Below are positions 1 to 38,658 of a stretch of DNA of 38,658 nt, piece after piece. Positions within the stretch are counted from its first letter, which is position 1, and each line of letters begins with the position of its first letter. Both the position numbers and the translations under genes were made by a program. The notes beneath the pieces are model-generated. The model saw nothing but the letters and a program-made list of their open reading frames with translations. It was not told where the DNA came from and made no database searches. This DNA comes from Acidobacteriota bacterium (GTDB lineage: Bacteria; Acidobacteriota; UBA4820; DSQY01): positions 1 to 38,658 of the forward strand of contig JAJYCJ010000021.1 in assembly GCA_021778515.1 (NCBI GenBank), written 5' to 3'.

Positions 1-148
1 CGTAGTTTTCGAGGCGCAGCCGCCGACCGCTCGGCGGCGAGCCGTAGAAAACGAGGAAGGGGACTCGCCCCGGGAATCGTAGGCGCCCTTGAAACGTAGT
101 GCCCTCCGGGCGCGAGGCTTCTAGGGCGCGTCGATTCGAATCCCCCCC
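1..148. repeat. Left copy of a 148-bp direct repeat bracketing the island
   Basis: Positions 1-148 match 7762-7909 at a constant offset of 7761 with no gap and a single mismatch (G at 128, T at 7889). The copy may continue to the left of the window. Its right end runs into a tRNA T-loop-like sequence (TTCGAAT at 135-141) and a C run. After that the two copies diverge: this one continues into a tRNA-Ser acceptor-end sequence, the other does not. No convincing coding sequence is visible in it. Confidence 0.9.
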
Positions 149-160
149 CCCTCTCCGCCA
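134..160 (+). other. Attachment-site-like tRNA-Ser 3'-end sequence, left end of island
   Basis: A T-loop sequence (TTCGAAT) is followed by a C run and then CTCTCCGCCA, which is the acceptor 3' strand plus encoded CCA of a class II tRNA-Ser. The same ending occurs at 7584-7607. This copy has ten Cs where the tRNA needs seven, and its upstream side cannot form the T stem, so it is not a functional tRNA. It sits about 40 bp beyond the end of the integrase gene, the usual position of att in tRNA-targeting islands. The role as att is inference. Confidence 0.6.
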
Positions 161-202
161 AACCAATGATAGATAGGGAGTTGCGAAGGGTGCCCCGGGG
201 TC

Positions 203-1162
203 TCATGGGGCACTTTCCTTTTGGTGCGGTTGGGAGGGATTGCAGGTAAATTGCAACTTCGACTCCAGAAGCTTCACGGCGTCGATCGTGTCGGTCGCAC
301 CGAGGTGGGCGTACCGCATGACCATGGCGATGCTCTGGTGGCCCAGGAGCCGCTGCACCATGTGGAGTCCGACGCCCGCGGCGACGAGGCGCGAGGCGAA
401 GGTGTGACGCAGGGTGTGCCAGCAGAGATCACGGCCGTCCAGTCCGTCGGCCTTGGCGGCGGCCACGGTCTTCTGCCAAGCCTTGTAGAAGGACGGGGAG
501 TGCGTGTGTTCGTTCCCGAACACCTCCCCGCCGTAGAGGGGGAAGATGAGGGCTGCCGGGTTGATGTTCCGAGGTAGCTCGCCGAGGGCCTCCCGGGCGC
601 TCTGGTTCAGAGGGATGTGCCGCGTGCGCTTGCCCTTGGCCACCTCCGCCGTGATGGTCACGAAACCCTGCTTCAGGTCGATCTGGCTCCAGGTGAGGGT
701 CAGCATCTCGCGCAGGTGGAGCCCGGTGTTCACCGCGAAGGTGATGCAGGGACGCATGGGTGGAGGGGCGTGGCTCATGAGGAGCGCCTCCTCCTCGGGC
801 GTGAGAAACCGCTCCCGCCGGCATTCGGGATGGAAGAACTTCACCGCCTTGACGGGATTCCTCTCGCACAGCCCCCACGTCTCGCAGAGGGAGAACGATC
901 GGCGCAGCCTGCCCAGGTCGGCATCGGTCGTTCGCTGGGAAACCTTGTTCGGGCCGTTCACGCGCTGCGCCTTGTAGGCCTCCACGTCGACCGGCGTGAT
1001 CTTGTTGAGCCTCCTTCCCGCGAAGTGGCCGCTGGAGAGCCACAGTTCAGCGTAGTGCCTGTCGTTCATGTAGGTGCTCGGCCGAACGTTGACCTCGCTC
1101 CAGATCAGGAACCGCTTCACCGCATCTTCAAACGTCGTCTTCACCTCCTTGCGCCGGTCCAT
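203..1162 (-). CDS. Tyrosine recombinase / site-specific integrase
   Basis: Probable integrase of the island. The 319-residue protein has an N-terminal SAM-like DNA-binding region (about residues 10-110) and a C-terminal catalytic domain. The active-site set is complete: Arg151 (LHLREML), a Lys near 176, His249-x-x-Arg252 (HTLRHTF), His275 (GHQS) and the Tyr284 nucleophile (MRYAHL). The ATG start is preceded by GGAGG at normal spacing. The 3' end of the gene lies about 40 bp from a tRNA-Ser 3'-end sequence, as is common for integrases that use tRNA genes as attachment sites. The C-terminal codons overlap a 20-bp motif (238-257) that recurs near the other island end. No excisionase is recognised. 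The family call is secure; the view that this enzyme mobilised the surrounding DNA is inference. Confidence 0.92.
   Translation of the reverse strand: MDRRKEVKTTFEDAVKRFLIWSEVNVRPSTYMNDRHYAELWLSSGHFAGRRLNKITPVDVEAYKAQRVNGPNKVSQRTTDADLGRLRRSFSLCETWGLCERNPVKAVKFFHPECRRERFLTPEEEALLMSHAPPPMRPCITFAVNTGLHLREMLTLTWSQIDLKQGFVTITAEVAKGKRTRHIPLNQSAREALGELPRNINPAALIFPLYGGEVFGNEHTHSPSFYKAWQKTVAAAKADGLDGRDLCWHTLRHTFASRLVAAGVGLHMVQRLLGHQSIAMVMRYAHLGATDTIDAVKLLESKLQFTCNPSQPHQKESAP
238..257. repeat. Candidate integrase arm-site motif, left copy
   Basis: A 20-bp sequence containing TTGCA twice, 11 bp apart, nearly repeats at 7393-7412 in the same orientation (17 of 20 bases identical). Both copies lie inside the island near its ends. 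This copy falls within the last codons of the integrase gene. Two half-sites one helical turn apart suit recognition by the arm-binding domain of a tyrosine recombinase, but that role is inferred from position only. Confidence 0.4.
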
Positions 1163-1347
1163 GTACCGGCCTCCGCTGAACGCGCCGGCCGCTTAGCGCG
1201 GGAGGAACCAACATGTCTCATCACCCACAGTGGCTCTCGGCGAAACTACACACTTGACGGGACACGAGCACGCACAGCCCGGACAGGTCGGCTAATTTGC
1301 ATCTGATCAACGAAGAAACCAGAAACGTCGGAGGGAATTGCTTCTGC

Positions 1348-1995
1348 CTATTTCCGTCTTCCTCCGACGGCAACTGGAAGCCTCCAGCCATGCCGGATCG
1401 CCATAAACCGGAGCCCAAAGCAGAGAAGTGCGCCTACCGTCATAGCGGCGGCGGACGGAACATGCACCACCGGTCCGATCACTACGACGGCAGCGCCAGC
1501 CAGAGCAGCAACGGCATAAAAATCCGCGCGCAACACCACTGGAATCTCTGAGATCAGGATGTCACGCATCATTCCGCCACCAATTCCCGTCACCATGCCG
1601 AGAAGCGCCGCCGCGACCGGGTCAAGGTGATAGGCGAGGGCCTTCGTTGCGCCCGTAACAGCGAAAAGCCCAAGGCCGGCGGCGTCGAAGATCAGCACGG
1701 AGCCGCTCAAACGGTCAATAAATCGATAACAATAGAACGTCAGCAGTCCCGCTGGCAGCGTGACAGCGATATATCGCCAATCGCTGAGCGCCGCGACCGG
1801 AGTCGCGCCAATCATGACGTCGCGTGCGATCCCGCCGGCATTAGCCGCCACGAAGGACAATACAAGCACGCCAAAGATATCAAGCTTGTTCTTAACGCCG
1901 GCCACGGCCCCGCTGAGGGCGAACACAAAGGTGCCACCCAGGTCGAGGACGACCTGAAACGTGTCCATTCGTATTGCAAGGTGAAAAGGGTCCAC
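1348..1995 (-). CDS. TRIC-type channel family protein (UPF0126, YadS/YicG-like)
   Basis: Inner-membrane protein of 215 residues, very hydrophobic, with six or seven predicted membrane segments. Two internally repeated halves each carry the family signature: AGGIARD near residue 55 and GIGGGMMRD near residue 140. This matches the prokaryotic trimeric intracellular cation channel family, whose bacterial members are thought to conduct monovalent cations; the physiological role is mostly unknown. Translation probably begins at a GTG (1995) behind GGAAGAG. An internal ATG at 1968 lacks a ribosome-binding site. The gene starts 20 bp after the M20 amidohydrolase stop, so the two are probably cotranscribed. 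Base composition is visibly less GC-rich than in the main chromosome part of the window, in keeping with acquired DNA. Confidence 0.85.
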   Translation of the reverse strand: MDPFHLAIRMDTFQVVLDLGGTFVFALSGAVAGVKNKLDIFGVLVLSFVAANAGGIARDVMIGATPVAALSDWRYIAVTLPAGLLTFYCYRFIDRLSGSVLIFDAAGLGLFAVTGATKALAYHLDPVAAALLGMVTGIGGGMMRDILISEIPVVLRADFYAVAALAGAAVVVIGPVVHVPSAAAMTVGALLCFGLRFMAIRHGWRLPVAVGGRRK

Positions 1996-2015
1996 GTTTC
2001 TCTTCCGTTTAGGCG

Positions 2016-3281
2016 CTACTTCCGCAGCCAGGCCAGCGTTGCGACAACCAGCGTTTCAACGCCTGTCTCCACAGTTGGATGGATAACCGGTGCGAAGCGT
2101 GGGTTATGATTCGTTGGGAGTGCACCGATTGTGCCGTCCCTCTTCGCCTTCGCGTACACATCACGATCCACTCCCCCGACGAACCAGAAAGCCGACGGGA
2201 CGTGCCACTCTGCGCCGAAACATCCGAAGTCCTCACTCGCCATCGTCGGCTTCGTCTCCTGCACGCTGTCGGCAGGAAAATGGGCGCGAAACGCGTCCCC
2301 CACTCGCTTGGTCGCATCAGGATCATTCGTCGTCAGGGAATAGTGGTCTATTTGCGTAATCTCGGGCTTCCTCGGAGCACCCGAGGCTTCAGCTTCAGCA
2401 TTCACAATACGCTCGATGGCGGCAAGAACCAGCTTGCGGACACCCTCATCGAAAGTGCGCACGTTCAGCTTGATGATTGCTTCGTCAGGGATGACGTTTT
2501 CCTTGGTTCCCGCCTGCAATACGCCGATCGTAACTACGGCGGACTCTGTCGGCGGCACCTCACGCGACACAATGCCTTGCAGCCTCAACACGGTTGCCGC
2601 GGCCATCACGACGGGATCGACGCTCGCCTCGGGCATGGAGCCGTGAGCGCCGCGCCCGAATAGTGTGATTTGCAGGCTGTCCGCGGCGGAGGTGGTGACG
2701 CCGAGGCGTCCGCCAATCACGCCAGCGGGCATGCACATCACATGCTGGCCGAGGATGACGTTGGGCTGAGGGAAGCGCTTGAAGAGACCATCGTCAATCA
2801 TCGCCTGGGCGCCCTGCGCCGTCTCCTCCGCCGGTTGAAAAATAGCGATCAGCGTCCCCTTCCAGGCATCGCGAGAATTCGCAAACAGCCTGGCCGCACC
2901 GATCAGCCAGGTCACATGCATGTCGTGACCACAGGCGTGCATCACGGGCACACTCTTACCTGCGCTGTCCTTCGCCGTGACCTTGCTGGCATAGGGAAGA
3001 CCAGTAGCTTCCTGAACCGGCAGGGCATCCATGTCGGCGCGAAGCATCACTGTTGGTCCCTCGCCGTTGCGCAACAAACCGACCACGCCGGTCTTGCCAA
3101 CCCCGGTAGTCACTTCAAAGCCTGCTGCGCGCAGGTGTTCCGCCGCCACGCCCGCCGTCCTCTCCTCCTGCATCGAGAGTTCGGGATGCGCGTGGATGTC
3201 CTTGTAGACCGTTTCTAATTCCGGAATCAGGCCAGCGAGATTTGAGAGAACGAGATCGGAAGGCGAAGATTTCACAGCCAT
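2016..3281 (-). CDS. M20 family amidohydrolase (hippurate hydrolase / N-acyl amino acid amidase type)
   Basis: Zinc hydrolase of the M20D/AmhX group that cleaves N-acyl or N-aminoacyl amides. Family motifs appear in order: HAHPELSMQE near the N terminus, RADMDALP, HACGHDMH (Cys and His metal ligands), QPAEE (catalytic and ligand Glu), GQHV (His ligand), ASEDF and NHNPRF (final His ligand). The length of 421 residues is normal. The ATG at 3281 is chosen because GGGAGGAG lies about 9 bp upstream; a further TTG at 3302 has no such site. The N-terminal segment before the domain has a few extra residues and no clear signal peptide. The end of an ISL3-type element lies only 43 bp upstream and may have separated the gene from its promoter. 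Substrate unknown. Confidence 0.92.
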   Translation of the reverse strand: MAVKSSPSDLVLSNLAGLIPELETVYKDIHAHPELSMQEERTAGVAAEHLRAAGFEVTTGVGKTGVVGLLRNGEGPTVMLRADMDALPVQEATGLPYASKVTAKDSAGKSVPVMHACGHDMHVTWLIGAARLFANSRDAWKGTLIAIFQPAEETAQGAQAMIDDGLFKRFPQPNVILGQHVMCMPAGVIGGRLGVTTSAADSLQITLFGRGAHGSMPEASVDPVVMAAATVLRLQGIVSREVPPTESAVVTIGVLQAGTKENVIPDEAIIKLNVRTFDEGVRKLVLAAIERIVNAEAEASGAPRKPEITQIDHYSLTTNDPDATKRVGDAFRAHFPADSVQETKPTMASEDFGCFGAEWHVPSAFWFVGGVDRDVYAKAKRDGTIGALPTNHNPRFAPVIHPTVETGVETLVVATLAWLRK

Positions 3282-3323
3282 GGCTCGGAGCTCCTCCCGC
3301 AATATGTCGATCGCTACTATTAT

Positions 3324-4511
3324 GGCTCTTTCCTGAACACTATGGGTGAAAGGGAGTGAGGCATCGAAGGCCTTCAGGTATAAAGGGTTTGAGCGACCTT
3401 TGCCTGGAGGACGAGCAATGCCTCATGAGAAGCTTATCAGCAACCTGTTGGGAATCCCAGGGTGGCGTGTTCGAGAGGTTCGGCTGGAGTCCGAGACGTT
3501 GGCCGTGGAAATCGATCGAGAGGCGGGTGCCGGCTACCGGTGCGGGGGATGCGGGGACAAGTTCCTCTTCTGCTATGACCACGAACCGACACGCCTTGTG
3601 CGGGATTTCCAGGTGTGGGGTAGGGCCTGCTGGTTGGAGTTCTCCCCGGCCCGTGTGGCTTGCCCGCGATGCGGCATCCGGACGGAAGGCCCGGACTGGA
3701 TCAGGCTGCATCAGCGGCAGACCTTTCGATACGAACTCTACCTGGCCCATCTGTGCGACATCCTGCCCGTGCTGGACGTAGCCCAGCTGGAGGGCATGGA
3801 CAAGAGCACCGTCTACCGTATCGACCGGCACTGGCTTCAGAGGAGGGCCGAAACCACGCCCATGCCCGAGGTGAGACGGTTGGGTATCGACGAGATCGCC
3901 ATCCGAAAGGGGCACCGGTACGCCACGGTCTTCTATGACCTGGAGCGCCGTCTCGTCGTCGGCTTGGTCGAGGGACGGGCGGCAAAGGCCGTCAGCCGCT
4001 TCTTCAGGCGCTGGGGCAAGAGGGCCTGCAAAGCCATCGAGGCGGTCTGCATGGACTTGTGGACACCCTTTATGCGGGTCGTCCGCCGCTACTGCCCCCA
4101 AGCCACCATCGTCTTCGACAAATTCCACGTGTTCACCTACCTGTCCACAGCCATAAAAACCTCCAGAAAGCCTACCTGCTCAGAGAGGACTTCGAAGCGT
4201 TTTATCGCGCACCCGATCGCCCCGACGCTGAGGCCTTCCTCGAAGACTGGATCGGGCGCTGCGCCGAGAGCGGTCTGGCACCCTTCATCACCATGGCCCG
4301 CCGCCTCAGACGATGGAAAGAGGGCATCCTCGCCTTCTTCACTCACCGCATCACCAATGGCTTCGCGGAAGGTGTCAACAACACCATCAAGGTCATCAAG
4401 CGCAGGGCCTACGGCTACCACGTTACCTCCTACTTCTTCCTGAAAATCCTCGCCGCCACAGGCACCCTCATCCCATCACACCAACTTACCCACAGTGTTC
4501 AAGAATGAACC
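3324..4511 (+). mobile_element. ISL3-family insertion sequence, internally deleted
   Basis: The element is 1,188 bp with 27-bp terminal inverted repeats at 3324-3350 and 4485-4511 that match at 21 of 27 positions. Both begin GG-y-TC and share TGAACACT and TGGGT. The interior is one broken transposase gene. ISL3 elements usually make 8-bp target duplications, but the flanking octamers (3316-3323 and 4512-4519) are not the same, so the insertion is old, rearranged or atypical. The left end lies 43 bp upstream of the divergent M20 amidohydrolase start. Confidence 0.85.
3418..4508 (+). pseudogene. ISL3-family transposase, internal deletion with frameshift
   Basis: The start ATG at 3418 has GGAGG about 8 bp upstream. 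The first frame encodes the N-terminal zinc-ribbon (CGGCGDKFLFC and a later CPRCG), a helix-turn-helix region and the first catalytic Asp (LGIDEIAI), and runs on to FDKFHVFTYLS near 4150. The homologous C-terminal part then resumes in another frame (HKNLQKAYLLREDFEAF near 4160) and includes the catalytic Glu region GFAEGVNNTIK before its stop at 4508. The roughly 50-60 residues that normally join these two blocks in ISL3 transposases are missing, so a deletion that also shifts the frame is more likely than a single sequencing error. The product should be inactive. Confidence 0.85.
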
Positions 4512-4713
4512 GTCTCAATATTAGTTGTCATTCTGAGCGAGAATCTAGGCCCCTTGGCGTCGAAATGCAACATAATTAGAGGGAATTCATAGCAGATTTC
4601 GCTTCCGCATAGTACCATCCTTGCATCAGTACTGGGACCCTATCGAGGCGCAATCGCCTCGAGGCCAGGTGGCGACAAAGGACGCAGCAGGGGACCCCAC
4701 GGCCAGTGAAAGG
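4512..4713. other. Intergenic stretch with repeat fragment and hairpin
   Basis: No gene is seen. Positions 4525-4546 resemble the intergenic repeat containing TCATTCTGAGCG that I recall from many acidobacterial genomes (memory, not checked). A perfect 7-bp hairpin with a CAAT loop lies at 4644-4661, downstream of the broken cytidylate-kinase-like gene, without a T run. Confidence 0.4.
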
Positions 4714-5386
4714 TCAGCCCTTCGGCTCCTCGGAGGGCCCCCCGAGGCCTCGGACCACATCCTGCGCGGCCTGGTAGATCAGGTCGACGACCGCGCTGGT
4801 CCCGAAGCGCTCGGTGTCGATGCAGAGGTGGTAGTTCTGGGGGTCCAGCCGCTCCGTCCTGAGAACAGTCCTCGCAAACTCGCCTCGGTCCCTGTTGCTC
4901 CGGAGGACGAGCGCCTTGGCCTCCTCCGCGGTGAGGTTCCCGTAGACCTTCATCACGCGCCTCACCCTCTTCTCGATGGGCGCGTGCAGGAAAACGGAGA
5001 AAAGGCCGGGCTCCCTCCTCAGAACGGAAAACCCTGCCCAGCCGACGATGACCACCGGCCCCCGTTCGGCCGCTTCCCTCATTATCGCCTTCTCCGCGGT
5101 GAACAGCTCCCTGTCATCCAGGTCCATAAGGAGGCGGCACGCAAGGCATCTCGGGCGTCCCCACGGCGAAGGCCATGGTCCGCTCCCAGAAGCCCGCACG
5201 CCGCTCGTCGAACGCCTCGAGCGCGTCCGGGTCCCTGCTCATCCGACGGGCCGCTTCCACGAGGATCTCACGGTCCAAGTAGCGGCACGCGAGACGTTTG
5301 GCCAATCGCTTTCCGAGGAGAGCTCCGCCGCTGCCTTTGGCACGGGCGATCACAACGACGAGGTGAGACTTTGGTTTCTCCGCCAT
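4714..5386 (-). pseudogene. Cytidylate kinase-like family protein, frameshifted
   Basis: The N-terminal part (from ATG at 5386, ending in frame near 5114) has a degenerate P-loop region (ARAKGSGGALLGKRLA), RYLDREIL and a WERTMAF segment, typical of the Cytidylate_kin2 family of nucleoside-monophosphate-kinase-like proteins. The remainder (LMDLDDRELFTAEKAI onward to 4714) continues in another frame. The switch falls around 5120-5130 and needs one extra base. Where relatives usually have VVIVGRGA, this copy reads VVIVGWAG, so a conserved arginine also appears lost. That supports real decay, although a sequencing error at the frameshift cannot be excluded. The gene lies inside the island among other damaged genes; the biochemical role of the family is poorly known. 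Confidence 0.75.
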
Positions 5387-5457
5387 AACATCCCCCCTGC
5401 GCCAAAACCCACCCGGCGACCCGTCCCGGCGCGACTTCGTTTACCGGGCCCCAAGCC

Positions 5458-5532
5458 TCACAGACGCCTCCTGACCCTGCCCTCCAGAGTCGGCTGGGCT
5501 TTCACGAGGCGCGGGACAGGTCTGACCGACAT
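5458..5532 (-). pseudogene. 24-codon stub resembling the N terminus of a pirin
   Basis: A short reading frame begins at ATG 5532, behind a strong AAAGGAG, directly after the double-CDGSH gene. Its product begins MSVRPVPRLVKAQPTLEG, which resembles the first residues of pirin-family cupins. It stops after 24 residues, and no cupin coding sequence follows in any frame before the next gene. I read it as the retained start of a truncated pirin gene. A functional small peptide is the alternative. The match rests on a short segment only. Confidence 0.4.
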
Positions 5533-5542
5533 GGGATCTCCT

Positions 5543-6235
5543 TTATTCCTTGTCCGTGAATCCAAAGGAGGCGTGGGTGCCATCACAGAACGGCTTGTTG
5601 CTCGATGCACCGCATCGGCAGAGCGTGACGCGATTACGCACCTCGTAGGCGACACCGTCGGCGCCGATCACGGGGATGCCTCCCCGCACCCAAATGGGCC
5701 CGCTGATACCCTTCGCCGTGTCCTGCACCAAACCGATTGAGGGCTCGAAGTGGGGCTCGTGCGCTTTCCCCGTCGCCCGATCCTCTGCCACGAGCCGCCC
5801 GGCGGGGCAGTGGCCGGCCTCGTGCTCCACGAGCCGGCGCGCGCGCGGGTTATCGGTCCTCTCGACGAGGTTCCACACTCGTCCGTGCGGGTCACAGAAG
5901 CGGGCGAAGGCGCAGAGGCCCTCCGCGTCTTTGAGCACCATCTCTGGCCCGTCGATCCGTTCGGCCTGTTCCTCGTATGGCGCCCGGCTGGCGGTTTCTG
6001 TGCCGTCGAAGCCGACCTTGGCGTGGGTTCCGTCGCAGAAAGGTTTCTTGGCCGAGCGCCCGCACCGGCATAGGGCGTAGGTGCCCTCCGTGGGGACTCG
6101 TTCGCCCTCACGCCACTCCAGGGACTCCCCAGCCCCGTTCGTGACGATGTGCTGGTGGGCGAGCGGCACGTCCCCATCCACGAGGTACGGCCCGTCCTTC
6201 ATCACTGTGATCTTGCGCTCGGGGTTCTCCTTCAT
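5543..6235 (-). CDS. Double CDGSH-type iron-sulfur protein with Fer4_19-like domain
   Basis: Predicted soluble Fe-S protein of 230 residues. Two CDGSH [2Fe-2S] motifs are present, CRCGRSAKKPFCDGTH near residue 60 and CRCGASSNKPFCDGTH near the C terminus, each with the three Cys and one His ligands. Between them lies a segment (LCAFARFCDPHGRVW and AGHCPAGRLV) like the divergent mono-cluster domain found with bacterial CDGSH proteins. The N-terminal part (ITVMKDGPYLVDGDVPL) is also typical of these fused proteins. The start is ATG 6235, preceded by GAGGAGG. Bacterial homologues are probably redox or Fe-S handling proteins; a specific role cannot be assigned. It ends 10 bp before the pirin-like stub. 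Confidence 0.88.
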   Translation of the reverse strand: MKENPERKITVMKDGPYLVDGDVPLAHQHIVTNGAGESLEWREGERVPTEGTYALCRCGRSAKKPFCDGTHAKVGFDGTETASRAPYEEQAERIDGPEMVLKDAEGLCAFARFCDPHGRVWNLVERTDNPRARRLVEHEAGHCPAGRLVAEDRATGKAHEPHFEPSIGLVQDTAKGISGPIWVRGGIPVIGADGVAYEVRNRVTLCRCGASSNKPFCDGTHASFGFTDKE

Positions 6236-6346
6236 GGCGCGCGCCTCCTCATAGGCCCGAAGGCCTATCTTCCGCGCGGAGGAGGGCCGAGTGTCGAGCC
6301 CGGCTCCCACGGCGCGGATCCCGCGTCGCCGCGGGGGCTTAATCCG

Positions 6347-6934
6347 TTACTTCGCCAGGCCGATCTGCTGCATGAAGGTGAGGTTGTCCCAGAAGAGGTA
6401 CTCCTCGTCCATCACGCCCTTGGTCCAGTGCCCCACGGTACACATGTTGATCTTGAAGGGCTTGTTCGTGGGCTGGATGAACGTGCCGTCACCCTTGGGC
6501 ATGGGCTTGCTGAAGGTGCCCTCCATGACGCCGATGACCGCCGTCCATTCGCCCTGGCCGAGCTTCACGGTGTGCACCTTGATGCGGGTGTCTGGGGCGT
6601 AGACGAACATGGCCTTGAGGTCCTCGATGTGCTTCTCGATGCCCTTCGTGAAGTGGCCGTCGGGCCAGTGCACGATCACGTCCTTGGAGTGGCTCTCGTG
6701 GAGGCGCGTCCACTGCTGCTGCGTGAAGACCACGTAGTCGAGCTCGTCGAAGGTGGCGAGGTGCGCCTTCACAAGGCTCTCGGCCTCCTCGTACTTCATG
6801 AGTTGTTGCCTCTCGGCCTCCGGCGCTTTGGGCTTCACTGGATCGGCGGCCCGCGTGGCGGGCGCGGCGAGGGCAAAGCACAGGGTAAAGAGGCTGAGGA
6901 GTCCCACCCGTAGGAAAGTTCGTTCGGTATTCAT
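6347..6934 (-). CDS. Exported SnoaL-like / nuclear transport factor 2-fold protein
   Basis: 195 residues with a clear signal peptide: positive N terminus, a hydrophobic core from about residue 9 to 24, and a likely cleavage after ATRA near residue 31. The mature part resembles ester-cyclase/SnoaL-type proteins of the NTF2-like fold (FTKGIEKHIEDLKAMF, a central VIGVMEGTF strand, and a late FWDNLTFMQQIGL signature common in this family). The start ATG 6934 has AGGAGG 8 bp upstream. No catalytic role can be assigned; many members bind small hydrophobic ligands. It is the last recognisable gene before the right end of the island. Confidence 0.75.
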   Translation of the reverse strand: MNTERTFLRVGLLSLFTLCFALAAPATRAADPVKPKAPEAERQQLMKYEEAESLVKAHLATFDELDYVVFTQQQWTRLHESHSKDVIVHWPDGHFTKGIEKHIEDLKAMFVYAPDTRIKVHTVKLGQGEWTAVIGVMEGTFSKPMPKGDGTFIQPTNKPFKINMCTVGHWTKGVMDEEYLFWDNLTFMQQIGLAK

Positions 6935-7342
6935 GTTGGTCCTCCTAATAGAAGACAAAACGCAATAGGCTCACATCTTATTCATCGCAGCCCGCTGGGT
7001 TCCGTCGCCCAGCCCGGTCCCACTTCTGGCGGCCAGGGATCCTCGACGCACATTATTAAGGCTCCTGGTTGGTGTCATATCCAGAATATTTCTCAAATGT
7101 AATCCGCGGACCAGCCGTCAGGAAGGGCAATTTCTACTCGCGAGCAAGTGCGGGAAGTGGGTAGAAAGTACTAAGCGGAGGGCCGCAGTCTCGCGCCGGC
7201 CGGAATTCGATCGGTCCTCGGTGGAGCTACCGGGCTGGTCTCCCGAATCCCTCCACGCCGTGGCTAAGAAGGTGAAGATCGCCTAGCGCCTTCCTGATTA
7301 CGGTTACCGGCAAACTGGATGAGAATGGGTTGAGGAAAAGGA

Positions 7343-7369
7343 AAAGGCCGGGCATCCGACCCGGCCTTT
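7343..7369. terminator. Bidirectional rho-independent terminator
   Basis: Perfect 10-bp stem (7343-7352 with 7360-7369) and a 7-nt loop, starting with AAA and ending with TTT. A T-rich stretch lies on the minus-strand side, so it could act on either strand. No intact gene on either side clearly uses it. Confidence 0.75.
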
Positions 7370-7392
7370 GAAAGTGAAATTCCGACTCAGAA

Positions 7393-7412
7393 GATTGCAA
7401 GTAAATCGCAAG
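7393..7412. repeat. Candidate integrase arm-site motif, right copy
   Basis: Second copy of the 20-bp motif at 238-257, in the same orientation, with 17 of 20 bases identical. Here the second half-site is TCGCA rather than TTGCA. It lies about 195 bp inside the right tRNA-derived end of the island. Confidence 0.4.
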
Positions 7413-7545
7413 TACTGAATCGCGTCCCGCCAAGGAGCCTTAAATGCGTTTAAAGAGCACCAGTCCCCGAACAGCCCGAGGGGATATGGCTGCTTTAAAC
7501 TTCACTCAAGTTGGGTTAACTCCTTTAAATCCAGCATTCTGGCTC

Positions 7546-7607
<62 letters not shown>

Positions 7608-7761
7608 AAAACTTCCAAGAGGGAAGCGCTGCTCACCTCGCTGAACTCCTCTCGCTGGTGGATGGCCTGCGCGCGGGCAAAGCCCGACGCTCGGCCGCGT
7701 CGCCCGCGCTCACGCATCCGCTGGTTCGCGCGAAAGGGGATGAGAAGGGCGGGGGAGCGTC

Positions 7762-7909
7762 CGTAGTTTTCGAGGCGCAGCCGCCGACCGCTCGGCGGCG
7801 AGCCGTAGAAAACGAGGAAGGGGACTCGCCCCGGGAATCGTAGGCGCCCTTGAAACGTAGTGCCCTCCGGGCGCGAGGCTTCTAGGGCTCGTCGATTCGA
7901 ATCCCCCCC
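7762..7909. repeat. Right copy of the 148-bp direct repeat
   Basis: It matches positions 1-148 with one mismatch. It ends in a third tRNA T-loop-like sequence (TTCGAAT at 7896-7902 and seven Cs), but the following bases (TCGGAG) do not continue into an acceptor stem. Confidence 0.9.
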
Positions 7910-7985
7910 TCGGAGTCTACCCTGAGGCAAACCGCCGAAGGGCTGCCAAGGAAGGGCCAAATTTCACCAAGAGGGAAGCGCTTGG

Positions 7986-8029
7986 CTTGGCCCGGCAGAA
8001 GCCCTCCGCGAGAACGGCGCCGGGCCAAG
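7986..8029. terminator. Terminator-like hairpin
   Basis: An 11-bp perfect inverted repeat (7986-7996 with 8019-8029) encloses a 22-nt loop and is followed by CTTTCTTC on the plus strand. It could terminate transcription from a tRNA in the ancestral arrangement. The large loop and weak T run lower confidence. Confidence 0.4.
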
Positions 8030-8267
8030 CTTTCTTCAGGCGGCTGCAAGGCTTCGACGCTGCATGCATTCGCGTCTCAGCCCGCATCCGCATCTTCGAA
8101 ACGTTCTTGGCGCTCGGTTCGGCTCCGCCTCACCTCGCTGAACTCCTCTCGCTAGCGGATGGCCTGCGGGCGGGCGAAGCCCGGCGCTCGGCCGTATCGC
8201 CGGCGCTCACGCATCCGCCTGCTCTCGCGTCCGTGGATTCGAAGGGTGAAAGGCGGGGCCGGCGGGG

Positions 8268-9041
8268 TCAGCCCGTCATGGCGTGGGGCCTGCGCGCGGA
8301 GAAGAGGATCCGCCTGAAGCCGTAGAAGACCGGGGCTTCGGGCCAGATCTCGCGGAGCCGGGCGCGATAGGCCGTCAGGAAGGCTTCCCGGTCGGAGGGC
8401 TGGAGCCTCTCGAAGTAGGGGAGGAGGGTCGTGCCCGAGGTCCATTCCGCCACGGCGTCGCTGTCGGGAAGGAGGTGGGGGTAGGCCTTCTCGAAGACCA
8501 CGAGGTCCGTCCCGCCACAGCCGTGAAGCAGCTCGGCGTACTCGGGAAGCCGCAGGACGGGAGGCCGCCGCGTGAAGCCGCCGAGGGCCGTGCGGAAGGG
8601 CTCCCGGGCGGCGATCTCCAGGATCGCCTGGTGGGCTGGGTGTTCGTTGTTGGAGGGCAACTGCACGAGGAGCTGTCCGCCGGGGTTGAGCAGGGCAAAG
8701 AGGCGGGGGATCAGGGCCGGATGATCCTCCACCCAGTGAATGGCCGCGTTGGAGAAGACGAGGTCGTAACGGCCCGTGGCCTCCTCCACCCGCCCGAGTT
8801 CGAAGTGCAGACCGGTGCGGGTCAGGGTGCGCGCGCGTTCGAGCATGGCAGGCGAGCTGTCGAGGCCCGTGACGTCGGAGCTGGGAAGGGCGGCGGCGAG
8901 GCGGGACGTCAGCTCGCCGGTGCCGCAGCCCAGGTCCAGCACGCAGAGGTTCGGCCGGACCGCGAGAAGGGCGAGCAGGTCCTCGAAGGGAGCGAAGCGC
9001 TCGTGCTTGAAGCGGAGGTACTGGTCAGGGTCCCACGGCAT
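8268..9041 (-). CDS. Class I SAM-dependent methyltransferase (trans-aconitate methyltransferase-like)
   Basis: 257 residues. The SAM-binding motif I VLDLGCGTGELT is near residue 35, an acidic residue ends strand 2 (VTGLDSS), and FSNAAIHWVEDH is characteristic of the Tam/trans-aconitate 2-methyltransferase group. GGQLLVQLPSN follows as motif III. The N terminus MPWDPDQYLRF also fits this group. The ATG at 9041 has AAAGGAGC about 6 bp upstream. It is the last gene of a tightly packed minus-strand run, 20 bp after the alpha/beta hydrolase. The real substrate is uncertain, since many Tam-like enzymes are untested. Confidence 0.88.
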   Translation of the reverse strand: MPWDPDQYLRFKHERFAPFEDLLALLAVRPNLCVLDLGCGTGELTSRLAAALPSSDVTGLDSSPAMLERARTLTRTGLHFELGRVEEATGRYDLVFSNAAIHWVEDHPALIPRLFALLNPGGQLLVQLPSNNEHPAHQAILEIAAREPFRTALGGFTRRPPVLRLPEYAELLHGCGGTDLVVFEKAYPHLLPDSDAVAEWTSGTTLLPYFERLQPSDREAFLTAYRARLREIWPEAPVFYGFRRILFSARRPHAMTG

Positions 9042-9061
9042 CGGTGCTCCTTTCCAGGGGG

Positions 9062-10402
9062 TCAGTGCGAGAGAATCCAGGCCGCAACGCCGTCCACGAC
9101 CTCCTGGTCCACGTGGCCCGGAACGGCATAATCCTTCGGGCCGCTCTGGCCTTCGCCGGCGATGAAGAGGTGGTTGAGCTTGGGGTAGAGCTTGAAGGTC
9201 ACCTCCCTCTTGCCCGACAGGGCCGTTTGAAAGGCCTGCATCTGATCGGGGGGGACCTGGTAGTCCCGCCCTCCCTGGAGGAAGAACATGGGGATGGAGA
9301 GCTTTCGGGCCGCGGCGAGCGGGTCGTAGGCGTCGAGATCCCGCCAATACCCGACGGGCACGCCCATGATGGCGGTGTCCGGGGCGACGGACTTGGCCGG
9401 CTGCCGCAAGGGGGTGAAGGCCTTCCGGATCTCCTCCAGCTTCTTCTGCTGGTCCGCCGGGTTCGCCCCGCCCTGGGAGAGGAGGTAGGCGGTCTGCCGC
9501 AGGAGCGCCTCCTCGGCCTTTTCGGTGTCGGCGGCCAAAAGGATCAGACCCGCGAGCTTGGGATCTCGCTCCGCGATCATGGGCGCCAGGGTGGCCCCCA
9601 GGCTGTGTCCGAGGAGGAACACCTTGGCGGGGTTGACGCCGGGCGTGCCCCTCAGGAGGGCCGCGGCGGCCAGCGCGTCGTTAACGGTCTCGTCCTGGAC
9701 CGTGAAATCCGGGGGGACGGGGCGGAGCAGATCGCCGTGGGCAAAGGTCCGCTTGTCGTAACGAAGGACGACGATGCCCTGGGAGGCCAGGCCCCAGGCG
9801 AGGTCGCGGAAGGGCTTGTTGGGGCCGAGGGTCTCGTCCCTGTCCAGCGGCCCGGAGCCGTGGACCAGCACCACGGCGGGGAAGGGGCCCGCGCCCTTGG
9901 GCACGCTCAGCGTGGCCGGGAGCGCCCACCGTCCGCTCCCCACGGTCACCTCCTTTTCCACGAAGCTATCCGGGCGAACGTAAGCAGCCGGACCCAGGGG
10001 CTTGGGCGCCAGCACCGGTTGGAAGAAGAGGCCCGCCAGCTCGCCCTCCGGCGTGAAGACCACCTTCGCCAGGAGCACCTCGCGATCGAAGGTGCAGGTG
10101 ACATAGACCGCGGAGCCCGCGGTGCCCCGTTCCAAGCGCGTCTCCCCCTGGCTCCTGAAGGCCCCCGCGTCGTCGAGGATGGACTGCCAGGCCGCTCCCA
10201 GGCGCTGGGCCGTCACCATCGGTCTGACGCTGGCGGCAAATCGGGCCTCCACGCCCGGGTAATCGCCCTTGGCCATGAGGTCTACCACTTGATGGGCCGA
10301 TGCCGTCAGATCGGGCTCCGGTGGCACGGCGGCCGAGGATGGCAGGCCGATAAGCATCAGCAGAAGGAGCTGGGCCACGGCGAGCGGAAGAGATGGACGC
10401 AT
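9062..10402 (-). CDS. Exported alpha/beta hydrolase with N-terminal DUF3887-like domain
   Basis: 446 residues with an N-terminal signal peptide (hydrophobic residues 5-24, cleavage near SSA). Residues about 30-130 look like the small DUF3887-type domain that precedes secreted hydrolases. The alpha/beta-hydrolase domain follows with VVLVHGSGP (oxyanion region), GHSLGA (nucleophile Ser), GGRDYQVP (acid Asp) and KLNHLF (His), a complete catalytic triad. It probably acts in the periplasm as an esterase or peptidase; the substrate is unknown. The start ATG 10402 is preceded by AGGGGGG. It lies 26 bp downstream of the acetyltransferase and 20 bp upstream of the methyltransferase. Confidence 0.88.
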   Translation of the reverse strand: MRPSLPLAVAQLLLLMLIGLPSSAAVPPEPDLTASAHQVVDLMAKGDYPGVEARFAASVRPMVTAQRLGAAWQSILDDAGAFRSQGETRLERGTAGSAVYVTCTFDREVLLAKVVFTPEGELAGLFFQPVLAPKPLGPAAYVRPDSFVEKEVTVGSGRWALPATLSVPKGAGPFPAVVLVHGSGPLDRDETLGPNKPFRDLAWGLASQGIVVLRYDKRTFAHGDLLRPVPPDFTVQDETVNDALAAAALLRGTPGVNPAKVFLLGHSLGATLAPMIAERDPKLAGLILLAADTEKAEEALLRQTAYLLSQGGANPADQQKKLEEIRKAFTPLRQPAKSVAPDTAIMGVPVGYWRDLDAYDPLAAARKLSIPMFFLQGGRDYQVPPDQMQAFQTALSGKREVTFKLYPKLNHLFIAGEGQSGPKDYAVPGHVDQEVVDGVAAWILSH

Positions 10403-10428
10403 GGTACCCCCCTGAATTCGATACGGCC

Positions 10429-11034
10429 TCAGCCGGCCTCTCCGGAATCCCTCCCGGCGAGGGAGAGCCGCATGATGGGCCGGGTGGGCGAGGGCCTCGC
10501 CGCCTCGCGGAACCCGGCGGCTTCGAAGGCGGAAGGCAGGCCGGTGTAGGCGAAAGCATCGGCCGTGGACCGGCCGCGGGTGTCCACTGGGTAGCCCTCC
10601 AGGATCGTGGCCCCTCGGGAAGCCGCCCACCGGGCGGCGGCCTTCAACAGCTCCGCGGTCACGCCTCTTCGGCGGTAGGGGCGGGCCACGAAAAAGCAGG
10701 TGACGGACCAGACGGGACGGTCGTCAAGCGGTTTGAGGGTCCTGGCCCGCGCGAGGCGCGAGTAGGCCTCCCTGGGCGCCAGGGCGCACCATCCCACGGG
10801 CTGGCGGTGGTCGTAGGCCAGGAGCCCGGGTGGCGGGCCTGCCTCAACGAGGGCCCGAAGGGCCTCGCGGTTGGCCGCCCCCTTTCCCTTCTCGAAGTCG
10901 GACCGGACGAGCCTCCACCACATGCACCAGCAGCCGCCGCAGGCTCCGCGGGGACCGAACAGGGCCTCGAGGTCGGTCCAGCGGTCGGGGGTCAGGGGAC
11001 GGAAGGCAAGGGCTAGCTCGGACGGGCTCTTCAT
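10429..11034 (-). CDS. GNAT family N-acetyltransferase
   Basis: 201 residues. The acetyl-CoA-binding core is VTCFFVARPYRRRGVTAELL (motif A with the R/Q-x-x-G-x-A/V pattern). A preceding strand and a C-terminal region follow the GNAT order. The N-terminal GGCWCMWWR segment recurs in a subfamily of bacterial GNAT proteins of unknown substrate. The ATG at 11034 has GGGGAG about 8 bp upstream. It sits second in the four-gene minus-strand run, 22 bp after the cupin. Confidence 0.85.
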   Translation of the reverse strand: MKSPSELALAFRPLTPDRWTDLEALFGPRGACGGCWCMWWRLVRSDFEKGKGAANREALRALVEAGPPPGLLAYDHRQPVGWCALAPREAYSRLARARTLKPLDDRPVWSVTCFFVARPYRRRGVTAELLKAAARWAASRGATILEGYPVDTRGRSTADAFAYTGLPSAFEAAGFREAARPSPTRPIMRLSLAGRDSGEAG

Positions 11035-11056
11035 CGGGTCGGCTCCCCGCGGGACA

Positions 11057-11557
11057 TCAGCGAGTCAAGGATTCGATCTCATCGCGAAAGGCCGGATGGG
11101 TGGCCACCAGCTCCTCCCGTCGGCCCCGTTCGAAGTCCGAGAACTCGAAGCCCGGCGACATGGTCGTGCCCAGAAGGGCCCAATCGCCGCCGGGCCTGAC
11201 CCGCGAACCCTGCCAGTGGCCCGCGGGCACGACAACCTGCGGCCTCATGCCGGCGCCGAGGTCGGTCCCCAGGATCTCCATCCGGCCCCCTCCGTCAGGA
11301 TCAAGGATCAGTATCTCCACGGGGGAACCCAGGTAAAAGTGGAAGACCTCCTCCGTCGGGAGGCGGTGAAGGGCCGAGAACGAGGAAGCGGACAGGAGGT
11401 AATAGATGGTGGTGGCCGCTCGGTGTGGCCCCCGGGAGTCGCCTGGCAGGGCGCTCTCGGGAAAGGCGAGCGCCGAGCGGTAGGTCTCGCGGAAGAAGCC
11501 GCCCTCCTCGGGGTGGGGCTTCAGGGCCAAGAGCGCGATCACTTCCTCTGCCTTCAT
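11057..11557 (-). CDS. DUF985 / Cupin_5 family protein
   Basis: 166 residues with the small cupin barrel of the DUF985 family: HPEEGGFFRETYRS near the N terminus, TTIYYLLSA, SALHRLPTEEVFHFYLG (histidines and glutamate of the cupin motif), VVPAGHWQGSR and the C-terminal PGFEFSDFE. The ATG at 11557 is preferred because GGAGG lies 7 bp upstream; the ATG two codons earlier would be only 1 bp away from it. It is the first gene of the minus-strand run, and an AT-rich stretch at 11578-11597 may hold its promoter. Molecular function unknown. Confidence 0.88.
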   Translation of the reverse strand: MKAEEVIALLALKPHPEEGGFFRETYRSALAFPESALPGDSRGPHRAATTIYYLLSASSFSALHRLPTEEVFHFYLGSPVEILILDPDGGGRMEILGTDLGAGMRPQVVVPAGHWQGSRVRPGGDWALLGTTMSPGFEFSDFERGRREELVATHPAFRDEIESLTR

Positions 11558-12113
11558 GCGCATGCCTCCGCTACCACCTTGTGATATAATTATGGCATAG
11601 CCTGCGGGCCTGAAAGTACGGACGATGGTTTTGCACGTCGCGAGGAAGAAGGGGCGTCCTTCTACCCGGGTTCCCCATCACGCGAGGGGCAATGGGTGGA
11701 GGGAGTGGATTCGCGCCGTTGTCCACGCAATCCCGCCCCCTCATAGAAGAGCGAAGCCATGGGCCTCCAAAAAAATGGGGGATATGCCCCGCCCATTGGC
11801 TTGCAGATAGTGTTATTTATCAATATATTGGGTGATATAGTGGCGCCGATGCCGAATAATTGGGCGCCAGCTGGATGGGGAGAGACTCAGAGTTTTAACG
11901 TACTTAGCTCGAATTGCTGGGTTATATCCCCCTTGGGGCGCTGGGTTGCGCCTGGGAGGTTTACGTGGTGATCGAACATCAGGGATATTAGCCCTCTCAG
12001 TTGGCATGGTGCCACGGGGCTGTGTCGTCGCGAGGAGGACGAGCGCTTTTGGAGAGACCAGGGACCGGTCGTACTAGAAATGAGGAAAGGGATTGGATAA
12101 GGAGTTGAAGGCG
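11558..12113. other. Long intergenic region / leader of the electron-conduit operon
   Basis: No credible gene is seen in 556 bp. The left part may carry the cupin promoter. An inverted repeat (ATGGGGG to CCCCGCCCAT, about 11775-11797) lies just upstream of a good plus-strand promoter at 11801-11829. The predicted transcript leader of about 280 nt includes a 7-bp hairpin (11841-11847 with 11863-11869) and further GC-rich self-complementary stretches near 11925-11960. The core of a GEMM cyclic-dinucleotide riboswitch was looked for and not seen. Confidence 0.6.
11801..11829 (+). promoter_or_regulatory. Sigma70-type promoter of the porin-cytochrome operon
   Basis: TTGCAG (11801-11806), 17 bp, TATATT (11824-11829), in a locally AT-rich stretch that contrasts with the GC-rich surroundings. 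Transcription would start near 11836, about 280 nt before the first gene. Confidence 0.6.
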
Positions 12114-13967
12114 ATGCGAAAAATTCTCTTGGGAGGAGCTCTAGGGCTCTGCCTGGCCGCCGTACTCCCCCTTCCACTCTGGGCACAGTGGAGCGGCGGG
12201 ATAGGGGCGGGCTACGTCTGGCAGAACGCCACGGGAAACGAAGACGCCTTCGTTACCCAGTACGGGGAACGACAGGGCTTCGTTCTCGATGACTTCGACC
12301 TGGCCTACACTCCGGCGGGAGGGCAGCAGGAGTTCGCCCTGAATGCTTCGGGCTTCGGCGGAGCCGAACCGTCTGCGCAGGCTTCACTCCTCTTTCGTCC
12401 CCCGGGCGGCTGGACCTTCACCCTGAACTACGACAAGATGACCTCCTTCTTCAACCTGGCTTCCGGAGATTTTTCCAGGGTCGCCGATCGCTGGACGCTG
12501 GAGCACTACCGGGGCTCCGTGATCTACAACGGCTTCAAGGCGGTCAAGCTCACCTTGGGGCTTCGTTACACCAAGCGGGGCGGCTACGTCTTCCAGCCCA
12601 TCTACGGGCAGCGAAACGCCTTCGGGGCCAAGGACGGCTACGACCAGGACATGAAGGAGGTCTCCTTCAAAGTGGAGACCAAGACCCTGCCGGTCTACCT
12701 CTCCTTCGAGCAGTCCTACGCCGAGTACGAGACGAAGGACAGTTGGTCCGCCGCGGCCTACAACGCCCTCTTCGGAACCCGGGGAAGCCACCTCGCCGAT
12801 CTCTCCACCCCCAGGAAGGACAAGACCGACGTGCCCACGAGCCGCCTCATCGCGGCCTACCACAACGATTGGGTGGACGTGGCGGGCTCATTCCTGTACA
12901 GCCGGTGGAACATGGACAGCACGGGCAAGAGCCTGACCATCTACGACGTCAGCCCCAACGCCGGGCAGTTCCGGTGGCTGGACGAGGCCGTAGGCTCGGC
13001 CAACCTGGATACCCGGGCCGCCAACCTGGACGCGGCCTTCCACCTCGGGGCGGGTTGGTCCTTCCGGGTCGCGGGCGACTACAACAACTCGACGCAGGAC
13101 TCCTATCTGTACGGCCCCCAGGTCCTGAGCCTCGGCCAGCCGGGCGGGGCGTGGCTCAACCTCACGACCCTCCAGAACCAGAACGGATTCTTCAACACCA
13201 AGGACACCACCGCACGCGCCGAGATCGAGAAGGCGGGGTTCGGCTGGTCGGTCTACGGTGGCTACCAGGGAAGCACCCGCGATGTCTCCTGGCGGCGCGA
13301 GAAGGATGATACGCCCGTGGACGTCTCCCGCACGGGGAAAGGGTGGTACGTGGGCGGCGTTTGGTCCCGCTCCCCCCTCCTCCGGGTCAATATGGAGTAC
13401 GAGCAGGGCACCTTTTCCGAGTATATCTTCAGGACCGATCCGGATTCGGTGGATCGGTTTACCTTCAAGCTGTCCTCCGACCTGGGGGGCGGTTGGGCGT
13501 TGGGCGCTCGGTACCGGTGGGAGGAAGGCCAGAACCCCTCCACGGTGGCCTACGCCCACCATCACTCCCAGGCCTACGGCGCCAACGTGGGTTGGACCAA
13601 TCCCAAGGGAACGGGCGGATTCGGCTTGACCGCCGAGAGCTTCACGCTCAACAGCCGGACCAACCTCGTTCTGCCGAGCGGCGCCTCCAGCCTCTCCCTG
13701 TACGATCTCGATTTGCAAACGGTGACCGCCAACGCATACTTCACCGTTGGAAAGGTCCGGATCGACGGTGACCTCACGAATCTGCGGGACACCGGTTTGA
13801 CCTGGCCCTTCCAGACCTGGGGCGCTGACGTCCGCGCCACCATCGACGGCCCGATGCGGACTCAGTTCAGCCTTTTCTGCCAGTACCACTCCTACAACGA
13901 GGATATGCCGTCGCTCAACAACTTCGTAGGAAGGCGGCTAGGCGCGATTGTCCGGTGGAGGTTCTAA
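12114..13967 (+). CDS. MtrB/PioB-like outer-membrane beta-barrel of a porin-cytochrome conduit
   Basis: 617 residues. The signal peptide spans residues 1-24 (LPLWA then QW). The rest is an outer-membrane barrel pattern: many alternating aromatic/polar strands, long polar loops, and the terminal IVRWRF ending in Phe as needed for BAM insertion. Length and gene context match the MtrB/PioB/DmsF family, the sheath around an MtrA-type decaheme cytochrome. No CXXC motif like that in Shewanella MtrB is present. The ATG at 12114 has AAGGAG 9 bp upstream; a TTG at 12093 lacks one. The stop overlaps the next start by one base (TAATG), implying translational coupling. Sequence identity to MtrB cannot be measured here, so the family call rests on architecture and neighbours. 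Confidence 0.8.
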   Translation: MRKILLGGALGLCLAAVLPLPLWAQWSGGIGAGYVWQNATGNEDAFVTQYGERQGFVLDDFDLAYTPAGGQQEFALNASGFGGAEPSAQASLLFRPPGGWTFTLNYDKMTSFFNLASGDFSRVADRWTLEHYRGSVIYNGFKAVKLTLGLRYTKRGGYVFQPIYGQRNAFGAKDGYDQDMKEVSFKVETKTLPVYLSFEQSYAEYETKDSWSAAAYNALFGTRGSHLADLSTPRKDKTDVPTSRLIAAYHNDWVDVAGSFLYSRWNMDSTGKSLTIYDVSPNAGQFRWLDEAVGSANLDTRAANLDAAFHLGAGWSFRVAGDYNNSTQDSYLYGPQVLSLGQPGGAWLNLTTLQNQNGFFNTKDTTARAEIEKAGFGWSVYGGYQGSTRDVSWRREKDDTPVDVSRTGKGWYVGGVWSRSPLLRVNMEYEQGTFSEYIFRTDPDSVDRFTFKLSSDLGGGWALGARYRWEEGQNPSTVAYAHHHSQAYGANVGWTNPKGTGGFGLTAESFTLNSRTNLVLPSGASSLSLYDLDLQTVTANAYFTVGKVRIDGDLTNLRDTGLTWPFQTWGADVRATIDGPMRTQFSLFCQYHSYNEDMPSLNNFVGRRLGAIVRWRF

Positions 13968-14842
13968 TGGCGCGCAGACGCTGGATCATAGCGGCAGTGA
14001 CCATGGGGATCGCACTGGCGGGGCTCTCGCTGGGCCTCCTGGGCGATGAACCCCAGAACGAGGCGGGCGGCTATGTGGGGGCAAAGACCTGCGCCACCTG
14101 CCACGAGGACGTCGTCACCTCCTTCAAGACGAGCGGCCACGGCCTGGCCATGGCCGCCCAGTCGAAGGACCTTTTGGACAGGGCTTGCGAGGCCTGCCAC
14201 GGCCCCGGCGCCGCGCACGCCAAGGACCCCAGCAAGACCAACATCCAACGGGTTCCCACTCCCCAGGCCTGCCTGAGCTGCCACCCCAAGGCCGAGGCGC
14301 TCATGGCCCTCAACATTCCGGCGCACGCCCGGAACAACATCCAGTGCCTGGATTGCCACGCGCCGGCCCACACGCCCGCGGCGGCCGAGCCGCTCCTGAA
14401 GGCCAAGCCCCGTGAGCTGTGCGGCAAGTGCCACGCCACCGAAGCCGCCCAGTTCCTCATGCCCTTCACCCACCGCCAGGGGGAGAGGCCCTTCGAATGC
14501 ACGGCCTGCCACACGGTCCACGGTGAGAACAGGACGGGCCGGCTGCGCATGGAGCAGAGCGGCGTCTGCATCAAGTGCCACACCGACAAGGCCGGTCCTT
14601 TCATTTACACCCACCCGCCGCGCAACGCGGAGGGGTGCCTGGCGTGCCACTCGCCCCACGGCTCGCCCAACCCGAAGATGCTGAACCGCTACCGGGTGTC
14701 CGACCTCTGTCTGGAGTGCCACACCGGCGTGCCCGATTACCCGGCCTGGCATAATCTGAGTCAACCGAGGTTCCGGAACTGCACGAACTGCCACTTCGCG
14801 GTCCATGGTTCCAACCACGATCCTCTATTGAAGGACGAATAG
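13967..14842 (+). CDS. MtrA/DmsE-like periplasmic decaheme c-type cytochrome
   Basis: 291 residues with a signal peptide (hydrophobic residues about 7-24). Exactly ten CXXCH heme-binding motifs are spread through the mature protein (CATCH, CEACH, CLSCH, CLDCH, CGKCH, CTACH, CIKCH, CLACH, CLECH, CTNCH), roughly one per 25 residues. Ten hemes, this size and the preceding barrel gene match the MtrA/PioA/DmsE family, which threads electrons from periplasmic carriers through the barrel. The ATG at 13967 is chosen because GGAGG lies 6 bp upstream; a GTG at 13955 lies inside the preceding gene. The mature protein lacks a membrane anchor. The role is well supported by family and context. Confidence 0.92.
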   Translation: MARRRWIIAAVTMGIALAGLSLGLLGDEPQNEAGGYVGAKTCATCHEDVVTSFKTSGHGLAMAAQSKDLLDRACEACHGPGAAHAKDPSKTNIQRVPTPQACLSCHPKAEALMALNIPAHARNNIQCLDCHAPAHTPAAAEPLLKAKPRELCGKCHATEAAQFLMPFTHRQGERPFECTACHTVHGENRTGRLRMEQSGVCIKCHTDKAGPFIYTHPPRNAEGCLACHSPHGSPNPKMLNRYRVSDLCLECHTGVPDYPAWHNLSQPRFRNCTNCHFAVHGSNHDPLLKDE

Positions 14843-14882
14843 CGACTGGCCCGGCGCAAGCCATCGAGATAGGAGGTAGCAC

Positions 14883-16718
14883 ATGAAACGGATCGTCATT
14901 GTCCTCTCGGTTCTCGCCCTTGCGGCTTCGCTCGGGATCTTCGCCCAAGCGAAGACGGGCGGCGGGGTCTTCGTCCCCGTGCAGGGCCAGGACGTTTTGC
15001 AAACGCTCCACAAGCTGTATACACCGGCCCAACTGAGCGCGGGTGTCTACGTAGGCTCAGAGGTCTGCCTCTCGTGTCACACCCAGGCCGCGGGATGGAG
15101 GGACACGCTCCATTCCCACGCCCTGCGCAAGCCCATGGGCATGTACACGCTGCAGCCGGGCAAGGGCGTCCTGGTCAACTACCTCGGCGGGACCCAGGAC
15201 GACTTCATGATGGGCCTGGACTTCAACACGGTGAGCGGCACGCCCTTCGACAGCCTGAAGCCCAATGCCCCCATCCTCTCCTACCGCGCCTCCGACGACA
15301 CCTACTGGATCCAGCTGGGTCCCGGCGGCATCAAGCTCCAGGTGGTCGCCACGTGGGCCGGCCAGAGCGTGGGCAACGGCCAGCGCTACATGGTCCGCAT
15401 CCCGGTCAGCGACAGGCCCAACGGCTACAGCGCGTCCATCTACTTCGCGCCCTTCTCCTGGAGCGGCACGGGCTACTCCAGCAATGCCAGCAGCTGGTAC
15501 ACCGGTAACGTGCCGAACTACAGCCCAGGCATCGCCAGCTCCGCCCTGGTTTCCCTGCAGGGCCAGAACTACATGGCCACCTGCTCGGGCTGCCACATCA
15601 CCGGCATCCAGGCCGTGGGCCAGACCCCCGCGGGAGAGAAGGTCGTCACCCCCTACACGGCCGTCCTGGTGCCCCAGAACAGCCCCGACTACCCCGACCT
15701 GACCGGTAACGGTACTCCCTCCCTGGCCAACATCGGCTGCGAGGACTGCCATGGTCCGGGTTCGGCCCACGTGGCCAGCAACGGCGACCCCAGCAAGATC
15801 CTCAACCCGAACGACATCACCAACAACCAGCAGCGCTCCGAGGTCTGTCTGCAGTGTCACGTGCAGGTGGCCTCCGCTCCCAACAAGACCTGGGGCTTCC
15901 CCTACGACGAGACCGACAACAAGCCCTTCATCATCTCCAACCCGCCCGATCCCTTGAGCCAGTACCAGGTCTTCACGGGCGGCAAGTGGCCGGACGGCGT
16001 CCACTACATTTCCGCCCGCATCGACGACTTCACCAGCAGCGCCCACTACCAGGGCTCCCACGGCATCGCCTGCAACGACTGCCACGATCCCCACGAGGTC
16101 ACGCAGAACGACAACCAGGTGCGGACCACCGTGACCCACGGCGGCAATACCGTTGCCAACGTCAACGTGGACGACGACAGCTTCTGCTTGGCCTGCCACA
16201 ACGGCAAATACTTCGGCGGCTTCCCCGTGAGCGAGGTGATCAAGTGGAAGAAGGCCGGGTTTGAAGCTCCCATCCCGAACGACATCCGAGCTGCCATCGA
16301 GGCCCACACGCACCATCCCTACGGCGCGGCCAATCCGGACGGCTCGCCGCGCATCCTCGGCGAGTCGCGCTGCGTGATGTGCCACATGGCCCCGACGGCC
16401 GGCCACGGCGACGTGAGCGGCTTCTCGCACACCTTCATTCCCGCCGCGCCCGAGGACACCATCACCTACAAGGACGTCACCGGCCTGGCTTTCGGCGGCA
16501 CGGGCAACGTGAACGCCTGCGCCTCCTCCTGCCACCGGAACCAGGTGCGCATCTGGACCGACGTGCCCATCGACAACAGCTCGCCCAACAACAAGTTCGG
16601 CGCCGGCTACATGAACGGCGCCGCGGTGAGCCTGGCCCAGCACCTCGTGACCTACTTCGGCCCCGGCGGACTCTGGTGGAACACCACCCCCTCGTCCGTC
16701 AAGAGCCAGGGCAAGTAA
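14883..16718 (+). CDS. Large multiheme c-type cytochrome, probable extracellular partner
   Basis: 611 residues with a signal peptide (residues 1-23, cleavage near AQA) and no lipobox cysteine. Seven CXXCH motifs begin at about residues 62, 234, 286, 322, 397, 435 and 497. An eighth site is CASSCH at 546-551, a CX3CH spacing. Between the first and second hemes lie about 165 heme-free residues rich in beta-type sequence (YWIQLGPGGIKLQVVATW, YSASIYFAPFSW), so a non-heme domain appears inserted. It is the third gene of the operon, 40 bp after the decaheme cytochrome with AGGAGG upstream, the position of MtrC/OmcA-type terminal reductases. It is not obviously homologous to MtrC; secretion to the cell surface is inferred. 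Extra histidines could be distal ligands. Confidence 0.85.
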   Translation: MKRIVIVLSVLALAASLGIFAQAKTGGGVFVPVQGQDVLQTLHKLYTPAQLSAGVYVGSEVCLSCHTQAAGWRDTLHSHALRKPMGMYTLQPGKGVLVNYLGGTQDDFMMGLDFNTVSGTPFDSLKPNAPILSYRASDDTYWIQLGPGGIKLQVVATWAGQSVGNGQRYMVRIPVSDRPNGYSASIYFAPFSWSGTGYSSNASSWYTGNVPNYSPGIASSALVSLQGQNYMATCSGCHITGIQAVGQTPAGEKVVTPYTAVLVPQNSPDYPDLTGNGTPSLANIGCEDCHGPGSAHVASNGDPSKILNPNDITNNQQRSEVCLQCHVQVASAPNKTWGFPYDETDNKPFIISNPPDPLSQYQVFTGGKWPDGVHYISARIDDFTSSAHYQGSHGIACNDCHDPHEVTQNDNQVRTTVTHGGNTVANVNVDDDSFCLACHNGKYFGGFPVSEVIKWKKAGFEAPIPNDIRAAIEAHTHHPYGAANPDGSPRILGESRCVMCHMAPTAGHGDVSGFSHTFIPAAPEDTITYKDVTGLAFGGTGNVNACASSCHRNQVRIWTDVPIDNSSPNNKFGAGYMNGAAVSLAQHLVTYFGPGGLWWNTTPSSVKSQGK

Positions 16719-16744
16719 GCCGCAAACTCCTGCAGCGAGTACCC

Positions 16745-16768
16745 GAGGGGGGCCGAAAGGTCCCCCTC
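16745..16768 (+). terminator. Rho-independent terminator of the porin-cytochrome operon
   Basis: A 10-bp stem with one G-T wobble is closed by a GAAA tetraloop (16745-16754, 16759-16768) and followed by ATTTCTTT. It lies 27 bp after the cytochrome stop and touches the stop codon of the convergent acyl-CoA synthetase gene, so it may serve both directions. Confidence 0.85.
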
Positions 16769-18737
16769 ATTTCTTTGGTGAGAAAGGCCCTGCGGGGGCG
16801 AGCTCGGCCAGCCTTTCGAGCGCCTCGGGGTTGGCCACCGAGGCCGTGCTCCCCGCCTCCTCGCCCGCCAGGACTCTTCGGATGAGGCCCCTGAGAATCT
16901 TGCCCGAGCGGGTCACGGGGAGCGCGGGCACCCACAGCACGACCGAGGGGCGCATGGTGCCCCCGAGGAGGGCGCCCACCTTCTCGGCCACCTCCCGGGC
17001 CAGGGAATCCGAAGGCGCGTGGCCGGGAGCCGCCACGGCGACGAGCACCAGCCTGGTGCCCTTGACCGGGTCGGCCAGCCCCACCGCCGCCGCCTCCCGC
17101 ACCGCGGGGTGGTTCATGGCGGCCGCCTCCACCTCGCCGGGACCTACCCGTTTGCCCGCGATCTTCAGGGTATCGTCTGAGCGCCCGTGGAGGAACCAGT
17201 ACCCGTCGGGGTCCACCAGGGCCCAGTCGCCGTGGCACCAAACCGACTCTCCGAAGCGGGCGAAGTAGGTCTCCCGGTAGCGGGCCTCGTCCCCCAGGAA
17301 GCCGCGCGTCATGTTGGGGGCGGCGTTGCGGCAGACGAGGTAGCCCACCTCGCCGCGCACGCTGCGGCCCGCCTCGTCCAGCACGTCCACGTCCATGCCC
17401 AGGGCCGCCCCCTGCAGGGAGGTGGGTTTGAGGGGGGCCACCGGCAACGGCGCCAGCAGACAGCCCATGAGCTCGGTGCCGCCCGAGATGTTGATCACGG
17501 GGCAACGCGAGCCCCCGGCGACCTCGAAGTACCACCGGTAGGAGGTGGAATCCCACGGCTCTCCCGTGGAGCCCAGGATGCGCAGGCTAGACAGGTCGTG
17601 GCCCTGGGCGGGCCCGCTCCCGTGCGGCATGAGGGCGCGGACGGCCGTGGGAGCGAGAGCGAGGTGCGTGATGCCGTGCCGCTCCACCATGGCCCAGAGG
17701 CGGTCGGGGCCCGGGTAGTCGGGCGCGCCGTCCAGCAGGACCACCGTTCCCCGGTGGAAGAGGACGCCGAGGATCTCCCAGGGGCCCATCATCCAGCCGA
17801 TGTCCGTGAGCCAGAACATGACCTCGCCCTCGCGGACGTCCAGGTGGTAGCCCACCTCCTTGGCCGTCACCACCTGCACCCCCGCGTGGGTGTGAATGGC
17901 ACCCTTGGGCCGTCCCGTGGTGCCCGAGGTGTAGAGGATCATGGAGCGGGCCGAGGCGCCGAGGCGGGCCGTCGGCCAGACGGAGGGGGCCGAGGCCTCC
18001 AGATCGTGCCACCAGAGGTCGCGGGCGCCGTCCCAGGAGATGGGTTCTCCCGAATGGCGAAGCACGACCAAGCGCTTCACGGTCCCGCTGAGGTCCGCGC
18101 CCCGGTCTGCGGCGGCCTTGAGGGGAACGGGCCTGCCCCGCCTCCGCGTCCCGTCCGCGGTCAGCAGGACCCGGGCCCGTGCGTCCCTGAGCCGCGCCGC
18201 CAGGGCCTCCGGCCCGAAGCCCGCGAAGACCGGCACGGGCACCGCCCCGATCTTGAGGCAGGCCAGGAGGGCCACCACCACTTCGGCGGCCATGGGCAGG
18301 TAGAGGCCCACCGCGTCTCCTTCGCGCACCTCCAGCCCGAAGAAGGCGGCGGCCAACCGGCAGACCCGGCCGTTCAGCTCGTCGTAGGAGAGGCGCGTGA
18401 CGTTTCCCTCGTCGTCCTCGGCGATCACCGCCGGGCGGCTGGGCGCGCCCGTCCTGAGGTGACGGTCGAGGACGTTGTGCACGAGGTTGAGCTTCCCCCC
18501 GAGGAACCAGTCAGTGAACGGGAGGCCGCGGCGCCGGTCCGCCAGCGTGTGGAATCCCTCGTACCACTCCACGCCCAGGTCCTCCAGCATGGCCGGGTAG
18601 AACCACTCGGGATCTTTCGCGGCGCGCTCCCTCAACTCCGAGGCCGAGGCGAGGCCGTGGCGGCGCATGAGCCTCGCCACGTGCGAGCGCTCCAGGTCGT
18701 CGGGCCTGGGCCGCCAGATCAGATCGTCGCGGGACAT
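16767..18737 (-). CDS. AMP-forming acyl-CoA synthetase (acetyl-/acetoacetyl-CoA synthetase-like)
   Basis: ANL-superfamily ligase of about 656 residues. Visible motifs are YTSGTTGRPKGAIHTH (phosphate-binding loop), TDIGWMMGPW, SGGTE (adenine pocket), GDWALVDPDGYWFLHGRSDD and LKIAGKRVGPGEVE (hinge region), and TRSGKILRG with the catalytic Lys. The N-terminal DPEWFYPAMLEDLG fits the acetyl-CoA synthetase side of the family. The ATG at 18737 is taken as start. A GTG at 18752 would overlap the homogentisate dioxygenase stop as GTGA and is also plausible. Being last in an operon with two tyrosine-degradation dioxygenases, it might activate acetoacetate or another short acid released by the pathway; that substrate is inference. 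Confidence 0.85.
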   Translation of the reverse strand: MSRDDLIWRPRPDDLERSHVARLMRRHGLASASELRERAAKDPEWFYPAMLEDLGVEWYEGFHTLADRRRGLPFTDWFLGGKLNLVHNVLDRHLRTGAPSRPAVIAEDDEGNVTRLSYDELNGRVCRLAAAFFGLEVREGDAVGLYLPMAAEVVVALLACLKIGAVPVPVFAGFGPEALAARLRDARARVLLTADGTRRRGRPVPLKAAADRGADLSGTVKRLVVLRHSGEPISWDGARDLWWHDLEASAPSVWPTARLGASARSMILYTSGTTGRPKGAIHTHAGVQVVTAKEVGYHLDVREGEVMFWLTDIGWMMGPWEILGVLFHRGTVVLLDGAPDYPGPDRLWAMVERHGITHLALAPTAVRALMPHGSGPAQGHDLSSLRILGSTGEPWDSTSYRWYFEVAGGSRCPVINISGGTELMGCLLAPLPVAPLKPTSLQGAALGMDVDVLDEAGRSVRGEVGYLVCRNAAPNMTRGFLGDEARYRETYFARFGESVWCHGDWALVDPDGYWFLHGRSDDTLKIAGKRVGPGEVEAAAMNHPAVREAAAVGLADPVKGTRLVLVAVAAPGHAPSDSLAREVAEKVGALLGGTMRPSVVLWVPALPVTRSGKILRGLIRRVLAGEEAGSTASVANPEALERLAELAPAGPFSPKK

Positions 18738-18748
18738 GGCCCCCGACC

Positions 18749-19915
18749 TCACGGCCCTTCGACCCAGCTCCGGTTGTACTTGGAGTCCTCCGTTCGGCGG
18801 GCGTGGTCCGTGGGCAGGAGCGGTTTGAAGGTGTCCACCATGACGGCCAGCTCATCCGTGCGCCGGCTTCCGACGGAGGCTTCGTAGGTCCCCGGATGGG
18901 GGCCGTGGGGAAGGCCCGCCGGGTGCAGGCTGATGGAGCCGGGGCCGATGCCCTTCCGGCTCGTGAAGTTCCCCTGTGCGTAGTAAAGGACCTCGTCGCA
19001 GTCCACGGAAGAGTGGGGGTAAGGGCAGGGGATGGCCCGCTCGTGGGTGTCCACCAGGCGCGGCACGAAGGAGCAGACCACAAAGCCGCCGCCCGCGAAG
19101 GTGAGGTGGATCGTGGGAGGCAGGTGCACGAGACCGGTCTTGGGCTGGTAGGCGCGGATGGGAAAGGCGAAGGGCCACACGGTGCCGTCCCACCCGATGA
19201 CGTCGAAGGGATTGTGGGCCAGCTCGAAGGCCGTGAGACGGCCCTCCCGGAGCGTTACGAGGCGGCGCGGCGGGTCCAGCGTCTCGGGCCCGCCTTCGGG
19301 CCACAGGGGCTCCCTGAAGTCCCGGTGGGTGTAGGGCGCATCCATGCGGAGCTGGCCCGAGGGGTTGCGGAACTCGTGCGGGATGTCGATGAAGGAGCGG
19401 CCCTCCAGCACCAGCATTGCGGCCGGCCCGTCCAGCCGCCAGCGATGGGCCAATCCTCGGGGCATGAAGACGTAGTCACCGGCCTCGAAGGGAAGGATCC
19501 CCAGTGGGCACTCCACGCGCCCCGTCCCCGCGTGGACGAAGGTCAGCTCGTCGGCCCCCGCGTTGCACACCAGGCTCTCTTCGCCGCGATCGGGGCGAGC
19601 CATCCAGATGCCCACGTCGGGGTTGGACAGGAGGAGCTTCCTTCCGAGGAAAGGGGTTCCGCCGGGGGGGAGCTCGTCCGTGCGGAAGTGCCGCCGGCGG
19701 AGGGGGCCGTCCCATTCGGCCGGAAGCGATCCCGGCATGGGCCCCAGGTCTTCCTCCAAGACCACCCAGTGCGGAGGCTTGCGGTGGTAGAGGATGGTGA
19801 AGGCTCCGCTGAAGCCCTGCCGAGTGAAGCAGTGCTCGAAGGCGAGCTGGCCGTCCCTTTCGAAGACGGTGTGGGGTTTTTGGGGAACCTCACCGCGCTG
19901 AAGCCGATGGATCAT
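18749..19915 (-). CDS. hmgA: Homogentisate 1,2-dioxygenase
   Basis: Opens the ring of homogentisate to maleylacetoacetate in tyrosine/phenylalanine degradation. 388 residues, somewhat shorter than the roughly 430 of the classical enzymes. The C-terminal cupin contains the iron site: PYPHSSVDCDE (His-x5-Glu) and the later His within LHPAGLPHGPHPG. The N-terminal cupin includes DELTFVHAGTGRVE and GDYVFMPRGLAHRW. The start at 19915 encodes MIHRLQRGEVP, which matches the usual N terminus; an AGGAGAAG lies just upstream. It is 57 bp after the 4-hydroxyphenylpyruvate dioxygenase gene and overlaps or abuts the acyl-CoA synthetase gene. No maleylacetoacetate isomerase or fumarylacetoacetase is in the window. 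Confidence 0.92.
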   Translation of the reverse strand: MIHRLQRGEVPQKPHTVFERDGQLAFEHCFTRQGFSGAFTILYHRKPPHWVVLEEDLGPMPGSLPAEWDGPLRRRHFRTDELPPGGTPFLGRKLLLSNPDVGIWMARPDRGEESLVCNAGADELTFVHAGTGRVECPLGILPFEAGDYVFMPRGLAHRWRLDGPAAMLVLEGRSFIDIPHEFRNPSGQLRMDAPYTHRDFREPLWPEGGPETLDPPRRLVTLREGRLTAFELAHNPFDVIGWDGTVWPFAFPIRAYQPKTGLVHLPPTIHLTFAGGGFVVCSFVPRLVDTHERAIPCPYPHSSVDCDEVLYYAQGNFTSRKGIGPGSISLHPAGLPHGPHPGTYEASVGSRRTDELAVMVDTFKPLLPTDHARRTEDSKYNRSWVEGP

Positions 19916-19972
19916 GCATTCTTCTCCTGACGAGCGGCGGCCGGCCCGCCTGGCCTGGGCGGCCGTGCCACC

Positions 19973-21154
19973 TCACTTGGACCCCGCCCAGGCGTGGGGC
20001 GCGGCGAGCGTTCCGCGCGTCTCCTGCTCCCGCTCGATGGCCTCGAAGAGGGCCCTGAAGTTTCCCTCTCCGAATCCTCTGGCGCCGCGGCGCTGGATCA
20101 GCTCGTAGAAGAAGGGACCGCCCATTTCGTCGTCCTGGAGGAGCTTGCCCTCCACGGAGAAGATCTGGAGCAGGTACTTGTCGTTCTCTCCATCCACCAG
20201 GATGCCCAGCCTGCGGAGCGTGTCCAGGTCCTCGCGGAAGTTGGTGATGTGCCGCTCTTCCATGCGCTTGGGGAGCATGTCGTAATAGCTGCCCGGCGTG
20301 TCCAGGAAATCCACGCCGGCCCTCCGCAGCTCGCCCGTGCAGGCGAGAATGTCCGGAACGTGGAAGGCCACGTGCTGCACGCCGGGGCCGCGGTTGTCCT
20401 CCACGAACCTGTAGATCTGGCTGGCCTCGTAGTTGGGGCTCTGGGGCTCGTTGTTGGCGAGCTTCACGTCCGAATCGGGGTCCTTCATCACGATGGAGGA
20501 GAGGCCCGTCCCGCCCTCGTCCTTCTTCACGTCCGAGGTGTGGAAGCTGACCCGCCAGTACTCCTCGAACCCGAGCACGTCCCGGAGCCAGGTCACCCAG
20601 GGTTCCAGCGTCAGGAGGTTGGAGGTGACGTGGTCGATCACCTGGTAGCGGTGGCGGTTGTGCGCCCCCGATCCCTCCGTCGCGGTGAAGTGGACGGGAA
20701 AGGCGTCGGTGGGCCGCTCCACGAACCGGAACCTCACCTCCCCCAGTGGAGAGGCGATCTCGAAGGACCTCACCGGCCGCTCTTCCTGATCCATCTCCTC
20801 CGTCAGGGGGCCGGTGAGCGTGGCGCCCCTGCCCTCCAGAACCTGCCTGGCCCGCGCCGCGTCCCGCACCCGAAGGGCCAGCGTGCTGACCCCCTCGGGA
20901 TGTCTCCGAAGCCAGCGCTCCGCCCGCGAGCCCTTTTCCGCGGACGCCACGCAGCTGAAGTTGATGGAGCCGGCCCGGAAGAGCAGGCCCTCCTCGCCCC
21001 TGTCGCGCCCCCAGCGTTCCTCCATGCGCCCCAGCTCGGGAATGTCCATCTTGTCCCGATAGAAGCGCCTGGCGCGCTCCAGATCCGCCACGACGTATTC
21101 GAAGGAATCCCAGCCGATGATGCCCAGGCCGTCCGAGTGAGATTTCGTCTCCAT
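19973..21154 (-). CDS. hppD: 4-hydroxyphenylpyruvate dioxygenase
   Basis: Converts 4-hydroxyphenylpyruvate to homogentisate. 393 residues with two vicinal-oxygen-chelate halves. The C-terminal half carries the Fe(II) ligands: His in VIDHVTSN, His in VQHVAFHV and Glu in FFYELIQRRG, followed by the signature GFGEGNFRALFEAIEREQ. The N-terminal half begins GWDSFEYVVADLERARRFY. The ATG at 21154 has GGAG about 10 bp upstream; upstream in-frame codons lack a site. It is the first gene of the minus-strand operon and directly supplies the substrate of the next enzyme. The divergent promoter region at 21155-21437 contains palindromes that could bind a regulator. Confidence 0.95.
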   Translation of the reverse strand: METKSHSDGLGIIGWDSFEYVVADLERARRFYRDKMDIPELGRMEERWGRDRGEEGLLFRAGSINFSCVASAEKGSRAERWLRRHPEGVSTLALRVRDAARARQVLEGRGATLTGPLTEEMDQEERPVRSFEIASPLGEVRFRFVERPTDAFPVHFTATEGSGAHNRHRYQVIDHVTSNLLTLEPWVTWLRDVLGFEEYWRVSFHTSDVKKDEGGTGLSSIVMKDPDSDVKLANNEPQSPNYEASQIYRFVEDNRGPGVQHVAFHVPDILACTGELRRAGVDFLDTPGSYYDMLPKRMEERHITNFREDLDTLRRLGILVDGENDKYLLQIFSVEGKLLQDDEMGGPFFYELIQRRGARGFGEGNFRALFEAIEREQETRGTLAAPHAWAGSK

Positions 21155-21292
21155 ATCTTCTTGCTCCTGCCCGAGTGATCCGCGGGCGGATCGGGAGTTC
21201 GTCCCGGGAATCCGGTCGATCAAGACAGCCTGAAAGGCCTGTCTCCCGAGGCCTGACCTTCACTAGCAAGACCAACGCCGGCTCGGCGGGGG

Positions 21293-21358
21293 CTATTCCG
21301 CAAGGGCGGCCGCGACCGGAATAGTCGGCGATGGCGATCGGTTTATGCTTTCCGGAAA
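21293..21358. promoter_or_regulatory. Palindromes in the divergent promoter region
   Basis: CTATTCCG (21293-21300) and its exact complement CGGAATAG (21317-21324) form an inverted repeat with 24-bp centre spacing. A separate 10-bp perfect palindrome TTTCCGGAAA lies at 21349-21358. Both are between the hppD operon and the divergent diiron-type gene, where operators would be expected. Regulator unknown. Confidence 0.35.
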
Positions 21359-21437
21359 CAGACAAAGCCACGTCCCCACGATTCTTCCGCGGAGGGGACG
21401 ATTCGGGCGGCGAATGAAGCCGCGCAGGAGACCACAC

Positions 21438-22274
21438 ATGAGCGGGAAAGGCGGTTTCGAGCTCTTTCAGCGGAGGGTGGACGACCTCGTGGCCTCCCAC
21501 CCAGTGGTGACGAGCAACCCCTACACCGCCTGGTTCGAGAAGGGGGACCTCACCCGGGAGGACGTGCGCCAGTTCGCCGTTCAATTCTCCGTCTTCTCGA
21601 ACCAGTTCCTGGTGGCCCAGCTCAAGAAGATGATCAGCGCCGACAGCCTCGAATCCATGCGGGAATCCAAGGAGATCCTGGCCAACGAGATCGGCGTCAT
21701 GTACAGGAGCGACAGGCCCCAGGCCGGCTCCGCCCAGCTCACCGACGAGGAGAAGGACCGGATGGGCGATCCCGATCTGGTGGGCACGGAGGGCTCCGTG
21801 GAAGGAGGCACCTTCCATTTCCGCGCCGGCCATTTCGAGTGGCTGCTCCGCTTCGGTGAGCCGCTGGGTCTGAGTTTCGCCGACATGGGCAAGCCGAAAC
21901 ACGGCTGGCCCTCCACCCTCTATTTCTGCGACGAGCTCGCCAGGATCTACGGGGACGGCGTGGGCATGGTGGGCATGGGCGCCTCCTACGCAGTCGAGCA
22001 TTGGGCCGCGGCGGGTTTCTGGAAGCAGCTCATCAAGGGGCTCTCCGCCTTCAAGCGGCAGCAGTGCCCGCCCCTCCCCCTGGCCTTCTTCACCTGGCAC
22101 GACCGCATCGAGGACAACCACGCCGCGCACACCTCCCACGAGCTCCAGGAGGCCTTCGACAGGCCCGACTTCAACGGCGATCTCTACCTGAAGGCGGCGG
22201 CCGAGATGCTGGACGGCGTGAAGGCCTTCTGGTGGGGGCTCGACGGGGAGCGCCTCAAGCGCCACGCGGCCTGA
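21438..22274 (+). CDS. Heme-oxygenase-like diiron-type protein (TenA/PqqC/UndA/CADD superfamily)
   Basis: 278 residues, all-helical in pattern. Candidate metal ligands sit in the order of the heme-oxygenase-like diiron oxidase group: Glu84 (LANEIG), His132 (GHFEW), Glu187 (AVEHW) and a last helix HDRIEDNH with His221-x3-Glu225-x2-His228. The ATG at 21438 has AGGAG 7 bp upstream; upstream ATG codons do not. It diverges from the tyrosine-degradation operon. Members of this superfamily oxidise diverse small molecules, including fatty acids, arginine derivatives and (CADD) a tyrosine side chain, so a link to aromatic metabolism is possible but unproven. A PqqC-like or TenA-like role is less likely given the ligand pattern. 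Confidence 0.7.
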   Translation: MSGKGGFELFQRRVDDLVASHPVVTSNPYTAWFEKGDLTREDVRQFAVQFSVFSNQFLVAQLKKMISADSLESMRESKEILANEIGVMYRSDRPQAGSAQLTDEEKDRMGDPDLVGTEGSVEGGTFHFRAGHFEWLLRFGEPLGLSFADMGKPKHGWPSTLYFCDELARIYGDGVGMVGMGASYAVEHWAAAGFWKQLIKGLSAFKRQQCPPLPLAFFTWHDRIEDNHAAHTSHELQEAFDRPDFNGDLYLKAAAEMLDGVKAFWWGLDGERLKRHAA

Positions 22275-22626
22275 TCGGATCCCTCCGGTCCCGTGGGAGC
22301 GCCGCCGCCGATCCTCTCGATCGCGGGGGCGCTCCGATACGCTCGCCCTCGGGCCGCGCCGTGCGCGCCGGGTCTCTCTGCCCGACCCGGCCTCGAAGGC
22401 AGGCGCAGCGAGGCCTGCGCTCTTGCCAGAAATATTGGCCGCACGGACAGGTTGTAGCAGATGGAGCCGAGGAACCGAGGCCAGCCTCCCGACCGGCTGC
22501 GAAGCCCATCCCGTTCCGGGTCCAACCCCGCCTCCCGATGAGCTGTGCGGCCGAAGGGTCGAGGAGACCGTTCAGAACGGGGCTCGGCCTGACGGGTTCC
22601 CGCTCCCATGGCAAAGGAGCTGAATC
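22275..22626. other. Intergenic region
   Basis: 352 bp without a credible gene. It is GC-rich with several short inverted repeats in the left part (for example CGGGTCTCTCTGCCCGACCCG around 22370-22390) and a less GC-rich patch near 22430-22460 that could hold the promoter of the following gene. I see no conserved RNA motif. Confidence 0.5.
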
Positions 22627-23256
22627 ATGAACGTCGTCGTTTTTGGCGCCGCGGGGAGGACGGGGCGGCACGTGATCGGACAGGGACTGGAATCGGGGCT
22701 CCACATCACCGCCTTCGACCTGCCCTGGAAGGAGATGGAAGCGCACCATCCCAACCTCCAGATCCTCCGGGGGGATGCCCTGAAGGCCCAGGACGTTGAC
22801 GCCGCGGTGAAGGGACACACGGCCGTGATCTCCGTGCTGGGGGAGCCGATGGACAGCTCGGGGCATGAACTGGCCCCGGCGCTGGAGAACATCATCGCCT
22901 CCATGCAGCGGCACGGCGTCGGCCGCCTGGTCTCCGTATCCGCCCTGGGCGTGGGGGAGACGCGCCAGCACGTGGGTTTCCTCTTCAACCTCCTCCTGAC
23001 CCCGGCCTTCGTGGAGGCCTTCGTCGAGGACAAGCGGACGCAGGAGGACATCATCGTCGGCTCCGGACTGGAATGGACCATCGTGCGGCCGGGGCGGCTC
23101 ACGGACGGTCCGCTGACCAAGCACTACCACCACGGCTTCGGTTCGGAGCTCCCCTCCACGGACCCCGCCATCTCCCGGGCGGACCTGGCGCACTTCGTGC
23201 TGACCGAGCTGAAGGATCGGACCTACCTGGGCCAGTTTCCGGGCATCTGCTACTGA
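22627..23256 (+). CDS. NAD(P)-binding atypical SDR / NmrA-like protein
   Basis: 209 residues with an N-terminal Rossmann nucleotide motif GAAGRTGRHV, an acidic residue after strand 2 (TAFDLPW), then VISVLGEPMD, RLVSVSALGVG and WTIVRPGRLTDG, all typical of the short NAD(P)H-binding (NAD_binding_10, BVR-B-like) family. The classic YxxxK of true SDRs is absent, as usual in this group. The ATG has AAAGGAG 8 bp upstream. Members act as reductases, flavin or quinone reductase-like enzymes, or redox sensors; no substrate can be named. It converges with the LptF-LptG gene. Confidence 0.85.
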   Translation: MNVVVFGAAGRTGRHVIGQGLESGLHITAFDLPWKEMEAHHPNLQILRGDALKAQDVDAAVKGHTAVISVLGEPMDSSGHELAPALENIIASMQRHGVGRLVSVSALGVGETRQHVGFLFNLLLTPAFVEAFVEDKRTQEDIIVGSGLEWTIVRPGRLTDGPLTKHYHHGFGSELPSTDPAISRADLAHFVLTELKDRTYLGQFPGICY

Positions 23257-23263
23257 CGCCTCT

Positions 23264-23288
23264 CGCCGGCGGACCGGCTTAGCCGGCG
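23264..23288. terminator. Hairpin between convergent genes
   Basis: A 7-bp perfect GC stem (23264-23270 with 23282-23288) and 11-nt loop in the 36-bp gap between two convergent stop codons. Without a T run it is a weak terminator candidate. Confidence 0.35.
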
Positions 23289-23292
23289 GGGG

Positions 23293-25617
23293 TCAGGTTC
23301 GGAGATTGAGCAGGAGGTACCCCCCGGCGCATCCGAAGAGGATGGCCGGAGCCCAGACGGCCAGGGCGGGGTTGAGCCAGTCCATGGCGCCCACGGAGTT
23401 GAAGATCGCCATCATGACGTAGTAGGCGATCGAGAGGCCGAGGGCGATGGCCATGCCGTACAGCGAGCCGCGCCGGCCCGTTGCGAAGGCGAAGGGCAGG
23501 CCCAGCAGGAGAATGACCAGGGGGGCCAGGGCGTCGGGGAGCTTTTCGTAGTAATCGACCACCTGCTGCCGCGACGGGTACCCCTTGGCCTTCAACTCGC
23601 GAATCAGGGCCTTGAGCTCCCGGGAGGAGAAGTACTGCCCCTCCAGAAAAGCCGGCGCCACGAAGTAGTGCTGCGGAAGGCCCAGTTGCCGGGTGCCCTT
23701 GGACAGCTCTTTGAAGACCGGTGAGCCTCCGCGACGCCAGCGCCATCCCCGGGCGAAGGCCAGGGCGCCGGGGGCCGAGCTGGGCGCGGGAAATCGGGCC
23801 TGCTTGGCGAAGAAGCGCGAATCGAGCCTGAAATGATCGGGAGAGAAACGGTACTCCGAAAAGCCCTGGAAGGTCCTGGTGCGCGCGTCGTAGTGGTTGT
23901 AGTGAAAGAGGACGTGGCGGTCGGGGGCGAAGAGCCAGACGTCCATGGTGCTGGACAGGTTTCGGGCCACGAGTCCCTTGATGTGGTCGCGCGTGGACTG
24001 CGCCCTCCGGCTCGTCCCGGGGACCACCGCCTCGCCCATGGTCCAGAGGAACAGGCAGGCCGCGGCGGCCAGGGCGAAGGCCGGAAGACTGACGCGGTAG
24101 ACGGAGATCCCCGAGGCCTTCATGGCCATGATCTCGTTGGTGCGCTCCAGTACCCCGAAGGTAACGAGGACGGTCATGAGCACGGCCAGGGGGACGAGCA
24201 TCACCAGGACGCCCGGGGATTGGTTGAGAAGGTAGCTCCCCAGGAGCCTCAGCTTTTGGCTCCCGGTGATGAACTCCGACAGGCCGCGTATCTCGATGAT
24301 CCAGTCCAGCAGGAGGACGGAGAGGCTGATGAGCAGGAAGGTCCTCAGCATCCTGGCGAGAAGGTACCGGTCCAGGATGGGCAGCCCGCGGCCGGCCGCG
24401 ATCTTCGGCGATTCGGGAACGGCCGCGCCGGAGGCCGCCTTCTCCTGGCGGGCCGGGAAGAGAAGGGCGAGGGGGCGCATCCAGGCCGGCGCGGTGATGC
24501 GGTCCCGCGTGCTCACCAGGAGGAGGCCCGCGAGCATCAGGAGGAGGTCGGGTAGCCAGGCGGCCAGCGAGGGGGTCAGCCGCCCCGCCTGGGCCAGGTC
24601 GCCGAGGGCCGAGGTGAGAATCCAGTATCCCAGGAGCACGATGAGCGAGAGGCTGAAGCCGGCCCCCCTGCCGCCGCGGGTGTTCACCATGCCGAGCGGG
24701 ACGCCGATGAGCACGAAGAAGAGGGGAATCAGGGAGGCCGACAGCCGGCGGTTGATCTCGTAGAGCAGGGCGTAGCGCTGCCTCCGGATCAGGGCGGGAT
24801 CGCTCTCCTGCGCCGGCAGGTTCAACGTGCCCAGGAGCTCGGCCGTGGAGTACTCCATGATCCCCTTCTGCGGGGGCCTGACCAGCCCCCCCTGCGTTTC
24901 GACGGTCAGGGCCTGTTCGCGGAAGGTGGAAGTCTGGACGGTGCCGGGGCGCTTCCGGTCGAACTGCACCGTCTCCCCGTCGGAGAGGAGGAACTGGAGG
25001 CTCTGGCCGTCCGCCGAGCGGATCGCCCGGCCGTAATCCGCCAGGGTGAGCAGGTCCTGGGAGGGGCTCCCGTGCTGGAAGACCAGGATGTGCTCGTATC
25101 GACCCGCTTTCACGTCGGCCCGGCCGGCGTAGAGCAGGACGCCCGGGATCCTGTCGAAGAAGACCCCCGGCCTCAGCAGGCGCACGATGTTGAGCCCCTG
25201 GCTCGCCTCCGACTGGATCTCGTCCGAGGCACTGCGGCTGGCGGGGATGAGCCAGAGATTGATGGCCAGCAGCAGGAGGGTCATGACCGAGGCGAACAGA
25301 AGGGGCGAGGCCAGGAGCCGGGTACTGGACACCCCGCCCGCCCTGAGGGCGATGATCTCGCTGTCTCCCGAGAGCCGGCTGAAGGCGATGATGGTGCCCA
25401 GAAGGAGGGCCACGGGAAGGGTGTAGCTGAGCAATCCCGGCAGTCCCAGAAGGAAGAGCTTGCCCGAGGCCCCCGCCGAGAGCCCCTGCTGGATGACCAG
25501 GCTGGCCAACTGGAAGAGCAGGTTGATCAGGAACAGGAAGGAGTAGACCACGAGCCCGATCAGGAAAGGCCCCGCCATCTCCTTCAGCACGTAGCGGTGA
25601 AGAATCTTGAGGTTCAA
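23293..25617 (-). CDS. Fused LptF-LptG lipopolysaccharide export permease
   Basis: One 774-residue protein contains two consecutive LptF/LptG-type permease units. The first runs from LKILHRYVLKEMAGPF (about residue 3) through a periplasmic beta-jellyroll to about residue 420. The second starts at LPILDRYLLARMLRTFL and ends near the C terminus. Each half has its membrane segments and coupling-region sequence (SRLSGDSEIIALRAGG in the first, GVLERTNEIMAMKASG in the second). With LptB and LptC it would extract LPS from the inner membrane. No ATG precedes the first domain at a useful place; a TTG at 25617 has GGGAGG 4 bp upstream and gives the expected N terminus. Most bacteria encode the halves as two genes, so the fusion is notable. 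Confidence 0.88.
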   Translation of the reverse strand: MNLKILHRYVLKEMAGPFLIGLVVYSFLFLINLLFQLASLVIQQGLSAGASGKLFLLGLPGLLSYTLPVALLLGTIIAFSRLSGDSEIIALRAGGVSSTRLLASPLLFASVMTLLLLAINLWLIPASRSASDEIQSEASQGLNIVRLLRPGVFFDRIPGVLLYAGRADVKAGRYEHILVFQHGSPSQDLLTLADYGRAIRSADGQSLQFLLSDGETVQFDRKRPGTVQTSTFREQALTVETQGGLVRPPQKGIMEYSTAELLGTLNLPAQESDPALIRRQRYALLYEINRRLSASLIPLFFVLIGVPLGMVNTRGGRGAGFSLSLIVLLGYWILTSALGDLAQAGRLTPSLAAWLPDLLLMLAGLLLVSTRDRITAPAWMRPLALLFPARQEKAASGAAVPESPKIAAGRGLPILDRYLLARMLRTFLLISLSVLLLDWIIEIRGLSEFITGSQKLRLLGSYLLNQSPGVLVMLVPLAVLMTVLVTFGVLERTNEIMAMKASGISVYRVSLPAFALAAAACLFLWTMGEAVVPGTSRRAQSTRDHIKGLVARNLSSTMDVWLFAPDRHVLFHYNHYDARTRTFQGFSEYRFSPDHFRLDSRFFAKQARFPAPSSAPGALAFARGWRWRRGGSPVFKELSKGTRQLGLPQHYFVAPAFLEGQYFSSRELKALIRELKAKGYPSRQQVVDYYEKLPDALAPLVILLLGLPFAFATGRRGSLYGMAIALGLSIAYYVMMAIFNSVGAMDWLNPALAVWAPAILFGCAGGYLLLNLRT

Positions 25618-25959
25618 CGCGCCTCCCGGGAGACCATGGTACCGCCCGGCACCCCTCGAACGGAAGGGAGGGAGGAATTCAGAACTCCGAGACCGGAGAA
25701 ACAAATAAACCACAGAGGCGGCGAGGCACAAAGGAGGCTGAAATCGCACAAGGACTCACCCCCCTCAGCACTCGTCCCCCACTCCTCGCCCCCGCCGCAG
25801 ACGAGTGCGGCAGGTTCTCGCCTTCGAAGGCATTCCCGCCGTGCGCTGTCTCCCTGATCCCCTGTTTCCCCGTTTCGGTCCGTTTGACCGCCATGGACAC
25901 CCAGCCTACACTGTCCGCGCACGATGCCCCTGAAGGGGCGGGTGCTCAGGAGGTTCCGG
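25618..25959. other. Intergenic region with dispersed repeat
   Basis: 342 bp without a convincing gene. Positions about 25708-25738 (CCACAGAGGCGGCGAGGCAC and onward) belong to the same repeat type as 35957-35980. The divergent LptF-LptG and protease genes must have their promoters here, but no clear consensus stands out. Confidence 0.5.
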
Positions 25960-27414
25960 ATGCGCACACTCAGAATGGCCGCTCTGTTCGCTTTAGCCGC
26001 TTGCGTGGGCCTGCTTCCCCTGGCGGCCCGCACCAAGGTGGGCGAGACCATCGATGTCCGAGTCGGCTCGCCCCACCCCATCCAGGCGGAATCGTGGCAG
26101 CGGGAGCTGGAGTTCCCCGGCTCCACCTTCGTGAAGCTCCACCTGGCCAAGCTCGCTCTCGGCCCCAAGGACGTGCTGCTGGTGATGGACGGAACGGGGA
26201 AGGAAATCTATCGCCACGAGGGATCGCTGACCGAAGGGACCTGGACTCCGGCGTCCCTCACCCAGGTCGTGACCCTGGAGATCCGGGCAGCCAAGGGCTC
26301 TAGCCCCTGGGGCGTGGAGATCGACCGGGTGGGCTTCGGCTTCGCCCCGCTCGCCGAGGCCGCCAAGACGCCCGAGTCCATCTGCGGCTCCAACGACATG
26401 CAGGACGCCGCCTGCTACGCCGGCGACGCCGGCAAGACCCAGGCGGGCGAGGCGGTGGGGCGCATGCTCTTTCAGGAGGGGGGAGCCTGGTATCTCTGCA
26501 CCGGCTTCCTGGTCTCCGATCACAACCACTTCCTGACGTGCAACCACTGCATCAGCGACCAGTCGGTCGCGAACTCGCTGGAGGTCTGGTGGAAGTACCA
26601 GACGCCCGCCTGCGGCTCCGGAACGGCGGCCTACGACTCCACCAGCGGCGGCGCCCATCTGGTTACCACGAACTACGACCTGGACTACTCCCTGCTGGTC
26701 TTCTCCAACGACGATCCCGCCCAGCGCTACGGTTTTCTCACCCTGAGCGGCGCCGTGCCCACGGTGGGCGAGACCATGTGGATCGCCGGCCATCCCGGCG
26801 GGCAGCCCAAGCAGTTCTCCGTCAACTCCGACATGGACGGAGGCCTGGCCAAGGTGGACGGCGTGGGGCTTGCCGGCAACGTCCCGGGCACCGACATCGG
26901 CTATTACGCGGACACGGAGGGCGGCTCTTCGGGCTCGCCCGTGATGGATGACGCCACCAACCAGGTGATCGCTCTCCACCACTTCGGCATTGCCGGCAGC
27001 ACCTGCACCAGCACCGACATGAACCAGGGTGTGGAGATGGCTCAGATCCTCCCGGAGATCCAGTCATACCTTACGACCCCACCGCCCACCATCACCGCCG
27101 TGAAGAAAATGACCTATCCCTTCCGTCTGAAGGTCCTGGGCACGCTCTTCCAAGACGGGGCGAAGGTGCTCATCGGCGGGAGCGAGGTGCCCCAGACGAC
27201 CTACAAGAATGCGGAGACCCTGGTGGCCAAGAAGGGTTCTGCCCTCAAAACCATGGTGCCCAAGGGGCAGACCATCTCCATTCAGGTCCAGAACCCCGAC
27301 GGCGGCATCTCCGCGCCCTTCTCCTACCAGCGGGGAGCCCAGGTGACGCTCTCTCCGGGTGGGCAGGGCACGCTCCCCCAGTCCAAGGTGGCGGCGCCCA
27401 GGGACCTCGAGTAG
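25960..27414 (+). CDS. Exported trypsin-like serine protease
   Basis: 484 residues with a signal peptide (hydrophobic residues about 6-22). An N-terminal beta-rich domain (residues about 30-125) resembles pre-protease domains of secreted bacterial peptidases. The S1-type catalytic domain shows a complete triad: His in FLTCNHCIS, Asp in TNYDLDYSLL and Ser in EGGSSGSPV, with paired cysteines nearby. After a TPPPT linker (about residue 374) comes an IPT/TIG-like domain (ITAVKKMTYPFRLKVLGTLFQDGAKVLIGG). The ATG at 25960 is chosen because AGGAGG lies 6 bp upstream; an ATG at 25924 lacks one. It probably acts in the periplasm or outside the cell. Downstream, a GC hairpin (27441-27448 with 27464-27471) precedes the exchanger gene. 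Confidence 0.88.
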   Translation: MRTLRMAALFALAACVGLLPLAARTKVGETIDVRVGSPHPIQAESWQRELEFPGSTFVKLHLAKLALGPKDVLLVMDGTGKEIYRHEGSLTEGTWTPASLTQVVTLEIRAAKGSSPWGVEIDRVGFGFAPLAEAAKTPESICGSNDMQDAACYAGDAGKTQAGEAVGRMLFQEGGAWYLCTGFLVSDHNHFLTCNHCISDQSVANSLEVWWKYQTPACGSGTAAYDSTSGGAHLVTTNYDLDYSLLVFSNDDPAQRYGFLTLSGAVPTVGETMWIAGHPGGQPKQFSVNSDMDGGLAKVDGVGLAGNVPGTDIGYYADTEGGSSGSPVMDDATNQVIALHHFGIAGSTCTSTDMNQGVEMAQILPEIQSYLTTPPPTITAVKKMTYPFRLKVLGTLFQDGAKVLIGGSEVPQTTYKNAETLVAKKGSALKTMVPKGQTISIQVQNPDGGISAPFSYQRGAQVTLSPGGQGTLPQSKVAAPRDLE

Positions 27415-27516
27415 GGTAACGGGGGGAGGGGAATCCTGAACCGCCGCGTGCGAGGGCGCCGTGCGCGGCGGCGGGATGACCCTGGAGAGGCCGTTGGCGG
27501 AAAAAGGGAGGGGAGC

Positions 27517-28698
27517 GTGAAGCTGGCATCGGGCGCGGTCATCGCCGCCAAGGGGGGCGTCCTCAACGCCATCTGGACCTTTCCCTCCATCATCGGCAGC
27601 GCCCTCATGCTGGCCTGGGCCGCCGAGTCGGCCCAGTTCTTCATCTCGCAGGGGCTCTCGCTCGCGATCCTGGCCTGGGTGCAGACCCTGCCCGAGTTCG
27701 CCGTGGAGGCGGTCATCGCCTGGGAGGCCCCGCGCACGCCCCACGGCATCGCCCTGATCTCGGCCAACTTCACGGGCGCCATCCGCCTCCTCATCGGCCT
27801 GGGATGGCCCATGATCTACGCCACCGCCGCCTTCTTTCACCGGCGCAAGCACCGGCGCCCCCTGAACGCCATCCACCTGGAGAAGGAGCACAGCGTGGAG
27901 GTGGTGGGCCTCATCGCCTCCATGGCCTACTTCGTGGTCATCGCCGCCAAGGGCACCCTGACGATCTGGGACGGCCTCGTCCTCATGGCCGTCTACGGCC
28001 TCTACATGGCCGTGCTCAACAGGATTCCACCCAAGGAGGTGGAGTCGCCCGAGGAGGAGGAGTGGCCCGTCCGGCACATCATCGTCATGCCCAAGGTCCG
28101 GCGCGTGCTCACCATCACGGGCCTCTTCGTGGGCGGCGCCGTGATCATCTACTTCACGGCCGAACCCTTCCTCCATTCCCTGCTGATCCTCGCCGCCTCC
28201 CTCGGCGTCTCCCAGTACGTCTTCGTCCAGTGGGTCGCCCCCTTCCTCAGCGAGTTCCCCGAGAAGGTCTCGGCCCTCTACTGGGCCCGCAAGGTGACCG
28301 GGGCCCCCATGGCCCTCATGAACATGGTTTCCTCCAACATCAACCAGTGGACCATGCTCGCCGGCATGATCCCCTTCGTCTTTGCCCTCTCGGCGGGGCA
28401 CGTCGGCCCCATCGTCTTCGATCCCGAGCAGCGCATGGAGATCATCCTGACCCTCGCCCAGTCGGCCTTCGCCATGTCCCTCCTCGTCAACATGAGCTTC
28501 GCCTGGCACGAGGCCCTCGTCCTATTCGTCCTCTGGCTCGCCCAGTTCACCTTCCCGGGCCTCCGCGAGGAGGTCACCTTCCTCTACCTCGCCTGGTTCC
28601 TCTTCGAACTGATCTGCTGGCTCATGCGCTACCGCAAGCCCCTGGCCTTCACCGAGTTCGGCCGCCTCTTCAGGGCCCGAGTCCTCAGGCGCGGCTGA
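27517..28698 (+). CDS. CaCA-type sodium/calcium (cation) exchanger family protein
   Basis: 393 residues with about ten membrane segments in two homologous halves. The first alpha-repeat reads TLPEFAVEAVIAW and then ANFTGAIRLLIG. The second reads SEFPEKVSALYWARK and then MALMNMVSSNINQW. The paired LPE/FPE glutamates and later asparagines match the ion-binding alpha-repeats of the Ca2+/cation antiporter superfamily, though the canonical GTS/GNxxGSN wording is altered. A charged cytoplasmic loop (PPKEVESPEEEEW) separates the halves. A GTG at 27517 directly follows GGGAGGGGA and is chosen over an upstream ATG that would add a non-membrane arginine-rich leader. Ion specificity unknown. Confidence 0.78.
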   Translation: MKLASGAVIAAKGGVLNAIWTFPSIIGSALMLAWAAESAQFFISQGLSLAILAWVQTLPEFAVEAVIAWEAPRTPHGIALISANFTGAIRLLIGLGWPMIYATAAFFHRRKHRRPLNAIHLEKEHSVEVVGLIASMAYFVVIAAKGTLTIWDGLVLMAVYGLYMAVLNRIPPKEVESPEEEEWPVRHIIVMPKVRRVLTITGLFVGGAVIIYFTAEPFLHSLLILAASLGVSQYVFVQWVAPFLSEFPEKVSALYWARKVTGAPMALMNMVSSNINQWTMLAGMIPFVFALSAGHVGPIVFDPEQRMEIILTLAQSAFAMSLLVNMSFAWHEALVLFVLWLAQFTFPGLREEVTFLYLAWFLFELICWLMRYRKPLAFTEFGRLFRARVLRRG

Positions 28699-29164
28699 GG
28701 CATCATCCCGCCCGTCACCGCATCCGGCCCATGCCCGCCCCAAATTCCGCGATGGAAACGCGGGTGCCTTCGGCTACCGCTCGGGTTCACGGGAGAAAGG
28801 CGTTTTCTCTTGGACGGGGAGGGCCATGGCCTTGCCCCCCCGAACCGCGAGCTAAGCCCGGCGGTTCAGGAGATTGCCCTGCGGGGCCCCGCCCCACGGG
28901 CAAAGCCCGATGGGGCCCCACCTCTCCCTTGGTGCCCTCTTCGCCTTCGGCTCGATGGCCCCCAATCCCTCAGTGGGTGTGACACCCTTTTCCACTGTGC
29001 GTGATCTGTCGCGCCTTCCACGACTATTCCCCTGCTCCATCGCGGGATTGGGGCCCGCCGATCCCCTTGCGGCGAAGACGCCTTCCTCGTTAGGATGGCT
29101 CTTCGACGCACCATTCACGTGGGAGGAGGGGGGCCGGATCCAGGCCCACCGGGGGAGGTGGCAC
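28699..29164. other. Intergenic region with palindromic repeat-like DNA
   Basis: 466 bp without a supported gene. It contains several nested inverted repeats around GGGGCCCC (about 28885-28925) and a block (GCCTTCGGCTCGATGGC near 28950) similar in style to other gene-free repeats of the window. No ribosome-binding site precedes the frames that cross it. Confidence 0.55.
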
Positions 29165-30025
29165 ATGGTCGGGAAGCGGATCGGGATCGTGGGGCTGTGG
29201 GTGTGCGCGGTGGGTATGGCGGTGCTGGCGGACGGAGACACCCGGCCCACCACGGCGGCGGAGAGGGCCTTCTGCGGCAAGGTCTGCGGGGTCTTCACGG
29301 CGGCCCTGCCGGCGCCGCCCCAGGGCTGGTCCCTGGTGGATTCCTCCGAGCCCACGCCCCCCGCCGCCGTGGCGGGGCGCAACGCCAGACCCATCGAGGT
29401 GGAGTGCCGTGTGGTGTGGCAGGACGCGGCCAGGGCCCGCGCCGCGCAGCAGCGGCAGATGGCGGCCTTCCAGTCGGTGAAGCCCGATCCGGCGCTCGAT
29501 GCCAAGCAGGAGAAGCTCCAGAAGCAGATGAGCGCCCTCAGCGAACAGTTCGGGGCCGCCATCCAGAAGAACGACGCGGCCGGGGCGAAGCGCATCCAGG
29601 AGCAGCTGCAGTCCGTGAGTCAGGAGCTGCAGAAGGTGCTGACGGCCCAGAGCGCGGGCTTCACGGCCGCCGCCAAGACGGGCGAGGTCCACGACGTGCG
29701 GGCGGAGGTGTCCCTCCAGGCCAACGGCACCTACGCCTATCTGCGGCGCGCCACACCCGAGGCCCCGCTGGCTGGGCTTCCCATCTACCGGATGGAGCCT
29801 GACCCGCAGAACACCCAGGAAGAGGGGATCACCGCCGTCTTCCTCGGTCCCTGGCGCTCCTCGCCCCAGTCGGGCGGCACAGCCCTGCAGGCGCCGCCGC
29901 CGACGGGGGCCTCCACCACCTCCGTCCAGACCCTGATCGTGCGCGTCCAGGGCGACAAGACGCGGGCCCGCGCCATCCTCGAAAGGGTCAACTGGGGGAC
30001 CCTGCGGGGGCTCCTCTCGCGCTGA
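29165..30025 (+). CDS. Exported hypothetical protein with central coiled coil
   Basis: 286 residues. The signal peptide covers residues 1-22 (VGLWVCAVGMAVLA). A segment of about 60 residues (roughly 95-155) is rich in Gln, Lys, Glu and Ala with heptad spacing (KQEKLQKQMSALSEQF, RIQEQLQSVSQELQKVL), a likely coiled coil. The flanking parts have beta character, and the C terminus ends in a short IVRVQGDKTRARAILE region. Two cysteines (CGKVC) lie near the mature N terminus. The ATG at 29165 has GGGAGG about 6 bp upstream. No family is recognised. It converges with the M23 endopeptidase gene. Confidence 0.72.
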   Translation: MVGKRIGIVGLWVCAVGMAVLADGDTRPTTAAERAFCGKVCGVFTAALPAPPQGWSLVDSSEPTPPAAVAGRNARPIEVECRVVWQDAARARAAQQRQMAAFQSVKPDPALDAKQEKLQKQMSALSEQFGAAIQKNDAAGAKRIQEQLQSVSQELQKVLTAQSAGFTAAAKTGEVHDVRAEVSLQANGTYAYLRRATPEAPLAGLPIYRMEPDPQNTQEEGITAVFLGPWRSSPQSGGTALQAPPPTGASTTSVQTLIVRVQGDKTRARAILERVNWGTLRGLLSR

Positions 30026-30038
30026 GGGCGCAGCAGAT

Positions 30039-31997
30039 CTAAGGTAGGACGAAAGCTCTCGGGGGAAGCTCGACCCCGTTGCCGGCGAAGTCGCTGATGG
30101 AGCCCGAGAGCACGTGCCGGCCGCGGTGTACGCCCCTGAGGTCCAGGCGGATGGTGCGGGTGTCCATGTCCCAGTCCGGATAGACGGCCTTTCCGTCGAG
30201 CGTCAGCCTGAGGGTGCGGGCGTCCGGGCCGCTGCCCGAGTCGGTGACGCGGATCCAGACCTGGCGGTCGCCGAGGTGGGGAACCGTCACGAGCTGAGGC
30301 TGGCCCCACGCCGGCGCCGTGTCGTCCACGCGCAGCGCGTAGAGGCCCGCGTCCAGGTAGGGCACCGGCTTGCCGGTCCAGTTGTCCAGGAACACGTCCC
30401 GGCCGCCGAAGTAGACGCCGAGCCCGCGCCGGGGCGCCGTGGCGGGGAAGGTGACGGCGGCCCGGGCGGAAACGGAGAAGGGCTCCACGTTCAGGGCCAC
30501 GGCTCCCTCGGGAACGGCGCCGCCCTGGGCAGGCGCGGCGGTGCCGATGGCCCCCTCGGGCAGGGTCAGCAGCGCGCCCCCCGCGGCGATGCGGCCCGGG
30601 CCGGCGGCCACTCGCCAGGGCGTGGTGACCTCGCCGATCGTGAGAGGCTCGCCCTCGTGGGGCAGCGCCGCCCGAGGGATCAGGGCCAGCACGCGGCTTC
30701 CCGACCTCTCCTCCACGTAGAGCGCTCTGACGGGCGAGGCGCCCAGACGCAGGGGCGTGACGCCTCGATCGGAGGCGCGTGAGAGCTTGAGCACCAGACC
30801 GTCGGGCAGGAGGCTCGTGCCTTCGATCCGGTAGCCGCTGCCCGGCAGGGAGAGACGGGATTCGGCGGCGGGGCGGGCCGCCTCCTCCACCTCGCCCGTG
30901 ACCACGGAGCGCTGGCCGGCCCGGTTCTCCGCCACCACCTCCAGCGTGTGACGGCCCGGCGCGAGGTCGCCCGGCAGGCCGGAGCCCTCCACGTGGGGCA
31001 CCTCGAGCCAGGGGAGGCGCCGGAGGCGGAAGGTGTTGGTCCCGGGCCGGTCGTACTGGGGATCGAAGAGGGCCGGGGCCTCCTTGAAGCGGGCCAGGCT
31101 GATGCGCCTCAGGTCCATGCTGAAGAAGCCCTTCCCGTCCAGGCTCGCGGTGACGATGGGAAGGCCCGTGGCGATGCTGGCCACGCCGAGGTGGTCGCCC
31201 GCCACCAGCTCCACGTCCACGGCGCCCGAGAGATGCACCGGCTCGGTCAGCCGGTAACCGTCGCGGCCCCGCACGGCAGGCACGAAGCGGGGCTCGAAGC
31301 TCCCGTCCACGGTCGCGGGCGCCTCGCGGGGCACGAAGACGAGGCCCGCGATGGCGGGAGGGGTCATGCCCTCAGGGAGCGGCAGCCCCTCCACGAAGGG
31401 GTCGCAGAGGTCGTCGCCGCGGCGGATCTCGAAGTGCAGATGGGGAAACCCCACGCCCAGGTCGCCCGAGTAGGCCACCACCTCGCCGGCCTTGACCGGC
31501 TCGGGAGGGGTGATCTCCACGTCGCCGGGGAAGGAGGTGCCGGCGCGCTCGCAGGCGGCGAGAAGGCGGCTCTCGAGGTGGAGGTGCTTCTCCTCGAAGC
31601 GGCAGAGGTGGCCGTAGACCGCCGTCCGCCCGTCGTTCAGTTCGAGGTAGAGCACCCGGCCGTAGCCGCCCGGCTCCCGCCGGACGCGCACCACGCGGCC
31701 ATCGGCCACGGCGAAGACCGGCCAGCCGATCTCCTGGTGGGTCCGGATGTCCACCCCTCCGTGAAAGTGCGTCCGGCGGTACTCGCCGAAGCTCGACGTG
31801 CAGCCCTCGTGGATGGGCAGGGGCCAGAGGAGCGGCGGCGGCCCGGAGGCGGAGGCGAGCGTGGCGCAGGCGAGGAGCGCCAGGGCGAGCAGAAGCAGAG
31901 AGGACCGCCGAAGCCGGAAACGCCGCCCCGGCGAAGCTCCGCCGTCAATGCGCCCGCACCCTGTCGCGTCTCGCCCCTCGCGTCTCGCGTCTCGCAT
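30039..31997 (-). CDS. Exported M23-family metallopeptidase (LytM-type)
   Basis: About 652 residues. After an Arg-rich N-terminal stretch comes a hydrophobic export signal (SSLLLLALALLACATLASA; LLAC could even be a lipobox). The M23 domain is at about residues 60-200, with zinc-site motifs HFHGGVDI (His-x3-Asp) and HLHFEI (His-x-His), plus the usual GRVVRVRREPGGYGRVLYLE and TAVYGHL. The remaining 440 residues are beta-rich repeats of unknown role. The start is uncertain: ATG 31997 (GAGAGG upstream) or GTG 32009, which overlaps the galU stop as GTGA. Either start lies upstream of a 7-bp tandem repeat, so repeat-number changes would shift the frame. It probably cleaves or binds peptidoglycan. 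Translationally coupled to galU. Confidence 0.85.
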   Translation of the reverse strand: MRDARREGRDATGCGRIDGGASPGRRFRLRRSSLLLLALALLACATLASASGPPPLLWPLPIHEGCTSSFGEYRRTHFHGGVDIRTHQEIGWPVFAVADGRVVRVRREPGGYGRVLYLELNDGRTAVYGHLCRFEEKHLHLESRLLAACERAGTSFPGDVEITPPEPVKAGEVVAYSGDLGVGFPHLHFEIRRGDDLCDPFVEGLPLPEGMTPPAIAGLVFVPREAPATVDGSFEPRFVPAVRGRDGYRLTEPVHLSGAVDVELVAGDHLGVASIATGLPIVTASLDGKGFFSMDLRRISLARFKEAPALFDPQYDRPGTNTFRLRRLPWLEVPHVEGSGLPGDLAPGRHTLEVVAENRAGQRSVVTGEVEEAARPAAESRLSLPGSGYRIEGTSLLPDGLVLKLSRASDRGVTPLRLGASPVRALYVEERSGSRVLALIPRAALPHEGEPLTIGEVTTPWRVAAGPGRIAAGGALLTLPEGAIGTAAPAQGGAVPEGAVALNVEPFSVSARAAVTFPATAPRRGLGVYFGGRDVFLDNWTGKPVPYLDAGLYALRVDDTAPAWGQPQLVTVPHLGDRQVWIRVTDSGSGPDARTLRLTLDGKAVYPDWDMDTRTIRLDLRGVHRGRHVLSGSISDFAGNGVELPPRAFVLP

Positions 31998-32008
31998 TTC
32001 GCCTCTCA
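31967..32008. repeat. Imperfect 7-bp tandem repeat across the galU stop / M23 start
   Basis: Six consecutive heptamers read CGTCTCG, CCCCTCG, CGTCTCG, CGTCTCG, CATTTCG and CCTCTCA. They cover the galU stop codon and the first codons of the M23 peptidase. Three units are identical. Confidence 0.75.
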
Positions 32009-32878
32009 CCCCAGTCCCGCCACCAGGCGCTTGAGGTAGGCGGCGAAGGGTCCCTTGAGGTCGGGCCGCGAGAGGGCGATCTCCACGCTGGCCTCCAGGA
32101 AGCCCAGCCGGTCGCCCGTGTCGTAGCGCCGCCCCTCGAAGGTGAGGGCATAGACGGGCTCGCGCTCCATGAGCAGGCGGATGGCGTCGGTGAGCTGGAT
32201 CTCGCCGCCGGCCCCGCGCCCGGTGCGGCCGAGCGCCTCGAAGATGGCGGGGGTGAGGATGTAGCGGCCCACCACGGCGGTGGTGGAGGGGGCCTCACTG
32301 GGCGCCGGCTTCTCGACCATCTCGGTGACGCGGATGAGACGGTCGCTCTCGCGTTCTCCCGCCACGATGCCGTACTTGCCGGTCTGCTTGCGGGGCACCT
32401 CCATCACCCCGAGCACGCTGGCGTGTCTCTCCTCGAAGACGTCCATCATCTGGCGGATGCAGGGCCGTTCGGAGACCACGATGTCGTCCCCCAGGAAGAC
32501 GGCGAAGGGGTCATTGCCGGCCCAGGTCTTACCGCAGAGCACGGCGTGGCCGAGGCCCAGCGCCTCCTTCTGGCGGATGTAGGAAACCTCCACCATCGCC
32601 GCGATCTCGCGGACCACGGCCAGCTCCTCCGTTTTGCCCTTCTCCTCGAGGAAGCGCTCCAGCTCGTAGGAGACGTCGAAGTGGTTCTCGATGGCATCCT
32701 TGCCCCGCCCCGTCACGATGAGGACCGACTCGATGCCCGCCGCCACGGCCTCCTCTATGACGTACTGGATGACCGGCTTGTCCACCACGGGGAGCATCTC
32801 TTTCGGGGAGGCCTTGGTAGCCGGCAGGAACCGCGTCCCCAGGCCGGCCGCGGGGATGATCGCCTTGCGGATGCGCAT
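32006..32878 (-). CDS. galU: UTP--glucose-1-phosphate uridylyltransferase
   Basis: Makes UDP-glucose from UTP and glucose-1-phosphate for cell-surface polysaccharides. 290 residues, normal for GalU. It has the nucleotidyltransferase signature AAGLGTRFLPATKASPKEML, then VVDKPVIQYVIEEA, ALGLGHAVL, FAVFLGDDIV (metal-binding Asp), VEKP and GGEIQLTDAI, and a C-terminal YDTGDRLGFLEA. The start ATG 32878 has AGGAGGAG 4 bp upstream. It is followed with a possible GTGA overlap by the M23 endopeptidase gene, suggesting an envelope-related operon. The upstream region 32879-33127 carries three AAAAGTA heptamers (32949-32969). Confidence 0.95.
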   Translation of the reverse strand: MRIRKAIIPAAGLGTRFLPATKASPKEMLPVVDKPVIQYVIEEAVAAGIESVLIVTGRGKDAIENHFDVSYELERFLEEKGKTEELAVVREIAAMVEVSYIRQKEALGLGHAVLCGKTWAGNDPFAVFLGDDIVVSERPCIRQMMDVFEERHASVLGVMEVPRKQTGKYGIVAGERESDRLIRVTEMVEKPAPSEAPSTTAVVGRYILTPAIFEALGRTGRGAGGEIQLTDAIRLLMEREPVYALTFEGRRYDTGDRLGFLEASVEIALSRPDLKGPFAAYLKRLVAGLG

Positions 32879-32948
32879 GGGCTCCTCCTGAAGGCCGCTG
32901 CTGGGCCGAAGGGCGCAGTGTAGCACGATGGGCGGGGGGAATTGAGTG

Positions 32949-32969
32949 AAAAGTAAAAAGTAAAAAGTA
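32949..32969. repeat. Three tandem AAAAGTA heptamers upstream of galU
   Basis: Three exact copies of a 7-bp unit form an AT-rich patch in the 249-bp region between the divergent galU and CPxC-protein genes, about 70 bp upstream of the galU start. Confidence 0.85.
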
Positions 32970-33089
32970 AACAGTTCTCCGTTCCGAGATGGGTTCTTGC
33001 CCGTAGCGGCGCCGCCCCCGGTGCGATGCGCCGGGGCGGGGCGGCTGCGCCGTGGAAGGGCATCACGGAATGTGGGGCCCCTTGCATCC

Positions 33090-33119
33090 TTGACCCGCCC
33101 CACCCGGCTGGGCTAGAGT
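33090..33119 (+). promoter_or_regulatory. Sigma70-type promoter, apparently leaderless
   Basis: TTGACC (33090-33095), 18 bp, TAGAGT (33114-33119). The predicted transcription start (near 33126) coincides within one or two bases with the ATG at 33128, which has no Shine-Dalgarno sequence, so the mRNA may be leaderless. Confidence 0.5.
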
Positions 33120-33127
33120 ACCGGCCC

Positions 33128-33427
33128 ATGGCGATGCCGCGAGCGCGACGCGCGCTCAACCTGCTTTTGCCGCTCCTCCTCCTCCTCACCCTCCTGCACT
33201 CGCACCCCGAGCAGAAGGGGACCCTCCGCCATCCGGGCCTCCTGGCGGCCGAGGGGCCGTGCCCGATCTGCGCCGCCGTCCGCGGTGGGATGGAGGGGCC
33301 CGCCCCCCTCGTGCACCTGCCCGGCCTTCCGGCTCCCGCCGTGCCGGTTGTGCTCCTTTCCGCCCTCTCGCCCTCTCTCCTCGCACCGGCCCCCTCGCCG
33401 GCCCGCGGACCCCCTCCCACGGCCTAG
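33128..33427 (+). CDS. Small exported or membrane protein with CPxC motif
   Basis: 99 residues. The N-terminal hydrophobic segment is run-on leucine (LNLLLPLLLLLTLLHSHPE). A CPIC pair at about residue 60 follows a His-containing stretch, and the C terminus is rich in Pro and Leu. The layout (signal, HSH, CPxC, second hydrophobic stretch) resembles small proteins of the DUF2946 type often encoded next to metal or cofactor receptors; that assignment is tentative. It precedes the TonB-dependent receptor by 143 bp in the same direction. The ATG at 33128 has no ribosome-binding site but directly follows a promoter-like sequence. Confidence 0.5.
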   Translation: MAMPRARRALNLLLPLLLLLTLLHSHPEQKGTLRHPGLLAAEGPCPICAAVRGGMEGPAPLVHLPGLPAPAVPVVLLSALSPSLLAPAPSPARGPPPTA

Positions 33428-33570
33428 GCCGCACCAGGTTGGAGGAAGCCGGTCGCCCACACCCCGCCCGGGTGCGGGGACCGGGATGCAACCGTTCGTC
33501 GAAATCATGAGGGACGCCCGCGGGGAGCCACTGCGTGCCGCACCCCGCGCGGCGCCGCAGGGAGTCACCA

Positions 33571-35943
33571 ATGCAGCGAATCTGGAAGAACGCCCTCTGG
33601 GCGGTCCTCTTATCTCTCCCCCTGGCAGCGTGGTGCGCGGGCGCCACCGGATCGGTCCGGGGAACCGTCACGGATCAGCACGGACAGCCCGTGCCCGGCG
33701 CTTCGCTCCGCCTGTCGAGGCCCGCTCTGCCGCACCCGCTCAGGACCGCCAGCGACCTGAATGGCGCTTTCCTGTTCGCCTCCGTGCCCGAGGGAGTGGG
33801 CTACCGGCTCCGCGCCTCGGCCGTGGGATTCTCAAGCGCCCACGTGGAGAACGTGGTGGTGAAGGGGGGGAGGGAGACGGCGCTCGTGGTGCGGCTCTCT
33901 TCAGGCCATACCTCGGTCACCGTGACGGCCGCGGCCCACAGGGCGGACCTCCGCCAGAAGGCGACGGGGGCCACCGTCTACCGCCTCACCTCGGAAACGC
34001 TGCGCTCGCTCCCCCAGGGCCAGAGCACGCCGCTGAACCAGGTGATTCTCCAGGCGCCGGGCGTGGCCCAGGACTCCTTCGGCCAGCTCCACGTGCGCGG
34101 CGACCACGGCGACGTGCAGTACCGGATCGACGGCATCCTCCTGCCCGAGGGGATCAACGGCTTCGGGCAGAGCCTGGACACGCGCTTCGCCCAGCGGCTC
34201 GACCTGCTGACGGGGGTGCTGCCGGCCCAGTACGGCTACCGTACGGCGGGCGTCGTGGACATCACGCCCAAGAGCGGCGCCCAGGAGGCGAGCGGAACGA
34301 CCGAGGCGGGAGGAGGGGTCGACCTCTACGGCGGCGCCCGCGGCACCTTCCAGACGAGCGTGGACGCTGGAGGCTCGCAGGGATCGTTCCTCTACTACGC
34401 CACCGCCACGGCGCTCACGAACGATCTGGGGATCGAATCCCCCACGCCCGCCGTGGATCCCCTCCACGACCACACGAACCAGCTCAAGGGATTCGGCTAC
34501 TTCAACTGGCTGCTCTCGCCCACTCTTCGCCTGAGCCTCATCACCGGCAGCGCCGCGGGGGAGTTCCAGATTCCCGACAATCCGGGCCAGCAGCCGGCCT
34601 TCTCCTTCGCCGGGCTCTCGCCGGACCGCCTCGCCCTCCTCTACCCGAGCGCGGAGTTGAACGCCACCCAGCACGAGGTGAACCACTACGCCATCCTGGC
34701 CCTCAAGGGCGAGCCCTCCTCGGACCTCAGCTACCAGCTCGCCCTCTTCTCCCGGTACAGCAGCGTCCACTACCACCCGGACCCCGTGGGCGACCTCATC
34801 TACAACGGCGTCGCCGCGGACGTCTTCCGCAGCGACACGGCCGCGGGGGTGCAGGGCGATAGCAGCCTCAAGCTGGGCAGCCACACCCTCGGGGCGGGCT
34901 TCTTCGTGAGCGGGGAGAACGCCGTGAGCGACAACACCTCCTCGGTCTTCCCCGCCAACGCGGCCGGTCAGCAGACGGGGGACCTGCCCTTCCTCATCAC
35001 CGACGACCACTCCAAGCGGGGCTGGCTCTACGGCCTTTACGTGCAGGACCGCTGGCAGGCCACGGCCAAGCTGAGCGTGCTTGCCGGTGTGCGCCTGGAC
35101 CGGGTGTCGGCCTACGTCAAGGCGAACCAGCTCTCGCCCCGCCTCATCGCCACCTACCAGCTCACCCCCTCCGTGAGCCTGCACGCCGGCTACGCCCACT
35201 ACTTCACCCCGCCGCCCCTGGAGCTCATCGCCCCCACGAGCATCGAGAAGTTCCAGGGCACGACCAACGCCCTGCCCACCCAGGTCAACACCAACGTGGT
35301 GCCCGAGAGGACCGACTACTTCGACGCGGGGGCCTCCTTTCGGGTGACGCCGCGCCTGCAGCTCGGCCTGGACGGCTACTACAAGGAGGTCCACGATCTG
35401 CTGGACGAGGGGCAGTTCGGCCAGGCGCTGGTCTTCTCGCCCTTCAACTACCGGAAGGGAAGGGTCTACGGCGTGGAGGGGACGCTGGAGTACCGCGAGG
35501 GGCCGCTGGATCTATACGGCAACGTGGCCTGCGGCGCCGCCCTGGGGAAGGAGGTGGTCTCGGGCCAGTACAACTTCGACCCGGCCGAGCTGGCCTACAT
35601 CGCCACCCACTACGTTCACCTGGACCACGACCAGACCCTGACGGCGTCGGCGGGGATCTCCTACCGCTGGGACGGAGTGCAGGCCAGCCTCGACGCGATC
35701 TACGGGAGCGGCCTGCGGCGGGCCTTCGCCAACACCCTCAGCCTGCCCCCTTACACGCAGGTGAACCTCGGCCTCGCGGGCCAGATCCCCACCCGGCGGC
35801 TCGGCCCCTTCTCCTGGCGGATCAGCGTCGTCAACTTGCTGGACCGGATCTACGAGATCCGCGACGGCTCGGGCATCGGCGTCGGCGCCCCGCAGTACGG
35901 CCCGCGCCGGGCGCTCTACGTGGGCTTGAGCAAGCGGTTTTGA
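33571..35943 (+). CDS. TonB-dependent outer-membrane receptor with CarboxypepD_reg-like N-domain
   Basis: 790 residues. The signal peptide covers about residues 1-24. A CarboxypepD_reg-like beta domain (GSVRGTVTDQHGQPVPGASL, about residues 25-115) is followed by the plug (LNQVILQAPGVAQDSFGQLHV, YRIDGILLPEG, GVVDITPKSG) and a 22-strand-type barrel ending GLSKRF with the terminal Phe. The substrate is not evident; possibilities include cobalamin, metal chelates and other cofactors. The ATG at 33571 has GGGAG 7 bp upstream. The preceding small CPxC protein gene and the intervening leader, which has a few cobalamin-riboswitch-like words, are the only hints at function. Confidence 0.9.
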   Translation: MQRIWKNALWAVLLSLPLAAWCAGATGSVRGTVTDQHGQPVPGASLRLSRPALPHPLRTASDLNGAFLFASVPEGVGYRLRASAVGFSSAHVENVVVKGGRETALVVRLSSGHTSVTVTAAAHRADLRQKATGATVYRLTSETLRSLPQGQSTPLNQVILQAPGVAQDSFGQLHVRGDHGDVQYRIDGILLPEGINGFGQSLDTRFAQRLDLLTGVLPAQYGYRTAGVVDITPKSGAQEASGTTEAGGGVDLYGGARGTFQTSVDAGGSQGSFLYYATATALTNDLGIESPTPAVDPLHDHTNQLKGFGYFNWLLSPTLRLSLITGSAAGEFQIPDNPGQQPAFSFAGLSPDRLALLYPSAELNATQHEVNHYAILALKGEPSSDLSYQLALFSRYSSVHYHPDPVGDLIYNGVAADVFRSDTAAGVQGDSSLKLGSHTLGAGFFVSGENAVSDNTSSVFPANAAGQQTGDLPFLITDDHSKRGWLYGLYVQDRWQATAKLSVLAGVRLDRVSAYVKANQLSPRLIATYQLTPSVSLHAGYAHYFTPPPLELIAPTSIEKFQGTTNALPTQVNTNVVPERTDYFDAGASFRVTPRLQLGLDGYYKEVHDLLDEGQFGQALVFSPFNYRKGRVYGVEGTLEYREGPLDLYGNVACGAALGKEVVSGQYNFDPAELAYIATHYVHLDHDQTLTASAGISYRWDGVQASLDAIYGSGLRRAFANTLSLPPYTQVNLGLAGQIPTRRLGPFSWRISVVNLLDRIYEIRDGSGIGVGAPQYGPRRALYVGLSKRF

Positions 35944-36150
35944 GGGATGAATGATCTACCACAGAGGCACCGAGGCACAGAGGAATAAGGAAGGATCGTG
36001 CCTGTCCCCAATAGGCCGTCCTTCGGGCGCCAGACGCGGCCCTGCCTGGTGGTTGCGGTCCCCCCATTCTCCACGGGTGCGCCGGCGGCGCCGGAACGCG
36101 CCTTCCTCCGCTTCGCTCCGGAAGGCAAACCGCGTAAGAACGAGCTGACA
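35944..36150. repeat. Gene-free region with two dispersed repeat types
   Basis: ACCACAGAGGCACCGAGGCA at 35956-35975 is the same type as the repeat near 25708. A 43-bp block at 36086-36128 recurs at 38336-38378 with one mismatch. It contains a CCTTCC/GGAAGG stem around TCCGCTTCGCTCC, as in REP elements. No gene is seen. Confidence 0.7.
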
Positions 36151-37221
36151 TTATCGAGGGGGGCTCGGGGTGCGGTCGTGCCCCTCACTTCCCCTGCCCA
36201 CCTGGAGGACCTTGGCGCCGCGGATCCTGCGCTCCTTGAGTTCCAGGAGGGCCCGGTTGGCCTCCTCCAGCGGGTAGAGCTGGACCTCCGGGCGGATGGG
36301 GACGGCGGCGGCCAGGTCGAGGAAGTCGCGCACGTCGGCTCGCGTCACGTTGGCCACGCTCTTGATCTCCTTCTCCAACCAGAGGTGAGCCGGGTAGTCG
36401 ATCTCCTGGAGCGTGTTCTTGTCCGCCGCCTCCTTCCGGATGGCGTTGATGACGAGGCGGCCCCCCGGTTCCAGGCACTCCAGCGCCCGCACCACGGGGC
36501 GCCAGACGGGCGTCGTGTCGATGATGGCCCGGCAGGGCCGGGGCGGGGCCTCCTCGGTGTCCCCCGCCCAGGAGGCCCCGAGCTTCAGGGCGAAAAGGCG
36601 TTCCTGCTCGCTGCGGGCGAAGACGAAGACGGGACTTCGGCGAAAGAGGTGGCGCGCCGTGGCGAGCACGAGGTGGCCAGAGGCGCCGAAGCCCGTGAGG
36701 CCGAGCACCTCTCCGTCTTCCAGGCGGCATAGCCTCAGCGAGCGGTAGCCCACGGCGCCGGCGCAGAGAAGCGGCGCCGCCTCGGCATCGGAGAAGAACT
36801 CCGGGATGGGGTGAACGAAGGCCTCGGGAACGACCATATACTCGGCGTACCCCCCGTCGGCATCCCGGCCCGTGGCCCGAAAGGAGGAGCAGAGGTTCTC
36901 CTCGCCCGCCCGGCAGTGGTCGCAGTTTCCGCAGGCCGAGAAGATCCAGGCCACGCCCACGCGCTGGCCGGGGGCAAAGGAGAGCGCCCCCGGGCCGCGT
37001 CTGGCCACCCGTCCCACGACCTGGTGGCCCGGCACGACCGGAAGGCGCGGCGGCGGGGTGCGCCCCTCGATCTCATCCAGTTCCGTGTGGCAGACCCCGC
37101 AGGCCGAGACGCGAAGGAGGAGCTCTCCGGGCCCGGGGGCGGGCACGGGCAGATCGGCCCCCTCCAGCGGTTCCGGTTGCGTGGCCATCTCCGTCAGCCG
37201 CTTCAGCACCATGGCTCTCAT
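36151..37221 (-). CDS. Zinc-dependent alcohol dehydrogenase (medium-chain family)
   Basis: 356 residues of the MDR superfamily. Catalytic zinc ligands are Cys in CGVCHTELDEIEG and His in PGHQVVGRV. The structural zinc site has four cysteines in CGNCDHCRAGEENLC. The nucleotide-binding region reads LTGFGASGHLVL. The sequence resembles the AdhP/YjgB-like or 'cinnamyl-alcohol' type group. The ATG at 37221 has GGGAGA about 9 bp upstream. Complete metal sites suggest an active oxidoreductase; the substrate is unknown. The C terminus extends a little beyond the usual KVLQVG ending with a Ser/Pro-rich tail. It diverges from the EamA transporter. Confidence 0.92.
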   Translation of the reverse strand: MRAMVLKRLTEMATQPEPLEGADLPVPAPGPGELLLRVSACGVCHTELDEIEGRTPPPRLPVVPGHQVVGRVARRGPGALSFAPGQRVGVAWIFSACGNCDHCRAGEENLCSSFRATGRDADGGYAEYMVVPEAFVHPIPEFFSDAEAAPLLCAGAVGYRSLRLCRLEDGEVLGLTGFGASGHLVLATARHLFRRSPVFVFARSEQERLFALKLGASWAGDTEEAPPRPCRAIIDTTPVWRPVVRALECLEPGGRLVINAIRKEAADKNTLQEIDYPAHLWLEKEIKSVANVTRADVRDFLDLAAAVPIRPEVQLYPLEEANRALLELKERRIRGAKVLQVGRGSEGHDRTPSPPR

Positions 37222-37439
37222 CAGCGATTCTCCCGAGAAGGCTTCAGCCGCCGCTCTCCACCCTCCACAGTATGGCTCCTGCCCGGAACCGATGCACGGT
37301 TCCCGAGGGATCCGCCCGAGGGCCCGCTCCTGAGCCTCCGCGGTTGCCTGAACGGGAGTAGTCCGTGAGACTTGCCGGTACGCCGGTGGGGGTCCATCAT
37401 GAGGGGCCGGCATGGGTCCGGTTGGGGCGCGGGGAAAAG

Positions 37440-38315
37440 ATGGCCGTCGTCTGGACGCTATTGGTGGTGATCTGGGGTTCCACCTGGCTGGTGATCAAGG
37501 TGGGGCTGGGAGACCTGCCGCCGTTCCTCTTCGCGGGCATCCGGTTCACCATCGCCCTGGTGCCGCTCCTCTTCCTCCTGTCGGCGAGGGGCCTTAAATG
37601 GCCGCGGCGCCGGGAGGACTGGGTGCTCCTCGGCGGTACGGCCTTCCTCTCCTTCACCCTGGGCTACGGGCTGGTGTTCTGGGCCGAGCAGTACATCCCG
37701 TCGGGCCTCACGGCGGTCCTCTTCACGACCTATCCGCTCTTCGGCCAGCTATGGGCCCACGCCATCCTGCCCGCCGAGCGCCTGACCGCGAAGAAGGCGG
37801 CCGGCGCGCTCCTGGGGCTCGGCGGCGTGCTGTTGATCTTCGCGGGAAGGCTCGGCCTGGAGGGACCCTTGGCCGTGTGGGGCGGCTTGGCCGTGGTGGG
37901 ATCGGCGGCCTCGGGGTCGCTGGGCTCGGTGCTCATCAAGGCGCGCGGCGGCCACCTCGATCCGGGTGTGGTGACGGCGGCGCAGATGAGCCTCGGCGGG
38001 CTCCCGCTTCTGCTGATCGGGCTGGCGGTCGAGGGGAACCCCGCCCGCCTGCATTGGACGCCGACGGCCGTCCTCTGCCTGCTCTACCTGGCGCTCGTGG
38101 GCTCCTCCCTGGCCTTCGTGCTCTGGTACCGGCTCCTGAAGACCACCGAGGTCACGCGGGCGCAGGTGATCCCCCTGCTCAACACCGTGGTGGCCGTGAT
38201 CCTGGGCTGGCTGGTGCTGGGAGAGACCTTCGGCGTGCGCGGCGCCGTCGGCACCCTGGCGGTGCTGGCGGGAACGGCCCTCGTCCTCCGCCGGCCGGCG
38301 ACCCACCCCCGTTGA
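37440..38315 (+). CDS. EamA (DMT superfamily) transporter
   Basis: 291 residues with ten predicted membrane segments in two EamA repeats. The N-terminal VVIWGSTWLVIKVGL, the first-repeat end PLFGQLWAHAIL-PAERL and the second-repeat PLLNTVVAVILGWLVLGE are family signatures. The ATG at 37440 follows GGGGAAAAG; more upstream codons would add a non-membrane leader. This family exports amino acids, nucleosides or other metabolites; the cargo cannot be told. Followed by the second 43-bp REP-like repeat. Confidence 0.92.
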   Translation: MAVVWTLLVVIWGSTWLVIKVGLGDLPPFLFAGIRFTIALVPLLFLLSARGLKWPRRREDWVLLGGTAFLSFTLGYGLVFWAEQYIPSGLTAVLFTTYPLFGQLWAHAILPAERLTAKKAAGALLGLGGVLLIFAGRLGLEGPLAVWGGLAVVGSAASGSLGSVLIKARGGHLDPGVVTAAQMSLGGLPLLLIGLAVEGNPARLHWTPTAVLCLLYLALVGSSLAFVLWYRLLKTTEVTRAQVIPLLNTVVAVILGWLVLGETFGVRGAVGTLAVLAGTALVLRRPATHPR

Positions 38316-38335
38316 GCCCCGGCCCCTGGGCCCGT

Positions 38336-38378
38336 CGGCGCCGGGACGCGCCTTCCTCCGCTTCGCTCCGGAAGGCAA
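38336..38378. repeat. Second copy of the 43-bp REP-like repeat
   Basis: It matches 36086-36128 with one mismatch, in the same orientation, just after the EamA stop codon. The CCTTCC/GGAAGG stem could serve as a transcript-stabilising or terminating hairpin. Confidence 0.85.
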
Positions 38379-38452
38379 CCCAATCTGAGGCGTGCCGGAA
38401 CCCTTATGCGCAGTCACGCTTCTTCCCCTTTCGCTTTACCCCGTCCTCACTC

Positions 38453-38500
38453 TTTGCGAAATCTTGATGTTCCCCGGTTCGCCGTTTATGCCTCCCTGAC
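38453..38500 (+). promoter_or_regulatory. Possible KdpE-type operator/promoter
   Basis: TTTGCGAAATCTTGATG, followed after a short spacer by GCCGTTTATGCC, resembles paired response-regulator boxes that I recall upstream of kdp operons in Gram-negative bacteria. The comparison is from memory and the second box is poor. Confidence 0.25.
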
Positions 38501-38544
38501 CCGGCGGGCACTACTCTCATCAGCGACGTGAGAGGAGGTCCGTC

Positions 38545-38625
38545 ATGGACGCCCTGCTGGTTGCCCTGCTCCTCGTTTCGTTCTGGCTCCTGGCCAGGCT
38601 GGTGGACGGCCTGGACCGGCTGTGA
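38545..38625 (+). CDS. 26-residue membrane peptide at the start of a probable kdp operon
   Basis: ATG 38545 is preceded by GAGAGGAGG. The peptide begins MDALLVALLLVSFWLLARLV and ends in DGLDRL: one membrane helix and a short charged tail. Very similar tiny proteins (MDxLyLaL...RLcerL type) precede kdpF/kdpA in many proteobacterial and acidobacterial kdp operons, in my recollection. It is followed after 10 bp by another reading frame. The function of such peptides is unclear. The kdp link is inference, since the larger subunits lie outside the window. Confidence 0.55.
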   Translation: MDALLVALLLVSFWLLARLVDGLDRL

Positions 38626-38635
38626 GGCGATGGCG

Positions 38636-38658
38636 ATGAACGTTCTGCACATCCTCGG
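38636..38658 (+). CDS. Start of next gene, cut by the window end (possible KdpF)
   Basis: An ATG at 38636 lies 8 bp after GAGG and encodes MNVLHILG before the window ends; an ATG two codons earlier is also possible. The short hydrophobic start would suit KdpF, the next gene expected after the 26-residue peptide, but eight residues are not enough to tell. Confidence 0.3.

Follow-up and report, generated by a model that had tools for sequence, protein, structure and literature searches.

A recurrent three-gene module of Acidobacteriota that may join an MtrAB-like conduit to an OcwA-type octaheme cytochrome

We found that three adjacent genes in the window (the 38,658-nucleotide stretch of DNA from an Acidobacteriota bacterium that was analyzed here) encode a remote relative of the outer-membrane barrel MtrB, a decaheme cytochrome and an octaheme cytochrome, and that together they form a recurrent, co-inherited module in Acidobacteriota. 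At a probability of roughly 60%, we read the operon as an MtrAB-like conduit that passes electrons to a terminal reductase of OcwA type. The open reading frames and their spacing (Table 1) confirm the coupling noted in a preliminary description made from the sequence alone: the barrel stop codon TAA (13965-13967) overlaps the ATG of the decaheme gene at 13967 by one base, and a gap of 40 bases runs from the end of that gene at 14842 to the octaheme ATG at 14883. The third gene is not a chance reading frame, because many genomes have full-length relatives of all three genes, arranged in the same order. The same description placed the operon between a strong promoter and a terminator. The strong promoter comes down to a single sigma-70-like site, a 9/12 match of which 0.6 are expected in shuffled sequence, and is not significant. 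The terminator stands in part, since the hairpin is a good one and begins 26 bases 3' of the octaheme stop codon; it is this position that makes it plausible; terminator-like sites as such are no more numerous in the region than in shuffled sequence (3 versus 3.5).

Table 1. Features of the three-gene module and its flanks, in positions of the window
Feature	Position	Strand	Basis
Weak sigma-70-like promoter match, GTGATA-17-AATAAT, A+T-rich stretch	11832..11860	+	9/12 matches
Barrel gene; outer-membrane beta-barrel protein, 617 aa, remote MtrB/PioB relative	12114..13967	+	ORF; sequence features, hhalign
Decaheme cytochrome gene; c-type, 291 aa, ten CXXCH, DmsE/MtrA type	13967..14842	+	ORF
Ribosome-binding site AGGAGG before octaheme gene	14871..14876	+	read from sequence
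Octaheme cytochrome gene; c-type, 611 aa, OcwA/OmhA/c554 superfamily	14883..16718	+	ORF
Non-heme insert between hemes 1 and 2	15135..15572	+	family alignment
Heme 2 motif CSGCH; candidate active site, with the heme predicted to be open (five-coordinate)	15582..15596	+	inferred
Heme 8 motif CASSCH (CX3CH), at OcwA heme 9 position	16518..16535	+	alignment
Probable intrinsic terminator: 10-pair stem (8 G-C), GAAA loop, T-rich tail	16745..16768	+	

The barrel type is present in 22 of 396 Acidobacteriota genomes and the octaheme in 24, including all 22 with the barrel, a co-occurrence for which the thresholds were chosen after the data were seen and among genomes that share ancestry. In 19 of the 22 barrel genomes, spread over nine families, the genes lie together, and the decaheme directly follows the barrel in every locus inspected. 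Pairwise distances correlate between barrel and decaheme (r 0.97) and between barrel and octaheme (r 0.65). Some octahemes have no barrel nearby (G002:C87, G024:C45 and the octahemes of genomes G052, G069 and G075). A further search of 85,000 species took the form of a single pattern scan, which reaches close relatives only. Of the suggestion that the operon may define a distinct type of complex in this lineage, the recurrent three-gene module is supported, and the lineage is broadened beyond one genus or family to at least nine Acidobacteriota families.

The decaheme is, as had been proposed, a ten-heme cytochrome of the MtrA/DmsE kind. Ten CXXCH motifs were counted, and the protein scores 196.1 bits against TIGR03508 (DmsE; curated cut-off 192.2) over profile positions 1-257 of 258, a model also matched by all eight aligned module decahemes; residues 37-285 match the MtrA chain of 6r2q (E 1.7e-24). 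The barrel is more remote. It has a signal peptide at about residues 1-25, a C-terminal Phe and no CXXC, and taken alone it matches nothing in Pfam or NCBIfam, the MtrB/PioB models TIGR03509 and PF11854 included. PF11854 was matched by 3 of 18 module barrels, at best with 0.0012 and below its cut-off. An alignment of eight barrels found no match among single MtrB-like proteins in hhalign, whereas the larger family alignment succeeded against the MtrB_PioB alignment (92.7%, E 5.9e-8, end to end in global mode), with reversed, column-shuffled and TonB-receptor controls at or below 0.1% in the same mode; local alignment alone is weak (17%). No relative was found when the PDB was searched with the barrel profile, and the AlphaFold model, built from a thin alignment of five sequences, has a pLDDT of 33.6. 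On these family comparisons, the MtrB/PioB-like barrel of the preliminary description, though missed by single-sequence models, is a remote MtrB relative with homology over its whole length.

The third protein carries seven CXXCH motifs and one CX3CH (CASSCH, residues 546-551), eight heme sites in all, and the CX3CH at heme 8 is kept in 24 of 24 aligned relatives. Its family profile matches OcwA (6i5b) at E 2.1e-22 and OmhA (6qvm) at E 1.5e-13 and did not recover MtrC; heme by heme, its motifs and distal histidines are collinear with those of OcwA, heme 5 of which has no counterpart. By sequence, then, it is a member of the OcwA/OmhA/c554 superfamily, and the earlier impression that it is no obvious relative of MtrC or OmcA was correct. 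A match to PF22113 (36.5, cut-off 30) does not make it one, the best stretch being residues 390-441 only, some 50 residues around two hemes, and the presence of a signal peptide without a lipobox likewise argues against an MtrC/OmcA-like protein, as do eight hemes in place of the ten of that family. Judged by eye, this peptide is a Sec signal of AXA type, and no lipobox is seen in the octaheme or in any relative inspected. Nor is the protein OcwA proper, which is defined by nine hemes, two of them open (2 and 5), and a C-terminal three-helix bundle; it has eight hemes, no equivalent of heme 5 and a short C-terminus. NrfA was rejected for want of CXXCK, the motif of its active-site heme, which is found nowhere in the protein. 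MccA sulfite reductase needs copper-binding cysteines in its active site (general knowledge and PMC6703420); the conserved cysteines of the octaheme family are the 16 of the heme motifs only, and an MccA copper site was rejected on this ground. Only six non-motif histidines are conserved for eight hemes; on this count, and by analogy with OcwA, in which heme 2 is open, heme 2 of the octaheme is probably open as well. The insert between hemes 1 and 2 sits where OcwA and MccA have a beta-sheet domain (for OcwA, PMC6703420); its fold has no confident prediction, and the AlphaFold model of the whole protein, from a thin alignment of 14 sequences, has a pLDDT of 32.8.

Set beside known systems, the module resembles several. 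Like MtrCAB and MtrDEF of Shewanella (6r2q), it has a barrel and a ten-heme cytochrome, to which MtrA is homologous over nearly the whole length; unlike them, it has as third protein an octaheme of another family with no lipobox, and a barrel that lacks CXXC and falls below the family score. With DmsEFAB, the extracellular DMSO reductase of Shewanella, it shares a DmsE-family decaheme and the idea of a conduit feeding an external enzyme, but it has no molybdoenzyme or Fe-S subunit, and a multiheme cytochrome occupies that place. The pair GSU2203-GSU2204 of Geobacter sulfurreducens (OmcK and an MtrB/PioB-like protein), which is induced with hematite and magnetite (PMC4070692), is represented by two models, and both scored far below their cut-offs: NF041028 gave 157 bits with the decaheme, and NF041027, the GSU2204 family, was matched by 6 of 18 module barrels (best 1.1e-8). 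OcwA of Thermincola potens and OmhA of Carboxydothermus ferrireducens, secreted surface cytochromes of Gram-positive iron reducers that are implicated in Fe(III) reduction (for OcwA, PMC6703420), share with the octaheme the collinear hemes, the distal histidines and the insert between hemes 1 and 2. They differ in having nine and eleven hemes, respectively, against eight; in the window protein, moreover, the heme-9 position is taken by CX3CH, the sequence beyond the last heme is short, and an outer-membrane conduit is encoded beside it. Octaheme-TPR cytochromes (for example L050, Mesorhizobium sp.; L047, Fodinibius) have eight collinear hemes (hhalign 99.6%) and the same conserved histidines, but they contain TPR repeats, their heme 8 motif is CX2CH, and neither a barrel nor a decaheme adjoins them. 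Within the phylum, syntenous barrels beside multiheme cytochromes have been proposed for metal-oxide reduction in Thermoanaerobaculum aquaticum and Ca. Sulfomarinibacter (PMC8528874), and these clusters are possibly the same module; the text passages of that paper on the clusters make no mention of OcwA or of a CX3CH octaheme. Acidobacteriota barrel-cytochrome clusters are to that extent known; for a conduit joined to an OcwA-type octaheme, a combination of known parts, we found no description in the literature.

If the operon works as we propose, the electrons would come from cytochromes of the inner membrane that oxidise quinol and whose genes lie elsewhere in the genome. The decaheme, in or under the barrel, would carry them across the outer membrane to the secreted octaheme, which would reduce an extracellular acceptor at its open heme 2; the candidate acceptors are Fe(III), Mn(IV), a small oxyanion and one of humic or electrode-like type. 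We infer the assembly into one complex, the extracellular octaheme, its open heme 2, the direction of reduction and the substrate. The genome encodes a NapC/NirT cytochrome with 12 hemes, next to Fe-S and NrfD genes, and in one other genome (G027, locus L028) a NapC-like cytochrome follows the module. Against this reading stand the missing lipobox, in contrast to MtrC, the octahemes remote from barrels, and a search for T2SS families, which gave matches only below cut-offs. We put forward only tentatively, as something we would doubt at present, that the module represents surface respiratory enzymes of a new class, in which an MtrAB-type conduit is joined to a catalytic octaheme from the NrfA/MccA/OcwA lineage that bears one open heme and an obligatory CX3CH. 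Were this true, the class would provide Acidobacteriota with extracellular reduction of a specific acceptor, and it would link Gram-positive OcwA-type terminal reductases to Gram-negative porin-cytochrome systems.

The acceptor need not be a mineral. In a narrower form of our main reading, the octaheme would be an extracellular reductase of a small molecule such as nitrite, sulfite, hydroxylamine or another oxyanion, much as DmsEFAB serves DMSO. Open hemes of the OcwA superfamily are catalytic, and OcwA reduces nitrite and hydroxylamine (PMC6703420), although it turns nitrite over only about once per minute (PMC6703420). The decaheme falls within the DmsE family, and the heme core of the octaheme, when our alignment is compared with the published description, is OcwA minus heme 5, the set proposed for MccA (PMC6703420); against this, the family has neither a conserved non-heme cysteine for an MccA-like copper site nor an NrfA-type CXXCK. 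We consider this form possible but on the unlikely side.

Alternatively, the octaheme could be periplasmic and exchange electrons with the decaheme on the inner side, with either the decaheme or some cytochrome from another locus as the surface end of the conduit. The type I signal peptide without a lipobox in every relative would suit such a location, as would the precedents of PioAB- and MtoAB-type systems, which function without an outer cytochrome (PMC4245776 and general knowledge), and of periplasmic octahemes reported next to mtrCAB (PMC8805035). However, OmhA is likewise secreted without a firm anchor, and OcwA and OmhA, the nearest relatives with a solved structure, are located at the cell surface, a point that is not decisive because their hosts have no outer membrane; we judge a periplasmic octaheme improbable. 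Least likely is an inward conduit that, like the Pio and Mto systems, oxidises a donor outside the cell, for instance Fe(II), for although MtrAB-type conduits are generally known to run in both directions and the neighbouring genes include candidates for O2-dependent tyrosine degradation, compatible with aerobic life, the octaheme relatives of known function are reductases.

Standard MtrB and MtrC models miss the module here. If an MtrAB-like conduit does feed a terminal reductase of OcwA type, MtrC is replaced in these organisms by a kind of cytochrome familiar from bacteria that lack an outer membrane, and terminal cytochromes would be interchangeable on a common outer-membrane conduit. The combination of barrel, decaheme and CX3CH octaheme would then be a recognisable marker for extracellular electron transfer in Acidobacteriota and would offer a defined gene set with which to test metal reduction in this phylum.

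The third protein of this operon, which the preliminary description had set apart from MtrC and OmcA, is an octaheme cytochrome with seven CXXCH motifs and one CX3CH, the latter retained in 24/24 relatives (alignment A6), and that separation is upheld by its profile matches. A profile of the 24 octahemes searched against the PDB found OcwA of Thermincola potens (E 2.1e-22) and OmhA of Carboxydothermus ferrireducens (1.5e-13), followed by MtrA and cytochrome c554; MtrC was not found in this search. Joint alignment pairs window-protein hemes 3-4 with hemes 3-4 of OcwA, and window-protein hemes 5-8 with OcwA hemes 6-9, which puts the CX3CH at OcwA heme 9 and leaves OcwA heme 5 unpaired. Of the nine OcwA hemes, two (2 and 5) have an open site, heme 9 has His-Met ligation and six are bis-His (PMC6703420). 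The window's family conserves exactly six non-motif histidines and one Met, numbers that would suit six bis-His hemes, one with His-Met ligation and, by inference, heme 2 with an open site. The stretch between its hemes 1 and 2 occupies the same position as the beta-sheet domain of OcwA and MccA. Type I signal peptides are present in all relatives, and by eye no clear lipobox could be seen in any of them; the genome containing the window encodes T2SS-like components scoring under family cut-offs. Most relatives also carry two DxDxNG/DGxxD loops (residues about 99-108 and 272-280 in A6) resembling calcium-binding loops, of which the window protein's versions are degenerate. The octaheme core is shared by a cytochrome family of about 750 aa from several other phyla, in which it is combined with TPR repeats (loci L047-L050, L056, L057, L059, L067 and L069; repeats confirmed for L050); no function was found for this family.

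The ten-heme MtrA/DmsE-like identity proposed for the second protein is confirmed: it has ten CXXCH, scores 196.1 against the DmsE family model (curated cut-off 192.2), and over residues 37-285 aligns with MtrA from the structure of Shewanella baltica MtrCAB (E 1.7e-24), a chain wrongly named in the PDB file. The likeness of the barrel to MtrB/PioB holds at the level of its family, but the window protein itself has no match among Pfam and NCBIfam models, and PF11854 has none anywhere in the genome. Barrels of relatives in the same operon position match MtrB_PioB weakly; their matches are better to the GSU2204 family, which is described as belonging to the MtrB/PioB barrels. A profile of 18 module barrels could be aligned over its whole length to five barrels of MtrB_PioB (hhalign 92.7%, E 5.9e-8), as against at most 0.1% for reversed, shuffled and TonB-receptor controls; local alignment was weak (17%). 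We read the window barrel as distantly related to MtrB but not a member of the named family in its current definition.

The tight coupling proposed for the three genes was borne out, and beyond the octaheme stop codon lies a hairpin that ends in a T-rich tail, while the strong promoter claimed ahead of the operon found no support. On either side of the operon lie unrelated genes of the opposite strand: upstream one for a Cupin_5 protein, downstream one for an AMP-binding enzyme resembling acyl-CoA synthetases. The genome (3.34 Mb, 97% complete, the window being its contig 38) has Acidobacteria metagenome bins as closest named relatives.

Coordinates of the module and of other features (C, contig of the window's own genome; G, surveyed genome; L, fetched locus)
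Feature	Location	Positions	Strand	Remark
Barrel gene	window	12114-13967	+	
Decaheme gene	window	13967-14842	+	1-base overlap with barrel gene
Octaheme gene	window	14883-16718	+	40 bases 3' of decaheme gene
Cupin and HPPD/glyoxalase-family genes	window	18749-21223	-	tyrosine-degradation-like (homogentisate and hydroxyphenylpyruvate dioxygenase-like)
12-heme NapC/NirT-type cytochrome, Fe-S protein, NrfD-like membrane protein	C66, L086	6917-11508	-	in a row
Second ten-heme MtrA-like cytochrome, then barrel-like ORF	C8, L082	5738-8688	-	ORF ends ALRF
Large multiheme cytochrome cluster	C79, L083	4091-12356	+	11, 11, 9 and 16 CXXCH
10-heme 696-aa protein and second decaheme	G261, L151	9700-12739		3' of module
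NapC-like 6-heme and 21-heme proteins	G027, L028	8994-13631		3' of module

When profiles of both proteins were run against 396 Acidobacteriota genomes (barrel E <= 1e-40, octaheme E <= 1e-100, both picked after the fact), the barrel was detected in 22 and the octaheme in 24, the latter including all 22 with the barrel. Since the thresholds were post hoc and the genomes are related, Fisher's test for this co-occurrence (4e-34) is only indicative. The module genes lie together in 19 of the 22, spanning nine families; one genome (G229) has the octaheme gene ahead of the barrel gene, three (G052, G069 and G075) have it away from the barrel, and G084 has two complete modules. At every barrel locus inspected the decaheme gene directly follows. 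Between-module distances correlate at 0.97 for barrel and decaheme, the highest value, and at 0.65 for the octaheme, as expected if the first two formed the tighter pair.

As to electron supply, the 12-heme NapC/NirT set (L086) is a plausible candidate for a quinol-oxidizing complex feeding the conduit. The second ten-heme cytochrome (L082) scores 156 bits against TIGR03508, below cut-off; the barrel-like ORF directly after it was likewise missed by the PF11854 search, and there is no third cytochrome there. The pair is possibly a two-gene conduit. The tyrosine-degradation-like genes of the window suggest that the organism may use oxygen.

Porin-cytochrome systems in general are already well known, and earlier work on Acidobacteria has described clusters of the MtrB and Ext types as well as MtrCAB (PMC7399161, PMC8805035). 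PMC8528874 describes clusters of barrel and cytochrome genes with shared synteny in Thermoanaerobaculum and in marine Acidobacteriota, which may be the same module, and a published tree had already put unnamed multihemes from Acidobacteria close to OmhA and OcwA (PMC7829351). In the open-access literature searched, we found no account of a CX3CH octaheme of the OcwA class joined to a pair resembling MtrAB. Electrons cross the outer membrane via MtrAB pairs (PMC4245776, PMC7198977), and OcwA and OmhA have been put forward as terminal reductases on the surface of Gram-positive iron reducers (PMC6703420, PMC7829351), OcwA also reducing nitrite and hydroxylamine (PMC6703420). The simplest reading of the module is a conduit in which electrons would cross the outer membrane by the MtrAB-like barrel and decaheme and would end at a putatively secreted octaheme reductase of the OcwA type.
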